Of a stretch of 64,000 nucleotides of DNA, positions 1 through 64,000 are shown piece after piece. The notes below the pieces were generated by a model, which was not told the origin of the DNA, did no database searches, and saw only the letters and a program-made list of their open reading frames with translations. Within the stretch, counting starts at the first letter, position 1. Each line of letters begins with the position of its first letter. The position numbers and the translations under genes are program-made. The DNA is from Saprospira sp. CCB-QB6 (GTDB lineage Bacteria; Bacteroidota; Bacteroidia; Chitinophagales; Saprospiraceae): assembly GCF_028464065.1 (NCBI RefSeq), contig NZ_CP116808.1, forward strand, positions 3,935,501 to 3,999,500, written 5' to 3'.

Positions 1-1
1 C

Positions 2-1408
2 TTCTTAGAAACAAAAGAGAAGTACGATGGGCGCCTTAAAATGGTAGTCTCAATAGTAGCAGGGGCAATTCTGATGGCCGTTTCTTCTATGGCTGGTATT
101 CCTGCAGCTCCAGTTCTAATGCAAATGCTTTGGGCAATTTCATCCGCAGCCATCACAACAGTGATTAACCAAACCGTTGAGCGAATTACTAAAGGAAATA
201 ATTATGGAGGTGCTAGCGAGTTTGTCGCTCAGTTTTTGGCTGACCAAACTACTAAAATGCTTACCTTTTGGGCTGGAGTTGCACTAGACGCCATAGACCT
301 TAATAGTATTCTATCAAATCTAGAAATGGGAATCACAGCTGGAGAAAAGGATACTCTTTTCCTTAAGCCACTCAAAGATATTCTAGTCGGTGCGCCTACC
401 GAAATAGCAGACACTATTGCAGAGTCAATTACCACGAGCATCTTCCACGAGAAGAAAAATCCAATTACTTCTACTGTTGCTGAATTACAGACTTGGGGGA
501 CCGACTTCTTTATGAATATGCCTGCTGCTTACCTCAAAGGCTTACTTGCTGAAGGTGCAGGTAAACTTAAAGATGGCGCCCTAGATCTTATCTTTGGGGA
601 GGGAACTGCAGATAACTTTAACTTTGATGATGCCTGGGGGGAAGATGAAGACGAAGGCACAGAAACTTATTTGGTTGCTGCCGAAAATCCTAGCCAATTC
701 TTTAGCGCTATGGCTGCTAATATGAAAAACCCTCAGGTATATATTAACCTTGCGAATGGTATCCTCGAGGGAGAAGCAGATGAAAATCTCGACATCTCTC
801 TGGGGACTACAATTGATAATATTATTACTGCCAAAATGGATCAATTAGCCACAGCCGATTTACCCGAGGCCGTGGAATTGCCAGATCCCGCAGAAGTGAA
901 AGCCGAAATGATTGCTGCACTAGAAGAGGCACAAGCTAACTTTAAAGCGAATATGGCCAAACAACTAGCTAGCAAAAGTCCTGAGGAACTTACCGCTATG
1001 GGCTTGGCCAACGGCCAAGATATTTCTGAACTTTCTTTAGGCCAATTGCTCAGCATGAGCCGAAAAATCCCTCAAGAATTTGCTTCTGTAGATGAAATTC
1101 GCCAAGGTGTTCAGGCTTATATTAAACTCAATAAAGCTGAATGGACCGCTTTTGCAACCTGGATTGAAAAGGATAGCAAAGTCTACTCTATTGAGGAATA
1201 CGTGAGCTTCTATCAGGCCGCAATGCCCTGCTTGAAGGATACAAAATTCCTTCAGGAAATTGTTTCTGGCCAAGTTTGGGGCAATTATACCCTAGATTTT
1301 GGTGATGGCGATGTCGAACTACAGAAATTAGGAGAAAAGTATGACTTGTCCGACATTCCAAACTATTACGAAAATTGGCTGCAGCTTCCACAAAATGCTC
1401 GAGCCTAA
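2..1408 (+). CDS. Unrecognised protein, 5' end outside window
   Basis: I do not recognise this protein. The frame is open from base 2 with no stop, so the gene probably begins upstream of the window; the first in-window ATG is at base 41 (455 codons from there). From that ATG the first ~45 residues are rich in Ala, Ile, Met and Val and could insert in or pack against a membrane. The middle holds an acidic patch (about residues 195-208, many Asp/Glu) and the rest is a soluble, helix-prone, acidic and Ala-rich chain. It could be the C-terminal part of a large multidomain protein such as a polymorphic-toxin or contractile-injection-system cargo, but no motif proves this. It is followed after 29 bp by another unknown gene on the same strand, probably co-transcribed, and a terminator follows that gene. 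Confidence 0.75.
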   Translation, partial: FLETKEKYDGRLKMVVSIVAGAILMAVSSMAGIPAAPVLMQMLWAISSAAITTVINQTVERITKGNNYGGASEFVAQFLADQTTKMLTFWAGVALDAIDLNSILSNLEMGITAGEKDTLFLKPLKDILVGAPTEIADTIAESITTSIFHEKKNPITSTVAELQTWGTDFFMNMPAAYLKGLLAEGAGKLKDGALDLIFGEGTADNFNFDDAWGEDEDEGTETYLVAAENPSQFFSAMAANMKNPQVYINLANGILEGEADENLDISLGTTIDNIITAKMDQLATADLPEAVELPDPAEVKAEMIAALEEAQANFKANMAKQLASKSPEELTAMGLANGQDISELSLGQLLSMSRKIPQEFASVDEIRQGVQAYIKLNKAEWTAFATWIEKDSKVYSIEEYVSFYQAAMPCLKDTKFLQEIVSGQVWGNYTLDFGDGDVELQKLGEKYDLSDIPNYYENWLQLPQNARA

Positions 1409-1437
1409 TTCTAAAACCACCCATAATCAAATTATAA

Positions 1438-2292
1438 ATGGAATCTATAATCAGAATGAGAGGAGCTTTAGCTAGCCTCCCCTTCATGACCGATGATAAG
1501 GAGGGACTCCTCCGCCAATGGTTGGGCCAAATGCGCCCATTCATGGAAACCGAAACTCGTCTACTCAATAGTACTGCTTTTAATCAATCAGATGTCTGCT
1601 GGGGAGTAGAATCGGAAGACCATAAACTGCTTGCTAAACGCTTTGCCGAATTTGTGAAAATAGCCGGACTTAACGAAAATGAACTTAAAGTTTTCAAAAA
1701 AGGCTTGCAAATCGCCGCAGCTCAAGGAAAGCTCCAGCTTTTTATCGAACTAGGAGAAAATCGTCAAAATACAGGCTGGGCCTTTAATGGCCAATATCCC
1801 CTGAGCCAAACCCTCAAGCTAGTCCCAGCTTCAGAACATCGCGATAAAATTGAAACATGGTACGCCCAATTCGATGCCGATGCAGCTGTCCTTTTTGGCC
1901 GTTCTCTAGCCGCCGATACCTACAGCTTCTTTGCAACAGAGCTTTTTGGCGAAACGCCTAGCCAAAATGCCGACTTACATATAGATCAAGCTAAAGCACT
2001 TAATGTTAATCCCTTACCCGATGCCTTGCTCGGCATTTTAGTAGAGGATGAACCCAACTATATGGAGAGCTTTTTCAAAATGAGCAAAACTGGATTACTA
2101 GAAATGGGGCTACGCATTCCAGCCCCAAGTTCCAAAATGATTACCAAATTAGCCCTAGTCTTAGGCAATTCAGGACTAGATGGTATGGCCGCCTATGAAG
2201 GTAGTCTTGGCAATGGCTTTGAAAAACGTTTCTTACAAATTAGTCGTCGAAGTACAGGAATTATCGCCCAAACTCAATTCGCACTGATTTAA
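1438..2292 (+). CDS. Unrecognised soluble protein, 284 aa
   Basis: I cannot assign a family. The protein has 284 residues, no signal peptide and no membrane segment, and looks helical (many Leu, Ala, Glu, Lys). The ATG at 1438 lies in an A/T-rich leader typical of Bacteroidota without a Shine-Dalgarno motif. It starts 29 bp after the preceding unknown gene and is followed within 31 bp by a rho-independent terminator, so the two genes are likely one transcription unit and may act together, for example as a large effector and its partner. That pairing is inferred from position only. Codon use and base composition resemble the first gene. Confidence 0.75.
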   Translation: MESIIRMRGALASLPFMTDDKEGLLRQWLGQMRPFMETETRLLNSTAFNQSDVCWGVESEDHKLLAKRFAEFVKIAGLNENELKVFKKGLQIAAAQGKLQLFIELGENRQNTGWAFNGQYPLSQTLKLVPASEHRDKIETWYAQFDADAAVLFGRSLAADTYSFFATELFGETPSQNADLHIDQAKALNVNPLPDALLGILVEDEPNYMESFFKMSKTGLLEMGLRIPAPSSKMITKLALVLGNSGLDGMAAYEGSLGNGFEKRFLQISRRSTGIIAQTQFALI

Positions 2293-2322
2293 GTTAGGGC
2301 CAGATTAAGTTAGGTTAGTTTC

Positions 2323-2372
2323 AAACCCTAGTAGATCAACGTTTTAGTTGCCGCTGCTAGGGTTTTTCTTTT
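2323..2372 (+). terminator. Rho-independent terminator after the two unknown genes
   Basis: AAACCCTAG at 2323-2331 pairs with CTAGGGTTT at 2357-2365, and a T-rich tail follows. It lies 31 bp after the stop of the 1438-2292 gene. Confidence 0.7.
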
Positions 2373-2407
2373 GTAGCCTTCAGACCGCCCCAATATCCCC
2401 CCCAAAT

Positions 2408-2442
2408 AAACAGCTCTTGACCAATATATTGATCAAGAGCTG
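2408..2442 (-). terminator. Terminator of the STAS gene (minus strand)
   Basis: A perfect 10 bp stem (CAGCTCTTGA at 2411-2420 with TCAAGAGCTG at 2433-2442) with a 12 nt loop. Read on the minus strand the stem is followed by TTTATTT, so it fits termination of the STAS gene that ends at 2481. Confidence 0.65.
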
Positions 2443-2480
2443 TCTGTTAAGGGAAACAGGATGGGGAAAACAATGAGGAA

Positions 2481-3353
2481 TTACACAATAGCCGTTCCGC
2501 CTTCTTGAATAGCCAAGCGAAGAGCATCACGCATACTACCTGTCGTCCGTATTTCATCAATAGCAATACCCAATTCAACAATTGTTTGAGCAATAGGACC
2601 AGACACTCCCGAAATCATACACTCACTCCCCATCAAACGAGCCGCTTTGGTCATCTTAATTAAGTGGTTGGCCACAGCAGTATCTACAATAGCTACACCA
2701 CTAATATCAAGAATGAAGAATTTTGCTTGACTCTTGGCAATCTCTTCCAACATCGCCTCCATGACATCCTTAGCTCGCTTAGAATCAATAAAACCCACTA
2801 AAGGCAAAAGCAAAATGCCCTGCCAAATCTGAGCAATAGGAGTAGAAAGCTGCTTTAAGGCCTCATTCTGCTCCTCCAAATCGTTAATCGCTTTTTGTCG
2901 ATAGACTTCCGATACAATACTCAAATCAATCTGAGAAAACCCTTTTAACGCCCGGACTAACTCTGGCGTAGGCGTATTGTAATTCATAAAGGTCTGAAAT
3001 ACCAACTCGTGAAATTTTGCAATCATAGCCGTAAATGCTTCCAAACTTACCCCAGATCGCAAAAAGACCCAACGAGCCTCTGTCTGCTGCTGTACATAAT
3101 CATCATTAAAATTACCCGAAGCCATATCTCGCCAAATGGGAACTTTTCCCTGCCGAGTAGCCTCAACCATCATCTCGTTAAAAGAACGCTGATAAGGCCC
3201 GTTTTCCATCCAATTCACAATCTCTTCAAAAGCCCAATCAATTCCCTCCTGAGGAATATTCTGACTAGCAGAGTTAATTAACTTACTTTCTTCTTCTGTG
3301 TGAAAGAAGAGCTGCCGATAAAGAGCCGCTGAATGTGTTTTGTGTTTCTCCAT
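2481..3353 (-). CDS. RsbR-like STAS-domain sensor protein
   Basis: This 290-residue soluble protein has a helical N-terminal half (about 1-160, the place of the globin-like sensor domain in RsbR and its paralogues) and a C-terminal STAS domain (about 175-285). The STAS part has the family signatures LPLVGFIDSKRA and LDISGVAIVDTAVANHL, including the Ser/Thr positions that are phosphorylated by RsbT-type kinases in Bacillus stressosomes. In that system RsbR and RsbS form the stressosome, which releases RsbT to start the general stress response. No RsbS, RsbT or sigma factor gene is adjacent, so the partner is unknown. It is a lone gene, divergent from glpD across a 335 bp A/T-rich gap, with its own terminator downstream. 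The family call is firm; the signal sensed is unknown. Confidence 0.85.
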   Translation of the reverse strand: MEKHKTHSAALYRQLFFHTEEESKLINSASQNIPQEGIDWAFEEIVNWMENGPYQRSFNEMMVEATRQGKVPIWRDMASGNFNDDYVQQQTEARWVFLRSGVSLEAFTAMIAKFHELVFQTFMNYNTPTPELVRALKGFSQIDLSIVSEVYRQKAINDLEEQNEALKQLSTPIAQIWQGILLLPLVGFIDSKRAKDVMEAMLEEIAKSQAKFFILDISGVAIVDTAVANHLIKMTKAARLMGSECMISGVSGPIAQTIVELGIAIDEIRTTGSMRDALRLAIQEGGTAIV

Positions 3354-3688
3354 GCTGTTGTACTGTTCTTGTTTTAAATTAGTCAGTTGTTATGCTATAA
3401 TTTAAGCATTAAAAAATGATTTTATATCTATATCCTTATTTATTTAGGTAGTTTTTTTAAATAAACTATAGTTGAAACCTTAGTTTATATGTCACATTTG
3501 AGAGGCCTAAAATGCTTTAATCTAAAAGCTAGCTGTTACCAAAATAGCTTAGGTAGCTATTCTCGATGCAACTGACTTAGGGGCGATATATTTTACCGAA
3601 CTAAAAAAAAAGGACTTCTTATTCTGCTTTTTATAGTAGTTCCTTAACTTACTGAGGAAGATATTTTCTTTGCTCACCAAATTCAGTT
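3354..3688. promoter_or_regulatory. 335 bp divergent intergenic region, no gene seen
   Basis: A/T-rich DNA between the divergent STAS gene and glpD. It must hold both promoters, but I found no clean TTG/TAnnTTTG pair on either strand and no convincing operator or RNA structure. Confidence 0.4.
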
Positions 3689-5353
3689 ATGAATCCAAAA
3701 ACATCTACGCATAAATTTTCTGTAAAAGAACGCGCCCGCTATTTATTGACTACACACGACAAAACCTATGACCTTTTAGTTATTGGAGGGGGAGCAACTG
3801 GAGCTGGAATTGCCCTCGATGCAGCTAGCCGTGGTCTCTCTGTTGTGCTTATCGAAAAGAATGATTTTGCTTGGGGGACAAGCAGCAGATCTACTAAGCT
3901 GATTCACGGTGGCCTGCGCTACCTCAAACAATTAGAACTGGGCCTTGTCCGAGAAGTAGGCCTGGAACGAGCCATTGTTCATCATAATGCCCGTCATATC
4001 GTACGCCCAGAAAAAATGCTACTCCCCATTGTGGAAGAAGGCTCTCTAGGCAAATGGTCTAGCGCTTTGGCTCTTTGGGTCTATGACCGCCTAGCTAAGG
4101 TGGATAAAACTGAGGCCCGCCAGATGCTGACTAAGGAGGAAACTTTGGCCGCAGAACCTCTGCTCCGCTCCGATATTGTTAAGGCTGGCGCTATGTATTA
4201 CGAATACCGAACTGATGATGCTCGCCTAACCATTGAACTAATCAAAACAGCCGTTGAACATGGCGCACTGGCCCTCAATCATAGCGAAATGCTCAATTTT
4301 ACCTATGATGAAAATGATAAAGTCACAGGAGCAGCTATTCGTGATTATATTTTAGAAGAAGAATATGAACTCAAAGCAAAAAATGTAGTCAATGCTACTG
4401 GCCCTTGGGTCGATGAACTCCGCGCTAAAGATGCGGATGGGGTAGAGGGAAAACGCCTACATTTATCTAAAGGAGTACATTTGGTTGTCGATCACAAACG
4501 CTTACCCATCCAACAAGCCCTCTATTTTGATGTGCGCCAAGATGGCCGAATGATTTTTGCCATCCCCAGAGAAAATTGCACCTATATCGGCACAACCGAT
4601 ACGGATTATAAAGGAGCCATTGATAGCCCCCGCAGCGAACAAACTGATGTCGATTATATTTTGGCCGCCTGCAAAGAGATGTTCCCCAAACATCCCCTAA
4701 CCGAAGACGATATTCAATCTTCTTGGGCTGGCTTGCGCCCCCTAATTCATGAAGATGGTAAGTCGGCCTCGGAGCTGTCTAGAAAAGATGAAATCTTTTA
4801 TGCTTCTTCTGGCCTCATTTCTATTGCTGGAGGTAAACTGACTGGCTACCGCAAAATGGCCGAAAGAGTAGTTGACCAAATTGTAAAACGCCTAGGCCTA
4901 GAAAGCAGTTGCCAAACCGAAAATTTGGTCTTGAGCGGAGGCGATTTTGCTTCGGAAGAGGAGTTTGACCGCTTTATTCAACTTAGAGTGGGAGAGGCCA
5001 AACAAATTTCTGCTAGCCCAGAGCAAATTGGCCGCTTGGCTAGACGCTATGGAGCCAATCTGGACCTTATTCTAGAAAATGCTTTTGCTCTACATGCCGA
5101 AGTTCAAAATCCAGCCGATCGCCTGCTCTTTGCCGAACTGCAATATGCCCTAGAATACGAAAGTGTGGGCAGTTTGGCCGATTTCTTTATCCGCAGAACA
5201 GGCAAGCTCTATTTTGAACGGGCCGCTATTATTGCTGAATACCCCAAAGTAATGCAGCGTATGCTCAAATACTTTAACTGGGGACCCTCAGAATTGCAAT
5301 TGCAAATGCAAGAATTGCAGCAAGCTTATATGCAAGCCGTAGATTTTGATTAA
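3689..5353 (+). CDS. glpD: FAD-dependent glycerol-3-phosphate dehydrogenase
   Basis: The protein oxidises sn-glycerol-3-phosphate to dihydroxyacetone phosphate and passes electrons to quinone at the inner face of the cytoplasmic membrane. It has 554 residues, the usual length for bacterial GlpD/GlpA-type enzymes. The FAD-binding Rossmann motif GGGATGAG is at residues 33-40, followed by the E-K after the second strand and by the family stretch TSSRSTKLIHGGLRYL. The C-terminal ~130 residues match the DAO C-terminal domain. No glycerol kinase or facilitator gene is next to it, so it stands alone here. Start at ATG 3689; downstream lies an interspersed GC-rich element, not another gene of the pathway. 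Confidence 0.93.
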   Translation: MNPKTSTHKFSVKERARYLLTTHDKTYDLLVIGGGATGAGIALDAASRGLSVVLIEKNDFAWGTSSRSTKLIHGGLRYLKQLELGLVREVGLERAIVHHNARHIVRPEKMLLPIVEEGSLGKWSSALALWVYDRLAKVDKTEARQMLTKEETLAAEPLLRSDIVKAGAMYYEYRTDDARLTIELIKTAVEHGALALNHSEMLNFTYDENDKVTGAAIRDYILEEEYELKAKNVVNATGPWVDELRAKDADGVEGKRLHLSKGVHLVVDHKRLPIQQALYFDVRQDGRMIFAIPRENCTYIGTTDTDYKGAIDSPRSEQTDVDYILAACKEMFPKHPLTEDDIQSSWAGLRPLIHEDGKSASELSRKDEIFYASSGLISIAGGKLTGYRKMAERVVDQIVKRLGLESSCQTENLVLSGGDFASEEEFDRFIQLRVGEAKQISASPEQIGRLARRYGANLDLILENAFALHAEVQNPADRLLFAELQYALEYESVGSLADFFIRRTGKLYFERAAIIAEYPKVMQRMLKYFNWGPSELQLQMQELQQAYMQAVDFD

Positions 5354-5374
5354 AAACAAAAGTTTGGCCCTATT

Positions 5375-5650
5375 GGCCTAGCGATGTGTAAGGGTGGCCG
5401 TCAGGCCAGACCGAGGCGCTTTGCGCCGACAACAAGGCCTTTAGGTCGCCGTTCGATGACCGAAGGGAATAACGGCCGAGCGACCCGACCAACGGGAGCG
5501 ACGCAGCGAAGCAAGTAATAGCGAACTGCGACAACAAGAACTTTAGTTCGCAGTTCGACGACCGAAGGGAGTAAACGTAGCGCCCGCCGAAGGCGGACAA
5601 CAAGGCGCAAGCCGCAGTTCGACGACCAGAGGGAGTAACGCCTCAAAAAA
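5375..5650 (-). repeat. GC-rich interspersed element, copy A (long form)
   Basis: A modular element read on the minus strand, from the CCCC/GAGGC end near 5645 to the GGCCTAGCGATG end at 5375. It holds the shared modules GGGTGGCC, GGCCAGACC, GGCCGAGCGACC and several small inverted repeats, and it contains two extra copies of the CAGTTCGACGACC module. It fills the space between glpD and the TPM gene. Several ORFs run across it but are artefacts. Confidence 0.8.
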
Positions 5651-5665
5651 CAAAAAAATAATCCT

Positions 5666-6127
5666 ATGAAAATACCATTCTTAAGTAAGAAACCGAAGCA
5701 TTTTTTTAAGCCCGCAGAGGAGGATCAGCTGATTGCAGCGATCCGAGAGGCAGAAGCCAAAAGCTCTGGCGAAATTCGAGTGCATGTAGAACCCAGGTTT
5801 GAGGGGGAGGATGCTTTTGCCCGTGCATTAGTCTGTTTTAAGGAGCTAGAGATGCAAAAAACAAAGCTGCAAAATGGCGTTCTGTTTTATATGGCCTATG
5901 AGCAACACCGATTTGCGATTGTGGCCGATCAGGGCATCAATGCAGTAGTGCCTCCCAATTTTTGGGATGAAATTCGGGATAATTTGCATACCGCTTTTCA
6001 GAAAAAGCAATTTTTAGAAGGCCTCAAGGCTGCCATTTTGCAAACTGGCGAGCAACTCAAGGCCCATTTTCCACATGCTGGAGATGACGATCAGAACGAA
6101 TTGTCTGATGAAATCTCTAAGGCTTAG
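5666..6127 (+). CDS. TPM-domain protein, soluble
   Basis: A 153-residue protein matching the TPM domain (TPM_phosphatase family): a helix, then SSGEIRVHVEPR at about residues 33-45, VLFYMAYEQHRFAIVADQGI at about 78-97 and a helical end. Most TPM proteins are exported and membrane-anchored; this one has neither a signal peptide nor a membrane segment, as in the short cytosolic TPM subgroup of Bacteroidota. Function is not known for this subgroup. The start ATG at 5666 follows directly after the GC-rich element. Its stop overlaps the lpxD stop by 4 bp on the opposite strand, so the two genes converge. Confidence 0.8.
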   Translation: MKIPFLSKKPKHFFKPAEEDQLIAAIREAEAKSSGEIRVHVEPRFEGEDAFARALVCFKELEMQKTKLQNGVLFYMAYEQHRFAIVADQGINAVVPPNFWDEIRDNLHTAFQKKQFLEGLKAAILQTGEQLKAHFPHAGDDDQNELSDEISKA

Positions 6128-7179
6128 TCTTCTTTTTCTTGCAGGGCCTTTAGGGCTTTTTTAAGCGCATTGACCTCTTTTTGGAGGCGGGGCAACTGTT
6201 TGAAGACCGCTTGAGAGCGCAAGAAATCATTGTAGGGGAGAGCCGGGGAGCCAAAGAGCGCCTGGTTCTCCTTTTTTACGCTCTTATTGATTCCACTTTG
6301 GGCCTGAATTTTCGTGCCTTTGGCCAATTGGATGTGGCCAACTAGCCCCACCTGTCCACCAATTAAGCAGTTTTCGCCCACTTTGGTGCTGCCCGCAATA
6401 CCTGCCTGAGCAGCTACGGCCGTATGCTTCCCAATTTCTACATTATGGGCAATCTGAATGAGGTTGTCTAACTTAACGCCCTGCTTAATTAGGGTTTGTC
6501 CCATGGTGGCGCGATCAATCACCGTGTTGGCTCCTACTTCTACCTGATCTTCTAGAATGACAATCCCCAATTGTGGGATTTTTTCATAGCTGCCATCGGC
6601 CTGAGGGGCAAAACCAAAGCCATCGGAACCAATTACTGAGTTGGCATGAATGATACAGTTTTGTCCAATCTGACAGCCTTTTAAAATGCGAACACCGGGC
6701 TCAATAATACTGCCCGAACCAATTTTTACATCCGCTCCAATATAGGCCTGCGGATAAATTTTTGCGCCCGCCTCAATCACCGCATTGGGCCCTACATAAG
6801 CCAATGCGCCTACTTCTGCGCCCTCTTCAATCTTTGCCGAAGGATCAATGACGGCCTGAGGCGAAATCTGTTGGGCGGCAGGTGCCTCTGCCTGAGCGGC
6901 CTGAAAATGCTGTAGCAAAAAGCTAAGGCTAGCATAAACATCCTTAACGCGGAGCAAAGTGGCCGAAACAGGAGCCTGGGGCTCAAAGTCAAGACCTACC
7001 AAGACGATAGAGGATGCACAGTTATAGAGATAAGACTCATATTTTGGATTGCCCAAAAAGCTAATGGCGCCAGGCTCGCCCTCCTCAATTTTGGCGGGTT
7101 TATGAACCCGAACACTGGGGTCACCTTCAATTTTAGCGTCGAGCAAATGGGCCAATTCGGCTGCGGAAACAGATTTCAT
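6124..7179 (-). CDS. lpxD: UDP-3-O-acylglucosamine N-acyltransferase LpxD
   Basis: Third step of lipid A synthesis: transfer of a hydroxyacyl chain from acyl carrier protein to the 2-amino group of UDP-3-O-acylglucosamine in the cytosol. The 351-residue length is normal. The N-terminal uridine-binding domain (about 1-100) is followed by a left-handed beta helix of hexapeptide repeats (about 105-315) and a C-terminal helix. The catalytic His sits in IQIAHNVEIG, matching the active-site HN motif of the family. Bacteroidota often have more than one lpxD-like gene; this is the classical form. It is a single minus-strand gene, convergent with the TPM gene and divergent from the T9SS cargo gene at 7319. 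Confidence 0.93.
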   Translation of the reverse strand: MKSVSAAELAHLLDAKIEGDPSVRVHKPAKIEEGEPGAISFLGNPKYESYLYNCASSIVLVGLDFEPQAPVSATLLRVKDVYASLSFLLQHFQAAQAEAPAAQQISPQAVIDPSAKIEEGAEVGALAYVGPNAVIEAGAKIYPQAYIGADVKIGSGSIIEPGVRILKGCQIGQNCIIHANSVIGSDGFGFAPQADGSYEKIPQLGIVILEDQVEVGANTVIDRATMGQTLIKQGVKLDNLIQIAHNVEIGKHTAVAAQAGIAGSTKVGENCLIGGQVGLVGHIQLAKGTKIQAQSGINKSVKKENQALFGSPALPYNDFLRSQAVFKQLPRLQKEVNALKKALKALQEKED

Positions 7180-7318
7180 AGTTGCAGATGGATTGAAATA
7201 ATGGAAAAATGCGCCCTAATATGCGACTTTTGCCGCCAAAAAACAAACAGAGATTTTCTGGCAGATAATCTTATCTTAGGAGGTTCAATTTGTTCAATGC
7301 ACTAAAATTTAATGACCA

Positions 7319-8431
7319 ATGCTAAAACAATTACTAATGATGGCCCTCTGGGCCCTGCCTAGCTTGGCCCTTTTGGCCCAGCCGACTCTAAGCAACTCGA
7401 TTTTTCCCGCTGCTGGCGATGTCTTTGAACGCTCAACCAGTATCAATAGCTTTGATCCCCAAGCGCTAGCCATTACGGCCGCTTCTAACCAAGCGCAAAC
7501 TTGGGATTTTACCTCTTTGCGGACCGAAACCTTTTCTCGCGATAGCGTAGAGGCCGCCAACCGCCCAGATTTTCCCACAGCCGATATCCAACAGCCCTTT
7601 TTTGGCCAAGCACTGGTGTTTATCAATATCAGTAGCACAAAAATGGAATATGTAGCGGGTGCTCTAGGCTTCGGAAATATCGCCTTTTCTGGCCTGTTTA
7701 ACGACCCGCTCGAAATTCAACGCGCCCCCCTCAATTATGGCGATAGCTATACCGATAGCTATCAGTTACTCATTTCAGAACATATTGATAGCGTTCCCAA
7801 CCTTCGCCAACTGATTGATTCATTGGGCCTACCCGTCGATCCCGATTCTATCCGCATTAACCTCTCTGGTAACTATGAGTCGGAGGTAGACGCTTTTGGT
7901 ACTTGCCAATTGCCCGATAGCAGCTATACCGTTTTGCGCCAACATACCGTCAATTACTCGGATGTACAGATTGAGGCCTATTTCGTTACGCCTTTTGGTT
8001 CTGGCTGGCAGGATATCAGCAGCGCCATTTCTGGTCAGTTGCCCATCCCCCTCAGCGATACGACCGAGCAGTTTAGCTTTATTGCCGAGGATGAGGGGAT
8101 GCCTGTGGCTCGATTGACGACCAATAAGGATGACCAAACGGTAGAAGCTGCAGAATTTAAGGGAGAACGACAGGTCGGAACGGCTGTTGCCCCGCTCGCT
8201 GTCCAAGAATTTCGCCTTTATCCTCAACCTGCCCAAGAGGCTGTTTATCTGGAGCTCGACCTTTTGCAAGCCCCTTACCAACTCTACAATTTGCAGGGCC
8301 AACTCCTCAGAACTGGCCAATGGCAGCAAGGACAGCCCATCTCTTTGGGCCAGTTGCCCGCCGCGGCCTATTTGCTTCGCCTCCAAGATGAAAAAGGCCA
8401 ATTGTACCAGCAAATTCTAATTAAAGGCTAG
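7319..8431 (+). CDS. Secreted protein with T9SS C-terminal sorting domain
   Basis: The first ~20 residues form a signal peptide ending near LLAQP. The body (about 25-280) is a beta-rich extracellular region without a family I can name. The last ~80 residues are a type A T9SS sorting domain: FRLYPQPAQEAVYLEL, then QLYNLQGQLL, then AAYLLRLQDEKGQ and a short basic end. The protein should cross the outer membrane through the type IX system and be cleaved or anchored at the cell surface. ATG at 7319 is chosen because it directly precedes the signal peptide. It is a lone gene; a GC-rich element begins 15 bp after its stop. Confidence 0.85.
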   Translation: MLKQLLMMALWALPSLALLAQPTLSNSIFPAAGDVFERSTSINSFDPQALAITAASNQAQTWDFTSLRTETFSRDSVEAANRPDFPTADIQQPFFGQALVFINISSTKMEYVAGALGFGNIAFSGLFNDPLEIQRAPLNYGDSYTDSYQLLISEHIDSVPNLRQLIDSLGLPVDPDSIRINLSGNYESEVDAFGTCQLPDSSYTVLRQHTVNYSDVQIEAYFVTPFGSGWQDISSAISGQLPIPLSDTTEQFSFIAEDEGMPVARLTTNKDDQTVEAAEFKGERQVGTAVAPLAVQEFRLYPQPAQEAVYLELDLLQAPYQLYNLQGQLLRTGQWQQGQPISLGQLPAAAYLLRLQDEKGQLYQQILIKG

Positions 8432-8445
8432 TCTTTTTTTTAGGA

Positions 8446-8580
8446 TTTGGGGCCCGCGGCCGGCTAGCCTTGGGCTAGGCCGGCCGCCGCTACGCTTTGG
8501 GGCTCGCTATTCGCTCGGCCCTTCGCCGCCTTTGGCGGCTTCGGTCTGGCCTGACGGCCACCCCTCCGCATCGCTAGGCC
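8446..8580 (+). repeat. GC-rich interspersed element, copy B
   Basis: A clean single copy with both ends: TTTGGGGCCCGCGG at the left and CATCGCTAGGCC at the right. Between them are a hairpin built on GGCCGGC, the module CGCTACGCTTTGGGGCTCGC, a second hairpin (GCCGCCTTTGGCGGC) and GGTCTGGCCTGACGGCCA. Confidence 0.85.
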
Positions 8581-8614
8581 TTTTGGCCTTCGGCCATCTT
8601 GGCCGAGATATAGG

Positions 8615-9440
8615 CTAGAGGATACAGGACCCTAGGGCCAAGGCCCTAGGCTAAGGTATTGGTCGCCCCCTCCGTCGAGGGGGCTTTTTTGTGCTTCGGT
8701 CAATGGTTATTGTGGGGAATGGGGTAAGGTTGAGCTATAAGGCAAATCCCCTCGAATGAGGGGATGGCGATTTTTTTGGATAGCCTAGGGCCTTGGCCCT
8801 AGGTGTCGAGATGATAATAAAAGAGGAGATACAGGACCCTAGGGCCAAGGCCCTAGGCTAAGGTATTGGTCGCCCCCTCCGTCGAGGGGGCTTTTTTTGT
8901 GCTTCGGTTGATGGTTATTGTGGGGAATGGGGTAAGGTTGAGCTATAAGGCAAATCCCCTCGAATGAGGGGATGGCGATTTTTTTGGATAGCCTAGGGCC
9001 TTGGCCCTAGGTGTCGAGATGAGATAATATATGTGGAGATACAGGACCCTAGGGCCAAGGCCCTAGGCTAATGCTAGCGTCGCCCCCTCCTTCGAGGGGG
9101 CTTTTTTGTGCTTCGGTCAATGGCTATTGTGGGGAATGGGGTAAGGTTGAGCTATAAGGCAAATCCCCTCGAATGAGGGGATGGCGATTTTTTGGATAGC
9201 CTAGGGCCTTGGCCCTAGGTGTCGAGATGATAATAAAAGAGGAGATACAGGACCCTAGGGCCAAGGCCCTAGGCTAAGGTATTGGTCGCCCCCTCCGTCG
9301 AGGGGGCTTTTTTGTGCTTCGGTTGATGGTTATTGTAGGGAATGGGGGTAGAGTTTAGCTATAAGGCAAATCCCCTCGCAGGAGGGGATGGCGATTTTTT
9401 TGGATAGCCTAGGGCCTTGGCCCTAGGTGTCGAGATGATA
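8615..9440. repeat. Array 1: four ~207 bp units with several hairpins each
   Basis: Four near-identical direct repeats whose opening palindrome CCTAGGGCCAAGGCCCTAGG starts at 8631, 8838, 9048 and 9254 (spacing 207, 210 and 206). Each unit then holds a terminator-like hairpin GCCCCCTCnnnGAGGGGGC followed by TTTTTT, a second hairpin ATCCCCTCnnnnGAGGGGAT, a run of T, and a closing palindrome CCTAGGGCCTTGGCCCTAGG. There are no spacers, so it is not a CRISPR array. The array ends directly at the 3' end of the transposase gene. Confidence 0.9.
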
Positions 9441-9985
9441 GGACTATAATTTTAGATTAAATTGTTTGAGTTCTTCTTGTAGGCTATAGTCCTTATGATG
9501 TTCTTTTTGGTTTTTGATGTATAAAATCAGCTTTTGGTAATTATATGGGCTTACCGAAAAGGCTGCATATCCTCTTTGCCAATAGAAGTTTTGAAAGCTT
9601 TGATCTTGTCTTTTTATCCAATGACTACTCTTGGATTTAATAGTTTTAATTAAGCTGCTTAACGTAATCGATTTAGATAAAGAACAAAGGAGGTGTATAT
9701 GGTCTACATTTCCTCCAATAGCAATTAGAGGGGAGTCTAAATCGGCACAGATTGTTTTTATATACTGATATAGATTAGGCTCTATCTTAGGATCAAGATA
9801 GGGGGTTCGTTCTTTTGTGCTAAAAATGATATGCAAATAAATGTGGGCAATTGATTGAGCCATGTTGATTTTTTGAGGTGAATATTGTGGGTGTGGAGAC
9901 GATAAAGAAGGCTGGGCCAAGCCACAAAAAAAATCCCCTCGCAGGAGGGGATAATATAATAATAGCCTAGGGCCAAGGCCCTAGG
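9408..9985 (-). mobile_element. IS200/RAYT-like element between matching palindromes
   Basis: The transposase gene is bounded by the palindrome CCTAGGGCCTTGGCCCTAGG at 9408-9427 and its near copy CCTAGGGCCAAGGCCCTAGG at 9966-9985. On the right it also carries the ATCCCCTC...GAGGGGAT hairpin (9933-9952) that lies inside every array unit. Gene and ends thus share the same structures as the neighbouring array, as in REP/RAYT pairs. The outer limits are inferred. Confidence 0.7.
9444..9863 (-). CDS. IS200/IS605-type Y1 transposase (RAYT-like)
   Basis: A 139-residue single-strand transposase of the Y1/HUH family. The metal-binding HUH motif is DHIHLL (His55 and His57) and the catalytic tyrosine is Tyr115 in LYIKNQ; both are intact, as is the conserved WQRGYAAFSVS stretch. 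The start at 9863 (MAQSIAHIYLH) matches the family; the frame stays open another 19 codons upstream but that part has no family similarity. No tnpB or other partner gene is present. Such enzymes cut and join at hairpins, and hairpins of one family flank it on both sides, so it may have spread the arrays in this region. The gene appears complete. Confidence 0.9.
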   Translation of the reverse strand: MAQSIAHIYLHIIFSTKERTPYLDPKIEPNLYQYIKTICADLDSPLIAIGGNVDHIHLLCSLSKSITLSSLIKTIKSKSSHWIKRQDQSFQNFYWQRGYAAFSVSPYNYQKLILYIKNQKEHHKDYSLQEELKQFNLKL

Positions 9986-10003
9986 GGGATATAATACCCT
10001 CCC

Positions 10004-10969
10004 CTACATCAATTCCAATTCAACTTTGGCCATATTAGCGGCGGGGTTATCCAACAACAGCAAACGGTGGCCCGCAGGCAATTGCAAACTAACCGTTTGG
10101 TTGGGCTGCAATTCATAGACTTGGGCGGGGCTGTCGGCTGCATTGGCGGCAGAGTAGTATTTAATGGGCTCGCCTTCTAGATGCGTAATGCGGACGGTTT
10201 CTCCTCCTGTAAGTAGGCCTTCTAGCTGGACCAAGCGGCTTTCTGGAGCGAGGTCCACCTCAAAACGGCTATAATCATCATCTTCTTCGCTAGAGCTGTT
10301 GCCGCGGCGGAAGTACTTGAGTTCGTAGAAGTTGTCTACCCGTTTTGGGGTACGGTAGTAATGGGCCAAAAGGCGAGCGAAGGCGCCATAAAGTACAATA
10401 GCAAGCTCTTGGCGTGTTGTTTCCAAATCATCGACATTATCATCGGTATTGCCTTCTACGCCTTGTTGTTGGCTGCGGAGGTCTTCTAGCTGCTGGCCAA
10501 AAGCAAGTACTGTTGCGCCTAGTCCCTGAAGTTGAGGGTCATTGCTCAAAAGGTCGCCCAAAGTCATGACGGCCTCAATGCGCATATCGTAGGTTCCTTT
10601 TTGGAAAGGTTCACGTCCGTCGGGGAGCAAGCGGGTATAATCGCTAGTGATGACATCATAAGTCATTTGGATTTCAATATCCCAACGGCGAATTTCAACG
10701 CTAGAGAGTTGATGAAGCAGTGCTTTGAAGTCAGCAGTCTTTTGATGATATTCTCTTTTATCTATAGTATTCTTGCGGTACTGAAGAAGAAAGTCATCAT
10801 AGGCAGGGAGTACAAAGTTGAGGATGTCTTGAATGACAGGATCCGAAGCGGCTTTTTCCGTCAATTTGTGAACATGATCCTTAGCTAAAAGGTACATCTT
10901 CTTTTTGTTGTCTTTGGTGATGGTATAGACGAAGTTTTCCGTCTTAGTCCAGCCAGTAATTTCTACCAT
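10004..10969 (-). CDS. Unrecognised protein, 321 aa, between repeat arrays
   Basis: I do not recognise a named family. The protein has no signal peptide and no membrane segment. Residues 1-220 look mostly helical, with a Gln/Asp-rich loop (about 165-185, Q-G-V-E-G-N-T-D-D-N). A short acidic segment (SSSEEDDDYSR, about 226-236) separates this from a C-terminal ~85-residue beta-rich part. A structural or scaffold role is possible but unproved. It stands alone inside the repeat island, with a palindrome 18 bp after its stop and ~1.9 kb of repeats upstream. Start at ATG 10969. Confidence 0.75.
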   Translation of the reverse strand: MVEITGWTKTENFVYTITKDNKKKMYLLAKDHVHKLTEKAASDPVIQDILNFVLPAYDDFLLQYRKNTIDKREYHQKTADFKALLHQLSSVEIRRWDIEIQMTYDVITSDYTRLLPDGREPFQKGTYDMRIEAVMTLGDLLSNDPQLQGLGATVLAFGQQLEDLRSQQQGVEGNTDDNVDDLETTRQELAIVLYGAFARLLAHYYRTPKRVDNFYELKYFRRGNSSSEEDDDYSRFEVDLAPESRLVQLEGLLTGGETVRITHLEGEPIKYYSAANAADSPAQVYELQPNQTVSLQLPAGHRLLLLDNPAANMAKVELELM

Positions 10970-11161
10970 AGTATGAAAATTTAGGGTAATAAAATGTGAT
11001 TACGTTATAAGTATAGGTATAGATGTTTGTAATGTCAAGGCTTTTGGGTGAAAAAAATATACATTTTTAATAGTTGTTATGTGTTTGTGTATTTAAAGTA
11101 TGTTTTAGTGACATTTATAAAATAGTTTGTGTCTGTTTGTAGCCTCTGCTTTGCACTTCCT
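10970..11161. other. A/T-rich upstream region of the orphan gene
   Basis: About 190 bp of A/T-rich DNA, with many TGT and TTT runs, separates the 10004-10969 gene from the repeats. It should carry that gene's promoter. I see no clear box: TTGACA and a TATACTTA lie about 20 bp apart on the minus strand, but the second box matches TAnnTTTG poorly. Confidence 0.3.
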
Positions 11162-11176
11162 TTTTGCCTTGGCGCC

Positions 11177-11286
11177 CCAGTTAAATGTAATGATGCAGAC
11201 GGCTTGGGGGAATCCCCCCAGTTAAATGTAATGATGCAGACGGCTTGGGGGAATCCCCCCAGTTAAATGTAATGATGCAGACGGCT
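11177..11286. repeat. Tandem 41 bp repeat, 2.7 copies
   Basis: Units start at 11177, 11218 and 11259 (41 bp each, no mismatch seen) with the core AGTTAAATGTAATGATGCAG; the last unit stops after ACGGCT. No spacers and no coding frame. Confidence 0.85.
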
Positions 11287-11319
11287 GTGGTGTTGCGTCC
11301 TAGGGTGTAGAGATGAGAT

Positions 11320-12302
11320 AATAGCTGCGGTGATATATGCCCCTAGGGCCTTGGCCTTAGGCTAAGGTATTGGTCGCCCCCTCCTTTGAGGGGGCTTTTT
11401 TGTGCTTCGGTTGATGGTTATTGTAGGGAATGGGGGTAAGGTTGAGCTATAAGGCAAATCCCCTCGAATGAGGGGATGGCGATTTTTTTGGATAGCCTAG
11501 GGCCTTGGCCCTAGGTGTCGAGATGTAATAAGGGATGATAGGAGGTGGACCTCTAGGTATCGAGATGATAATAGGGGCGGTGGTATATGCCCCTAGGGCC
11601 AAGGCCCTAGGCTAAGGTATTAGTCGCCCCCTCCGTCGAGGGGGCTTTTTTGTGCTTCGGTCAATGGTTATTGTAGGGAATGGGGGTAAGGTTGAGCTAT
11701 AAGGCAAATCCCCTCGAATGAGGGGATGGCGATTTTTTTGGATAGCCTAGGGCCTTAGCCCTAGGTGTAGAGATGAGATAATAGCTGCGGTGATATATGC
11801 CCCTAGGGCCAAGGCCCTAGGCTAAGGTATTAGTCGCCCCCTCCTTTGAGGGGGCTTTTTGTGCTTCGGTTGATGGTTATTGTAGGGAATGGGGGGTAAG
11901 GTTGAGCTATAAGGCAAATCCCCTCGAATGAGGGGATGGCGATTTTTTTGGCTAGCCTAGGGCCTTGGCCCTAGGTGTCGAGATGAGATAATAGCTGCGG
12001 TGATATAAGCCCCTAGGCTAAGGTATTGGTCGCCCCCTCCGTCGAGGGGGCTTTTTTGTGCTTCGGTTGATGGTTATTGTAGGGAATGGGGTTAGAGTTG
12101 AGCTATAAGGCAAATCCCCTCGCAGGAGGGGATGGCGATTTTTTTGGATAGCCTAGGGCCTTAGCCCTAGGTGTAGAGATGAGATAATAGCTGCGGTGAT
12201 ATATGCCCCTAGGGCCAAGGCCCTAGGCTAAGGTATTGGTCGCCCCCTCCTTTGAGGGGGCTTTTTGTGCTTCGGTCAATGGTTATTGTAGGGGGTGGGG
12301 GA
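11320..12302. repeat. Array 2: five ~200 bp units of the same family as array 1
   Basis: Opening palindromes lie at 11342 (one change, CCTTAGG), 11592, 11802, 12012 (shortened to CCTAGG) and 12208; the last unit is cut off after TGGTTATTGTAGGG. Each unit has the GCCCCCTC/GAGGGGGC + T-run hairpin, and all but the last have the ATCCCCTC/GAGGGGAT hairpin. The first unit has an insertion of about 45 bp (11520-11575). Loop sequences differ between units (CGTCGA or CTTTGA; GAATGA or GCAGGA), but the stems are kept. Confidence 0.88.
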
Positions 12303-12322
12303 TAGCGGCTGGCTGGAATATA

Positions 12323-12602
12323 CTGTAGGTTAAAACCTACAGCCAATTAACGAATGCATTTAATACAGTATGGAGGGTTAAAACCCTCCATAAATAAACA
12401 TGTTTTAGGCTGCCTCAATCATGAATGCAGCGGCTATGAGGACCGTTAAAAGCTGTGGAGGGTTTTAACCCTCCACGCTATGGATGTAGAATGGCCCTGT
12501 TGTCTGGCTGTAGGTTTCAACCTACAGGCCTTCGGTCAATGGTTATTGTAGGGGATGGGGGATAGAGGCTGGCTGGAATATACTGTAGGTTTCAACCTAC
12601 AG
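12323..12602. repeat. Cluster of five short palindromes with GGTTnnAACC core
   Basis: Hairpins at 12323-12342 (CTGTAGGTTAAAACCTACAG), 12371-12390 (TGGAGGGTT...), 12455-12476, 12508-12527 and 12583-12602. The core GGTTnnAACC is constant while the outer arm is either CTGTA or TGGAG/GTGGAG, always matched by its complement. A ~70 bp segment ending in the first hairpin (from about 12273) is repeated before the last one (from about 12531). The same family occurs near 52.4 kb. Confidence 0.85.
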
Positions 12603-12648
12603 GCCCATATAGCAGGCGGCGCAGCCGCCGCAAAGGAGCGAAGCGACT

Positions 12649-12772
12649 GGCCTAGCGATGCGGCGGGGTGGCCGTCAGGCCAGACCGAGCCAGCTTGCTG
12701 GCGAAGGGCCGAGCGAATAGCGAGCCCCAAAGCGTAGCGCCGCAAGGCGAAGCCGCAGCGGAGGCCCCAAAA
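12649..12772 (-). repeat. GC-rich interspersed element, copy C
   Basis: Minus-strand copy with the ends GGCCTAGCGATG at 12649 and GGCCCCAAAA near 12770. Shared modules: GGGTGGCCGTCAGGCCAGACC, GGGCCGAGCGAATAGCGAGCC and AGCGTAGCGCC. It lies 77 bp before the hsdM start. Confidence 0.85.
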
Positions 12773-12848
12773 AGAGATGAAGAAGGATAGGCAGGATCAG
12801 TTCAAATACATTATATTCGCAGCTATTGTTAATCAGAGAAAGAAGAAA

Positions 12849-15191
12849 ATGAATACAGCTGTTCATAATAAATTGGTGTCCTTTATTTGGTCTATTGCAG
12901 ATGATTGTTTGCGAGATATTTATGTGCGTGGGAAGTACCGTGATGTGATTTTGCCCATGGTGGTTTTGCGGCGTTTGGATGCTTTGTTGGAAGATAGTAA
13001 GGAAGCCGTTTTGGAAGAGGCGCGTTTTCAGAAAGAGGAAATGGCGTTGGTAGATTGGGATGAGCATGCTTTGCAGGAGGCTTCGGGCTATGTTTTTTAT
13101 AATACGAGTAAGTGGACCTTGCAACTGTTGCATGAGCGGGCAAGTAATAGCCCCCAGTTGTTGTTGGCCAATTTTGAGGAGTACTTGCTGGGCTTTAGCC
13201 AAAATGTGCAGGAGATTATTGAGAAGTTTAACCTCAAGGCGCAAATTCGCCATATGGTGAATAAGGATGTGCTTTCGGAGGTGGTGGAGAAGTTTGTATC
13301 GCCTACTATTAACCTGACCAATCAGGATAAGCTAGACCCTGAGGGGAATAAGCTGCCCGCTTTGACTAACTTGGGGATGGGCTATGTCTTTGAGGAGTTG
13401 ATTCGGAAGTTTAATGAGGAAAATAATGAGGAAGCGGGGGAGCATTTTACGCCCAGAGAGGTCATTGATTTAATGAGCCGTTTGGTCTTTTTGCCGATTA
13501 AGGAGGCTTTGCCCAAGGTGATGACGATTTATGATCCCGCTTGTGGATCGGGGGGGATGCTGACCGAGGCGCAGAATTTTGTGAAAGATGAGGAGGGGGA
13601 AATCCGTTGTACGGATCATGATGTATACCTCTTTGGGAAAGAGATCAATGATGAGACCTATGCGATTTGTAAGTCGGATATGATGATTAAGGGGAATAAT
13701 CCCGAAAATATCCGCAGTGGCTCTACCTTATCTACCGATGAGTTTGCGGGTTTGCAGTTTGATTTTATGCTCTCTAATCCGCCCTATGGCAAGTCTTGGA
13801 GCTCGGAGAAGAAGTATATTGATGGTGCAGATGGCACCGATGTTCGTTTTATGGTGCCGCTCAAAGATTATTGGGGGAAAGAAGAAATTGTGGCGGCTAC
13901 GCCCCGCTCTTCTGATGGGCAGTTGCTCTTTTTGATGGAAATGTTGAGCAAGATGAAGACCGAAAGTCCTACGGGCTCTCGGATTGCTTCTGTGCATAAT
14001 GGCTCGAGTTTGTTTACGGGCGATGCGGGCAGCGGAGAGAGTAATATCCGTCGCTATTTGATAGAGCAAGATTATTTGGAGGCGATTATACAGTTGCCCA
14101 ACAACCTCTTTTACAATACAGGGATCACGACCTATATTTGGTTGTTGAGCAATCGGAAGTCGGCAGAGCGGGCAGGCAAAGTACAGTTGATTGATGCGAG
14201 TCAGTTGTATCAGAAGTTGCGCAAGAACTTGGGGGATAAGAACTGTGAGTTATCGCAGGCGCATATTGGGGAGATTCTATCGGTTTATCAGGAGTTGGCG
14301 ACTGTAGAGCGGCAGGGAGAAGAGGGCATTGCGGCTCAGGTTTTTGAGAACCAGGATTTTGGCTATTATAAGGTCAATATAGAGCGGCCGCAGCGTTTGC
14401 GGGCCGAGTTTAGTGCGGAGGCCATTGAAAGTCTGCTTTATCAGCGAGGTTTAGAAGTGCCTATGCGTTGGGCTTATGCCGAATTTGGGGCGGATGTTTA
14501 TCAGCAGTTGGGGCAGCATAAGAAAGCGCTTTTGGCCTATTGTGAGGCGGAGGGCATTTCTTTGTCGGCCAAGCAAAAAACGGCCTTAACCACCGCCAAG
14601 GCTTGGCAAAAAGGGCAGGCCCTTTATAGTGCGGCCCAGCAGTTGATGCAGGCCATGGGGGAGCAGGTCTATTTTGATTTCAATCAGTTTGTAGCAGCCG
14701 TAAATGGGCAGATCAAGGCCTTGGGGCTAAAGCTATCGGCCACAGAGAAAAAGGCCATTTATTCGGCAGTAAGTACTTATGATGCCAAGGCCGAAAAGGT
14801 CATTAAGCGCCGCTTGAAGTTGAGCGGCCAAAAGCTAGCGAACTTATTGGCTCATTTGGGCTGTACGCTAGAGCAGTTGCCCGACTTTGGCTATTATCCC
14901 AGCGGAAAGGCGGGCGAATACTTGGAGTATGAAAGCGAAAGCAGCTTGAGAGATAGCGAAAACATTCCCTTAAAGGAAGAGATTCATAGTTACTTCTTAG
15001 AGGAAGTGCGTCCGCATATTGCCGAGGCTTGGATCAATCTGGATAGCGTAAAGCTGGGCTATGAGATTAGCTTCAACAAATATTTTTATCGTCATCAGCC
15101 CTTGCGCTCCCTAGAAGAAGTGAGTCAGGAGATCAGAACGCTAGAAGCAGAAAGCGATGGATTGATTGCAGAAATTTTAAAGTTGGTATAA
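12849..15191 (+). CDS. hsdM: Type I restriction-modification DNA methyltransferase subunit
   Basis: HsdM adds a methyl group to adenine in the site chosen by HsdS and is part of the HsdR2M2S1 complex. From ATG 12849 the protein has 780 residues. An N-terminal helical HsdM domain (about 1-150) is followed by the SAM-binding motif DPACGSGG (Asp229) and the catalytic NPPYG (310-314). A long C-terminal part (about 480-780) ends in YEISFNKYFY and a coiled tail, as in the long HsdM subgroup. A farther upstream ATG at 12777 is open, but the family N-terminus (NKLVSFIWSIADDCLR) begins after 12849, and a purine-rich AGAAAGAAGAAA precedes it. hsdS follows after 3 bp, so they are co-transcribed. All key motifs look intact. 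Confidence 0.93.
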   Translation: MNTAVHNKLVSFIWSIADDCLRDIYVRGKYRDVILPMVVLRRLDALLEDSKEAVLEEARFQKEEMALVDWDEHALQEASGYVFYNTSKWTLQLLHERASNSPQLLLANFEEYLLGFSQNVQEIIEKFNLKAQIRHMVNKDVLSEVVEKFVSPTINLTNQDKLDPEGNKLPALTNLGMGYVFEELIRKFNEENNEEAGEHFTPREVIDLMSRLVFLPIKEALPKVMTIYDPACGSGGMLTEAQNFVKDEEGEIRCTDHDVYLFGKEINDETYAICKSDMMIKGNNPENIRSGSTLSTDEFAGLQFDFMLSNPPYGKSWSSEKKYIDGADGTDVRFMVPLKDYWGKEEIVAATPRSSDGQLLFLMEMLSKMKTESPTGSRIASVHNGSSLFTGDAGSGESNIRRYLIEQDYLEAIIQLPNNLFYNTGITTYIWLLSNRKSAERAGKVQLIDASQLYQKLRKNLGDKNCELSQAHIGEILSVYQELATVERQGEEGIAAQVFENQDFGYYKVNIERPQRLRAEFSAEAIESLLYQRGLEVPMRWAYAEFGADVYQQLGQHKKALLAYCEAEGISLSAKQKTALTTAKAWQKGQALYSAAQQLMQAMGEQVYFDFNQFVAAVNGQIKALGLKLSATEKKAIYSAVSTYDAKAEKVIKRRLKLSGQKLANLLAHLGCTLEQLPDFGYYPSGKAGEYLEYESESSLRDSENIPLKEEIHSYFLEEVRPHIAEAWINLDSVKLGYEISFNKYFYRHQPLRSLEEVSQEIRTLEAESDGLIAEILKLV

Positions 15192-15194
15192 GGG

Positions 15195-16508
15195 ATGAGC
15201 AGAACGAAAAAAACAGCAAAGGCCGTTTATTCGGCCTATAAGGATAGTGGGGTAGCTTGGTTGGGGGAGGTTCCCGCGCATTGGGAGGTGGTGCCGAACA
15301 AGTATATTTTTAAACTTAATAAAGTACTTGTTGGGAAAAATTCAGCTAATTATGATTTACTCTCCCTAACTTTAAAAGGGATCATAAGAAGGGATATGGA
15401 AAACCCTCAAGGTAAATTCCCTGCAGAATTTGATACATATCAAGAGGTCTCTAAAGGCGATTTCGTTTTTTGTTTATTTGATGTGGAAGAAACTCCTCGT
15501 ACAGTAGGATTATCTGATTATAATGGGATGATTACAGGTGCCTATACTGTGATGAAGGTTGCTTCAGGTATAGAAAAAAGGTTTTTATATTACTTTTATC
15601 TCAACCTGGATACAGGTAAAAAAATGAAGTTTCTTTACCGTGGGTTAAGGAATACAATACCTAAGGACTCTTTTTTCTCTTTTAAAACTTGTCTCCCCCC
15701 TCTTCCCGAGCAGCGTCGCATAGCGGATTATTTAGATCAGAAGTGTGCGCAGATTGATTTGGCCATAGCGCAAAAGGAGCGGATGATCGCTTTATTGGAA
15801 GAGCGGCAGCAGATTGTGATTCAGCGGGCGGTGAGTCAGGGTTTGGATAGTGGGGTAGAGATGAAGGATTCGGGGGTAGCTTGGTTGGGGGAGATTCCTG
15901 CGCATTGGGAGGTTAGAAGAGGCTCTACGATTGGGGCATATTCAAAAGGGACAGGGATAAAAAAGGATGAAGTCAAAGAAAAGGGTTTGCCATGTATTAG
16001 ATATGGTGAAATATATACTCACTATAATCTGAAATTTGATAAAACTAAGTCCTTTATTGATGAGGGGGTTTGTAATACAACAGTTAGTAAAGGTGCCTTA
16101 ATGCTTACTGGTTCTGGTGAAACATTAGAAGATATAGGTAAATGTGTTGTGTATCTTGGAGAGGAAACAATTTATGTTGGTGGAGATATTATAATTCTTT
16201 ATCCCGTGCCTCAAATTTTGCCATTATTCTTATCATATCTTATTAATTCGGAATGCGTAAGATATCAAAGAGCAAGAGATGGCAAGGGTGGAATTATAGT
16301 TCATATATATTCAAAGAATTTTAAAGCCATGTTATTCCCCCTCCCGCCTCTTTCCGAGCAAGAGCGGATTGCCAAGCATTTAGATGAGGTCGTGAGTAAG
16401 ACGGCTCGGGCGGTATTGGATCAGCGTAAGGGGATAAAGGCTTTGCGGGAGTATCGGGAGGTATTGATTGATGAGGTAGTTCGGGGGCGTATGTGTTTGG
16501 GGGAGTAG
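15195..16508 (+). CDS. hsdS: Type I restriction-modification specificity subunit
   Basis: HsdS recognises the two halves of the DNA target. The 437-residue protein has the usual two target recognition domains (TRDs) and two helical spacers. Both TRDs begin with an almost identical stretch, SGVAWLGE(V/I)PAHWEV, near residues 18 and 225. TRD1 is followed by PPLPEQRRIADYLDQ and the first long helix (about 170-215); TRD2 is followed by PPLSEQERIAKHLDE and the second helix (about 385-430). At DNA level the conserved parts are G/C-richer and the TRDs (about 15300-15690 and 15920-16330) A/T-rich, a common sign of domain exchange. It is complete and in frame, 3 bp after hsdM. Confidence 0.93.
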   Translation: MSRTKKTAKAVYSAYKDSGVAWLGEVPAHWEVVPNKYIFKLNKVLVGKNSANYDLLSLTLKGIIRRDMENPQGKFPAEFDTYQEVSKGDFVFCLFDVEETPRTVGLSDYNGMITGAYTVMKVASGIEKRFLYYFYLNLDTGKKMKFLYRGLRNTIPKDSFFSFKTCLPPLPEQRRIADYLDQKCAQIDLAIAQKERMIALLEERQQIVIQRAVSQGLDSGVEMKDSGVAWLGEIPAHWEVRRGSTIGAYSKGTGIKKDEVKEKGLPCIRYGEIYTHYNLKFDKTKSFIDEGVCNTTVSKGALMLTGSGETLEDIGKCVVYLGEETIYVGGDIIILYPVPQILPLFLSYLINSECVRYQRARDGKGGIIVHIYSKNFKAMLFPLPPLSEQERIAKHLDEVVSKTARAVLDQRKGIKALREYREVLIDEVVRGRMCLGE

Positions 16509-16590
16509 GGGAAAAAGAGTTATATTTAAGGACCGAAATAGAATAGAAACCTTCTGGTAGGCGGCTACTGGGAACAAATAGGCAATAGTT

Positions 16591-18900
16591 ATGAGGACTT
16601 GGAGTATTGAGTTAAGCGATGAGTTTTTTTCGTTAGCGATTGATGGAAATCTTATTATTTATCCAATAGAGCTAGGAGCGCAGCTAGTAAAAGGGGACTT
16701 TTTGCTAATTCCCAATAAAAAAGGGCGTTGTTTGGCTCTAGCAAAAGTCATTGATGAGAAGGTAGTGCCTTTAGATCAGCATGCTAGAGGGAGGCAGTAT
16801 TTTCAGGGACGTGTAAACCCTAGTGAATATTTCTGTTGTGCTGTGGAGGTCAAGCAATTGAGCCAGGAGGAGCAGTTTACTTATAAGGTTGATTCCTGGT
16901 TTGAAGAAATAGCTGATAGTTATGTATATATGAGAGTACATCAATTATCAGGGATTGCTTTAGACTTTCATAGAGCAGGTTTCTTTACTCTAAATAACTT
17001 GAGGGAAGAGCAGCCTTCTCTGCACTTTCGCTTACGGGCTCGAAATACAGATAAACTACTGGAAAAGGGCTATTTCTTTTTGGGGGATAAAAATAATTGT
17101 ATCATCTCCTTTTGGACGGGAGATGATCTATTGGCCAAAACGCCTAATATTTTTATAAAAATAGGTTATGAGGGAGAAGAGTTTACGATTAAACTAATTT
17201 TCTCGGCTAGAGATAATGCCAATAAAGCGGCCTTCTTTAAAAAGTTGGCCGTAAAGCTAGGGGGAATGCAGTATAAGCCCCAAGAGGGCGGAAAAGGTGG
17301 CTATTGGGAGAAGAGTTATGGGCTAGTAAATTTTCCCGTTTGGCTGCGATCTTTTGTAGGTGGAGAGAAAGAAACCATAGATGCCTTTTTGTTGCTAGAA
17401 CAGCATAAGAAGAGCCCTTTGGGGAGTTTGGGCTTTATTCCGCAAGAACTTTTTGAGTGGCAGTTGGCTAAGGTCATGCAATATAAAGAGGGCCTCCGTT
17501 ACGATGGTTTTAATGAGCCAATTCCTGACTCAACTGAGCCAATTCCTGACTCAACTCCAAGCAGCGCCCCAAGTTCGCCGCCCAGAAAAGAGCAGTATTT
17601 TCGTTTGCAGCGCTTAGTCTTAGAGAACATAGGACATTTTGAGCGTTTGGAGTTAGACTTAAGTAGTCGGATCATCTGTTTATTGGGGCATAATGGAAGC
17701 GGAAAGTCTACCGTATTGCGGGCATTGGCCTTGGGCTTAGTGGGGGTTGATGATAATCCCGCCTTAGATATTCGGGAAGAGGAAATACAGCGCTTGCTTC
17801 GGATTGATACAGAAACGGGAACCTATCGTTTGGAGCATCCTTATCGGGGCAAGATTACTGTAGATTATGAGCTAGAGCAAGACTACCGTAATGAAGTAGT
17901 GCTCAGCAAGGAGGCCGGGATGTTTTTTGTTGGGGCACATAATAGCATACAGATAGAGCGGGATTCATTTGGCTTAGCGGCGGGCCTTAGTCAGTACAAG
18001 CATTTGCTCTTGGGCTTTCCGCAATTGCAGGCCGGCAGCAGCAAGGACGATCATGAGCCCAAGAAGGTCTTAGCGCCAAACTTTAATGATGTGAGTAGCC
18101 TGATTTACAATATGGATCAGAATCGCTATGCGGCCTTAGGGGAGTGGATCAAAGACTTGGAGGCGGATAGCCATAAAAATAATGGACATAATGAGGGGGC
18201 GGTATTAACCTTCATCTTTAGCTTATTGTCTAAGATTTTGGAGCAGCAGGTAGAGCTCCTTCAGGTAGAGCATCAAGAAAACTTGATTTGGTTGCAGTTA
18301 GAGGGGCGGAAAGTACCTTTTCATCTGCTTAGTCAGGGTTTTCGGAATGTATTTGCCTGGGTGGGGCGTTTGATTCGACGCTTGTATGAGTCGGCAGATT
18401 ATGATGCAGAATTTTATAAGTATCCCGCTATTGTCTTGATCGATGAGATCGATACCTATTTGCATCCGAAATGGCAGCGCAAGATCTTAGATGCTTTAGC
18501 GGAGGAGTTTCCTAGGGCGCAGTTTATTGTGAGTACGCATTCGCCTTTGGTGGCCAGTTATTTAGAGGCTCATGGGGAGACGGCCAAGGTATATATTTTG
18601 GATTCGCCTATAGGGGGGCAAGAAGCGGCCAAAGCGCCTAGGGAGATTAACTTCACTTATGGTCGGGACATTGCCGATATTTTCTTAGAGTGGATGGGGG
18701 TTGAAAATCGCGATAACGCAATAAATCATCTTATTAAAGAAGCATTTAAAGGAATTGCAAAAAGAGATGAGGAAGGGTTGAGAAAGGCTGAGGAAAATAT
18801 CAAAATATTAAAGCAGAAAGGACTTGGAGATGATGCAGAGGTATATGAGCTAGAGTTTACTTTCAATCGGACTAGAGATAGGTTATCTAGGCATAAGTAA
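16591..18900 (+). CDS. Septu PtuA-like AAA ATPase with N-terminal extension
   Basis: The C-terminal part is an ABC/SMC-like AAA ATPase of the OLD/PtuA kind: Walker A GHNGSGKST at 367-374, Walker B LIDEIDTYLHP with Asp618-Glu619, and the switch STHSP with His650. The next gene encodes a PtuB-type HNH nuclease, so this pair resembles Septu, in which PtuA and PtuB form a complex that degrades nucleic acid on phage attack. Unusually, about 330 extra residues precede the ATPase. They hold no motif I know and are joined by a Pro/Ser-rich linker containing a doubled PIPDSTE. No reverse transcriptase is present, so it is not a retron of the Ec78 type. It starts 82 bp after hsdS, on the same strand, and hsdR follows after ptuB. 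Confidence 0.82.
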   Translation: MRTWSIELSDEFFSLAIDGNLIIYPIELGAQLVKGDFLLIPNKKGRCLALAKVIDEKVVPLDQHARGRQYFQGRVNPSEYFCCAVEVKQLSQEEQFTYKVDSWFEEIADSYVYMRVHQLSGIALDFHRAGFFTLNNLREEQPSLHFRLRARNTDKLLEKGYFFLGDKNNCIISFWTGDDLLAKTPNIFIKIGYEGEEFTIKLIFSARDNANKAAFFKKLAVKLGGMQYKPQEGGKGGYWEKSYGLVNFPVWLRSFVGGEKETIDAFLLLEQHKKSPLGSLGFIPQELFEWQLAKVMQYKEGLRYDGFNEPIPDSTEPIPDSTPSSAPSSPPRKEQYFRLQRLVLENIGHFERLELDLSSRIICLLGHNGSGKSTVLRALALGLVGVDDNPALDIREEEIQRLLRIDTETGTYRLEHPYRGKITVDYELEQDYRNEVVLSKEAGMFFVGAHNSIQIERDSFGLAAGLSQYKHLLLGFPQLQAGSSKDDHEPKKVLAPNFNDVSSLIYNMDQNRYAALGEWIKDLEADSHKNNGHNEGAVLTFIFSLLSKILEQQVELLQVEHQENLIWLQLEGRKVPFHLLSQGFRNVFAWVGRLIRRLYESADYDAEFYKYPAIVLIDEIDTYLHPKWQRKILDALAEEFPRAQFIVSTHSPLVASYLEAHGETAKVYILDSPIGGQEAAKAPREINFTYGRDIADIFLEWMGVENRDNAINHLIKEAFKGIAKRDEEGLRKAEENIKILKQKGLGDDAEVYELEFTFNRTRDRLSRHK
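17515..17556 (+). repeat. Two exact 21 bp tandem repeats in the linker
   Basis: GAGCCAATTCCTGACTCAAC plus a final T occurs twice in a row, in frame, giving the doubled E-P-I-P-D-S-T linker between the N-terminal domain and the ATPase. Copy number could change by slippage without breaking the frame. Confidence 0.85.
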
Positions 18901-18953
18901 GTAGATGAAATTTTTAAGCTAGCCCATTTTTAAAATAAAACAACAACCTAAGG

Positions 18954-19682
18954 ATGAAACAAATAGATAAAGATCCTGCAAAGGCAGCGCACTATAATGC
19001 TATTGGGGCCGCTGCTAAAGCCGATGGTTTTTTGGGGAGAGAGCTTTTTAATAATTTTAAATGGAGATCTAAAAATCAGTTATTCCACGCTTTAGCAGAG
19101 GAGCAAGGTTATATCTGTTGTTATTGTATGTCTGAAATTAAAGACAGAGAAGATGCTAATGGAGTGGCTATAACAAAAGATGGATTATCTCTTTTAGACA
19201 TGTCAATAGAACATTTTGAACCATTAACTGATAATGATGGCCTCATCACTGATTATAATAATCTTTTTGCGTCTTGTTCCGGTGGAAAAAGGAGTGGAAA
19301 AGCTAATCGTTATTGCGACCCTCATAAAGGTGAAACTGAGCTTGTGCATATTCCGAATATGGCTAGTCTTCCCGCAATAGATTTTGATAATCAGCTGGAG
19401 CTGTACTATACTGTTAGTGGAGAAGTGTATTCTAATAACCCAAATATAGAGAGGGAGTTGGAAGATGTCCTTAATCTTAATGCAGCGGAACTGAAAAGAA
19501 TAAGACGGAGGATTTGGAATCGTGTTAGATTAGATGTAAAAGATATTGCTGACAGCGAGGGTATTTCAGAAGAAGAAGCTGCTGAGCAGGAACTACCTTC
19601 CTATGAGAGAAAAGGGGATGATGGGAAATTTTATAGCTTTGCGCCTATGGTTGTATACCTATTAAAATCGGAGTACCTTTAA
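18954..19682 (+). CDS. Septu PtuB-like HNH endonuclease
   Basis: A 242-residue protein of the HNH family linked to PtuA-type ATPases (TIGR02646-like). The zinc and active-site pattern is clear: CCYC (55-58), SIEHFEP with Glu86-His87, DYNNLFASC with Asn102/Asn103 and Cys108, and RYCDPHK with Cys121 and His124. The rest is helical and probably contacts the ATPase. In known Septu systems PtuB is the effector that cuts nucleic acid. It follows the ATPase gene by 53 bp and precedes hsdR by 16 bp, all on one strand. The base composition of this gene and of the last ~200 bp of the ATPase gene is more A/T-rich than hsdM or hsdR, which suggests separate acquisition. Confidence 0.85.
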   Translation: MKQIDKDPAKAAHYNAIGAAAKADGFLGRELFNNFKWRSKNQLFHALAEEQGYICCYCMSEIKDREDANGVAITKDGLSLLDMSIEHFEPLTDNDGLITDYNNLFASCSGGKRSGKANRYCDPHKGETELVHIPNMASLPAIDFDNQLELYYTVSGEVYSNNPNIERELEDVLNLNAAELKRIRRRIWNRVRLDVKDIADSEGISEEEAAEQELPSYERKGDDGKFYSFAPMVVYLLKSEYL

Positions 19683-19698
19683 AACAAACAAAACAAAG

Positions 19699-22600
19699 AT
19701 GCCAAGCAAGACGAATGAACAGGCCTTAGAGGCGGCCATAGAAAAAGCCTTAACGGGCAGTAATTTAGAGGAGCTGAAAGCGCAGGGTTATGCGCCCCAG
19801 CAGATGGCGGAGGGGGAGATCCACTACCGTTCGGGCAATGGGTTTTATATAGGAGACCCTAATGATTATGATGCAAAATGGGCGATAGACAAGCGGCGTT
19901 TTTGGCATTTCTTAGAAAGCAGTCAGGCCGAGGAGTTGGCCAAACTGCGCAAGCGGTCGGATGGGGAATTAAAGATCCTTCATCGCTTGAATGTGCTCAT
20001 CAAGAAATATGGGGTTTTAGAAGTGTTGCGCAAAGGGCTAGATGTTGATGATGCGCATTTTGAGTTATTGTATCCCTTGCCCTTAGCGAGTAGTGGGGAA
20101 AGAGTTCGGCAGCAGTTTGAGCAAAATGAGTTTAGTGTGAGTCGGCAATTGCGTTATTCACTAGATAAGCCCTTACAGGAAATAGACATGGTCATTTTTG
20201 TAAATGGTCTGCCTATAATTACGATGGAGCTCAAGAATCCTTGGACGGGGCAGAATGCTCGTTATCATGGGCAAAAACAGTATAGAGAAGACCGAGATAT
20301 ACGGCAGCCGCTTTTGCAATTTGGTCGTTGTTTGGTTCATTTTGCGGTCGATACGGATGAGGTCTATATGACTACTCGTTTGGCGGGTAAAGGGACCTTC
20401 TTTTTGCCTTTTAATAAGGGGAATGGGCAAAGCAAGGGGAATCCCGTTAATGAGTTTGGGCATAAAACGGCCTATTTGTGGGAGCAAATTTTCAAGCGGG
20501 AGAGTTTGGCCAATTTGATTCAGCATTTTGTGCGTTTTGATGGGAAGCGAACGACTGCATTAAACAAGCGGACCTTATATTTTCCTCGTTTTCATCAGTT
20601 GGATGTGGTTCGTAAGATTGTGGCGGATATAGAAGCGGAAGGCCTGGGAAAAACCTATTTGATTCAGCATTCGGCGGGTTCGGGAAAATCCAACTCTATA
20701 ACTTGGGCGGCCTATCAGTTGATAGAGACCTACCCTAAGCATGAAAATGTTAGGGGATTTAGAGGAATGGAAAGGCCTTTATTTGATTCGGTTATTGTGG
20801 TAACGGATCGGCGTTTATTAGATAAGCAAATCAGGGAGAACATTAAGAGTTTTTCTCAGGTCAAAAATATTGTTGCTCCAGCTTATCGCTCTGCAGATTT
20901 GAAGGCGGCATTAGAGCTGGGGAAAAAGATTATCATTACGACCATACAAAAGTTTCCTTTTGTTTTGGAGGGAATTAGTCAGATGAATGAGAAGCAGTTT
21001 GCGGTAATTATAGATGAGGCGCATAGTTCACAGACGGGGACCACTGCAGACAAAATGAATATGACTTTTGCCAAAACAGATGATAGCTTGGGCGATGCTC
21101 AGGACAAGCTATTTGATTTAATGTCTGCGCGTAAGATGCGGCAGAATGTTTCTTATTTAGCGTTTACGGCTACGCCAAAGAACTCGACCCTAGAAAAGTT
21201 TGGGGTTCGGCAGGCGGATGGGAGTTTTAAGCCTTTTCATTTGTATTCTATGAAGCAGGCCATAGAGGAGGGCTTTATTTTAGATGTTTTGGCTAATTAT
21301 ACGACCTATAAGAGCTACTATGAGCTACAAAAATCTATAGCGGAGAATCCTCTTTTTGATACCAAAAAGGCGCAAAAGAAATTGCGGAAGTATGTAGAGC
21401 GGCAAGTGCGGACGATAGCGACCAAGGCTGAGATTATGCTCAATCATTTTATGGAGCAAGTGCAGGCGAAGCGGAAGTTAAAGGGGAAAGGCAAGGCGAT
21501 GGTCTTAACGCAGAGCATTGAGGCGGCTATTTTATATTATCAGGCCATGCAGCGATTATTGGAGCAAAAGGGGAATCCCTTCAGGATATTAGTTGCATTT
21601 TCTGGTAAAAAAATGTTGAAGGGCATAGAGTATACAGAAGAACAGATCAACTATTTACCAGCGGAATTAGATCGGGCAAAGTCTTCGGACCCAGACTACA
21701 TCAGTGATAAGATTGCCCGTTATTTTGATATGGATGAATATCGGATATTGATTGTGGCCAACAAGTACCTTACAGGTTTTGATCAGCCCAAGCTTTGTAG
21801 TATGTATATTGATAAAAAGCTACAAGGGGTTTTGGCGGTACAGGCTTTATCGCGTCTGAATCGCTCGGCTAATAAATTGGGCAAGAAGACCGAAGATCTT
21901 TTTGTATTGGACTTCTTTAATAGCACAGAAGACATCAAAAAAGCCTTTGATGATTTTTATACCGCAACCAGTTTGTCTGAGGCTACGGATGTGAATGTAT
22001 TGCATGAGTTAAAGGACTATTTAGAAGACCCTGGGGTATATGAACTGGATGAAGTAAAGGAGTTTACTAATTTATTCTTTGACAATGCCGATGCTCAGCT
22101 ATTGAGTCCGATTATAGACCAGGCTGCTCATCGTTTTAACGAGGAGCTAGAACTTACGGATGAAGAAAAAGCGGACTATAAAATTAAGGCCAAGCAGTTT
22201 ATTAAGATTTATGGGCAAGTGGCTTCAATTATGGATTATAGTCGTTTGGATTGGGAGCAGCTATTTTGGTTCTTAAAGTTTCTTATTCCCAAGATGGTCA
22301 TTAGGAATAAAGATAAGGACCAGCTAGACAGCTTATTGGATGCAGTAGATTTGTCTACTTATGGTATTGAACGAGTAAAGCTCAATCATAAAATAGAATT
22401 AGATGCAGAGGAAACTAGCTTAAAACCTCAGAATGCCAACCCCAGAGGAGCACATGAGGAAGAAGAGGAAAAAGATACTTTAGAAGAAATCTTGAGGATG
22501 TTTAATGAGCGATGGTTTAAGGATTGGGGGGCCACCCCAGAGGAGCAGCGGATTCGTTTTGCTTCTTTTGGAGAGGGCATTTTGAATCATCCAGATTATA

Positions 22601-22800
22601 AGGATAAGGTTATGGAAAATCCTGATGCGCAGAATAGGGCTATGGCTTTTGGTAAAATTATAAAAGAGGTTATGACGCATTATCGCAAATTGGATATTCA
22701 GCTCTATCGGAAGTTTGTACAAGATGAAGGTTTTGCTCAAGCGATTATTGATGGGCTGAAGCGCTATGTTGAGCAAGAGGCGATTAAGCGGAATATTTAG
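19699..22800 (+). CDS. hsdR: Type I restriction endonuclease subunit R
   Basis: HsdR translocates DNA with ATP and cuts unmodified DNA. It has 1033 residues, the usual length. The N-terminal nuclease domain has the PD-(D/E)xK residues Asp163 and Glu177-Leu-Lys179 (in EIDMV and MELKNP). The helicase part has Walker A HSAGSGKS (324-331), the DEAH box (439-442, IIDEAHSS), the SAT-like motif AFTATP and motif VI in QALSRLNRS. The C-terminal helical region (about 800-1033) should bind the methylase. All motifs are intact, so restriction is probably active. It is the last gene of the same-strand run hsdM-hsdS-ptuA-ptuB-hsdR; the start ATG 19699 follows an A-rich leader. Confidence 0.94.
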   Translation: MPSKTNEQALEAAIEKALTGSNLEELKAQGYAPQQMAEGEIHYRSGNGFYIGDPNDYDAKWAIDKRRFWHFLESSQAEELAKLRKRSDGELKILHRLNVLIKKYGVLEVLRKGLDVDDAHFELLYPLPLASSGERVRQQFEQNEFSVSRQLRYSLDKPLQEIDMVIFVNGLPIITMELKNPWTGQNARYHGQKQYREDRDIRQPLLQFGRCLVHFAVDTDEVYMTTRLAGKGTFFLPFNKGNGQSKGNPVNEFGHKTAYLWEQIFKRESLANLIQHFVRFDGKRTTALNKRTLYFPRFHQLDVVRKIVADIEAEGLGKTYLIQHSAGSGKSNSITWAAYQLIETYPKHENVRGFRGMERPLFDSVIVVTDRRLLDKQIRENIKSFSQVKNIVAPAYRSADLKAALELGKKIIITTIQKFPFVLEGISQMNEKQFAVIIDEAHSSQTGTTADKMNMTFAKTDDSLGDAQDKLFDLMSARKMRQNVSYLAFTATPKNSTLEKFGVRQADGSFKPFHLYSMKQAIEEGFILDVLANYTTYKSYYELQKSIAENPLFDTKKAQKKLRKYVERQVRTIATKAEIMLNHFMEQVQAKRKLKGKGKAMVLTQSIEAAILYYQAMQRLLEQKGNPFRILVAFSGKKMLKGIEYTEEQINYLPAELDRAKSSDPDYISDKIARYFDMDEYRILIVANKYLTGFDQPKLCSMYIDKKLQGVLAVQALSRLNRSANKLGKKTEDLFVLDFFNSTEDIKKAFDDFYTATSLSEATDVNVLHELKDYLEDPGVYELDEVKEFTNLFFDNADAQLLSPIIDQAAHRFNEELELTDEEKADYKIKAKQFIKIYGQVASIMDYSRLDWEQLFWFLKFLIPKMVIRNKDKDQLDSLLDAVDLSTYGIERVKLNHKIELDAEETSLKPQNANPRGAHEEEEEKDTLEEILRMFNERWFKDWGATPEEQRIRFASFGEGILNHPDYKDKVMENPDAQNRAMAFGKIIKEVMTHYRKLDIQLYRKFVQDEGFAQAIIDGLKRYVEQEAIKRNI

Positions 22801-22820
22801 CCTGAAAAAGAGTTAAATCG

Positions 22821-22942
22821 GCTGAGGGATGGATAGTGGTGGCCTGCAAGGCCAGACCCAGCGGGCGAAGCCCGCGCAGGGCCGAGCGAACAGCGAGCCA
22901 CGGCACAGCCCGACCCGACCAAAGGGAGGGGCAGCCCCAAAT
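22821..22942 (-). repeat. GC-rich interspersed element, copy D
   Basis: Minus-strand copy after hsdR with the variant end GAGGGATGGA, the modules GTGGCCTGCAAGGCCAGACC and GGGCCGAGCGAACAGCGAG, and the CAGCCCCAAA end near 22940. It shares the ATCCCTCAGC end with copy E. Confidence 0.8.
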
Positions 22943-23055
22943 AATAATGCTATCTTTTAAGCAGATTGGGTATTAAAGAAAAAAGTCTTGCACCAAGGCG
23001 AGATTTTTGTGCATCTGTAAAACAGATTTCTTACTCACACTTTAATCTTCTGCTT

Positions 23056-23733
23056 ATGAAAATCCTTAGTTTTTCGGCTCTTGCGCTACTGCTTGCTTTT
23101 GGCTTATATTCTTTTAATCAAATGGGTCAAGATAAAGAAGAGGGCCAAGTTAGTTATGCCGATTTTTTGGCTCAGTTTGAGCAACAGGCGCTTCCTTTGG
23201 CGCTCAACCACGATCAATTTAGTAGCCATGCAGAGCAACAAAATTATGAACGCGATCTCTGGGAAAAACTTCCTGGCAAGCGGTTAAATAGAGAGTTTTC
23301 TGCTTTTATTCCAGGTTTAGATGATGGCATGATGAGCCGTATGGGGCCCGATCGTTATCAGGCTCAAGGCATTTTGGCCCAGACCAAAAACTATGATTTA
23401 TTGCTTTATGCAGTCTTGCCTCCCTTTCGCGCCAACGAACGTTGGGTTTTGGCGGCTTATAGCAAAAAAGGAGAGTTAATTGATGAGATGATGGTGGCTA
23501 CCAATCGTTATGGTAAGCAAGTTGGGGCCGTTATTTCTGAGGATTGTTCTATTATTCTGCAAGAATGGGATCGAGCGCTCGAAGATGATATTTATCACTA
23601 TAAAGAGACTGATAGCAAACGCTTTGTAGTTGCAGATAATGGTGAATTTGTTCAAACTTTGGGTACAGAAGTAGATCGTCAACCCCGAAAACGACAACTA
23701 CAACAAGTACAAGAGAGCTTTGGTATGCGCTAA
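23056..23733 (+). CDS. Exported protein of unknown function, 225 aa
   Basis: I do not recognise the family. From ATG 23056 the protein begins with a typical signal sequence or anchor (KILSFSALALLLAFGLYSF). Upstream codons in the frame start at a TTG and have no such logic, so the ATG is preferred. The mature part (about 200 residues) is mixed alpha/beta with YDLLLYAVLPPF and WVLAAYSKKGELIDEM, a pattern seen in periplasmic proteins of unknown role. It contains no cysteine pair or catalytic motif that I can name. It is a lone gene, separated from hsdR by element D, and it shares a bidirectional terminator with the convergent TonB receptor gene. Confidence 0.75.
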   Translation: MKILSFSALALLLAFGLYSFNQMGQDKEEGQVSYADFLAQFEQQALPLALNHDQFSSHAEQQNYERDLWEKLPGKRLNREFSAFIPGLDDGMMSRMGPDRYQAQGILAQTKNYDLLLYAVLPPFRANERWVLAAYSKKGELIDEMMVATNRYGKQVGAVISEDCSIILQEWDRALEDDIYHYKETDSKRFVVADNGEFVQTLGTEVDRQPRKRQLQQVQESFGMR

Positions 23734-23752
23734 AAGCTATTGAAGAAAAAAT

Positions 23753-23787
23753 AAAAGCCCCTAGATGAGATTATCTAGGGGCTTTTC
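23753..23787. terminator. Bidirectional terminator
   Basis: Perfect 10 bp stem GCCCCTAGAT (23757-23766) / ATCTAGGGGC (23773-23782), with A4 on the left and T4 on the right, between convergent genes. It can serve both the exported protein gene and the TonB receptor gene. Confidence 0.85.
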
Positions 23788-23789
23788 TC

Positions 23790-26267
23790 TTATAAATTGG
23801 CTCTTAACGTCAGGATAATATTTTGACCTGGAGCTGATATTCCCGAAGCATAAGGTCGATAATGCCAATCTAATAGGTTTTCAATGCCCAATTGCAACTT
23901 CCATTCTGGACTTAGTTCGTAGGCGGTATAAAAGTTAATAACAAACCAAGCGGGTGTTCCTGTGGGTAAGGCCTGGTCTAAATTTTCTGAGCTTTCATCG
24001 GCATAATCTTCTAGTCGTTTTGGGCCATTAAAGCGGATATTGGTTTGTAGGCTAAAGGCCTTTTTATGATAATGGAAGCTCCACTGCCCATATAAGGGTG
24101 GAATATGGGGGAGGGGTTGCGCTACGGCCTCCGAATAATCTAAACCTTGGGTATAGACCAAACTCCATTTTAAGAAGGCAAAATCATTGAGCTCGTAAGC
24201 CATACTGGCATGTATTCCCCAAACGGCCCCTCGACCAATATTGACTAGGGCCTGAATATTCCGAAATCGCCCATCGTAATACATACTATCCTGTCCATTG
24301 ATGCTATATGCTTGCTGTACGATGGCATCAAAGAGATAATTATAATAGATCGTGCTGCTCAATTTTAGCTTTTTAGCAAACTGTTTAGAGAGGCCGATCT
24401 CCATATTGATGGATTTTTCGGGACCAATTTCGGCATTGGGCACCGTTACATTGCCTCCTTTGGCCCTCAATTTGGCCATATCATCAATATTGGGTGTGCG
24501 AAAAGCCGTAGAAGCCACCGCCCGAAGCTGAAACTGCTGTCCTAAATCCCAGCTCAAACCTGCGCTGCCCGTCAAGGCATGTGTCTGCAAATGAATGTTG
24601 TCATAAGGCAAGCTGTATAATAAAGTATCCAAGTAGCTAGCAGCTAAGTTGGTGTAAGTGTATCGGCTGCCCAAAATTAACTTGGCTTTTTCCTTGGCGA
24701 ACTTCAAGCGATAGCTCAAATAAACGCCTAGATTTCCCATTTGGCTTCCTCCGTCGGGATAGCGAGTGCCTAGTCCCCGATTAGATTGCTCTCCTGTTTC
24801 AATATTTTCTGTAAAAGCTTCTGATTTCACCCAGTTATGGGTCCATTCAGCGCCATATAAAAGCTCTTGTTTTTTGCAAATCTTCCGTAGAAAATCGGCA
24901 TTTAAGGTAAAAACGCGTACCTCTTCGGCCTGTGTTCGACGTAGTGGGTCATTAAACTTTCGAGTAATTCGCTCTTCCTCTATTTGTTGAAAAGCGGCGA
25001 CAATTTGTCCTTGTCCCAGCCAGCGACTACTATCGCCATTGATGTTGGCCCTTAAGGCGGAGAGCAAGCGATTTTGTGGTCCGTAGTTCCATTCTGCATA
25101 TTCCAAATTTTGAGAAATAATTTGTCCATTGCTAAAGCTCACCTCTCCTTCTGTCAACTGGTCGTAACGAGGTACAGTCGTAGAAGTAGAATACTGCAAA
25201 TTATACTCAAAGTCTAGTTGTTCATTATAGCGATAGCGCAGCTTTTGCATTAGGTCCATTTGCCCATAAGCACTGCCCAATTGCACATTGGGATTTTCAT
25301 TGATTCGAATCAAGTCTTGCCCCAAATCCTCATTTCTTTCTACATAAAAGTAGCGGTTCCAATAGCGCGCCATACTGCTATCTGCCTTATAACGGCCCGC
25401 TCGAAGATCGCCATATTTAGAAAAGCTCATGCTTGTTAAGCTTGCCCAACGATTGCCTGACCAATGTATATCGCTATGCAAACGACGCTCTAAATTGGCC
25501 GTAGAAAAACGGCTGTAAGCATGAATATGCCAAGCTTTGCCCTGCTCTTCCAAAAACCTAGGCGATTTGGTCCGAATATACATTACGCCCCCCAAAGCAT
25601 CCGATCCATAAATTGTAGAGGCTGGCCCATGATGCAGCTCTACACCTTCAATAATTGCCGGATCAATAGTGATAATATTTTGCAAATGCCCAGCCCGATA
25701 AATGGCATTGTTCATCCGTATCCCATCCAAAACAATTAATACCTTATTTGCTTCAAAGCCCCTAATAATCGGACTCCCACCGCCCATTTGAGAGCGCTGT
25801 ACAAAAACTTCCCCAGAGTTTTCCATTACTCCAGCAGTCGTCTGTGGCTGCAAAATCTCAATCTCTTTTTTATCGATAAGCGTCAATTGAGAGGGAACCT
25901 CTCGCAGCGGCTCCTCCCGCTTAGAAGAGCCCTGCACCAACACTTCAATCAAATCAATGGGCCGCCTTTGCAAAAATAAATGCCCTTTTTGGGCCTTCAA
26001 ATCAAAATAATCACCATAAAATTGATGGTAATTTAGATGCGTAACCAACACAAATTGCCCCTCCACAAAAGAGTCAAGAACAAAGAGGCCCTTTTCTGAG
26101 GAAAATAAGGGGGCGGTCAATTGACCTCTTCCTTCTGCATCTAGAATTTGCAGCTGGGCATTGGCCACCGCTTGTCGACTATCCGCATCAAAAATATACA
26201 AGCTATCTTGCCCCCAAAGGGCCGTGAAATAGCAGAATGACAAAACGAAAAGTAAATGTTTTTGCAT
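23790..26267 (-). CDS. TonB-dependent outer membrane receptor, heme/siderophore-like
   Basis: An outer membrane receptor that takes up a ligand with energy from TonB. The 825-residue protein has a signal peptide (1-18), a carboxypeptidase-like domain (about 20-110), a plug (about 125-230) with IIRGFEANKVLIVLDGIRMNN and YGSDALGGVMYI, and a 22-strand-type barrel to the C-terminus. The plug resembles the hemoglobin/transferrin receptor family, so heme or an iron carrier is the likely ligand; this is inference. The frame is open 57 codons farther upstream, but that stretch is a translated GC-rich element, so ATG 26267 before the signal peptide is used. It lies downstream of a lipoprotein gene on the same strand, though a repeat element lies between them. 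Confidence 0.9.
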   Translation of the reverse strand: MQKHLLFVLSFCYFTALWGQDSLYIFDADSRQAVANAQLQILDAEGRGQLTAPLFSSEKGLFVLDSFVEGQFVLVTHLNYHQFYGDYFDLKAQKGHLFLQRRPIDLIEVLVQGSSKREEPLREVPSQLTLIDKKEIEILQPQTTAGVMENSGEVFVQRSQMGGGSPIIRGFEANKVLIVLDGIRMNNAIYRAGHLQNIITIDPAIIEGVELHHGPASTIYGSDALGGVMYIRTKSPRFLEEQGKAWHIHAYSRFSTANLERRLHSDIHWSGNRWASLTSMSFSKYGDLRAGRYKADSSMARYWNRYFYVERNEDLGQDLIRINENPNVQLGSAYGQMDLMQKLRYRYNEQLDFEYNLQYSTSTTVPRYDQLTEGEVSFSNGQIISQNLEYAEWNYGPQNRLLSALRANINGDSSRWLGQGQIVAAFQQIEEERITRKFNDPLRRTQAEEVRVFTLNADFLRKICKKQELLYGAEWTHNWVKSEAFTENIETGEQSNRGLGTRYPDGGSQMGNLGVYLSYRLKFAKEKAKLILGSRYTYTNLAASYLDTLLYSLPYDNIHLQTHALTGSAGLSWDLGQQFQLRAVASTAFRTPNIDDMAKLRAKGGNVTVPNAEIGPEKSINMEIGLSKQFAKKLKLSSTIYYNYLFDAIVQQAYSINGQDSMYYDGRFRNIQALVNIGRGAVWGIHASMAYELNDFAFLKWSLVYTQGLDYSEAVAQPLPHIPPLYGQWSFHYHKKAFSLQTNIRFNGPKRLEDYADESSENLDQALPTGTPAWFVINFYTAYELSPEWKLQLGIENLLDWHYRPYASGISAPGQNIILTLRANL

Positions 26268-26275
26268 AGTATTTG

Positions 26276-26406
26276 TTTTGGGGCTGCCCCTCCCTTTGGT
26301 CGGGTCGGGCTGTGCCGCAGCTCGCTGTTCGCTCGGCCCTGCGCAAAAAAAGCGAAGCTTTTTTGCTGGGTCTGCGGCTTTGCCGCCCTGCTGTCCATCC
26401 CTCAGC
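26276..26406 (+). repeat. GC-rich interspersed element, copy E
   Basis: Plus-strand copy with TTTTGGGGCTGCCCC at the left and CATCCCTCAGC at the right. It contains CAGCTCGCTGTTCGCTCGG and a hairpin with an AAAAAAAGCG/CGCTTTTTT-type stem. It lies between the TonB receptor start and the lipoprotein gene, and it creates the false N-terminal extension of the receptor. Confidence 0.85.
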
Positions 26407-26475
26407 CAGCTGAAAAATGACTCCCTTCGGGCGCTCAAAAGGCCCTTCGGGCCACTGCTTTTGCGCCTAGGTGGA

Positions 26476-27525
26476 CTAATCCAAATTCCTCAAACTATTG
26501 GCCGAAAGTTGTTCTAGATAAACCGACTGCAATTCATAAAATAACAACTGACTGTCTGGCATTTCGGGCCAAATGGGCCGCAAAGCCGCCAAACTTTCTT
26601 CCAAATCAGCTAGCGTACAAGCTTCAAAACGAATTTGATCCCCTTCATATAAATAATGCCCACCAAAAAAGCCTTCTTCTAATAGCGTGTAGCGCATAGG
26701 ACCAAGCTTTTTATAAGCCAAGCCTGTAGCCAAAAAATCGGCCTCTGTTTTTTTATTGAGTAGATATTGTAGCTTCCCAGCTCGAAAGCAAGCCCCCCAA
26801 TGAAAAATAGGCAGCGCCAAATCCATAGCTAAGGGGTAGGTAGAAAAATTGTCCAAATAGTTTTGGGCTAGCTTAAGATCCAAAATAGAGTTTTCCGTTT
26901 CCCAATTGCGTAAGGCGCCCATGTTATAGAACATCAATACCGTTCTATCTGCTGGGGGAATGCCGGTCTTCCGTTGGTATTTTACCTGATGTAGTCGCAG
27001 GGTAACGGATAAGCGAATAGTTTGGCCCAACTCCTTTTTCAATAGCTTTAGAAAGAGAAAGTAAGCCTCTTTAGTCTTCAAACTCCAATCACAATCAATT
27101 TGCAGTTCCTTAAAAGCCAAATGAGCAGGAAGTTTCGCTTCATAGGCACGTAAATACTCAGCCGTATTTTGGGCCAACAGTTCCAACTGGCCAAGCTTGT
27201 TTTGTTGTAAAAAACTACGATTCGTAATGAAAAATACGGGCACGACCTCCTTCCAAATATCAGGAGGCGAAAAATCTTTTGGCCACTGCAAATGGGCTAT
27301 TGGATAAATGCCGTCCTGATTGGGCACCCAATCAAAATCGGCTAGATGCAAATATATTTTCTTACTTCCCAATGCCTGCATTCCTTGGGTTTCGGCTTTG
27401 CTCCAATCCCAGTTCATTTTCCAATGATAGAAATGTCGCTCTTCCCATTTTGGTCCCCCAGACTCACAGGCCGAAAGCAAAAAGAGAATAAAGAGTAAAG
27501 GCCAAAGTCCTATTCTTCTTTGCAT
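26476..27525 (-). CDS. Lipoprotein, possible TIM-barrel (DUF3142-like)
   Basis: The signal sequence ends with the lipobox LLSAC, with Cys20 as the lipid-modified residue, so the protein is membrane-anchored. The 330-residue mature part looks like a TIM barrel: an early strand KIYLHLADFDW, then ELQIDCDWSLKTKEAYFLFLKLLKKEL followed by RLSVTLRLHQ, and later VLMFYNMGAL. This order resembles the glycoside-hydrolase-like family DUF3142, but I am not certain. The substrate is unknown. Its start overlaps the end of the preceding gene by 16 bp, so the two are translationally coupled; the TonB receptor lies further downstream. A role in uptake or surface processing with the receptor is possible. Confidence 0.75.
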   Translation of the reverse strand: MQRRIGLWPLLFILFLLSACESGGPKWEERHFYHWKMNWDWSKAETQGMQALGSKKIYLHLADFDWVPNQDGIYPIAHLQWPKDFSPPDIWKEVVPVFFITNRSFLQQNKLGQLELLAQNTAEYLRAYEAKLPAHLAFKELQIDCDWSLKTKEAYFLFLKLLKKELGQTIRLSVTLRLHQVKYQRKTGIPPADRTVLMFYNMGALRNWETENSILDLKLAQNYLDNFSTYPLAMDLALPIFHWGACFRAGKLQYLLNKKTEADFLATGLAYKKLGPMRYTLLEEGFFGGHYLYEGDQIRFEACTLADLEESLAALRPIWPEMPDSQLLFYELQSVYLEQLSANSLRNLD

Positions 27526-28913
27526 AACTCTATCTTCTTTTGGGGCGGTTCTGGATAGCTTTTTTCTAGCCGCTTACAAAAGGCCTGAATTTTTTTTCGG
27601 CTTTTTAAGACGGCTAAAATGCTGCCTTTGGGGTCTATGACAACTAAGCTGCCCATAGCTCCCAATTTGGCTGAATCCGAAACTTTATAAGCAGAAGCAA
27701 AACGAGCTTGTTCAGGTAATTGCGAGCTATATAAGCCCACAAACTGACTACGCAAACGGGCAAAAAGGGCCAATTCTTTAGGCGTTAAAATATCTACGGG
27801 ATTGTTATCTAGGCCTAAGAGAAGAAAGCCCATCTGCTTAATTTTCCAAAGATGAGTTTGGCGACTAAAAGCATCTTCTAGCAGCAAATTTGGCAGTAAA
27901 GTATTTTTTCGGGCCAGCAGTCGTTGTTCCCAAAACTTAGCTCCTCGCCAATATTGTTTAAATCGGGACCAAAGGGAAGCTTGGCCAGCCAATAATTCTT
28001 TTTGTAAACTAAAGACTTTCTGCCAATCTCTTTGCTGTTCTTCCTCCCAAGCTTGCAAAAGAGGTTCTTCAGCTAGGTAGTTGGATTGGATGTAGGCAAT
28101 TCGCCAAAGTAGATTGCCCATTTCTTCCCAAAACAGGCTGCTTGTTAAGCCAAAATATGCAGGCAGATGATGGGCCAAAGGCCCCAAAGCAAACAAACGC
28201 CCTTTTCGCCATTTCTTTAAGCGATAAGCCTCCTCAACATCTTTTTTACCCTTGAGGCCTGGACCCGCTAAAATTTGTTCTTGTTCTTTAGCGTTCCAAG
28301 CGCGACCAAAAAAACGATAGTCTCGGAGCTTGCCATTATCTTCTACGCTATAGATTTTGGGCCAAAGAAATAATTCTCTTTGAGGCTTTTTACCTTTAGA
28401 TTTTGTCTGATATTGTTGTACTTCTTTTTGTCCATTGAGTTCTTGGGCCAAGAGATCAAACTGCGCTATATATTTTTTAGGACAACCCTTAGAGAGGATG
28501 AGGTAGCGGCAGCGGATAGCCTGCAATTCCATTCCGGCTTGACTATGCCAGCAAATAAATCCTTCCTCCTCTTCTTCAATGGCTTCTAATTGGACCAAAG
28601 GAAAGCGCCGAAGTTCGCTTTTTGTTTTAGGGCGTAATTCTTTTTCGCCTAGGCCCTTCATTTGTTGGTGAGGAAAGCTTTTCGCTTTATCGCTATGAAT
28701 TTGATAATTCCAATCCAATAGCTTGTTTTCTTCCTTCATCTGCCAAAGAAAAAGCTGGGCTGCGGGGCGAAGTAAAGCTGCTTCGCTTCGGCTATTTTTC
28801 GCTTCAAAGCAAAAAACAGAGAGGCCCAAGGCTGTAGCATAAGCGCTTAGCCATTGGGCCAGTTCTCCCTCCATCAGGAGGCCAATATCATAAATAGTAG
28901 ATTCTTCCTTCAA
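27510..28913 (-). CDS. Degenerate FAD-dependent hydroxylase-like protein
   Basis: The 467-residue protein keeps the outline of the aromatic-ring hydroxylase fold but lacks its key residues. The N-terminus (YDIGLLMEGELAQWLSAYA, then LGLSVFCFEA) aligns with the FAD-binding beta-alpha-beta unit, where GxGxxG should stand; here it is L-M-E-G-E-L. A later stretch, GRLFALGPLAHHLPAYFGLTSSL, occupies the place of the family's GDAAH motif, with the Asp lost. The C-terminal ~100 residues resemble the thioredoxin-like end of such enzymes. It may bind flavin poorly or not at all. The TTG start at 28913 is used because it keeps the first strand and lies 1 bp after the thioesterase stop. It overlaps the lipoprotein gene. 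Confidence 0.65.
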   Translation of the reverse strand: MKEESTIYDIGLLMEGELAQWLSAYATALGLSVFCFEAKNSRSEAALLRPAAQLFLWQMKEENKLLDWNYQIHSDKAKSFPHQQMKGLGEKELRPKTKSELRRFPLVQLEAIEEEEEGFICWHSQAGMELQAIRCRYLILSKGCPKKYIAQFDLLAQELNGQKEVQQYQTKSKGKKPQRELFLWPKIYSVEDNGKLRDYRFFGRAWNAKEQEQILAGPGLKGKKDVEEAYRLKKWRKGRLFALGPLAHHLPAYFGLTSSLFWEEMGNLLWRIAYIQSNYLAEEPLLQAWEEEQQRDWQKVFSLQKELLAGQASLWSRFKQYWRGAKFWEQRLLARKNTLLPNLLLEDAFSRQTHLWKIKQMGFLLLGLDNNPVDILTPKELALFARLRSQFVGLYSSQLPEQARFASAYKVSDSAKLGAMGSLVVIDPKGSILAVLKSRKKIQAFCKRLEKSYPEPPQKKIELCKEE

Positions 28914-28914
28914 G

Positions 28915-29334
28915 CTATTCTGTGGCTTTTGCCTCTAGCTCCTCAATAAACTGACGAAGTTCATCAGAGATTCTAGCGGGACGTTTTTTCACAAAGTCGA
29001 ACATCACGATACTACAGTGGGCTACTACGGCCAAATAGCCTTTAGAGCTATACATTTCTGCTCGCATTTTCAGGCTGCTATTACCCATTTCGGTTACGCC
29101 CAATCGGACTTCTAAGGTGTCGGGATAAGTAACGGGAGCTTTATAGTCAGCACTTAAGTTTGCTACAACGGGTTGTACTGGGCCTTTGCCCTTTTCGCCT
29201 GTCATTAACTCTTCAAAGTATTTGACTCTGGCCGTTTCGAAATAGCGCAGGTATTGCACATTATTCACGTGGCCAAAGGCATCCATGTCGCCCCAAACAA
29301 CAGCTTGTTTCCAAATTAAGGGAAGCTTGCTCAT
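28915..29334 (-). CDS. Acyl-CoA thioesterase, hotdog fold
   Basis: A 139-residue 4HBT-family thioesterase (YbgC/FadM type) that hydrolyses acyl-CoA or acyl-carrier thioesters in the cytosol. The signature WGDMDAFGHVNNVQYLRYFE contains the active-site Asp (Asp18) and the GHVNN loop; the second motif, LEVRLGVTEMGNSSLKM, follows. The chain length is not given by sequence. The gene lies directly before the degenerate hydroxylase-like gene (1 bp gap) and 39 bp after the methyltransferase gene, all on the minus strand, probably one transcript from the promoter near 30160. Confidence 0.9.
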   Translation of the reverse strand: MSKLPLIWKQAVVWGDMDAFGHVNNVQYLRYFETARVKYFEELMTGEKGKGPVQPVVANLSADYKAPVTYPDTLEVRLGVTEMGNSSLKMRAEMYSSKGYLAVVAHCSIVMFDFVKKRPARISDELRQFIEELEAKATE

Positions 29335-29373
29335 AATACAATTGATTTTGGTGAGCTCAATGATAAGCTACTC

Positions 29374-30120
29374 TTAGCGTCCTTCAAAGATATTTGTTGT
29401 TTTTTGGAGGACTTTAATAATGAGGTACCAAACAATGGACCCGATGAGCAGGCCGTACCAGAGTGGGGACATATTGAGCCATTCTTGGCTGCTAATATAA
29501 CTTCCGAGGGCTTCAAAGATGAAGAAGACCAAAAAGAGGTTGAGGATACCGGCTTTTTCTTGGCGAATAATTTTGGCCCAAGAAAAGGGGTAGTCGGGTT
29601 TGCGCCATTGGCTAAATTTGGGCCAGAAGGCAGGGGTTTTAGCGGACCAATCGGTATATGCTTTACCATATTTATCGATCAAAAAGGCTTCTTCTGCATA
29701 CATGATGCGCTCGTAATAGACCCAATACATAAAGATGAAGGCGATAATAAACCAAAACTCTTGGGTAAGACCAGCTAGGCCCAACCACATAAAAAAGTTG
29801 CCTACATAAAGCGGGTGGCGACAGATGGCGTACCAGCCAGAGCTATTGATATGATCGGCAATTTGGCCTTCAGCGGTATTGCGGCCTGAAGTATTGGGGG
29901 CAGCATGGCCAATGGCGTGCATTCGGATAAACAAGCCGATTAAAGAAACTGCTAAGCAGCCCCATTTATAATATTCGGCATAGTTGGGATCAATCAACTG
30001 CTTGCTCCATACATTATAGATATAGGCGCCTAGGCCCAATACAATAATGACTAAAGGGAGATAACTGCGGTGCTTAAATAGGAAATCTCCTTGCGATCTT
30101 AGCTCTGTTTTTAAACTCAT
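29374..30120 (-). CDS. Isoprenylcysteine carboxyl methyltransferase-family membrane protein
   Basis: A membrane methyltransferase of the ICMT/PEMT group with about five or six membrane segments. The SAM-binding signature is present: SSGWYAICRHPLYVGNFF, followed downstream by YYERIMYAEEAFLIDKYGKAYTDW with the conserved Glu residues. In bacteria such proteins methylate small lipids or unknown substrates; no prenylated protein is expected. The ATG at 30120 is used (248 aa); an upstream TTG at 30141 would add seven residues. It is the first gene of a minus-strand run, has a well-formed promoter 39 bp upstream and an A-rich leader. Confidence 0.85.
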   Translation of the reverse strand: MSLKTELRSQGDFLFKHRSYLPLVIIVLGLGAYIYNVWSKQLIDPNYAEYYKWGCLAVSLIGLFIRMHAIGHAAPNTSGRNTAEGQIADHINSSGWYAICRHPLYVGNFFMWLGLAGLTQEFWFIIAFIFMYWVYYERIMYAEEAFLIDKYGKAYTDWSAKTPAFWPKFSQWRKPDYPFSWAKIIRQEKAGILNLFLVFFIFEALGSYISSQEWLNMSPLWYGLLIGSIVWYLIIKVLQKTTNIFEGR

Positions 30121-30158
30121 AGTTTGCTTTATTTTCGCCAATTTTGGCTATAGTGGCG

Positions 30159-30189
30159 CAAAGCTAACAAAGAACTCTTTTAAAAACAA
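30159..30189 (-). promoter_or_regulatory. Bacteroidota-type promoter of the minus-strand operon
   Basis: On the minus strand TTG (30187-30189) is followed after 20 bp by TAGCTTTG (30159-30166), a full match to the Bacteroidota -7 box TAnnTTTG with normal spacing. The start of transcription should fall near 30152, giving a leader of about 30 nt before ATG 30120. Confidence 0.65.
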
Positions 30190-30308
30190 CTGTCCTTGGA
30201 CTTGAAAGCTAATTTTGCTGAGATTGGCCATAGTTTTGTCCAAAGTAGCTACAAAAAAGGCTGTGGTGGGCTTATTTTGGATGGAGCAGGCGAGCGCAGC
30301 GAGCCGCA

Positions 30309-30430
30309 GGCCTAGCGATGTGGAAGGGTGGCCGTAGGCCAGACCGAGGCGGCAAAGCCGCCAAAGGGCCGAGCGAATAGCGAGCCCTGCAACGTAGCGC
30401 CGACGAGCGTAGCGAGGCGGAGGCCCCAAA
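30309..30430 (-). repeat. GC-rich interspersed element, copy F
   Basis: Minus-strand copy: GGCCTAGCGATGTGG at 30309, then GGGTGGCCGTAGGCCAGACC, GGGCCGAGCGAATAGCGAG, and GGCCCCAAA at the right end. It separates the divergent methyltransferase and AAA+ genes. Confidence 0.85.
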
Positions 30431-30499
30431 CGATAAGAAATATATTATTGATATAGGCAAGTCGATTCAATTTGGAAAGAGAAAGGAAGGGGATCTTCG

Positions 30500-33400
30500 A
30501 TGAGTTCAGAAACTTATTTGTATTTTCGGCCAAATGAATCACTGAATATGCAGAAAGTACAACTTGCTTTTCCGATTGTAGAGCTTTATTTGGCTGGGCA
30601 GGCCAGTCCTATTAGAATTCCTTTGGCCGAACAGGATTATTTGTCTTTGGAGCGGGAGGAAGAATTGCGTCATCGTTTTCAGCAGCGTTTTCAGGAGGCT
30701 GTGATGAAAGAGGGCGAGTATCTTTTTATGGCGGATTATGAGTTGCCGCAGGATTTTGAGTTGGCGGAAACTCGCTTATATTTTGACCATCCGAGTTTTG
30801 AAGAGCGTTTGGATTTGCAGGGATTTTATTTGCGTTTGCCTTATTTGCGTAGGGAGCAGGAACAGGGGTATTGGTTGATGTTGCCACAATTGGGTTTGGA
30901 AGGTTTTGCGGCCAAAGAAGAAGATATTCCGCAGCAGCTCAAGCAATTGGTTGAGATTGATGTGCTTCGGGCGGGGAGGTTGGAATATGTGCAGGGGTTG
31001 ATGCCTCTTTTTTGGACTGAAAATATGAGTTTAAAAAAGGGGCATGTTCAACTAGAAGCTTATAATCTCAAGGAATTGAATGCCTTGAAGGAAAAGAATG
31101 AAAATAGCCTTTTGCCTTCAGCGGCTACGCCTTTGCTTAAGGCAAAAAAGCAGCAGCTTTGGGGGCATGAAGAGGCTTTGCAGGAGCTTTTGCAATTGTT
31201 GCAACAAGAAGGGCAGTCGATTCTTATTGTAGGGCCTTCGGGGGTAGGGAAATCTACGCTTTTGCTGGAAGCTATGCGTAAAAGAAAGAGTAAAAAGCCG
31301 CAGATTTGGAAGACTACAGCGGCTCGGCTCATTAAGGAACTGAGTGGAGAGACGGGTTGGCAAGAAAAGCTACACCTACTTGTTCAGGAATTGCGACAGT
31401 TGAAGGAAGTGCTTTATGTAGAGCATTTACTTTCCTTGTTTGAGGTTGGGCAATATTCGGGCAGTGATTTGAGCATGGCGGAGCAGTTGCGTCAGCATTT
31501 GGATCGGGGAGAAATCCGTATGATTGCCGAATGTACGGCAGAGGAGTTGGCCTTAATTGAGAGTCGGAGTCCGTCTTTTTTACAACATTTTCAGCGTTTG
31601 GAGCTGGTTGCGCCCAAAGGGCAGCAACTGCTAGAGATCGTGGAGGGCAAGTTGCAGCAGCGAGCCAAGAGTATGGGGGTGAAAATTGATTCGGAGGCTA
31701 TTGCTGAAGGTTTGCGTTTACAGTTGCGCTATCAGCCGTATTCTGGTTTCCCGGCCAGAAGCATTCGATTTATGGAAGGTATTTTACAACAGCATAAAGA
31801 AGAAGCTGGGAAAATTAGCCGAACTCAGGTGGTACAAGCTTTCTGTCAGGAGAGTAATATGCCAGCCTTTATGGTTGATCCAGAGATCAAACTTGATCCT
31901 TTTGCCTTAGAACAATTTTTTAGACGACAGCTTTTTGGGCAGGATGCGGCAGTAGAGAGTCTGAGAGATGTATTGGCTTTAGTGAAAACGGGCTTAAATC
32001 GTCCAGAAAAACCCATTGCTTCTTTGTTGTTTGCGGGCCCAACGGGAGTGGGGAAAACGGAATTGGCGAAGCTCTTGGCGGAATACATGTTTGGGAGTCG
32101 GGAGCGAATGATTCGTTTTGATATGAGTGAGTTCTCTTCGCCTTATGATGTCATGCGATTGATTGGAACCGATTTTAATTCTGATGGGCTACTTAGTTCG
32201 GCGGTTCGTCGTGAACCCTTTTCGGTTCTTCTTTTTGATGAGTTAGAGAAAGCGCATCCCTCTTTTAATGATTTATTGCTACAGATTTTGGGCGAGGGGC
32301 GCTTGAGTGATAGCCGAGGGCAATTGGTCAACTTTTGTAGCTGCATCATTATTATGACCTCTAATGTGGGCGCAGCCAATTTGCAAAACAAGCGAATTGG
32401 TTGGGCCGATAGCTTGTCTAATCTGGAGCTACAACAACATTTTGAGCAAGAATTGCAGAAATTCTTTCGACCAGAGATATACAATCGCCTCGATCGCATT
32501 TTGCCCTTTCAGCCTTTGGGGCAAGAATTGATGTTGCAGTTGGTGGAAAGAGAGTTGGGCTTATTTAAAGAACGGGAGGGGCTGAAACGTCGCCCGATTG
32601 AACTCAATTGTTCGATGGCCCTCAAGATGCGATTGGCACAGGAAGGCTATCAGCCAAAATATGGAGCGCGGGCTTTACAGCGGGCTATGCGTTCTTTGTT
32701 ATACTTGCCTTTGGCGGAAGAGTTGAATAAATATGGACCCGATGATCGCTTAGACGTTTTGGCTGATTATGATCCTAAGGAACAAGCGGTCGTTTTTCAG
32801 TTAAGGGCTCAAAGCCAGGAATTTACAGCCTTAATTGAGCAGCTGAGTCAAGGACAATATATGGACTTTGCCAGTGAACTTCGCTATGATTTTCATCTAC
32901 TCAAAGAGGGACAATTTTATATTCAGTTGCAAACACAGCTTGAACAAATCCGTAGGGAACAGGCTGAGCAAGAGCATGCTGGAGCTGCTCGCTTCCTCAA
33001 TAGAGGAAGTAAACTTTTGGCAGAAATTCAACAAAAAGGAGAAGAGATTGATGCGTTGGAAACCGAGATGGCGCTTTGTAGTCTAGGCTATAGAGATTTT
33101 AATCGTCAACGACATCAGGCTCTGAAAGATTGGGAGAAAGAATTTTTTGCGGCCAAATTGTCGCTTTATCGCTTAATGGATAATCAAGCCGATGACTTAG
33201 AATTACATATTTATAGTGATCCAGAAGCCTTTACCGATCTTCGGATTCCACAATTTATTGCTCAGGCTTGTCAAGAGGAAGGTTTCCTATTAAGCCTAAC
33301 AGCCATTTTGGCCCCCAAACAATTAGAGAAGTTTGTGGAAGAGGTTTGGCTCGATGAAATGAGCTACCAAGCCCTAGACGAAGGTAAATTACTAGAGGAA

Positions 33401-33844
33401 AAAGAAGAAAACGGACAGCGTTATTATAAAGTGGGCCGTAGCCAATATCAATACATAGAACAGCCCATTCAACAACTCGAAGAATTGGCCCATCTAGATC
33501 ATTTAGGCCGCTTGTTTGCCTTGCGTCTACATATTGAAGGTCCTGGCGCCCGACTATTTTTTGCGCATGAATACGGCTTGCATGCCCTAGAGTATGATTT
33601 AGATAAATTCTATTACTATTATTTAGTGCAAGGAGATGAGCAAAATGAACTGCCCGAAGAACTACACCGAATGAAGGTCCGATCACTTAGCAGAAGCCCC
33701 AAACGCAAATATCGCCTGCAACGCATCGAGGATAGCGAGTTCCAACTCTCTAAACAAGAAGTCCCCAAAGAACAATACTTTCAGCAACTATATAGCATCT
33801 GGAAGCAGCTCTTTAGGGACCATATTGAGGCTTTGGTGCAGTAG
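30500..33844 (+). CDS. ClpA/ClpB-like AAA+ protein with release-factor-like C-terminus
   Basis: The 1114-residue protein has five parts. Residues 1-200: a domain without known motif, in place of the Clp N-domain. Residues 215-430: a first AAA+ module with intact Walker A (GPSGVGKS, 245-252) but a damaged Walker B (YVEHL, Glu308-His309 in place of DE) and no arginine finger. Residues 485-780: a second, intact ClpB-type module with GPTGVGKT (513-520), LLFDELEKAHP (Asp580-Glu581), sensor MTSNVGA and the Clp C-terminal helices (KYGARALQRAM). Residues about 800-890: coiled. Residues about 890-1045: a stretch whose order (LELHIYSDPEAF, FIAQACQEEGFLLSL, HIEGPGARLFFAHEYGLHAL) resembles the PCRF/core part of class I release factors, without GGQ. 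It may link unfolding to ribosomes or tRNA; that is inference. An A/G-rich AAGGAAGGGG precedes ATG 30500. Confidence 0.85.
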   Translation: MSSETYLYFRPNESLNMQKVQLAFPIVELYLAGQASPIRIPLAEQDYLSLEREEELRHRFQQRFQEAVMKEGEYLFMADYELPQDFELAETRLYFDHPSFEERLDLQGFYLRLPYLRREQEQGYWLMLPQLGLEGFAAKEEDIPQQLKQLVEIDVLRAGRLEYVQGLMPLFWTENMSLKKGHVQLEAYNLKELNALKEKNENSLLPSAATPLLKAKKQQLWGHEEALQELLQLLQQEGQSILIVGPSGVGKSTLLLEAMRKRKSKKPQIWKTTAARLIKELSGETGWQEKLHLLVQELRQLKEVLYVEHLLSLFEVGQYSGSDLSMAEQLRQHLDRGEIRMIAECTAEELALIESRSPSFLQHFQRLELVAPKGQQLLEIVEGKLQQRAKSMGVKIDSEAIAEGLRLQLRYQPYSGFPARSIRFMEGILQQHKEEAGKISRTQVVQAFCQESNMPAFMVDPEIKLDPFALEQFFRRQLFGQDAAVESLRDVLALVKTGLNRPEKPIASLLFAGPTGVGKTELAKLLAEYMFGSRERMIRFDMSEFSSPYDVMRLIGTDFNSDGLLSSAVRREPFSVLLFDELEKAHPSFNDLLLQILGEGRLSDSRGQLVNFCSCIIIMTSNVGAANLQNKRIGWADSLSNLELQQHFEQELQKFFRPEIYNRLDRILPFQPLGQELMLQLVERELGLFKEREGLKRRPIELNCSMALKMRLAQEGYQPKYGARALQRAMRSLLYLPLAEELNKYGPDDRLDVLADYDPKEQAVVFQLRAQSQEFTALIEQLSQGQYMDFASELRYDFHLLKEGQFYIQLQTQLEQIRREQAEQEHAGAARFLNRGSKLLAEIQQKGEEIDALETEMALCSLGYRDFNRQRHQALKDWEKEFFAAKLSLYRLMDNQADDLELHIYSDPEAFTDLRIPQFIAQACQEEGFLLSLTAILAPKQLEKFVEEVWLDEMSYQALDEGKLLEEKEENGQRYYKVGRSQYQYIEQPIQQLEELAHLDHLGRLFALRLHIEGPGARLFFAHEYGLHALEYDLDKFYYYYLVQGDEQNELPEELHRMKVRSLSRSPKRKYRLQRIEDSEFQLSKQEVPKEQYFQQLYSIWKQLFRDHIEALVQ

Positions 33845-33845
33845 A

Positions 33846-34127
33846 CTAACGACGCTTTTTGCGCATATAGCCTGGAAAAAGATTAGATTTTCCTTTCTTC
33901 GTGCGCTTAGCACTCAGCTCTTTCTTCTTTTTCTTCTCTACCTCTTTCTTATTATTGTATTTCCCCTTACTCTTTAAGGTTGTTTCTCTAGCCTTGTCAT
34001 CGGGATTAGGGGTGCTAAAACCAGGGTCAATACCTCCATAGGCAGGACAAGAAGGGCCTCTGTTACAGCTTTGTAGACCACTGCCTAATACGAGAAATAA
34101 AGAAAGAGTGATCAGTAAATATTTCAT
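33846..34127 (-). CDS. Small Lys-rich lipoprotein
   Basis: A 93-residue protein. The signal sequence ends in LQSCN, with Cys21 the probable lipidated residue. The mature part is short, starting with NRGPSCPAYGG and then a very basic tail with KKEVEKKKKKEL and RKKRR at the C-terminus. I do not recognise a family, but a similar short Cys-Pro-rich start followed by a basic tail is common in small Bacteroidota lipoproteins of unknown function. The charge could bind lipopolysaccharide or DNA at the surface. It converges on the AAA+ gene with 1 bp between the stops. Confidence 0.75.
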   Translation of the reverse strand: MKYLLITLSLFLVLGSGLQSCNRGPSCPAYGGIDPGFSTPNPDDKARETTLKSKGKYNNKKEVEKKKKKELSAKRTKKGKSNLFPGYMRKKRR

Positions 34128-34240
34128 AAGTAAGCATATTTTAAAGTAACTTTAAAGTGAGCACAGCAGCTAAACCTTTAGCAGTTGCTGTCGTTTGTAG
34201 AAAGTACATATTATTCGTCAAATAGAAAAACGGATTTTCC

Positions 34241-34810
34241 ATGAAGTACTTATTTGTTTCAGGCCTATTATTTTTTGGCCTAGCATTCAGCTTTTTTGCA
34301 TTTAAATCAAATAACGATATGGCTAAGATTTATGATTTTAAGGTAGAAACAATTGACGGAGAAGAGATTGAACTCAGTCAATACAAGGGCAAAACGCTCC
34401 TCATTGTCAATGTAGCTAGCAAATGCGGACTCACTCCCCAATACGAAGAGCTACAAGCACTCTACGAAGAGTATAAAGACCAAGGCCTACTCATTTTGGG
34501 CTTTCCCGCCAATAACTTTATGGGCCAAGAACCCGGAAGTAATGAGGAAATCAAAAGTTTTTGTCGCATGAATTATGGCGTGGGCTTCCCCATGTTTGCC
34601 AAAATCTCTGTACAAGGCGACGATATCCACCCTCTCTATAGTTATCTTACCCAAAAGTCAGAAAATGGGGTCTTTGATGCTAAAGTGCGCTGGAACTTTC
34701 AAAAGTTCCTCGTTTCACCCCAAGGCGAACTCTTGCAGTCTTTTGGCCCCCGCCAAAAAGTAACAGAAGTAGAAGTCAGAGAGGCAATTATAGCCGCCTT
34801 ACCAAAATAA
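34241..34810 (+). CDS. Glutathione peroxidase-family thiol peroxidase, exported
   Basis: The protein reduces hydroperoxides with thiol electrons. The GPx core starts at about residue 28: YDFKVETIDGEEIELSQYKG, then NVASKCGLT with the peroxidatic Cys62, LGFPANNFMGQEPG with the conserved Gln, and the Trp of VRWNFQKFL. Bacterial members with Cys normally use thioredoxin rather than glutathione. The first ~22 residues are a hydrophobic signal or anchor (KYLFVSGLLFFGLAFSFFAF), so this form works in the periplasm or at the membrane, which is less common than the cytosolic form. Length 189. It ends in a strong terminator and has no oxidative-stress partner beside it. Confidence 0.9.
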   Translation: MKYLFVSGLLFFGLAFSFFAFKSNNDMAKIYDFKVETIDGEEIELSQYKGKTLLIVNVASKCGLTPQYEELQALYEEYKDQGLLILGFPANNFMGQEPGSNEEIKSFCRMNYGVGFPMFAKISVQGDDIHPLYSYLTQKSENGVFDAKVRWNFQKFLVSPQGELLQSFGPRQKVTEVEVREAIIAALPK

Positions 34811-34832
34811 AAGAATCTTTTTAGATCAACTG

Positions 34833-34866
34833 AACGCCTATTCATTTTGGATAGGCGTTTTTTTTG
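34833..34866 (+). terminator. Terminator of the GPx gene
   Basis: Perfect 9 bp stem AACGCCTAT (34833-34841) / ATAGGCGTT (34851-34859) followed by a run of T. The run overlaps the TTTTGGGG end of the next interspersed element. Confidence 0.85.
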
Positions 34867-35053
34867 GGGGCTGCCCCGCCTTTCCTCCCTTCGGTCGTCA
34901 AACTGCAGCCTAAAGGCTTTGTTGTCGGCGGGTCGCTCCACTCCGCAGCTCGCTGTTCGCTCGGCCCTGCAGCCCTACGGGCTTTGGTCTGCCGCCTTTG
35001 GCGGCCCTGCTCCGGCAGCTCAGCCTGCGGCGGCGAAGCCGCCTGTCCACCGC
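34863..35053 (+). repeat. GC-rich interspersed element, copy G (long form)
   Basis: Plus-strand copy starting with TTTGGGGGCTGCCCC and ending near GCCTGTCCACCGC. It contains CCTTCGGTCGTCAAACTGCAG, GTCGGCGGGTCGCTC, GCTGTTCGCTCGGCCCTGC and GGCCCTGCTCCGG. It adds a false N-terminal stretch to the arginase frame. Confidence 0.78.
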
Positions 35054-35139
35054 AAATTTTAAAGGTCCAGAAACACATAATTTTTATTTTCTCCAATGCT
35101 TTTTTATCTTGGCTGTCTTCACAGAATAACAACAACAGC

Positions 35140-36120
35140 ATGGAAAACATACAAATTTTAGAAATTCGCTCCGAATTAGGCGCAGGTACCCGAGGTGCAA
35201 GCCTAGGAATTGGAGCCATGAAGGTTGCTTCGCTCAAAATGAATGACACCTATTTTGCTCATTACCCCCTGCATCTGGTGCCCAATGAAAATGAGATCTT
35301 ATTTCGCCCTAGCTCAACCACCCGCCACGCTAAACACATTAAAGGTATCCTAAAAGTTTACAATTATGTAGCAGATGCCATGGACCAACTTCTCACAGAA
35401 GGCACTCAATTCCTAACTATCTTATCTGGAGACCATTCTTCTGCAGGAGCTTCTATTGCTGGCTTGCGCAAGGCTTATCCAGATAAACGCTTAGGAGTGG
35501 TCTGGGTAGATGCACATGCCGATTTACACACACCTTATACCACGCCTTCAGGCAATGTCCACGGGATGCCTTTGGCCGCTTCTTTAGGTTTTGATAATTT
35601 GGATATGCGTCGCAATAATCTTTCTCCAGAACTCAATGTATATTGGGAACAACTCAAAAGGGTAGGAGATATCTCCCCAAAAATTTATCCCGAAGACCTT
35701 GTTTTTATCGGCTTGCGAGATACCGAAAAAGAAGAAAACTTCTTAATCGATCAACATAAAGTTAAGGTATTTGAAGTCCCTGAGGTCCAAGAAAAAGGCG
35801 CATTGCGTATTGCAGAAGAAACCCTACACTATCTACAAAATTGCGATATGATCTATGTCTCTTTTGATGTAGATAGTATGGATTCTAACTTAGTTTCGGA
35901 GGGCACAGGAACACCTGTCCCTAACGGATTGACCCCAGAGGAAGCTCGAAAACTGCTTTGTCGCTTTGCTCAAGAAGATCGCCTGAAATGTATGGAGGTA
36001 ACGGAGGTCAATCCCTTACTAGACAACAAGCGCAACCTAATGGCCGAAACAGCCTTTTCCATTTTGCGCTCAGTAACCGATACGGTAGAGGAGCGTTTGC
36101 GCAAGCAACCTACAGACTAG
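35140..36120 (+). CDS. rocF: Arginase / ureohydrolase family enzyme
   Basis: The enzyme hydrolyses L-arginine to ornithine and urea with two Mn ions in the cytosol. From ATG 35140 the protein has 326 residues. The metal ligands are seen in SGDHSSA (His), VVWVDAHADLHTP (Asp-x-His-x-Asp) and SFDVDSMD (Asp-x-Asp), followed by EGTGTPVPNGLT and the terminal EVNP with Glu. Substrate choice between arginine and related guanidino compounds cannot be read with certainty, so the symbol is tentative. The frame extends about 90 codons upstream through a GC-rich element; the ATG before ENIQILEIRSELGAGTRGA with an AACAACAACAGC leader is the real start. The 3' end overlaps truA by 11 bp in convergent orientation. 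Confidence 0.88.
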   Translation: MENIQILEIRSELGAGTRGASLGIGAMKVASLKMNDTYFAHYPLHLVPNENEILFRPSSTTRHAKHIKGILKVYNYVADAMDQLLTEGTQFLTILSGDHSSAGASIAGLRKAYPDKRLGVVWVDAHADLHTPYTTPSGNVHGMPLAASLGFDNLDMRRNNLSPELNVYWEQLKRVGDISPKIYPEDLVFIGLRDTEKEENFLIDQHKVKVFEVPEVQEKGALRIAEETLHYLQNCDMIYVSFDVDSMDSNLVSEGTGTPVPNGLTPEEARKLLCRFAQEDRLKCMEVTEVNPLLDNKRNLMAETAFSILRSVTDTVEERLRKQPTD

Positions 36121-36877
36121 GCATATTGTCCTGTATATAAGGATATTGAATGTCTTTCAAAAATAGACCCTGAGGGGGGACCGAATAGGCCCGCTTCAGG
36201 GCTTTTTGTTGGTCCATAGCCGCTTTTAATTCTGCTAAAGATAATTTAGCCGTTCCCACATTTAAACAAGCTCCCACAATCAGGCGAATCATACCCCGCA
36301 AAAAGCGATTAGATTGGACCTCATAACGCCAAAGATATGGATCGCTAAAATCCCATTCCGATCGACTCAGTTGACAACCGTAATGCTTGACATCACTATT
36401 AGTTTTGCAAAAGGGAAAAAATTCATCATAATTAAGCAGCAGCTGAGCCGCAGCCTGCACTTTTTCTGCATCCAACATTTGGGCTCTAGGAAAATGAAAG
36501 GCCGTCTCTTGCCGAAAAGGGTCAGGCCGCAAACTAAGTTGATAGACATAAGCCCTAGAAAAAGCATCGTATCGAGCATGAGCTTCCGCTTCTACCGCTA
36601 ATAAACGATAAACAGCAAAATCTGGCCCTAGCAAACTGTTTAGACGAAAAGGGATGCGTTTTGGCAGTTCGCCTTTGGCATCAAAATGAGCAAAATATTG
36701 CAATGCATGAACGCCTGTATCCGTACGCCCACAACCCACAATTTGGATTTCTTGTCTTAAAATTGTAGATAAGGCCTCTTCCACTTTTTGTTGAACACTG
36801 ATTTGTTGAGGTTGTCGCTGAAAGCCGAAAAACCGACTGCCGTTATAGGCAAATTCTAAAAAGTATCTTTTCATCAT
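36110..36877 (-). CDS. truA: tRNA pseudouridine38-40 synthase TruA
   Basis: TruA converts uridines 38-40 of the tRNA anticodon arm to pseudouridine. The protein has 255 residues, the normal length, with the catalytic motif GRTDTGVHA (the Asp being the nucleophile), the early YNGSRFFGFQRQP and the later RFLRGMIRLIVG. Start codons at 36877 and 36874 are both possible. It overlaps the arginase gene end by 11 bp and starts only 25 bp from the divergent transporter ATG, so the two promoters must overlap. Confidence 0.95.
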   Translation of the reverse strand: MMKRYFLEFAYNGSRFFGFQRQPQQISVQQKVEEALSTILRQEIQIVGCGRTDTGVHALQYFAHFDAKGELPKRIPFRLNSLLGPDFAVYRLLAVEAEAHARYDAFSRAYVYQLSLRPDPFRQETAFHFPRAQMLDAEKVQAAAQLLLNYDEFFPFCKTNSDVKHYGCQLSRSEWDFSDPYLWRYEVQSNRFLRGMIRLIVGACLNVGTAKLSLAELKAAMDQQKALKRAYSVPPQGLFLKDIQYPYIQDNMPSL

Positions 36878-36902
36878 TTAACTTAGTTTGAACCGCAAAT
36901 AT

Positions 36903-38429
36903 ATGCAAACTCTCCGAAAGACTGTTTTTTGGCCAAGCTTTGGCCTCTTGTCGCTCGCAATTATATACAGCATAGCAAATCCAGAAGGTTTTTTGGATCA
37001 AATGAAGCTGCTCAACGCAGCCTTGCTGTCTAATTGTGGTCCCCTATTCAGTCTAACGAGCTTTCTAATGCTACTGCTACTGATCGCATTGTTCGTATCT
37101 CCTTTGGGCCGTATTCGGATTGGAGGCCCCAAGGCAGAACCTATACTTAATCGCTGGAAGTGGTTTAGCATTACTATTTGTACTACTATTGCTACGGGAA
37201 TTCTATTTTGGGGAACTGCAGAACCTTTATATCATTATGGTAGCCCACCAGCTTCTGCGGGCTTGGCTGCGGAAAGTCCAGAAGCAGCCCAGTTTGCTCT
37301 CTCTACTCTCTATTTGCATTGGAGTTTTACGCCCTATGCTATTTATAGTCTGCCTGCTTTAGTCTTTGCTTTAGCCCACTATAATTATGGCGCAAAATAT
37401 AGCTTAACAGCCTTATTATTCCCCTTCTTGAAAACAAAAAAAGAAGGCGGTTTTCATAGTTTTAAAGGCTTATCGTCTATCATTGATAGCCTTTGCTTAT
37501 TTGCTTTGGTCGCCGGTATGGCTTCTTCTTTGGGAGCAGGTTTGCTTACTTTAGCTGGTGGTTTAGAAAGCCAATTGGGTTGGACCGCCAACAGCAACAT
37601 GTTGCTTCTCATTTGCATCATTACGGTACTAGCCTTTATTATTTCTGCTGCTACGGGCCTAAAAAAAGGCATCCAATTTTTGTCAAGCATAAATATTTGG
37701 GCCTTTATCTTCATCGCACTTAGCTTTTTATTTTTAGGACCAGGCCAAAAAATGTTGCCGCTAATCGGAAGTAGCTTAGGAGAATACTTTGGGACCTTCC
37801 TAGAAAAGAATCTATACAATATTTATCATCCAAAAGAAAAATGGGCCAATAGCTGGACCACCTTTTACTGGGCTAATTGGATGGCTTGGGCTCCGATCAC
37901 CGCACTTTTTTTGGGTAAAATCGCCAGAGGCTATACCCTGCGCGAAATGCTGCTCTTCAATTGGATTCTACCCTCTATTTTTGCCCTGATTTGGATGAGC
38001 ATTTTTGGCGGTTCTGCTCTTTGGGCTGTACAAACAGGAGAAGATTTACTCGGTAGCCTTTCAGCCAATGGGGCCGAGTCTATTATCTATGAACTTATGG
38101 CCAAATACGCTGCCCCGCTCATGCCCTTTATGGCCCTCTTGTTCATTTTTACCGTATTTTTATCCTATGTCACGGCCGCCGATTCTAATACAGAAGCCAT
38201 GGGCAGCATTAGTATGGACGGCCTAGCCACAGGTGATTCCCCAAAGCTATATATTAAAGTGATTTGGGGACTTTGCATTGGTGCCGCCGCTTATATTATG
38301 GTCAGCCAAGCAGGTATAAAAGGGATTAAGATGCTCTCTAATTTGGGTGGATTACCTGCTCTGCTATTACTACTAACCGCTAGTTTGGGCTTATTGTATT
38401 GGATGTTTAAAAAGCGCTTTGGCTTTTAA
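36903..38429 (+). CDS. BCCT-family transporter (betaine/carnitine/choline type)
   Basis: A membrane carrier with 12 expected transmembrane segments that takes up quaternary ammonium compounds, mostly as osmoprotectants. The 508-residue protein has the family motifs ATGILFWGTAEP near residue 100 (for GxGxLxWGxAEP) and WTTFYWANWMAWAP near 318. The Trp box of the betaine site is present, but several aromatic positions cannot be checked without alignment, so the substrate is open. The ATG at 36903 is used; an in-frame TTG at 36888 would add five residues. It is divergent from truA with only 25 bp between. Confidence 0.9.
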   Translation: MQTLRKTVFWPSFGLLSLAIIYSIANPEGFLDQMKLLNAALLSNCGPLFSLTSFLMLLLLIALFVSPLGRIRIGGPKAEPILNRWKWFSITICTTIATGILFWGTAEPLYHYGSPPASAGLAAESPEAAQFALSTLYLHWSFTPYAIYSLPALVFALAHYNYGAKYSLTALLFPFLKTKKEGGFHSFKGLSSIIDSLCLFALVAGMASSLGAGLLTLAGGLESQLGWTANSNMLLLICIITVLAFIISAATGLKKGIQFLSSINIWAFIFIALSFLFLGPGQKMLPLIGSSLGEYFGTFLEKNLYNIYHPKEKWANSWTTFYWANWMAWAPITALFLGKIARGYTLREMLLFNWILPSIFALIWMSIFGGSALWAVQTGEDLLGSLSANGAESIIYELMAKYAAPLMPFMALLFIFTVFLSYVTAADSNTEAMGSISMDGLATGDSPKLYIKVIWGLCIGAAAYIMVSQAGIKGIKMLSNLGGLPALLLLLTASLGLLYWMFKKRFGF

Positions 38430-38808
38430 GCAGCTTTTTTTGGCGTTACTCCTTTTATACTTGTTGCCGCTCTATGGTACTGCTCTCCAGCGCTAGGCTA
38501 ATCCATTTAGCTTAACAAAGCTTTTGGAACTAAAAAAAACATTAGCCCTAAAGATTGTTTATATTTAGCGCCACGCATAAATTAGCAGCCCAAAAAAACG
38601 CTAGTTTTGCGCCTTTGCAGGCCGATGACCGAAGGGAATTCGGCCGCAGGATGAGCGCTGCGGAGGGGTGGCCGAAGGCCAGACCAAAGGCGAAACGAAG
38701 TGTAGCCTGCAGGGCCGAGCAGACCTGCGAGCCCCAAAGCATAGCGACCCGCCTGCAAGGCGGGAAGCCCCAAAGAATAAAAAACAATAGGTTTTCTTAA
38801 AACAGACT
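38430..38808. other. Intergenic region with element H
   Basis: The first ~190 bp (38430-38618) are A/T-rich with no gene or clear terminator; TTTATATTTAG near 38560 resembles a weak -7 box. The rest is element copy H. Confidence 0.35.
38619..38775 (-). repeat. GC-rich interspersed element, copy H
   Basis: Minus-strand copy with the variant end GATGAGCGCTGCGG, then GGGTGGCCGAAGGCCAGACC, GGGCCGAGCAGACCTGCGAG and AAGCCCCAAAG. Copy P carries the same variant end. Confidence 0.8.
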
Positions 38809-40869
38809 ATGAGCTTTCTATATCCCAGTTTTTTATGGGCACTTTTGGCCCTGATTATCCCTGTTATTATTCACCTCTTCTATTTTAGAAGGTACAAAAC
38901 GGTTTATTTTACTAACCTCCGCTTCCTAAAGGAGGTAAAAGAACAAACTAACTCCTGGCAACGACTGCGCAATTTACTGGTCCTCGCTATGCGTATGCTG
39001 GCCCTAGCCGCCCTAGTCCTGGCTTTCGCCCAACCCTATTGGCAAAAAGCAGGTAGCAAAATGGAACTGGGCAACCATGATGTGAGCATCTTTTTCGATA
39101 ACTCTTATAGTATGTCTGCCGAGGCCGAAGACCTACGCCTGCTAGAGAAAGCCCGCCGCCGAGCCGAGGAAATTGTCGCTGCCTATGGTCCCAATGATCG
39201 CATCCAGATTTTATCTATGGACCTAGAAGGCCGCGATCAACGCCTTTTGTCTAAAGAAGATGCCCTACAAAGAATTCGAGAAATTCAACTGTCTTATCAG
39301 GTGCAGGATATGGAGCGCGTTTTTGCTCGCCAAAAACAAGCCCTAGAAAAAGGTAGCAATAAGAAGAAACAGGCCTTTATCATTTCTGATTTCCAGAAAA
39401 ATAGCAGCGATTTGGCCCAAATTGAGGCCGACTCTCAACTGCAACTGAGCCTGGTCCCCCTACAAGCACAAGCCCTAAAGAATGTCGCTATTGATAGCGC
39501 CTGGTTTGAAGCCCCTGTTCAAGGGCTCAACCAAAATAATCGCCTCTTTGTTAAGATTCATAACTATGGCCAAACGGACCAAAATAAACTTCGCCTCTCG
39601 CTACAACTCAATGGCGAGAACCGCCCAATTGGAAGCCTAGACGTACCTGCGAATAGCTCTATTTACGATACGATTAGCCTCAACCTGAATAAAACAGGCT
39701 GGTATTTGGCCGAACTTCAATTGACGGATTTCCCCATTGAGTTCGATAATAGTTATCGCTTTTCTTTTTATGTCAAGGAAAAGTTGCGCCTACTAGAACT
39801 TTATGAGAATCAACCCCTATCTGCCGTTGCCGCCGCCTTTGCGGATGATGATTATTTTGAGGCCAAAGCTCAGGCAATTAGCCAATTAGACTATTCTAAG
39901 CTGCCCAATAATGACCTCATTATCCTTAGCCAACTCAATAGTTTGTCTTCTGGCCTCCAAGCCGAACTCAAAACCTATGTGGAAGAAGGCGGAAAACTAC
40001 TCATCTTGCCCGCCCGCTCAGCCAAACTAGAAGATTATAATAGCTTTTTGCAGCAATTGGGCGCCAACCGCTTAGCACCCCTAGAGCAAAAAGAACGCAA
40101 GGTGGCTAGCATCAATTACCAAGATTTTATCTTTAGCGACGTCTATGAGAATGAATCGGAACGGATGAAACTGCCCATCAGTCAAGCGAATTTCCCTTTG
40201 CGCAAATCGGCCAAAGCCGCCGAACAACAACTTTTGCGCTACCGCGATGGCAGCAGCTTTTTAGGAAAGTATAAGGTGAAAGATGGCTTTCTGTATTTAT
40301 GCTCAGCCCCCGCCGATTCCGAAAGCTCTGACCTGAGCAAGAATGGGGAGGTTTTCGTTCCTATGCTCTACCGCATGGCCCTTGAAAGCGGCAAAAGACA
40401 ACAGATCGCTTATATTATCGGCCAAGACCAAAACCTAGAATCAGAGGCGCAAGCCCAACAGCAAGAAACGGCCTTTAAACTAGGCAACGGCCAAGTAGAA
40501 TTTATTCCCGAACAACGCCGACTCGGCAATCATCTGCTTTTGGGCCTCAATAACCAATTGCAACAAGCTGGTTTTTATCAGCTTTATTTGGACCCCAAAA
40601 CGGTATTGGACCAATTCGCCTTTAACTACAACCGCCGAGAATCACAACTCGATTTCTTTTCTCTAGAAGAACTAAAAACCGCAGCAGAAGGCCGCTATAA
40701 TATTATTGACGGAAATTACGGACAAGATTTTGGCAGCCTCGTTCTAGAAGAAACTGAAGGCGCCGCCCTCTGGAAATACTTTTTGCTGCTCAGCCTTCTC
40801 GCTCTTCTACTCGAAACGCTTTTGCTCCGCCTCTGGCAACCACAAACACCCAAAACAAATGTCTCCTAG
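38809..40869 (+). CDS. BatA-domain / von Willebrand factor A membrane protein
   Basis: The N-terminus (1-80) is the aerotolerance-regulator BatA domain: two membrane segments flanking the family stretch RRYKTVYFTNLRFL. Next comes a vWA domain (about 95-260) with DVSIFFDNSYSMS carrying the MIDAS pattern DxSxS, then beta domains and a last membrane segment near the C-terminus (KYFLLLSLLALLLETLLL). The whole resembles the long BatA-like proteins of Bacteroidota, whose role in stress or surface assembly is not settled. 686 residues. The next gene, a hydrolase, overlaps the end by 11 bp, so both are co-translated. Confidence 0.88.
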   Translation: MSFLYPSFLWALLALIIPVIIHLFYFRRYKTVYFTNLRFLKEVKEQTNSWQRLRNLLVLAMRMLALAALVLAFAQPYWQKAGSKMELGNHDVSIFFDNSYSMSAEAEDLRLLEKARRRAEEIVAAYGPNDRIQILSMDLEGRDQRLLSKEDALQRIREIQLSYQVQDMERVFARQKQALEKGSNKKKQAFIISDFQKNSSDLAQIEADSQLQLSLVPLQAQALKNVAIDSAWFEAPVQGLNQNNRLFVKIHNYGQTDQNKLRLSLQLNGENRPIGSLDVPANSSIYDTISLNLNKTGWYLAELQLTDFPIEFDNSYRFSFYVKEKLRLLELYENQPLSAVAAAFADDDYFEAKAQAISQLDYSKLPNNDLIILSQLNSLSSGLQAELKTYVEEGGKLLILPARSAKLEDYNSFLQQLGANRLAPLEQKERKVASINYQDFIFSDVYENESERMKLPISQANFPLRKSAKAAEQQLLRYRDGSSFLGKYKVKDGFLYLCSAPADSESSDLSKNGEVFVPMLYRMALESGKRQQIAYIIGQDQNLESEAQAQQQETAFKLGNGQVEFIPEQRRLGNHLLLGLNNQLQQAGFYQLYLDPKTVLDQFAFNYNRRESQLDFFSLEELKTAAEGRYNIIDGNYGQDFGSLVLEETEGAALWKYFLLLSLLALLLETLLLRLWQPQTPKTNVS

Positions 40870-41677
40870 CTATCATCAACTCGATTTTGGTCCGCATCGC
40901 CTCCACTATGGTTGCTTTGGCCAAGGACCAAAAGCCTTGGTCGCCCTGCATGGCTTTGCCAATCATGGCGGCTACTTCGAAGAGTTGAAGAGCCTGGGAG
41001 AACGCTATCGAGTCTTTGCCCTCGATCTGCCTTTTCATGGAAAAACGCATTGGGAGAAGCCCCAATTTAATCCCCAAGAACTTCTGCAGATCATTCAGCT
41101 CATGCTGGCAAAAGAAAATTTTAAACGCTTTAGCCTGGCGGGCCATAGTATGGGGGGGCGCATCGCCCTTGGCTTATTGCCCAAACTATGGCCCCATTTA
41201 GATGCCCTCATTTTGTTGGCGCCAGCAGGCCTGCAACCCACGCCTTCCGATAGCCCCATTTTGTTTCCCCTCTTTTTGCGCCGCTTTTTAGCCGCTCGCC
41301 TAGAGCCCCCTGGCTGGATTCTATCCATTTTTGCCTGGGCCAGAAAAGCTAAGCTGCTGAACAAAGCTACTTATGTTCTGTTCCGCCAACAAATTGAGCA
41401 GGCCGACCGCCGACAACGCTTGTTTAACTGCTGGATCTCCCTTTACAACTTCCCCGTCCATAAACGGAAGCTCAAAAAGTTGATTCAAGAAAAAGAACTA
41501 CCCCTATATATAATATATGGTAAGGAAGATGAGATCACCCCTGGCCGCTACGGACAACAATTTGCAAAAAATCTCCCTTCGGCCCAATTCCACTGGGTAG
41601 CAGATGGCCACTTCTTCCTCAGAGCCCCACTCAACCAATGCCTGGCCCAAATCCTAGAGGAACAACCCTATTTTTAA
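40859..41677 (+). CDS. Alpha/beta hydrolase
   Basis: A 272-residue hydrolase with the nucleophile motif GHSMGG (the Ser near residue 99), an oxyanion region in VALHGFANHGGY, the acid in YGKEDEITP and the catalytic His in VADGHFFL. The cap (about 130-200) is short and helical. The substrate is unknown. Its start lies within the end of the BatA-like gene (11 bp overlap), which suggests coupled translation. Its stop overlaps the end of the next gene by 4 bp on the other strand. Confidence 0.88.
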   Translation: MSPSYHQLDFGPHRLHYGCFGQGPKALVALHGFANHGGYFEELKSLGERYRVFALDLPFHGKTHWEKPQFNPQELLQIIQLMLAKENFKRFSLAGHSMGGRIALGLLPKLWPHLDALILLAPAGLQPTPSDSPILFPLFLRRFLAARLEPPGWILSIFAWARKAKLLNKATYVLFRQQIEQADRRQRLFNCWISLYNFPVHKRKLKKLIQEKELPLYIIYGKEDEITPGRYGQQFAKNLPSAQFHWVADGHFFLRAPLNQCLAQILEEQPYF

Positions 41678-43023
41678 TACAACTCCCACTGAATCCCCTG
41701 ATCCAAAAGCTCAGAATAAAGCCCCAAATCTTCTTCCTTCTCCAAATAGAGATAAACCTTTTTCAAACGAGTGAATTGCTGCAGCAAAGGCTGCCATTTC
41801 TCTACAAATTCCGCTGGACTTTGAGGGGCCATATAAAGCGCAACGACCTTGTCCGCATAGCTTAACGCCTCGGCTGGAAAGCAAATATCTTCCTGATCAC
41901 AAAGCCGAAGATCCAAAACGATATCTTCCTGCAATTTCTCCAATTCCCATACAGATTGATGACAACGCTTCGGCGCTCGCCTAAAATCAAGTGTATAAGC
42001 GGTCTTTCTATTTTGTCTAAATAGTTGGACCTTTTTTTTGCGCAAATCCATACTCAAACTATCCATTCCATAATAAGAAGAGACCTCTATATCTGGCAAC
42101 TTGACCTGATAAGCCTGCAATTTCCCCTTTTTGTACTGCAAATAATGCCGCAAATCTTCCTGTAAATAAGGGCCCGTAAAATACAGTTTCTCCAATCGCC
42201 CTTTTTTGTCCGTCTGCCAATCCATTATTAAGGTAGGAACATCCGGCTCTCCATAGAGATAAGCATAATGCCGACAATGGCCGTAGGGCTTCCCATTCCG
42301 AATTTCGCCCTCTTCCTGCAAACGCCCCTCCTTATCATAATGCTCGTATTTCCCCTCCCTCAAACTAGGCAACAGCCGATTTAGCCCCTCCAATAAGCGC
42401 TGCATATTCTCAATCGGCACTCCCGCCTTAACCCGTCTATAAATAAAGGCGTGAAGCCGACGAAACCGCTGCCGAGCAAAATAAGGCTTGGGATGCTTTA
42501 TGTTCCCCCCATAAAAATCCTCTGGTCCATAACGCACAAACAGCCCGCGTCCCGTCCCACTAAAATCATATCCCGGCCGCTCCGCATAATAGTTCGCATA
42601 ATTGGGCAAAGCCCCCAACTGCGCCAAATTGGCTAGATGTTGCTCTTCTCTAGCCAAAGAGAAATCCCGACAATAAGCAATCCCATCTTCCATAAATACC
42701 CTTAGCGCATAGCGTTCCATCGGACTCAAATCCCACCACTTCTTCTGAATTTGGTTCGCATAATAGGCCCCAGCCGCTCCTAAAAATGACTCAAAACCTG
42801 CGCCCAACTCCTGATTCAATGCTGGAGCTGGATTTTCTGCCCGCCAAGTGACAAACGGAAAAGCCTGAGCATTTAGCAGTATATTGTCATCCAACAGCAA
42901 GTAAATTGGACTCAGTCCCTCTGATAGGTTTTCATCCAAAATATCCTGTAAATCCTCCAAAGGGCGCTGCCCAAAAGCCGCTAGTGCATAGGCGGTAAAT
43001 AGTAGTAATAAATAATTTCTCAA
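41674..43023 (-). CDS. Exported protein with MORN-like repeats, unknown role
   Basis: The N-terminus (RNYLLLLFTAYALAAFGQ) is a clear signal peptide. It begins directly at a TTG; a stop codon lies two codons upstream, so no ATG can serve, and TTG is very likely the real start. The middle part (about 230-260) shows MORN-like text: YDKEGRLQEEGEIRNGKPYG, then more of the type KGKLQAYQVK. The C-terminal ~150 residues are a leucine-rich soluble region (EKWQPLLQQFTRLKKVYLYLE). No enzymatic motif is recognised. It stands alone, convergent with the hydrolase gene (4 bp overlap). Confidence 0.75.
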   Translation of the reverse strand: MRNYLLLLFTAYALAAFGQRPLEDLQDILDENLSEGLSPIYLLLDDNILLNAQAFPFVTWRAENPAPALNQELGAGFESFLGAAGAYYANQIQKKWWDLSPMERYALRVFMEDGIAYCRDFSLAREEQHLANLAQLGALPNYANYYAERPGYDFSGTGRGLFVRYGPEDFYGGNIKHPKPYFARQRFRRLHAFIYRRVKAGVPIENMQRLLEGLNRLLPSLREGKYEHYDKEGRLQEEGEIRNGKPYGHCRHYAYLYGEPDVPTLIMDWQTDKKGRLEKLYFTGPYLQEDLRHYLQYKKGKLQAYQVKLPDIEVSSYYGMDSLSMDLRKKKVQLFRQNRKTAYTLDFRRAPKRCHQSVWELEKLQEDIVLDLRLCDQEDICFPAEALSYADKVVALYMAPQSPAEFVEKWQPLLQQFTRLKKVYLYLEKEEDLGLYSELLDQGIQWELY

Positions 43024-43039
43024 CTTCTAATTTTTATGA

Positions 43040-43279
43040 TTTGGGGCCTCCCGCCTTCGGCGGGCGCTACGCTTTGGGGCTCGCAAGCCTGCTCGGCCCT
43101 GCGGCGGCTCCGCCGCCTGGGTCTGGCCTTCGGCCACCCCGCCGCATCGCTAGGCCAGTCGCTTCGCTCCTCGCTCGGCCGTTATTCCCTTTGGTCATCG
43201 AACTGCGGCTTTCAGTCTTGTTGTCGCCGGCTTTGCTGGCTCGGTCTGGCCTACGGCCACCCCTTCACATCGCTAGGCC
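43040..43279 (+). repeat. GC-rich interspersed element, copy I (double)
   Basis: Two element segments in a row: TTTGGGGCCTCCCGCC ... CGCATCGCTAGGCC (ending near 43155), then a partial second with CTCGCTCGGCCGTTATTCCC ... CACATCGCTAGGCC (ending 43279). Both carry GGTCTGGCC(T)nCGGCCACCCC. The partial second copy lacks the GGGGCC end. Confidence 0.85.
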
Positions 43280-43329
43280 GCTCAACTGAAATAGCCTACA
43301 TTTAATGTTTTGCTTCGGCCCTTTTGGGC

Positions 43330-43365
43330 AAAAAAAAGGGGGCTGCCTTCTGCAGGTAGCCCCTT
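43330..43365 (-). terminator. Terminator of the SDR gene (minus strand)
   Basis: On the minus strand GGGGCTACCTGCAGAAGGCAG and CCCC form a stem of 8-9 bp closed by GGGGCTxCC/GGCAGCCCC, followed by eight T. It lies 8 bp after the SDR stop. Confidence 0.8.
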
Positions 43366-43372
43366 ATCTCTT

Positions 43373-44227
43373 TTATTCTGCTTTCAACTCATCTTTATCG
43401 GGTACAGCCTCTTTGGGTGCCTTCCCTTTAAAGGTGCTCATGGTTTTATATACTCCGAATAAACGGCCCGCCACAAAATCAAAGGTTCGAGTAGGAAGTA
43501 TTCCCTTAAGCAAGGGAATCGCCTTGGTCATAAAGGGCTCCATCACTAAGATGTCATCTTCCTTAACGGCTTTCATGATTTTATCTACTATATACTCTGG
43601 CTCCATAATGGGCGTAAGTGCTGGAGCAGTTACCCCGTCAAACATTCCTGTATTGATATAGCTAGGTAGGATAGTACTAACCACCACGCCATTTTTAGCT
43701 TCTTCCTGTTCTAAACGCAAAGATTCGGACCAACCCACTACGGCCCATTTACTGCCCGCATAGACAGACATATTGGGGTTGGGGATTAGGCCCGCAGCCG
43801 AAGCAATATTGACAATATGGCCTTCGCCTTGGTCTTGCATATCGGGTAGAAATTGTAAGGCAATATGCATTGGGGCCGAAACATTGATATCAATGGTCTT
43901 CCGAATATCTCGATGGCTATGCTCCTCAAAGCGTTTGCCCACAACAATGCCCGCATTGTTAAAGAGGATATCAACCATCCCCCATTGTTTTTTACAAGCG
44001 GCGGCCGCCGCTTCTATGTCTTCTAGGCTAGCCACATCCACTACTTGAATGGCTACCTCATGTCCGCGGCCCTTAAACTCTTCTTGGGTCGCTAAAAGCT
44101 TCTGCTCATTGATGTCCCACAAGATAACTTTATAGGCATTTTGGCGCAAACAACGCTCGGCAATCAGTTTTCCTATTCCAGCTGCCCCCCCAGTAATGAG
44201 GACTGTTCTATTGTTTATTCTTGACAT
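43373..44227 (-). CDS. Short-chain dehydrogenase/reductase
   Basis: A classical SDR: cofactor motif TGGAAGIG (12-19), NNAG (90-93) and the active-site triad Ser143, Tyr156 and Lys160 (YAGSK). Asp38 after the second strand (LWDIN) favours NAD(H). The C-terminal extension (about 230-284, with PLLKGILPTRTFDFVAGRLFGVYKTM) resembles the retinol dehydrogenase-like SDR16C group, whose members act on lipophilic alcohols at membranes; the exact substrate is unknown. It is a lone minus-strand gene with a terminator downstream. Confidence 0.88.
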   Translation of the reverse strand: MSRINNRTVLITGGAAGIGKLIAERCLRQNAYKVILWDINEQKLLATQEEFKGRGHEVAIQVVDVASLEDIEAAAAACKKQWGMVDILFNNAGIVVGKRFEEHSHRDIRKTIDINVSAPMHIALQFLPDMQDQGEGHIVNIASAAGLIPNPNMSVYAGSKWAVVGWSESLRLEQEEAKNGVVVSTILPSYINTGMFDGVTAPALTPIMEPEYIVDKIMKAVKEDDILVMEPFMTKAIPLLKGILPTRTFDFVAGRLFGVYKTMSTFKGKAPKEAVPDKDELKAE

Positions 44228-44478
44228 AATTCATTGATTTTGGTTCTACAAGATAAGAAGAGCCCCGCAATATATTGTTTTGCAAAGGGACTTATTTTTT
44301 GAGCTTGACCTTTTTTTTAGATGTAAAAAGGCTTCTTTATATATAAATATATATTTCCATTTCAAGGTTAAGCTTTCCTTTCCACAGGCTTTTTATGTCC
44401 ATGTTTGACCAAAATAGTGTCTATTTGTTAGGGATGTGTTAAAAAATGAAATAACGCAACAAAATGAAAAAAGGCAAA

Positions 44479-44527
44479 AGTTATGTCTGGGACATAACTG
44501 GCTATGTAAAAAACATAACTGGCTATG
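44479..44527. repeat. Hairpin plus 14 bp direct repeat
   Basis: AGTTATGTC (44479-44487) pairs with GACATAACT (44491-44499) around a TGG loop. The sequence CATAACTGGCTATG then occurs at 44493-44506 and again at 44514-44527. Role unknown. Confidence 0.6.
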
Positions 44528-44541
44528 CAGGACTTCAATTT

Positions 44542-44738
44542 GGCCTAGCGATGCGGCGGGGTGGCCGTTAGGCCAGACCCAGGCAGTGTAGCCGCCGCAG
44601 GGCCGAGCGACCCGACCAACGGGAGCCGACGCAGCGAAGCAAGTAATAGCGAGCTGCGAAACGTAGCGCCCGCCGCAGGCGGACAACAAGGCTGCAAGCC
44701 GCAGTTCGACGACCGGAGGGAGTAACGCCCCAAAAAAA
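44542..44738 (-). repeat. GC-rich interspersed element, copy J (long form)
   Basis: Minus-strand copy: GGCCTAGCGATGCGGCGG, GGTGGCCGTTAGGCCAGACCC, CGAGCGACCCGACCAACGGG, AGCAAGTAATAGCGAGCTGC and CGCCCCAAAAA. Very like copy A, including the CAGTTCGACGACC module. Confidence 0.85.
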
Positions 44739-44932
44739 CAAAATGGGTACAGGAAGTAAATGTATATATCCCCATTTCCATATATTTCCCGCCTACAATC
44801 CGCTGAAATTCCCATTTTAGGCCCTTTCATTTTCAATTGAGGGCTTTTAGGTTTTAAGGAGTTCAGAAAAAAATTTATCTTTCGCCTCCAAGGATCAGGA
44901 GATCCAACAATTTTGATTTACAAAAAGCCAAG

Positions 44933-46336
44933 ATGACGAAGATTAAATTTGGTACCGATGGCTGGCGCGCCATCATCGCAGATACTTACACCAACGATAA
45001 CCTCAAAAGAGTAGCCTTAGCTACCGCTCAATATATTAAGGCCGAAGGTGGCCAAGCTGTAGTGCTCGGACACGATTGCCGTTTTGCAGGAAGCATGTTC
45101 GCCGATTTGGCGGCCCGCATCTTTGCCGACCAAGGCTTAAAAGTCTATTTGGCCCAAGGTTTTGTTTCTACGCCTATGGTTTCTTTAGGGGTAGTTTTGC
45201 AAAAGGCATTTATGGGCGTGGTTATCACGGCCAGCCACAACCCCCCCAGCTATAATGGCTATAAATTAAAGTCGGCCTATGGCGGACCTAGCATTCCCGC
45301 CGAAGTAACGGAGGTAGAAAACCGCATCGCCGATGAGGTACCCGCTACACCAAGCACTACTCAGGCAGAATTTGTCGCTCAAGGCAAAATCGAATATATC
45401 GATCTCGAAAAGTTGTATGTGGAGCACTGCCGCAAGGCCTTTGATATCGAGGCGATCAACAATTCTTTTGTCAATCTGGCTTATGATGCCATGTATGGCG
45501 CTGGCCAAAATGTGGTTCGCCAACTGATTCCAGCGGTAACAGAATTGCATTGCGATTATAACCCTAGCTTTATGGGCCAGGCTCCAGAGCCCATCCACCG
45601 CAACCTAGGCGAGCTTTCTGCTCTTTTGGCCAAAACGCCCGAACTCAACGCAGGCCTAGCCAATGATGGCGATGCCGACCGCATCGGGATGTATGATGAG
45701 GAGGGCCGCTTTGTCGATTCGCATCAGATTTTGTTGCTCCTCATTCACTACCTACACAAATATAAAGGGCTTTCAGGCAAGGTGGTCGTGACCTTCTCGG
45801 TAACGGACAAAGTGAAAAAACTTTGCGAACGCTATAACTTGGATTGCCAAGTGACCAAAATCGGCTTTAAATATATTGCCGAAATTATGACCAAAGAGGA
45901 AGTTCTCGTTGGGGGGGAAGAATCGGGCGGAATTGCCGCTACGGGCCATATTCCCGAAAGAGATGGTATCTGGATTGGCCTCATTCTCCTTGAGTTTATG
46001 GCCAAAACAGGCAAAACGCTCAGCCAATTGATGGACGAAATCTATGAGTTGGTTGGTCCCTTCGCCTTCAACCGCGATGATCTCCACCTCAACAATGAGC
46101 TAAAATGGCAGATTGTAGAAAATTGTAAGGCGGGCAGCTATAGCCAATTTGGTCCCTACAACATCCAAAAAGTGGAGGATATTGACGGCTTTAAGTTTTA
46201 CCTACGCGATGATGCTTGGGTGATGATTCGCCCTTCAGGCACCGAGCCCGTTTTGCGGGTTTATGCCCAAGCGCCTACCGATGAAGAGGTGCGCCAAATC
46301 CTAGATGCTACCAAAGCGGCTCTTTTAGAGGGCTAA
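44933..46336 (+). CDS. Phosphoglucomutase/phosphomannomutase-family enzyme
   Basis: The enzyme interconverts hexose 1- and 6-phosphates, supplying sugar nucleotides for cell-surface polysaccharides. All four domain signatures of the alpha-D-phosphohexomutase family are present: FGTDGWRA at the N-terminus, the phosphoserine loop TASHNPP, the Mg site DGDADR, the sugar-specific GGEESGG, and RPSGTEP at the C-terminus. It has 467 residues, normal for the group. The sugar (glucose, mannose or both) cannot be told from these motifs; GEESGG favours glucose-type members. It is a lone gene; a GC-rich element begins 2 bp after the stop. Confidence 0.92.
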   Translation: MTKIKFGTDGWRAIIADTYTNDNLKRVALATAQYIKAEGGQAVVLGHDCRFAGSMFADLAARIFADQGLKVYLAQGFVSTPMVSLGVVLQKAFMGVVITASHNPPSYNGYKLKSAYGGPSIPAEVTEVENRIADEVPATPSTTQAEFVAQGKIEYIDLEKLYVEHCRKAFDIEAINNSFVNLAYDAMYGAGQNVVRQLIPAVTELHCDYNPSFMGQAPEPIHRNLGELSALLAKTPELNAGLANDGDADRIGMYDEEGRFVDSHQILLLLIHYLHKYKGLSGKVVVTFSVTDKVKKLCERYNLDCQVTKIGFKYIAEIMTKEEVLVGGEESGGIAATGHIPERDGIWIGLILLEFMAKTGKTLSQLMDEIYELVGPFAFNRDDLHLNNELKWQIVENCKAGSYSQFGPYNIQKVEDIDGFKFYLRDDAWVMIRPSGTEPVLRVYAQAPTDEEVRQILDATKAALLEG

Positions 46337-46338
46337 GA

Positions 46339-46474
46339 TTTGGGGCCTCCCGCAGCCCTTTTATTTGGGGCTGCGGGCGCTACGTTTCGCAGCTCGCAGG
46401 TCGCTCGGCCCTGCGCAAAAAACAAGTTTTTGCTGGGTCTGCGGCTTTGCCGCACTGCCTACCATCGCTAGGCC
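46339..46474 (+). repeat. GC-rich interspersed element, copy K
   Basis: Plus-strand copy: TTTGGGGCCTCCCGCAGCCC, GGCGCTACGTTTCGCAGCTC, GGTCGCTCGGCCCTGCGC, a hairpin with AAAAAACAAGTTTTTGC, and CATCGCTAGGCC at the end. It gives a false N-terminus to the next frame. Confidence 0.85.
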
Positions 46475-46529
46475 ATTCGGCCTTCGGCCGCTAGGGAACT
46501 ATCTCTCCACTGCTAATTGCCTAAATCGC

Positions 46530-47606
46530 ATGAATAAAAAAGCATACTTACTTTTAGCCCTGCCTTTTTTCTGGACCGCCTGTCAATCGCCTCCTACGCA
46601 AGAGGCCATGGCCCAAGAAGCGGCCAAAGAAAATGCTGCCCAAGAAACGGCTTATCGCTTCAAGCAATGGAGCCGGAAAATGGAGGCTTCTACTATTGAT
46701 AGTAGTAGCCAATCGATACAACTACAACGCCTTAGTCTTAGCTTAGATGCTTCGGCCAAGGAGGAGGTCAAAGCTATTTTGGCCCAATATGACGATAAAG
46801 AAAACCAAGCACCCGATAGTTTGTTTCAGGAAGATGCGCCGAGCAAAAAGACACGCCTTCCCATTGAAAATGGGGCTGTTTTGATTGGGGTGCGCAACTA
46901 TGAGCAAGCCTATAAGAAAATCAAGGAGTTAGCCGCTACTTATCAAGCTGAAATTATTTCTGAGGAAGAAAAAGGCAGCGATTTGCAATTGGAGAACACC
47001 TTGGTCCTACAACTGCCGCCTAGCAATTTCCAAATCTTTTTGGAGGAGCTGCGGGAGCTATCGGTTGTGCTGCGAGAAAAGCGCATTTGGCGCCAAGATT
47101 TGGGCGGTCAATTTGTGGAGCTCGATAGCCGATTGAAAAATAAGTATTTGGCCAAAACTCGTTTGGAGAGTTTGATGCGCAATGCGCAGGACGCTCAGGC
47201 TATTTTGCCTATTCAAAGAGAGCTGGACCAGATTACAGAGGATATCGAGTTGCTCAAGCAGAGCGTCAATTTGATGTTGGAGAAATCGGCCCATAGTAGC
47301 ATTACTTTGACCTTTTACCAGGAGGTAAATCCTGAGGAAAAGGTACAGCAGGCTGCTTTTGGCAATCGGATGGCAGAAGGAGCGCAAACGGGTTGGACCA
47401 ATTTCAAGGAGTCTTTGGTGAGCATGGCTTACCTTTGGCCCTATATACTACTTGGCCTTATCTTTTCGCTAACAGCGCTTTTTGCGGCCCGCTCTAGCCG
47501 AAAAAGAGCCCAGGAAGCCAAACTAAAAGCCTTTCAGGCGCAGCAAGCTTGGCTCATGCAGCAAAAACAGTTGCAGCAGCCCAAGGCGCCCAAGGATAGC
47601 GAATAG
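46530..47606 (+). CDS. DUF4349-family lipoprotein
   Basis: A lipoprotein with lipobox ending TAC at Cys18, then about 280 residues in the periplasm and one membrane segment (about 305-325, ending in ARSSRKR), so it spans to the cytoplasm. The DUF4349 part is recognised by VLIGVRNYEQAYKKIKELA, LVLQLPPSNFQIFLEEL, and a coiled-coil (about 190-260, with RELDQITEDIELLKQSV). The function of this family is unknown. Start ATG 46530 precedes the signal sequence; the longer frame starts within copy K of the repeat. A repeat element follows 35 bp after the stop, then lpdA. Confidence 0.85.
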   Translation: MNKKAYLLLALPFFWTACQSPPTQEAMAQEAAKENAAQETAYRFKQWSRKMEASTIDSSSQSIQLQRLSLSLDASAKEEVKAILAQYDDKENQAPDSLFQEDAPSKKTRLPIENGAVLIGVRNYEQAYKKIKELAATYQAEIISEEEKGSDLQLENTLVLQLPPSNFQIFLEELRELSVVLREKRIWRQDLGGQFVELDSRLKNKYLAKTRLESLMRNAQDAQAILPIQRELDQITEDIELLKQSVNLMLEKSAHSSITLTFYQEVNPEEKVQQAAFGNRMAEGAQTGWTNFKESLVSMAYLWPYILLGLIFSLTALFAARSSRKRAQEAKLKAFQAQQAWLMQQKQLQQPKAPKDSE

Positions 47607-47641
47607 GCAGCTTGGCTGCCTTTGGGCCAACGGCCCAAAAC

Positions 47642-47758
47642 GGCCTAGCGCTGTGAAGGGGTGGCCGAAGGCCAGACCGAGCCAGCAAAGCTGGCGAAGG
47701 GCCGAGCAGTCTTGCGAGCCCCGCAACCTAGCGCCTGCCGCAGGCAGGAGGCCCCAAA
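47642..47758 (-). repeat. GC-rich interspersed element, copy L
   Basis: Minus-strand copy: GGCCTAGCGCTGTGAAGGG, GTGGCCGAAGGCCAGACC, GGGCCGAGCAGTCTTGCGAG and GAGGCCCCAAAAA. Located 58 bp before lpdA; a small inverted repeat TTGGGAA/TTCCCAA (47779-47798) lies between. Confidence 0.85.
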
Positions 47759-47816
47759 AAATATTAAAAAAATCTCTTTTGGGAAGAGCATTTCCCAACT
47801 ATAAAAAACGAGCAAG

Positions 47817-49229
47817 ATGAAGTACGATCTCACCATCATCGGATCTGGACCTGGCGGTTATGTAGCTGCCATTCGCGCAGCCCAATTGGGCCAAAAAGTC
47901 GCTATTATTGAGCGTTATCCTACTTTGGGCGGAACCTGCCTGAACGTGGGTTGTATTCCCTCAAAAGCGCTATTGGATTCTTCGGAGCATTTTCATGCGG
48001 CGGAGAAAAAATTCCAAGACCACGGCATTAACATTTCTGGACTTTCTGTAGATTTTGGACAGATGGTTAAGCGTAAAGATGAGGTGGTTTCGCAGACTTG
48101 TGCGGGGGTAGAGTTCTTGATGAAAAAGAACAAAATTACCGTTTATACCGGCCACGGAAGCTTTGTGAATCGCAATACAATTCAGATTGTGCCCAAAGAT
48201 GGCGAAGGGGAAACGCAGACGATTGAAACCGATAAAGTGATTATTGCTACGGGTTCTAAGCCTGTTTTGCCTGCGGCTTTCAACTATGATAAGCAGCGTG
48301 TTATTAGCTCGACAGAGGCCTTGAACTTGAAAGAAGTGCCTAAGCGTTTGTTGGTCATTGGTGCTGGAGTAATTGGATTGGAATTGGGTTCTGTTTATGC
48401 TCGTTTGGGCACAGAGGTCGAGGTCATTGAGTACCAAAATGCTGTTTTGGGTGGCATGGATGCCGATTTGGGCAAAGAAATGCGCAAAGTGCTCAAGAAA
48501 GAATTGAAAATTAACTTCCACCTCAACCACAAAGTAGAAAGCGTAGAAAACCTAGGCGAAGAAGTTGTTTTGGTTGCTGAGGCGCGCAAAGATGGTAAAA
48601 AATTGGAGCTCAAAGCGGATTATTGTCTAGTGGCTATTGGTCGCCGTCCTTATACAGATGCTTTGGGACTAGAAAATGTGGGAGTAGAATTGGATGAGCG
48701 TGGACGCGTCAAAATTGACAATCACATGCAAACCAATGTAGAGGGTATTTTTGCTATTGGTGATGTTGTTCGTGGGGCTATGTTGGCCCATAAAGCCGAG
48801 GAAGAAGGCGTTTATGTTGCGGAATACATCAGTGGTCAGAAGCCTCATATCAACTACAATTTGATTCCTGGCGTGGTTTACACTTGGCCTGAAGTGGCTG
48901 CAGTGGGCCAGACAGAAGAAGAATTGAAAGCGGCCAAAGTACCTTACAAAGTAGGTAAATTCCCTTTCAAAGCGCTTGGTCGCGCTCGTGCTTCTGCGGA
49001 TACCAATGGTTTTGTAAAAATTCTATCGCATAAAGAAACCGATGAGGTATTGGGCGTGCACATGATTGGTGCTCGTTGTGCTGACCTCATTATTGAGGCG
49101 GTAGCGGCCATGGAATTCCGTGCTTCTGCAGAGGATATGTCTCGTTATAGCCACCCGCACCCCACTTTCACCGAGGCGGTGAAAGAGGCAGCATTGGCGG
49201 CTACAGAAGATCGCGCCTTGCACAGCTAG
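47817..49229 (+). CDS. lpdA: Dihydrolipoyl dehydrogenase
   Basis: E3 component of pyruvate, 2-oxoglutarate and related dehydrogenase complexes; it reoxidises dihydrolipoamide with NAD. The 470-residue protein has the FAD motif GSGPGGYVAA at the N-terminus, the redox disulfide GGTCLNVGCIPSK, the NAD motif GAGVIGLELGS, the second FAD motif AIGDV and the C-terminal HPHPTFTEAVKEAA with the catalytic His-Glu. All essential residues are intact. No E1 or E2 gene is next to it. The start follows a short A-rich stretch; a strong terminator comes after. Confidence 0.95.
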   Translation: MKYDLTIIGSGPGGYVAAIRAAQLGQKVAIIERYPTLGGTCLNVGCIPSKALLDSSEHFHAAEKKFQDHGINISGLSVDFGQMVKRKDEVVSQTCAGVEFLMKKNKITVYTGHGSFVNRNTIQIVPKDGEGETQTIETDKVIIATGSKPVLPAAFNYDKQRVISSTEALNLKEVPKRLLVIGAGVIGLELGSVYARLGTEVEVIEYQNAVLGGMDADLGKEMRKVLKKELKINFHLNHKVESVENLGEEVVLVAEARKDGKKLELKADYCLVAIGRRPYTDALGLENVGVELDERGRVKIDNHMQTNVEGIFAIGDVVRGAMLAHKAEEEGVYVAEYISGQKPHINYNLIPGVVYTWPEVAAVGQTEEELKAAKVPYKVGKFPFKALGRARASADTNGFVKILSHKETDEVLGVHMIGARCADLIIEAVAAMEFRASAEDMSRYSHPHPTFTEAVKEAALAATEDRALHS

Positions 49230-49250
49230 GTCAAAAAGAACTGAAATGAG

Positions 49251-49295
49251 GAGCAACAGCTCTTGGACCGGTGCCAAGGGCTGTTGCTTTTTTTT
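49251..49295 (+). terminator. Terminator of lpdA
   Basis: A long stem (GAGCAACAGCTCTTGG with CCAAGGGCTGTTGC) around a short loop, then eight T. It lies 21 bp after the lpdA stop and upstream of the next gene's start. Confidence 0.9.
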
Positions 49296-49318
49296 ATAAG
49301 AAGCTAATAACAACAACT

Positions 49319-50185
49319 ATGAGTTTAGCCGCATCAGAATTGATTTTGAATCCCGATGGCAGCATTTATCATTTGAATATGCAGCCCGAACAATTGGCCG
49401 ATACCGTTATTTTGGTTGGAGATCCAGAGCGAGTGAGTAAAATCAGTTGCTACTTTGATCGTATAGATACGGAAATTCACAAAAGAGAATTTGTGATTCA
49501 TACAGGAGAATTGGGAGGGAAGCGCATCACGGTCATGTCGACAGGCATGGGGACGGATAATATTGACATTGTCATCAATGAGCTAGATGCTTTGGTCAAT
49601 ATTGATTTAAAAACAAGGACCCTCAAAAAAGAATTACGCAGCTTAAAGCTCCTACGGATTGGTACTTCGGGCAGTTTGCGGGAGGATATTCCTGTGGGGA
49701 GCTTATTGATGAGCCGTTATTCGATTGGCTTGGAAGGTCTATTGGGCTTTTATGAGCGTCCGATCAGCGAAGACGAAAACTTATTGGCTAAAAAAGCCCA
49801 GGCTTTGTTGGCTGAGTTAGATTTTGGTATTCGTCCAGAAGCCGTCAGTTGTGGAACAGCACTATTAGAGCAATTTCGTCCCGCTGGTTTTTTGGAGGGA
49901 ATTACGCTAACGGCAACGGGCTTTTATGCCCCACAAAACCGGGAGCTTAGAGCGAAGAACCGCATGCCAGCTCTATTGTCGAAGTTTAGAGCCTTGGAAT
50001 TTGATGGATATAAAGCCACCAATTTAGAAATGGAAACGGCTGGGATTTATGGCTTGGCTACGGCATTGGGCCATCAGGCCCTTTCGCTAAATGCCATTTT
50101 GGCGAATAGAGAGGCTGGGATCTTCCACGATCAGCCTAAAAAATTGGTCAAAGAACTGATAGAGAAAAGCTTGGAATTAATTTAA
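49319..50185 (+). CDS. Nucleoside phosphorylase (uridine phosphorylase-like)
   Basis: The enzyme splits nucleosides with phosphate. The 288-residue protein has the family's early VILVGDPERVSKIS, the STGMGTDNIDIVINEL segment with phosphate contacts, LLRIGTSGSLREDIPVGS and NLEMETAGIYGLA (the Met-Glu pair that binds ribose). It resembles uridine phosphorylase more than purine phosphorylase, but the substrate is not certain. The ATG at 49319 with an AACAACAACT leader is preferred; a longer frame begins inside the lpdA terminator. It is followed 78 bp later by the comEC-like gene. Confidence 0.87.
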   Translation: MSLAASELILNPDGSIYHLNMQPEQLADTVILVGDPERVSKISCYFDRIDTEIHKREFVIHTGELGGKRITVMSTGMGTDNIDIVINELDALVNIDLKTRTLKKELRSLKLLRIGTSGSLREDIPVGSLLMSRYSIGLEGLLGFYERPISEDENLLAKKAQALLAELDFGIRPEAVSCGTALLEQFRPAGFLEGITLTATGFYAPQNRELRAKNRMPALLSKFRALEFDGYKATNLEMETAGIYGLATALGHQALSLNAILANREAGIFHDQPKKLVKELIEKSLELI

Positions 50186-50263
50186 AGTATACGATAGTTT
50201 TATAGGTCGTTTTTTTAGTTTATATTGAGGGTGATTTATTTAAAGTTACCTCAATACAGACTT

Positions 50264-52234
50264 ATGAACTGGAGTACGATTCCATTTTTCCGTTTACTAT
50301 TACCTGGCTTATTGGGCCTATTGTTAGCCTATTGGATGCCTTGGGCGGCTGCGGCCCTTTGGGGTGGTTATTTATTTGGGGGGCTATTGCTTCTTTTATT
50401 GCTTGGGCAGTATTTGGGGCGATATTCCCCTTTTTTTTGGCGTTTTTGGGGTTTGGGTTTGCAGCTTTTACTCTTATTGGGTGGTTATATTTGGACCTAT
50501 GAGCGGGTTTTGCGTCCAACAGAGCAGCCGATTCCATTAGTTTGGACCGAGTTTCGGGCTAGGGTAAATAGTTTACCTCAACCGAAAAGCAAAACGGTAC
50601 AGCTAGAGTTGCAACTAGCCCATTATTATGAAGCGGAAAAAGGCTGGCAAGTTTGTCAAGAGCCGCTTTTGTTGTATTTGCCCAGAGATAGTCAGAGTTT
50701 GGCGCTAAATTATGGGGATGAATTGGTCCTTTTGGGCAAGCCCAAGGCTTTTGAGGCCCCAAAAAACTATGGTCAATTTGATGCTCAGGCTTATTATGGG
50801 CAAAAGGGGATTTCGGCCCAGATGTATAGCAAAAACTGGCGTTTAGCGGCTAAGGCGGCGCCTAGCTTTTGGGGCATTTTAATTGATTGGCGTTTATTTT
50901 TAAAAGCGCGATTGCGGCGGCTAATTCCCGATCAGGATGCTGCTTATTCGGTGGCGGCGGCTTTGATTTTGGGAGATAAGACCGATTTGGACCAAGATCT
51001 TCGGCAGGCTTATTCGGCCACAGGGGCTAGTCATGTTTTGGCCGTTTCGGGCTTGCATGTGGGCCTATTGGCCAGTATTTTAGGGGCCTTAATCAAATTA
51101 TTTAGGCGAAGATCGGCCTGGCGTTATTCTTTTCGAGAGGCGGTCTTATTATTATTAGGCATTTGGTTATTTGCCTTATTGACAGGGGCGGCTCCTTCGG
51201 TTTGTCGGGCGAGTAGTATGTTTTCGCTTTTGATATTGGGGCAGTGTTTGGGTCGAAACTCCTCGATTTACAATAGCCTTTCGGGCTCGGCTTTTTTGCT
51301 CTTGCTTTATGATCCAGCTAATTTATGGAATTTGGGTTTTCAACTTTCTTATTTGGCTGTTTTGGGCATTGTTTATTTTCAGCCTAAGCTCTATCGTTGG
51401 TATTATTTTTCTTTTTGGCCCCTGCAATACATCTGGGGCTTGTTTACGGTTTCTTTGGCGGCGCAATTGGCTACTTTGCCGCTCACGCTCTATTATTTTC
51501 ATCAGTTTCCGACCTATTTCTGGTTGTCGGGTTTGTTGGTGGTGCCCTTGGCGGGCATCCTTTTGCCTTTGGGCATGGCGGCCTTATTGTGCTTAGATAT
51601 TCCCATTTTGGGCGGACTTTTATCCTGGGCGCTCGTTTTTCTTTTGCGCTTGATGAATGGGGCAATTTTGGATATGGAAACTTGGCCATTGGCCAAAATT
51701 TCGGCTTTTGAGTTGGCCCCTTGGGAGCTACTATTGGCTTATTTGGCCATTTTGTCTTTGGTTTTGAGCTTAGGATGGCGGCGGATAACGCCCTTATTGC
51801 TAGGCGCTTGTTGTTTATTGTGCATTTTGGGCCATAATAGTTGGCAGCAGTTAGAGGCCGAAAAGCAGGCGCATTTGCAGATTTATCAAAGCAATCGAGG
51901 GCTTTATCTAGATTATTTTTATGGCCGAACGGCCTATAGTTATTATGACTCGACGGCTTGGTCTTCAGCTCGGCAGCGGGGATATTTATCGGCGGGAAGT
52001 CAGCGGCGGGCCAAAATCAAAAAATTGGAAGAGCAGCCCGTTGCTAGTAAGCAAAATCAATGGTTATTATTGGGCCAAAAGCGGATATTGCTTCTTTATC
52101 AGTGGCCAGCGCATTGGCCCGAAAAAAAGATCGATTACCTTATAGCGGATACTCAGCTTTCGGATAGTTTGTTGTTGCCCATTATGCAGCAGCAACCCAA
52201 TATGCAACTGATAAGAACTTCTTTAGGGAGATGA
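50264..52234 (+). CDS. comEC: ComEC/Rec2-type DNA uptake channel protein
   Basis: An inner membrane protein that carries single-stranded DNA into the cell during natural transformation. It has 656 residues: two membrane helices and a DUF4131-type soluble N-terminal part (about 60-220), then the competence domain (about 225-520) with about ten membrane segments and the signature YSATGASHVLAVSGLHVGLL. The C-terminal metallo-beta-lactamase domain present in longer ComEC proteins is missing; a ~110-residue beta-rich tail stands in its place. This short form is normal in many Bacteroidota. The first ATG before the membrane helix (50264) is preferred over an upstream TTG (50225). No other competence gene is adjacent. 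Confidence 0.9.
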   Translation: MNWSTIPFFRLLLPGLLGLLLAYWMPWAAAALWGGYLFGGLLLLLLLGQYLGRYSPFFWRFWGLGLQLLLLLGGYIWTYERVLRPTEQPIPLVWTEFRARVNSLPQPKSKTVQLELQLAHYYEAEKGWQVCQEPLLLYLPRDSQSLALNYGDELVLLGKPKAFEAPKNYGQFDAQAYYGQKGISAQMYSKNWRLAAKAAPSFWGILIDWRLFLKARLRRLIPDQDAAYSVAAALILGDKTDLDQDLRQAYSATGASHVLAVSGLHVGLLASILGALIKLFRRRSAWRYSFREAVLLLLGIWLFALLTGAAPSVCRASSMFSLLILGQCLGRNSSIYNSLSGSAFLLLLYDPANLWNLGFQLSYLAVLGIVYFQPKLYRWYYFSFWPLQYIWGLFTVSLAAQLATLPLTLYYFHQFPTYFWLSGLLVVPLAGILLPLGMAALLCLDIPILGGLLSWALVFLLRLMNGAILDMETWPLAKISAFELAPWELLLAYLAILSLVLSLGWRRITPLLLGACCLLCILGHNSWQQLEAEKQAHLQIYQSNRGLYLDYFYGRTAYSYYDSTAWSSARQRGYLSAGSQRRAKIKKLEEQPVASKQNQWLLLGQKRILLLYQWPAHWPEKKIDYLIADTQLSDSLLLPIMQQQPNMQLIRTSLGR

Positions 52235-52354
52235 TTTGGGGCCCGCGGCCAGCAAGCTGGCCGCCGCTAGGTTGCGGGGCTCGCAAGACTGCTCGGCCCT
52301 TCGCCTTTCGCTGGCTCGGTCTGGCCTTCGGCCACCCCTGCACAGCGCTAGGCC
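52235..52354 (+). repeat. GC-rich interspersed element, copy M
   Basis: Plus-strand copy beginning 1 bp after the comEC stop: TTTGGGGCCCGCGGCC, CGCTAGGTTGCGGGGCTCGC, AAGACTGCTCGGCCCTTCGC, GGTCTGGCCTTCGGCCACCCC and CAGCGCTAGGCC. Confidence 0.85.
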
Positions 52355-52370
52355 GTTTGGCCTTCGGCCA

Positions 52371-52561
52371 CTGTAGGTTGAAACCTACAGCCAATTAACG
52401 AATGCATTTCTGTGTTCAATGGAGGGTTGAAACCCTCCATAAATAAACATTTTAGCTCTTGTTTGCTGTAGAACTCATTATGAGCCGATGGTTTTAACCT
52501 TCGGCTCATTTTTATTGCGCTTAGTATGGCCGCTTTGGTTGCTGTGGGTTTTAACCCACAG
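52371..52561. repeat. Cluster of four GGTTnnAACC-type palindromes
   Basis: Hairpins at 52371-52390 (CTGTAGGTTGAAACCTACAG), 52420-52439 (TGGAGGGTTGAAACCCTCCA), 52481-52508 (TGAGCCGA arms) and 52542-52561 (CTGTGGGTTTTAACCCACAG). The order and spacing of the first two, with CCAATTAACGAATGCATTT between, match 12323-12390. Arms differ but always pair. Confidence 0.85.
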
Positions 52562-52599
52562 GTATATACATCCATCCTACAGGCGGCGAAGCCGCCGCA

Positions 52600-52716
52600 G
52601 GCCTAGGGATGGACAGCAGTGGCCGTTAGGCCAGACCAAGGCGCTGAAAGCGCCGAAGGGCCGAGCGAACAGCGAGCTGCGAAACAGCCCGCCGCCTTTG
52701 GCGGCAGGCCCCAAAA
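52600..52716 (-). repeat. GC-rich interspersed element, copy N
   Basis: Minus-strand copy with the end GGCCTAGGGATGGACAGCAG, then GTGGCCGTTAGGCCAGACC, GGGCCGAGCGAACAGCGAG and CAGGCCCCAAAAA. It lies 75 bp before the cyclase gene. Confidence 0.85.
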
Positions 52717-52791
52717 AGAATAAAAAAAGAGGGGAAGCTCAGAAATATTTAATTTTTTCCGTAACTATATTGAGCACTAAATCCAGATAAT

Positions 52792-53562
52792 ATGAAAAAG
52801 CGAAAAATTATAGACCTTTCTAAGGCGATACGGGAAAACAAGCGAGATCCTTGGTTTATGCGGGTAAAAATCAAGCATAAAAAGCATCGTCAGGCGCGTT
52901 GGTTAATTCGTTTATTGGGTTTGCCTTTTCGATTATTTCCCAAGAATTTTGAGGGTTGGGCGGATGATTATATAAGTATGGGGGTGCATTCGGTAACGCA
53001 TATAGATGCGCCTTGGCATTACTCGCCTACTTGTGGGGGGCAGCGGGCAAAAACCATAGATGAGATTGATTTGGGGGATTGTATAGGGCCTGGATTAGTG
53101 ATAGATATGTCGCATAAGGCTGATTTTGATCCAATTACGGAAGCGGATATTCGTGCTTTTTTGGAGCGGGAGCATTTAGTTTTAGAAGAGGGGATGATTG
53201 TGTTGATTCGGACAGGGGCGGATAAGTATAATGGAGAGCCAGATTTTCATCAGCGGGGAACGGGAATGAGTGCAGAAGCCACTCATTTTTTAATTGATCA
53301 GGGGATAAAAGTGATGGGCATAGATGCTTGGGGCTGGGATACGCCTTTGCCTGATCAGATTCGGCGGGCGAAAAAGGGGCGAGATCGTAATATTTTTTGG
53401 GAGGCGCATTTGGTGGGGCAGGAGAAGGAGTATTGGCATATGGAGCAGTTGGTCAATTTGGATGCGCTGCCTTATTCGGGTTTTGAGCTGGCTGTATTTC
53501 CCTTGAAGATAGAGGGGGCATCGGCTGCACCTGCTCGGGTCGTGGCTTTTTTGGAAGAATAG
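52792..53562 (+). CDS. Cyclase / kynurenine formamidase-like metal hydrolase
   Basis: A 256-residue protein of the cyclase family (PF04199). The metal-binding signature is HSVTHIDAPWHY, with His66, His70, Asp72 and His76 at the positions of the family's HxGTHxDxPxH. Another conserved part is VLIRTGADKYNGEPDFHQRGTG. Members include kynurenine formamidase and isatin hydrolase; the real substrate is not shown by sequence. It starts after a short A-rich leader and is separated from comEC by repeats, and from the peroxiredoxin gene by 106 bp. It has no visible partner. Confidence 0.87.
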   Translation: MKKRKIIDLSKAIRENKRDPWFMRVKIKHKKHRQARWLIRLLGLPFRLFPKNFEGWADDYISMGVHSVTHIDAPWHYSPTCGGQRAKTIDEIDLGDCIGPGLVIDMSHKADFDPITEADIRAFLEREHLVLEEGMIVLIRTGADKYNGEPDFHQRGTGMSAEATHFLIDQGIKVMGIDAWGWDTPLPDQIRRAKKGRDRNIFWEAHLVGQEKEYWHMEQLVNLDALPYSGFELAVFPLKIEGASAAPARVVAFLEE

Positions 53563-53613
53563 TGTGTTTTGTTAAGAGGGTCACAAAAGTAAAAAAGACA
53601 AAACAATACCTTC

Positions 53614-53648
53614 AGGAGGACATTTAAAAGGAATCATCATTTAAATGT
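53614..53648 (+). promoter_or_regulatory. Displaced Shine-Dalgarno and inverted repeat before the peroxiredoxin
   Basis: AGGAGGA (53614-53620) is a perfect anti-16S match but lies about 50 bp before the ATG at 53669. Immediately after it ACATTTAAA (53620-53628) pairs with TTTAAATGT (53640-53648). The pair could be a regulator site or a leader hairpin; the function is unproved. Confidence 0.35.
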
Positions 53649-53668
53649 GTTTAATAAAATAATAGATT

Positions 53669-54334
53669 ATGGAAAACCAGCAAGGAGAAAAAGTAGAGGT
53701 ATATAATATGCCTCGCATTGGTGATCAGGCGCCAGATTTTACAGCAGTAACGACAAAAGGAAGCATTACCTTTTCGGATTATGCAAAAGATAAGTGGGTT
53801 GTGCTTTTTTCACATCCAGCGGATTTTACTCCTGTTTGTACCACTGAAATGAGTGGATTTGCTTTGCGTAAGGCGGAGTTTGAGGCTTTAAATACGGAAT
53901 TAATGGGTTTGAGTATTGATAGTATTCATGCGCATTTGGCTTGGGTAAACAATGTGCGTAAAAATACAGGCGTTTATTTGGACTTTCCCATTATTGCCGA
54001 TATTGATATGAAAGTATCTAAGCTATATGGAATGTTGCAGCCCAATGAGAGTGATACGGCAGCGGTGCGGGCGGTATTTTTTATTGATCCCAAAAAGAAA
54101 GTTCGCTTGGTTATGTATTACCCATTGAATGTGGGCCGCAATATGGATGAGATTTTGCGTGCGTTGGAGGCTTTACAGGTATCTGATGAGCACAAAGTGG
54201 CGATGCCATTAGACTGGCGAAAGGGGGATAAAGTCATTGTACCTCCGCCCAAAACTTTGGAACAGATGGATGCGCGTTTGGCGGATGATTCTTGCGAAAA
54301 AGTTGATTTTTATCTAGCTAAAAAGTCGTTATAG
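53669..54334 (+). CDS. Peroxiredoxin, 1-Cys (Prx6-like) subgroup
   Basis: The enzyme reduces peroxides in the cytosol. The 221-residue protein has the peroxidatic Cys57 in ADFTPVCTTE, the Arg in VRAVFFIDPKKKVR and the C-terminal extension typical of Prx6 (MDEILRALEALQVSDEHKVAMPLDW). A second cysteine, Cys209 (DDSCEKVDFYL), lies near the end, as in the archaeal long forms where it can take part in resolving. The family call is firm; whether it works as 1-Cys or 2-Cys is open. It has its own terminator. Confidence 0.93.
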   Translation: MENQQGEKVEVYNMPRIGDQAPDFTAVTTKGSITFSDYAKDKWVVLFSHPADFTPVCTTEMSGFALRKAEFEALNTELMGLSIDSIHAHLAWVNNVRKNTGVYLDFPIIADIDMKVSKLYGMLQPNESDTAAVRAVFFIDPKKKVRLVMYYPLNVGRNMDEILRALEALQVSDEHKVAMPLDWRKGDKVIVPPPKTLEQMDARLADDSCEKVDFYLAKKSL

Positions 54335-54401
54335 TAAGTCATAGCTTAATTAGCAAAAGGCGATTTAATTTTTTTATTTCTGTCAAGCAGTTGTTGATTC
54401 T

Positions 54402-54436
54402 GGGTCTTTTCTCTTTGGAGGGGAGGCCCTTTTTTA
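54402..54436 (+). terminator. Terminator of the peroxiredoxin gene
   Basis: GGGTCTTTTCTC pairs with GAGGGGAGGCCC (12 pairs including G-U) around a TTTG loop, and six T follow. Confidence 0.75.
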
Positions 54437-54539
54437 TATATGTATTTCGTTGATTTGCAAAAAAATCGAAAAAAATGCGCTAAGGGGTATGAAATGCGTT
54501 AAAAAGACGTTTAAGATACTATAAGTCCTAAAGTCCGTT

Positions 54540-54568
54540 TTGGTTACAATAAAAAATTGCTATTTTTA
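54540..54568 (+). promoter_or_regulatory. Possible promoter of the small secreted protein gene
   Basis: TTG (54540-54542) and TATTTTTA (54561-54568, one change from TAnnTTTG) are 18 bp apart. They lie 52 bp before ATG 54620. Weak but well placed. Confidence 0.4.
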
Positions 54569-54619
54569 AACTAAAGCAATAAAATTTTACGATTAGCTCA
54601 CTGTTCAAAATCCCAAAAT

Positions 54620-55018
54620 ATGAGATTTAACCTTACGTTAATTTTCTGTGTATTTGTAGGTTCCTTTAGCCTAAATGCACAAGCAACTCTCCAACCTACC
54701 GAACCTTCAGCCAAAATTGAGGAGGTTTATGGTACAAATTACCAACAACAAAATCCAGGTATTTATGCTCAGCTGCAGGACTTACTCCAGCGTCGGGTTG
54801 AATATTTAAATTATCCTATTGAGGCGGATGAGAAGTTTCCCAAATTGTCAGAATTGCCTCTGAGGAATAAGAACAATCGAAACATAACTAGAGATCAGCG
54901 ATTTAACCAGCTTACATTCAATCCATTAAAATACGGAATAGACTTGTTTCCCCAGACAAAAAAGGTCTATCGATTTGATAATGAGCCATATTTAATTGTC
55001 ATTCTCCCCGTAAAATAA
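54620..55018 (+). CDS. Small secreted protein next to the CUB protein gene
   Basis: I do not recognise a family. The first ~20 residues are a signal peptide ending near LNAQA; the remaining ~110 residues are soluble and have no cysteine. A piece with QLQDLLQRRVEYLNYPIEADEKFP suggests helices. The C-terminal part, QTKKVYRFDNEPYLIVILPVK, ends without a T9SS domain. The gene ends 29 bp before the start of a large T9SS protein and likely shares its transcript, so it may be a partner in secretion or assembly of that protein. Confidence 0.78.
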   Translation: MRFNLTLIFCVFVGSFSLNAQATLQPTEPSAKIEEVYGTNYQQQNPGIYAQLQDLLQRRVEYLNYPIEADEKFPKLSELPLRNKNNRNITRDQRFNQLTFNPLKYGIDLFPQTKKVYRFDNEPYLIVILPVK

Positions 55019-55047
55019 CTCCCTTTTTCACCTAACTCTTTTTGGAT

Positions 55048-58000
55048 ATGAAAAATTTTTATCTGTTTTTATGTAGTATATTTTTTATAAGCCTTTCTTT
55101 TGATGCATCTGCGCAAAATCGTACGATGACAGATGGTGGAAGTATCACGGCTTGCTCTGGTACCTTATTGGATCCAGGTGGAACAGGAAATTATGGAAAT
55201 AGCGAACTAGTTACTTATACGATTTGCTCGGGAAGTACTGATGAAGTACAACTGGCCTTTAGCTCATTTTCTACAGAAAGCTGTTGTGATGATCTGACAA
55301 TTTATGATGGAAGCAGCACCTCAGGAACACTAATCGGTACTTATGCTGGGACAACAAACCCAGGTACAATTACATCTACCACAGGTTGCTTAACCTTGGT
55401 TTTTGACTCTGATGGATCAGTCACCTCTTCTGGTTTTGAAGCAGCTATTAGTTGTGTGCCCTCTGGTGGAGGAGGAGGTGGTGGAAGTAGCTATACTATG
55501 ACAGATGGTGGAAGTATCACGGCTTGCTCTGGTACCTTATTGGATCCAGGTGGAACAGGAAATTATGGAAATAGCGAACTAGTTACTTATACGATTTGCT
55601 CGGGAAGTACTGATGAAGTACAACTGGCCTTTAGCTCATTTTCTACAGAAAGCTGTTGTGATGATCTGACAATTTATGATGGAAGCAGCACCTCAGGAAC
55701 GCTAATCGGTACTTATGCTGGGACAACAAACCCAGGTACAATTACATCTACCACAGGTTGCTTAACCTTGGTTTTTGACTCTGATGGATCAGTCACCTCT
55801 TCTGGTTTTGAAGCAACTATTAGTTGTGTGCCAGATCTAGCAGGAGGAATTACTATGTCTAATGGAAGTACAACCTCTTGCTCTGGAACTTTTACCGATG
55901 ATGGGGGACTATCAGGAAACTATAGTAGTAGTCAAACTTTAGTGTATACTATTTGTCCGAATGCCGTTAATTCTAAAGTACAAGCAGATTTTACGAGCTT
56001 TGAGCTAGAAGATAGTTACGATTTCTTAGAAATCTTTGATGGTAATTCAACTTCTGCTTCTTCTTTGGGAACCTATACTGGAACAACTGGGCCTGGCTTA
56101 GTATCAGCCACTCCTGCAAATACTTCGGGTTGCCTTACATTTCGATTTACTTCTGACGGCTCTACAACTGAAGCAGGTTGGGTGGCAACAGTGACTTGTA
56201 CAAATAGTTGCCAAACAATAAACTCTGTACTAGTTTCTACTTCTCCAGCTGCTGATGCCGATGGAGTTATTCGCCTTTGCCAAGGCCAAACACTTTCTGT
56301 GGTAGGTAGTGGAACTTTCTCTAACTCTGGAGCAGGTGCAACTTATGATTGGGATTTTGGTGGTGGAGGAACGGCTTCGGGAACTTCAGCTTCTTATAGC
56401 TATGCTACAGCAGGTAGTTATGAACTTGACCTTAATATTACAGATACAGATGGTTGTGTAAATGATAATGTGCTCGACCAAGTAATAGAGGTTTCTACTA
56501 CTCCTACTTTAACTACAACGGCTACTCCAGATCCTCTTTGTTTGGGAGAGAGCTCAGCCTTAGATGCGACAGTAACTATGAATACTTTTGTATTTAACTG
56601 TGCTCCCCCTGTGAGTGGAACTACTTTCCTACCTGATGGTTCTGGAGTGTCTTATTCTACTTCTACAACTGTAGATTGTTATCCCGCTGCAACTACGGTT
56701 ACTGCTGCTACAGATATCCAAAGTATTTGTGTCAATATGGAACACTCTTATCTTGGTGACCTTCAAATGACGATTCGTTGTCCGAATGGCCAATCTACAG
56801 ATTTACACACTTATCCTGGAGGTACTAGCACTTTTTTAGGTGATCCTTATGATGATGTGACTAGTGGACCTGGTGTAGGTTATGATTATTGCTTTACTAA
56901 TACGGCTACAGATCTTTTAGTGGATGGACCTACTATTACATCACCTATAGAAGGAGGTAATACAGTCACCCCTGGCGACTATTTGCCTTCAGGAAGCTTT
57001 GCAGACCTTGTCGGCTGTCCGCTGAATGGAGACTGGACCATCGAAATTACAGATAATCTAGGCTCTGATGATGGATATATTTTTAGTTGGCAGATGGGTT
57101 TTGGTGCCTCTATTCAGGCTATTGGTAGCTTTACACCCACTATCGCTAGTCAAGGCTGGCAAGCGGCTGCAGATCTCAACGCTACCTCTGTTACCACTGC
57201 AGATGTAACTCCTACAACTACAGGTACTACATGTTATACCTATGAAGTTGTTGATAATTTTGGCTGTACTTATACTACGGACGAATGTGTACTCGTGAAC
57301 GCTTTGCCCACTGGCGCAATTAGCGGAACAACCGATATTTGCGATGGAGATAATACCACGCTTACAGCAACTGGTGGAACTACCTATAACTGGGATAATA
57401 GTTTGCCCACTGGTGCTAGCCAAACCGTTTCTCCGCTAAATACAACTACTTATACGGTAACAGTAACTGATGCTAATGGCTGTACTACTACTGCAGCAGA
57501 AACAGTAAATGTTACTTATAACTCTACCACACCAACTATCGCTCCTATCGCAGGGACTTTCTGCCCCAATACCGATGTTGTCCTTTCTGCTGCTGGCGGA
57601 ACAGCTGGAACAGCCTCTGACCTCTATTGGTATTCTGGCCCTAATGGCTCTGGTACTTTGTTAGGCATCGGTAGCTCAATTAACTATACAATTCCTTCAG
57701 GGGGTTCTACCGTTTATGTTCGCCGCGAAGGTAGTTGTAACAATACTGCAGATGATAGCGAACCCATTTTGGCTAAGGACTATATTTATGCCCTAAATGG
57801 AACCTCTACCAATACCTACTGTACTGACAACCTAGGCTGGCACCATTTCTATAATGGCAATGAAATCATTTTCTCTGTCCGAGGTGACCTTAGCGGAGCC
57901 CCCGCAGGCTATCCTATTGCTACTATTTATGATAATGGCGCCTATTACCAACAAACTCAAGGACCCGCTACTGCTGCCGATTGCTCTACAGGGGGAACTC

Positions 58001-58923
58001 CTGGTGAGGAACGCTTCGAAATGGAACGTAGCTGGAATCTAGACTTTGGTGGTGGTGCTCCTATCGGTGGCTATGAAGTACGTTTCTACTATCAGCCTGC
58101 AGAAAAAACGGCTATCGAAACGGCCGCAGCTAACTGGATCGCAAGCTATCCCGCCTGCGCTTACACTTATAAGTATGCTACTCCTAACGGCTTCTACTGG
58201 TTCAAAAACTCAGGAAGTAATTATGCCGCTCCACTCTATGATGATACACATTATAGTGCTAGCACAGGAACTACCACCAATGGGGTAAACTACTCTGAAT
58301 GGACGGGGATTCCTGGCTTCTCTGGCGGATCTGGCGCAATTATCCTAATTCCTGATCCACTACTGAATACCGAATGGAGCTATCTCCGCGCTCAAGCTAT
58401 CGGCCAAATACACCGCGTCTACTGGGGCGTGGCCCAAGAAGAAGAAGTGTCACATTATGTTGTGGAACGTTCTGCCGATGGAATTAACTTTAGCGATATG
58501 ACGGAGGTAGCCGCTCAAGGCCCTTCTGCTAACGAGCTAAATTATAGCGCCGACGATATCGCTCCTCTAGAAGGAATGAATTACTACCGTGTAAGAAGCT
58601 TCCTCGCTAATGGCGAAACCGAACTTTCTGAGGTGCTTGCCCTTCAATTCGCTCGCCCAGATCAATTGGTCGCTAGCTTCTTCCCCAATCCTACCAAATC
58701 GGAACTCTTCTACCAAGTAGAGGGAAGTATGCAGGAAACGGTAGAAATCCAACTATACGATCTATTGGGCAAAAAGTTGATTAGCCAAATGGTCCAAATC
58801 CAAAGCGGACACAACCAATTGCAAATCAACCTTCCCAATGACCTACCCGCAGGCAATTACTTAATCCGTGCTCAGCACCTTGAGTCTGCCCGCAGCTATA
58901 CCGACAAAATTCAAATTGACTAG
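55048..58923 (+). CDS. Large T9SS surface protein with three CUB domains, PKD and P-like domain
   Basis: A 1291-residue extracellular protein. Signal peptide (1-24); CUB domain 1 (27-138) and CUB domain 2 (151-262), almost identical and joined by a Gly-rich SGGGGGGGSS linker; a more distant CUB domain 3 (about 268-390); PKD domain (about 395-480, YDWDFGGGG); a P/homo-B-like domain (about 510-660, MEHSYLGDLQMTIRCPNG and WTIEITDNLGSDDG); Ig-like repeats rich in Thr; a further domain (about 915-1090); and a type A T9SS sorting domain at the C-terminus (VASFFPNPTKSELFYQV). It lacks a catalytic domain that I can see, so adhesion or matrix binding is likely. ATG 55048 lies directly before the signal peptide. 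It ends in a good terminator. Confidence 0.88.
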   Translation: MKNFYLFLCSIFFISLSFDASAQNRTMTDGGSITACSGTLLDPGGTGNYGNSELVTYTICSGSTDEVQLAFSSFSTESCCDDLTIYDGSSTSGTLIGTYAGTTNPGTITSTTGCLTLVFDSDGSVTSSGFEAAISCVPSGGGGGGGSSYTMTDGGSITACSGTLLDPGGTGNYGNSELVTYTICSGSTDEVQLAFSSFSTESCCDDLTIYDGSSTSGTLIGTYAGTTNPGTITSTTGCLTLVFDSDGSVTSSGFEATISCVPDLAGGITMSNGSTTSCSGTFTDDGGLSGNYSSSQTLVYTICPNAVNSKVQADFTSFELEDSYDFLEIFDGNSTSASSLGTYTGTTGPGLVSATPANTSGCLTFRFTSDGSTTEAGWVATVTCTNSCQTINSVLVSTSPAADADGVIRLCQGQTLSVVGSGTFSNSGAGATYDWDFGGGGTASGTSASYSYATAGSYELDLNITDTDGCVNDNVLDQVIEVSTTPTLTTTATPDPLCLGESSALDATVTMNTFVFNCAPPVSGTTFLPDGSGVSYSTSTTVDCYPAATTVTAATDIQSICVNMEHSYLGDLQMTIRCPNGQSTDLHTYPGGTSTFLGDPYDDVTSGPGVGYDYCFTNTATDLLVDGPTITSPIEGGNTVTPGDYLPSGSFADLVGCPLNGDWTIEITDNLGSDDGYIFSWQMGFGASIQAIGSFTPTIASQGWQAAADLNATSVTTADVTPTTTGTTCYTYEVVDNFGCTYTTDECVLVNALPTGAISGTTDICDGDNTTLTATGGTTYNWDNSLPTGASQTVSPLNTTTYTVTVTDANGCTTTAAETVNVTYNSTTPTIAPIAGTFCPNTDVVLSAAGGTAGTASDLYWYSGPNGSGTLLGIGSSINYTIPSGGSTVYVRREGSCNNTADDSEPILAKDYIYALNGTSTNTYCTDNLGWHHFYNGNEIIFSVRGDLSGAPAGYPIATIYDNGAYYQQTQGPATAADCSTGGTPGEERFEMERSWNLDFGGGAPIGGYEVRFYYQPAEKTAIETAAANWIASYPACAYTYKYATPNGFYWFKNSGSNYAAPLYDDTHYSASTGTTTNGVNYSEWTGIPGFSGGSGAIILIPDPLLNTEWSYLRAQAIGQIHRVYWGVAQEEEVSHYVVERSADGINFSDMTEVAAQGPSANELNYSADDIAPLEGMNYYRVRSFLANGETELSEVLALQFARPDQLVASFFPNPTKSELFYQVEGSMQETVEIQLYDLLGKKLISQMVQIQSGHNQLQINLPNDLPAGNYLIRAQHLESARSYTDKIQID
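55126..55832 (+). repeat. Near-perfect tandem duplication within the CUB gene
   Basis: The 335 bp at 55126-55460 recur at 55498-55832 (offset 372 bp); I found about two base differences (GGAACA/GGAACG and GAAGCAGCT/GAAGCAACT). The 37 bp between them encode the Gly-rich linker. The duplication is in frame and recent. Confidence 0.9.
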
Positions 58924-58945
58924 AAACAATTAGAATTTAAATGAG

Positions 58946-58985
58946 AACTGCTCTTCGCCTATTTTGGGGAAGAGCAGTTTTTTTT
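58946..58985 (+). terminator. Terminator of the CUB protein gene
   Basis: AACTGCTCTTC (58946-58956) pairs with GAAGAGCAGTT, followed by at least eight T. Confidence 0.9.
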
Positions 58986-59006
58986 ATACAGAAAGTTGTC
59001 CTGCTG

Positions 59007-59158
59007 TTTTGGGGCCTCCTGCCTGCGGCAGGCGCTACGTTTCGGGGCTCGCTATTACTTGCTTCGCTGCGTCGGCTCCCGTTGGTCGGGTCGCTCGGCC
59101 CTGCGGCGGCAGAGCCGCCTGGGTCTGGCCTGCGGCCCCCCCTGCACATCGCTAGGCC
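59007..59158 (+). repeat. GC-rich interspersed element, copy O
   Basis: Plus-strand copy: TTTTGGGGCCTCCTGCC, GGCGCTACGTTTCGGGGCTC, the long-form part GCTCCCGTTGGTCGGGTCGC, GGTCTGGCCTGCGGCC, and CACATCGCTAGGCC. Confidence 0.85.
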
Positions 59159-59168
59159 ATTTTTGGCC

Positions 59169-60089
59169 CTATTTTCTACCCGAAAAGCTATGTAGGCTAC
59201 CTACTGCAAAGTTCCACTCTGGAGTATATAAAATCTCATCTTCGGCCAAAGAAAACCATGGACTTCCCCCAGCTTGCAGATTGCGCAACAAATGAATCTC
59301 TTGAGCCGGCATATAACTTTGGGCCAATAAGAATTTCTTTTGGCCATTTTGGTCCTTGGCTACCCCCATAACTAAGACGGCATGCCCTGGAAATCCCCCT
59401 TGCAAAAACAAATCTCCAGCTTCTAATTGGGCCAAAGGGCGTTTGGGCAATTCGGCAGCTAAAGAGGCTGTACCCGCAAACATAAATATCCGCTGCATAT
59501 AGCTCCGAAAGTTTTTATAACTATAATCTACTTGGCCCTTAGCTTCAGAAAAATAAACTCGATTGCCCTTAACTATTGGTTTTTTGCCCCTGGCCCAATC
59601 CGAAAAGCGGACCCGGTCGCCAGAAGTAAAGTTGAAGAAAATGGCTTCATAATCTTTTTTTGCATAGGCATATTCGGCATAGAGCCGCATGACGGCATCT
59701 GCGCATTGTTGCAAATCAGATTGGCCCACATCAATTTGAATCACTCTGGCCGCTCCCGCCTGATAGGGTTTTTCGGCCCCATGATACAAATGGACCTTAT
59801 AGCCTTTTTCATAAAGCGGCAAATCAGCTAACCAAGCGCCAAAACTGCCTTTGGGCGCAGATACCCAACTAAACCCTTTTGGTGGGGAAAAAGCATCGGC
59901 CAGTCGCTCGGCAAAGATGGGTTGCGCTAGCCAAGGGAATTGCAGGCTATCTTTTTGGCTAGGGGCTTGGTTGACCACCGGAATGGCCCTTTGAGCTGCT
60001 TCTTCTTGCTGTGAAGATATGGTTTTGGGCGTTTCTTGGCAGGCGCCAAAAATTAGTCCTGCTAAAGCTAAGGCAAATGGTTTTTTCAT
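59169..60089 (-). CDS. DUF4846-family lipoprotein
   Basis: A 306-residue lipoprotein: signal sequence with lipobox GAC and Cys17. The DUF4846 part is recognised by VHLYHGAEKPYQAGAARVIQIDVG, DLQQCADAVMRLYAEYAYA, and NFTSGDRVRFSDWARGKKP, followed by LEAGDLFLQGGFPGHAVLVMG, a pattern of papain-like proteins with a GHAVLVM box. An NlpC-like hydrolase fold is possible but is not proved; a catalytic Cys is not obvious. The true start is ATG 60089; the longer frame begins inside repeat copy P. It is a lone minus-strand gene, divided from the CHAT gene by the repeat. Confidence 0.85.
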   Translation of the reverse strand: MKKPFALALAGLIFGACQETPKTISSQQEEAAQRAIPVVNQAPSQKDSLQFPWLAQPIFAERLADAFSPPKGFSWVSAPKGSFGAWLADLPLYEKGYKVHLYHGAEKPYQAGAARVIQIDVGQSDLQQCADAVMRLYAEYAYAKKDYEAIFFNFTSGDRVRFSDWARGKKPIVKGNRVYFSEAKGQVDYSYKNFRSYMQRIFMFAGTASLAAELPKRPLAQLEAGDLFLQGGFPGHAVLVMGVAKDQNGQKKFLLAQSYMPAQEIHLLRNLQAGGSPWFSLAEDEILYTPEWNFAVGSLHSFSGRK

Positions 60090-60151
60090 AGAACAAAGCG
60101 TTTGTAGATAAAGGGGCCGAAGCAGAAGCTTGGGGCAAAGTAATAAGGATG

Positions 60152-60278
60152 AGCGGATGAGCGCTGCGCAGCGGTGGCCGCAGGCCAGACCTAGGAGCGA
60201 AGCGACGCAGGGCCGAGCATACTTGCGAGCCGCGAAGCATAGCGACCCGAGCCGATAGGCGAGGGGCAGCCCCAAAAA
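60152..60278 (-). repeat. GC-rich interspersed element, copy P
   Basis: Minus-strand copy with the variant end GATGAGCGCTGCGCAGCGG (shared with copy H), then GTGGCCGCAGGCCAGACC, GGGCCGAGCATACTTGCGAG and CAGCCCCAAAAA. Confidence 0.8.
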
Positions 60279-60284
60279 ATGTTC

Positions 60285-63200
60285 TTACTTTTGATATAAA
60301 CCTGCTTTTTGATCCTTTTTCTTCCAGCGCAAAACAATGTAGAGTAAAATGAGAATAGATAAACCGCTAGAAAAAATAGTGGCCAATAGGATCAGTTTGC
60401 TGCTCCAAAAATCAGGCTGTAATTGAAGGGGCTTGTCGTTACCTAGTTGAATAAAGGCGGCCCAAAAGGCAGGGTGTTGGGCCAGGCCTTCGGCATGTTG
60501 TAGGTAATTGAGCTTGGCCTGTTGAAGGGCTTGGGATTTGCTGTTCCCGGCAGCTAAATTTTTATAGTATTCTTGCATCAAATAGGCGGTGCTCAGGTCG
60601 TTGACTTGCCAGAGCGAGACCAGTAGAGCGGGCACTTTAGCATACATAAATGAGCGGGCCAAAGAGGCAATTCCATTACCTTCTTGGAACTTTCCCAAGC
60701 CAGTTTCACAGGCCGAAAGGACCAGTAAATCGGCTTGTAGGTTCATTTTTGCAATCTCGTGCGCCTCCAAAAAGTTATTTTCTATCGAATCATAATTTTC
60801 GCTAAAGGCTAGGGCCGACAAGAGTGGTTGTCGGGGGCGGAGCAGGCCGTGCATAGCCAAGTGGATGACTGCAAAATTTGGGGCTAATCGTTTAAAATTG
60901 GCTTCATTGGCGAGGCTATCATAGAGGAATTGGCCAGAAAACTCTTGGGCCAAAAAATCAATTTCTTGGCGAGCGGCAGGTAGAGGACTCAAATGGGAGC
61001 GCAAGCGCTGCTCTTGCATTGAGCGTAAAGCGCCAGCTTGATTAGTTTGGCCTTCATAGCTAGCCGCAACCCCTAAAAACTGTCCATTATTCTGAGGTTT
61101 TTGTTGGTTGTTTTCTTGCCAAAGCGCTAGCGAATAATTATAGTAAATAGCGTAGTCTTTAATCAAATAAGGCAGTTCAGCATAACTGCTATTGGCCTTA
61201 GGCGCTTTGTTTAGTAGGGCCTCAAAAGGAATATGAGCAAGAGCTGCATCTGGAATAATCAGTAGTTGTTGGATGCCCTTTTGTTGTGCTAAAACTGGAG
61301 CAACAAGCTGTTGGTAAAGTGCTTGACCTTCTTTTAAAAAAAGCGCTCGTGCTTGGGCTGAGTCCGATTGGATAAAAGGATAATCACTTAGACTCTTTCT
61401 AAAATTGTTAATACTTTTATTCAGTTGGTCTAGCTCGATAGGGATTGTTTTAGCAACCAAATTTCCCTTTTTGGGGAGTAAAAAGATATATATTTTTGAG
61501 GGTTGGACCAAATAATTGAGAATAGCTTCTCCTTCTTGTAGCTCAGCTTGAAGTTTAGTCTTGTCTAGCCAGTTAATTTCTTCTAATTGAGCGGCTTGAG
61601 GATATTTTTGGTTTAAATCAAGGCGTAATTCTTCTAGTTGTAATTTGGCTTCATTGGCAGCAATAAGCAAACTATCTTTTTGCTTTGCATCAAATGTTTT
61701 GTCTGCTGCAATTCGGATAGATTTCCAATTATCCTCTAATTGACGCTGTTTTTCCTGCCATTCTTTGGGAAGATTGCTAAGGCTGCGGCCTGCTTTTTGG
61801 GCCAAATGTTGGCGTAACAAGACCGTTTTGTTAAAATCAGAATAGCTGAAGGCACGAGCCCAGTCTTTTTCAGTCATAGCCTGTTCACTAGCGCGAACTA
61901 CCCATTTTTGCTGTGTTTTTAAACTCTGTAGTTTATCAGCTTCGGCACTCATGTTTTTGCGTTCATTTTCCAGCAGGGAGATGGCCGTTTGCTCAATTTG
62001 GTCCAAGCGTTTTTGGTAGTTTGAGGGTTGTGTTCGCTGTAAATAGGTATAATAAAGCTCTAAGCTTTTGAGCAAATCAGTATTGATTAAAGGAGCGTGC
62101 TCCAAGATTTGCTGTTGCCATTGGGCTTCATCCTTTAATCCTACACTTTTATTGGTACAATGTCGAACCACTTGGTCAATATAGGCCAAGGCTTCCTCAT
62201 CTTGTTGGGCCGCAAAGAGGTAAATGGCCAAGCTATTTTTGCTTCGCAAAAGTTTTGGGCTATCAGGGCCTAATACCGTCTCCTGAATGCTTAAAATATC
62301 TCGATTGATGGCAATTGCTCTGTCTACATCCCCTTTAGCTTCCCACAAAATGGCATAGTCATATAAAATACGAGCGTAGGTTAGACTTCTATCTCCTCGA
62401 TTTTTGCGTACCCACTCCAATACCTCTTGATAAGCGGCATCCGCTAGCTCATATTTTTTAGCTACAGTATACACATAAGCTAGATTTGATAAATTATTGA
62501 CATAACTACCGTGGCTACTTCCTTTAGTCTTCTTAATAATCGCTACAGATTGTTGAATAGCTGCTAAACTTTTTTCAAAGTTTCCCAAACGCATATAAAC
62601 GGCACCAATATTATTCAGACTTGTGGCATAGTCTATATTTTGTTCCCCTAGAAGCGCTTTTTCAATTTCGGCAGCTTCTTGCATCAAGGGCAGGGCATCA
62701 TGTAAACGATCAAGCTCAATATAAAGGGCTCCCAAATTGCCTAAGGCCGCAGCATATCGTTTGTCCTGAATGTTTTGAGTTTTATAAATTTTAAGCGCCT
62801 CTAGCAGAAGGGGCTCGGCTTCATCATATAATTCTAGGCGGTAGTAGTAGGTCGCTAAACTATTGAGTTGGCTGGCATAAGCGATGCTTTTTTCTCCAAA
62901 AGTTTCTTTAGCCGAAAGCAAGGCTCGTTGAAATAGTAGCAGTGCTTGATCTAGCTCATCTTTTTCTAAGGCCAAATTGGCCAATTCTTTATAAACCCTA
63001 GGAAGAATGGAGCGTTCTGCTTTGGGCAAGCCGGAAAGCTTTTGGACCAAGCTATTATATATGCGACTAGATTCTTCCCCCTTTTCTAACATGCGAAAAC
63101 AATAAGCAATGTTAAAGTCATTGTCTATGCTTAGGCTATCAGACTCTTGAAGCTCTACATAAGCTTGTTTTAACGCTTGCAGACGAGGAAGCGCCTGCCC

Positions 63201-63548
63201 AAATTCTGACCGTTTTTGAATATAAAAATTCCCCAATAACTCTAAGGTTTTTGCATAATCTTTTAATGCTTGGGGTTGCTCTTTTTGCCATTGCTCGGCC
63301 GCCAAATATTCCTTTAGCGCCAGACTATCTTCGCCTTTTCCCTCATCTAAGCCCCAAGCTAAGAAAAACCGTAAACGAGCTTTTTCTCTAGCCGATATTT
63401 TAGGGGTTTTTAGTTGTTTTTGAGCAAGTTGGATCATCTTGTCATATTCCCCTTTTTGGGCCATTTCCTCAAAAGGTTGATCAGAAATTTGGGCAAATAA
63501 AGATAGCGGAATTAAAAAAACTAGACTAAATAAGGTTTTCATAGGCAT
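60285..63548 (-). CDS. Exported TPR-CHAT protein
   Basis: A 1087-residue caspase-like protein. Signal peptide (about 1-20, LFSLVFLIPLSLFAQ), TPR repeats (about 30-480), a helical bridge (about 500-680), a CHAT domain (about 690-1030) with the catalytic dyad His900 (IHLAMHG) and Cys947 (LSACETG), and a C-terminal membrane segment (ILLATIFSSGLSILILLYIVL) followed by RWKKKDQK. So the TPR and CHAT parts should face the periplasm, unlike most CHAT proteins, which are cytosolic. Targets are unknown. The start is ATG 63548, or 63542 two codons later. No partner gene is visible beside it; the next gene upstream is divergent. Confidence 0.9.
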   Translation of the reverse strand: MPMKTLFSLVFLIPLSLFAQISDQPFEEMAQKGEYDKMIQLAQKQLKTPKISAREKARLRFFLAWGLDEGKGEDSLALKEYLAAEQWQKEQPQALKDYAKTLELLGNFYIQKRSEFGQALPRLQALKQAYVELQESDSLSIDNDFNIAYCFRMLEKGEESSRIYNSLVQKLSGLPKAERSILPRVYKELANLALEKDELDQALLLFQRALLSAKETFGEKSIAYASQLNSLATYYYRLELYDEAEPLLLEALKIYKTQNIQDKRYAAALGNLGALYIELDRLHDALPLMQEAAEIEKALLGEQNIDYATSLNNIGAVYMRLGNFEKSLAAIQQSVAIIKKTKGSSHGSYVNNLSNLAYVYTVAKKYELADAAYQEVLEWVRKNRGDRSLTYARILYDYAILWEAKGDVDRAIAINRDILSIQETVLGPDSPKLLRSKNSLAIYLFAAQQDEEALAYIDQVVRHCTNKSVGLKDEAQWQQQILEHAPLINTDLLKSLELYYTYLQRTQPSNYQKRLDQIEQTAISLLENERKNMSAEADKLQSLKTQQKWVVRASEQAMTEKDWARAFSYSDFNKTVLLRQHLAQKAGRSLSNLPKEWQEKQRQLEDNWKSIRIAADKTFDAKQKDSLLIAANEAKLQLEELRLDLNQKYPQAAQLEEINWLDKTKLQAELQEGEAILNYLVQPSKIYIFLLPKKGNLVAKTIPIELDQLNKSINNFRKSLSDYPFIQSDSAQARALFLKEGQALYQQLVAPVLAQQKGIQQLLIIPDAALAHIPFEALLNKAPKANSSYAELPYLIKDYAIYYNYSLALWQENNQQKPQNNGQFLGVAASYEGQTNQAGALRSMQEQRLRSHLSPLPAARQEIDFLAQEFSGQFLYDSLANEANFKRLAPNFAVIHLAMHGLLRPRQPLLSALAFSENYDSIENNFLEAHEIAKMNLQADLLVLSACETGLGKFQEGNGIASLARSFMYAKVPALLVSLWQVNDLSTAYLMQEYYKNLAAGNSKSQALQQAKLNYLQHAEGLAQHPAFWAAFIQLGNDKPLQLQPDFWSSKLILLATIFSSGLSILILLYIVLRWKKKDQKAGLYQK

Positions 63549-63681
63549 GCTGGTTTTGTTCTTCTCAATTTACAAGCTATAAGGAGAATTATTGTGAATT
63601 GTGACATCTTTTTTAGCTGCAAACGCATTTTGCCCTTTGCTATTTTATACTCCTTCAGGCAGGCCCCTGATTTAAAAATTT

Positions 63682-63689
63682 TATCTTTG
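63682..63689 (+). promoter_or_regulatory. TAnnTTTG box before the last gene
   Basis: TATCTTTG, a full match to the Bacteroidota -7 box, 23 bp before ATG 63713. A TTG box at the usual distance is not seen, so this is only half a promoter. Confidence 0.45.
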
Positions 63690-63712
63690 GCCAAACCCAC
63701 TAAAACAGTTTT

Positions 63713-64000
63713 ATGCCTTACTATTTATTTTTTCTATTGTTCTTAGCCCTTCCGCTTTCGGCCCAAAAAATGGCCAGTGAAGATACGCTGGTCGTTACGC
63801 CCAGAATGCTGGCTGAAGAACCCGAAGAGCTAATTGCCGAATTTGATACGAGTCGCCAAAGCCCTTACATTCTCTACTTTCCGATGCGTTACGCTCGCTT
63901 TATTTTTACACCAGAAGATAAAGCCCTAATTAACAGCTTGACTGATACGATTGTGGAGCGCATTGATTTGGTGTACACGGTTTTTCGACAAGATAAAAGC
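63713..64000 (+). CDS. Exported protein, 3' end outside window
   Basis: The frame from ATG 63713 stays open to the last base (96 codons). The start is a clear signal peptide (PYYLFFLLFLALPLSAQ) and the next ~75 residues are soluble: MASEDTLVVTPRMLAEEPEE, then SPYILYFPMRYARFIFTPED. I do not recognise the family from this part. It is divergent from the CHAT gene across 164 bp and has a TAnnTTTG box at 63682. Confidence 0.75.
   Translation, partial: MPYYLFFLLFLALPLSAQKMASEDTLVVTPRMLAEEPEELIAEFDTSRQSPYILYFPMRYARFIFTPEDKALINSLTDTIVERIDLVYTVFRQDKS

Follow-up and report, generated by a model that had tools for sequence, protein, structure and literature searches.

Can a release factor (RF) that has lost its catalytic domain, and is carried by a Clp-like motor, still find the ribosome? 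The question is posed by one gene in the window, the 64,000-nucleotide stretch of the Saprospira sp. CCB-QB6 genome analysed here, whose product combines an AAA+ motor with an RF-like tail (Table 1). A sequence-only reading had recognized three RF-like motifs within residues ~885-1045, had noted that the GGQ loop was missing, and had proposed that the protein could act on stalled ribosomes or peptidyl-tRNA. All three motifs were located in frame, and no GGQ occurs anywhere in the protein. We refer to this protein and its relatives as family A and to its paralogues as families B and C.

Table 1. Features of the family A gene, in positions of the window
Feature	Residues	Nucleotides	Strand	Basis or remark
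Whole frame, family A, ClpA-like motor and RF-like tail	1-1114	30500..33844	+	1114 aa, intact
N-terminal domain	~1-214	30500..31141	+	model, mean pLDDT 41
AAA+ D1	~216-430	31145..31789	+	motor motif alignment
AAA+ D2 and small domain	~468-745	31901..32734	+	Pfam, motif alignment
Long helices in the place of RF helical domain 1	~788-893	32861..33178	+	model
RF domain 2-like (PCRF-like) part, holding the three motifs	~897-1043	33188..33628	+	profile and model
Motif 1, ELHIYSDPEAF	901-911	33200-33232	+	read in frame
Motif 2, FIAQACQEEGFLLSL	919-933	33254-33298	+	read in frame
Motif 3, HIEGPGARLFFAHEYGLHAL	1011-1030	33530-33589	+	read in frame
Short stretch in the presumed place of the RF-inserted GGQ domain	~1044-1066	33629..33697	+	family B excision test
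RF domain 4-like part	~1067-1114	33698..33841	+	A-B alignment in the same register

The motor, first read as ClpB-type, is a ClpA-like double AAA+ module. Residues 194-742 matched TIGR02639 ClpA (NCBIfam, E = 5e-89), and Pfam AAA_2 and ClpB_D2-small were also matched; the scores lay far below the NCBIfam cut-offs for both the ClpA equivalog (299.4 against 993.15 bits) and ClpB (272.8 against 1232.1). We aligned the motors of 16 A proteins (including 15 of the 58 others extracted), 13 B proteins (L003 of the same genome and 12 more), one C protein, and two Clp-type proteins from the same genome. A and C retain the Walker A motif of D1 (residues 241-252 in the window protein), which in most B is changed beyond the lysine. 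The D1 Walker B motif is degenerate in the window protein (VLYVEH, residues 304-309) and lacks its glutamate in every aligned row of A, B, and C. Walker A, Walker B, sensor 1, the arginine finger, and sensor 2 of D2 are all kept in the three families, while the D2 stretch with the GYVG pore loop is shortened in every one of their rows. The motor is therefore not an unfoldase of the standard threading type. An IGF-like loop ([ILV]G[FWY]), which would suggest ClpP docking, was found by eye at the expected place in 9/16 A, 11/13 B, and 1/1 C. The strands and following helix of the poorly modelled N-terminal domain recall what we take to be a HicB-like layout.

Searches with the tail as a single sequence gave little. 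Residues 746-1114, scanned alone, matched no Pfam or NCBIfam family, and their one match in PADLOC was to an AAA family (E = 0.015). A plain PCRF profile search of the protein, proposed as a check in the sequence-only reading, was negative: PCRF was not detected in the tail, and a PCRF search of the genome at an E-value of 1 did not find the protein. PDB sequence searches with one tail and with the A1 and A4 family profiles returned a single match each (E = 1.3, 0.4, and 0.24), none of them an RF.

Family profiles gave more. Profile A1 (25 rows) consisted of the window protein and 24 of 29 fetched A loci, with L009, L010, L015, L020, and L033 removed as duplicates or near-duplicates; profile A4 for family B (28 rows) of L003 and 27 of 30 B loci, leaving out L147 and L149 (near-duplicates) and L161; and RF alignment A2 of 26 of 31 RF loci, leaving out L047, L057, L059, L061, and L064. 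Family A matched RF2 (hhalign P = 1.8e-4, probability 49) and RF1+RF2 (P = 0.0014); B matched RF1+RF2 (P = 0.0012) and RF2 (P = 8.8e-4). The A and B tails matched each other weakly and in the same register (P = 0.0019, 90 columns). The hhalign match of family A to RF2 falls exactly on motif 3, placing that resemblance beyond chance, whereas motifs 1 and 2 lie outside any significant family A match and their positions are aligned to RFs only in family B.

We evaluated these scores against several controls. The best of 60 column-shuffled decoys per RF profile reached 25.2 for A1 (true scores 33.5 and 38.4) and 30.3 for B (33.4 and 33.4). The reversed RF1+RF2 profile scored 33.5 against B, equal to the true 33.4, so that this control does not clear B alone. 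Together with E-values that are weak everywhere, it is what one would expect if the tail were a helical hairpin and a ferredoxin-like domain unrelated to RFs, resembling them by chance or convergence. We consider such an origin improbable, because the same RF stretch is matched by two separately built families and no decoy family scores near it: among 49 real decoy families made from neighbouring genes, the highest scores were 27.3 with A and 23.1 with B, below RF1/RF2 for both. The family-level similarity of A and B to RF1/RF2 is weak, yet above all 49 real decoys. Pfam PCRF was matched by 4 of the 28 B rows (best E = 0.0082), more than any other Pfam family there, and by 1 of the 25 A rows (E = 0.11). 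Unrelated Pfam families scored equally well or better in single rows (VRP1 in B, E = 0.0054; DPCD in A, E = 0.00072), so single-row E-values alone prove little.

By consensus, the B tails are more RF-like than those of A. Two parts of the B consensus show this: IxAEGHxLYxLLxGExGIHLFY is similar to the region of RFs around ExGxH, and VIRIYDGxxTLTDLRTGFSN is similar to KIRTYNYPQNRVTDHRIN of RF domain 4. In patterns written after the alignments had been seen, GxGxxE, ExGxH, and RxY...DxR followed one another in this order in 26/26 RFs, 16/28 B, 0/25 A, and 0/829 neighbouring frames, and the domain 4 motif occurred in 25/26 RFs, 28/28 B, and 0/829 neighbouring frames. A second motif pattern (20/28 B, 1/25 A) was set aside since its spacing gave 0/26 RFs. 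In the RF domain 4-like part of family A, R1069 and D1078 are invariant (25/25 rows of A1). GGQ letters were present in none of the 28 B tails and in 3 of 58 A tails, there at other, unconserved places. PxT and SPF are the codon-reading motifs of RFs; neither was seen in the alignments. In RFs, GxGxxE, the first of the three motifs, sits at the end of the helix by which the first base of the stop codon is read, so that B would be more likely than A to bind the codon site, with A as its partner.

These counts also bear on a second reading, in which an RF-descended tail has left the ribosome and works instead within the AAA+ complex, as an adaptor for assembly or for substrates that might, for instance, pair A with B. 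The loss of the three-motif order in A alongside its retention in just over half of B, and the lack of codon-reading motifs in the alignments, are what it would lead one to expect. It is tentative, to the same degree as the explanation favoured below; against it, the RF signal in both tails and a domain 4-like motif shared by every B row suggest a constraint that is still RF-like.

We then asked what had become of the catalytic domain. Section 2.4 of PMC6514570 describes the hydrolase domain of bacterial RFs as an insertion within the domain that recognizes stop codons. We removed the GGQ-domain columns from the RF alignments and re-scored these against A and B. For B with RF1+RF2, this lifted the score from 33.4 to 40.7 (P = 6.8e-5) and extended the alignment from 62 to 110 columns, across the cut into domain 4. 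Control cuts of equal length, placed every 20 columns elsewhere, reached at most 35.8; cuts starting near the true position (247) gave 43.6 (start at 220) and 40.7 (start at 240). Against a five-row RF2 profile, B showed no rise on excision (33.4 to 33.3), and the rises for A were small (33.5 to 34.5 and 38.4 to 38.5). The catalytic domain therefore seems to have been excised, a reading supported by these profiles for B and extended by inference to A. The tail has thus probably retained RF domain 4 as well, with only the inserted GGQ domain missing, clearly so in B and by extension in A. A gain in score when exactly the inserted domain is cut out is also difficult to reconcile with a chance resemblance.

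A model of residues 746-1114, built from three near-identical sequences, was compared with known structures. Its mean pLDDT was 50, with blocks of 56-86 within model residues 151-280 and values below 50 in the domain 4 part. Model helices 43-78, 82-116, and 124-148, mostly with pLDDT below 60, occupy the place of RF domain 1, and the elements follow in the order of long helices, strand, helix, strands, and then a helix over GARLFFAHEYGLH. Foldseek against 350,542 PDB chains gave no match at E = 0.001 or better, and RF entries took ranks 1-7 with E-values of at least 0.046 (1rq0_A: probability 0.95, TM-score 0.27). A different fold for residues 850-1114, the outcome that was to speak against the sequence-only reading, thus did not appear, although the seven best PDB matches are of low confidence. 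In VIA-align, two matches to RF2 had Z = 7.6 (178 residues, rmsd 10.0) and Z = 7.5 (170 residues, rmsd 8.9), and ferredoxin-like ribosomal proteins of ~100 residues reached Z = 8.3, above RF2. The latter ranking favours an unrelated ferredoxin-like domain; the seven leading Foldseek ranks, all RF, count against it. We take the predicted structural likeness of the tail to RFs as support, not proof. Considering profiles, excision, and model together, the tail very probably derives from a class I release factor in which domains 1, 2, and 4 were retained and the GGQ domain was lost. The sequence-only reading is partly supported: its structural half holds in that the family profiles match RF1/RF2, while the function that it proposed, at stalled ribosomes or on peptidyl-tRNA, gained no direct support.

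To establish how widely the fusion occurs, we searched genomes of the same taxonomic family, treating the 248- and 150-genome samples of different searches as the same draws. With residues 779-1114 as the query, relatives were found in 116 of 398 genomes; with profile A1, family A was found in 93 of 248, some copies being weak or broken. Sixty A regions were fetched, two of which (L092 and L129) lacked an A member, and the 58 further members extracted were 1050-1175 residues long. Two named relatives come from Saprospira grandis strains, with 87 and 88% identity in the best segment. In phylum-wide samples, in which this taxonomic family was represented by few genomes, A (1 of 395) and B (1 of 198) were each found in the own genome only, and viral_contigs searched with profile A4 gave no relative. 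So far, the set of motor and RF-like tail has been seen only in this taxonomic family.

The own genome also encodes a family B protein of 1097 residues with the tail present (L003) and a family C protein of 763 residues that ends after the motor, without a tail (L002). Of the 248 genomes, 89 had family B; A was accompanied by B in 86, while 7 had A without B and 3 had B without A. Among 150 genomes, 57 had A, 55 had B, 55 had C, 51 had all three, and 60 had any of them. A, B, and C form a co-occurring set in which D1 is degenerate and D2 catalytically complete. Genomes with A are much larger than those without (p = 4e-6), so the co-occurrence in part reflects shared ancestry and greater genome size. 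Genus g22 has members with A, B, and C and one genome, G021, with none. In genus g67, A is interrupted by stops in G222, B carries one stop in G160, and a 99-residue frame is left in G067, as if the set were decaying together. Co-occurrence of A and B would likewise be expected of tails that pair the two proteins away from the ribosome.

How might such a set work? RFs occupy the ribosomal A site by means of domains 1, 2, and 4 and cut peptidyl-tRNA with the GGQ domain. With the A-site parts kept and the cutter gone, the ribosome is the most likely target. In the explanation that we favour, a class I RF would have lost its inserted peptidyl-hydrolase (GGQ) domain, keeping domain 1 and codon-recognition domains 2 and 4, and the slimmed module would have become fused behind a ClpA-like motor. 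The paralogues A and B, of the same layout, and C, with the motor only, may then assemble into a mixed AAA+ machine in which the empty RF modules would act as docking arms. An arm would dock at the ribosomal A site, the presumed target, and ATP hydrolysis in D2 would pull or pry a ligand or subunit off the ribosome. Taken as a whole, with an RF-derived tail, a mixed machine, and the ribosome as target, this explanation is tentative; its most specific form, in which a mixed A-B-C machine enters the A site with empty RF arms and remodels stalled or resting ribosomes by means of ATP, is more doubtful still.

Comparison with known systems places the protein between two of them. It shares with RF1/RF2 the profile match around G..A..L..E.G.H, the order of parts, and, in B, domain 4, and RF entries are the best fold matches of the predicted tail model; it differs in having no GGQ domain, no detectable PCRF, and a Clp-like motor in front. 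With ClpA/ClpB it shares two AAA+ domains, a D2-small domain, and the D2 catalytic residues, but it scores far under their cut-offs, and its degenerate D1 Walker B, shortened D2 pore loop, and RF-like tail set it apart. Since it fails defining tests of both, we assign it to neither and regard it as a new form made from both. Slimmed bacterial RFs such as ArfB and PrfH (RFH) are likewise RF-derived with fewer domains, and, as section 2.4 of PMC6514570 describes them, retain the peptidyl-hydrolase domain and lose others, whereas here the catalytic domain is the missing part. Vms1 with Cdc48, in eukaryotic ribosome quality control, also brings an RF-type protein together with an AAA+ motor, according to passages of PMC6514570, but Vms1 is of another RF superfamily (aeRF-1), is a protein separate from its motor, and is described as a peptidyl hydrolase. 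Titles and abstract openings of the open-access literature yielded no description of a release-factor module fused to a Clp motor. Here, in two co-occurring paralogues, the hydrolase seems to have been excised, while the parts for docking and codon reading were retained and coupled to an ATP motor. Arms that still dock would make this a ribosome factor driven by a motor; otherwise, a core protein of translation would have been put to an unusual new use. Were the mixed machine real, it would provide a motor-driven route of ribosome rescue or recycling of a kind that we did not find in the open-access literature.

Finally, we investigated the genomic surroundings. With the AAA family itself set aside, even the most widespread gene cluster was present in at most 15 of the 81 regions compared. 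The genes beside A (seven representatives scanned) look like housekeeping genes, and the neighbours name no pathway. No translation gene was found recurring beside A or B, which again suits a tail working away from the ribosome. Twelve of the 20 B regions L163-L182 contain a tandem CbxX-type AAA gene (for example L181:4964-7600) whose product has ~880 aa; it was dropped as a special partner, its N-terminal part being found in 142 of 150 genomes. The family C gene at L185:7759-10991 (763 aa) adjoins a gene for a MORN-repeat protein on the same strand.

Among 15 genomes with A, 10 gave a match to a phage-type sheath, compared with 2 among 20 genomes lacking A (Fisher p = 0.0009); the sheath family cut-off was passed in just 3 of the 35, and the own genome has a sheath locus as well. 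Whatever the ancestry of the tail, A, B, and C could on this basis serve a contractile injection apparatus, as ClpV does in type VI secretion. We regard this as very improbable: the larger size of A-positive genomes confounds the association, few genomes reach the sheath cut-off, and the sheath gene of the own genome is far away from A, B, and C. The type VI sheath VipB (PF05943) was found in 0 of 150 genomes, with the E. coli control detected, which argues against a role like that of ClpV (TssH). The own-genome locus itself, L184 (C1:1222000-1241900), resembles a contractile injection system, with a Phage_sheath_1C sheath protein, a Phage_base_V spike-like protein, and further frames sized like tube, baseplate, and PAAR-like parts.
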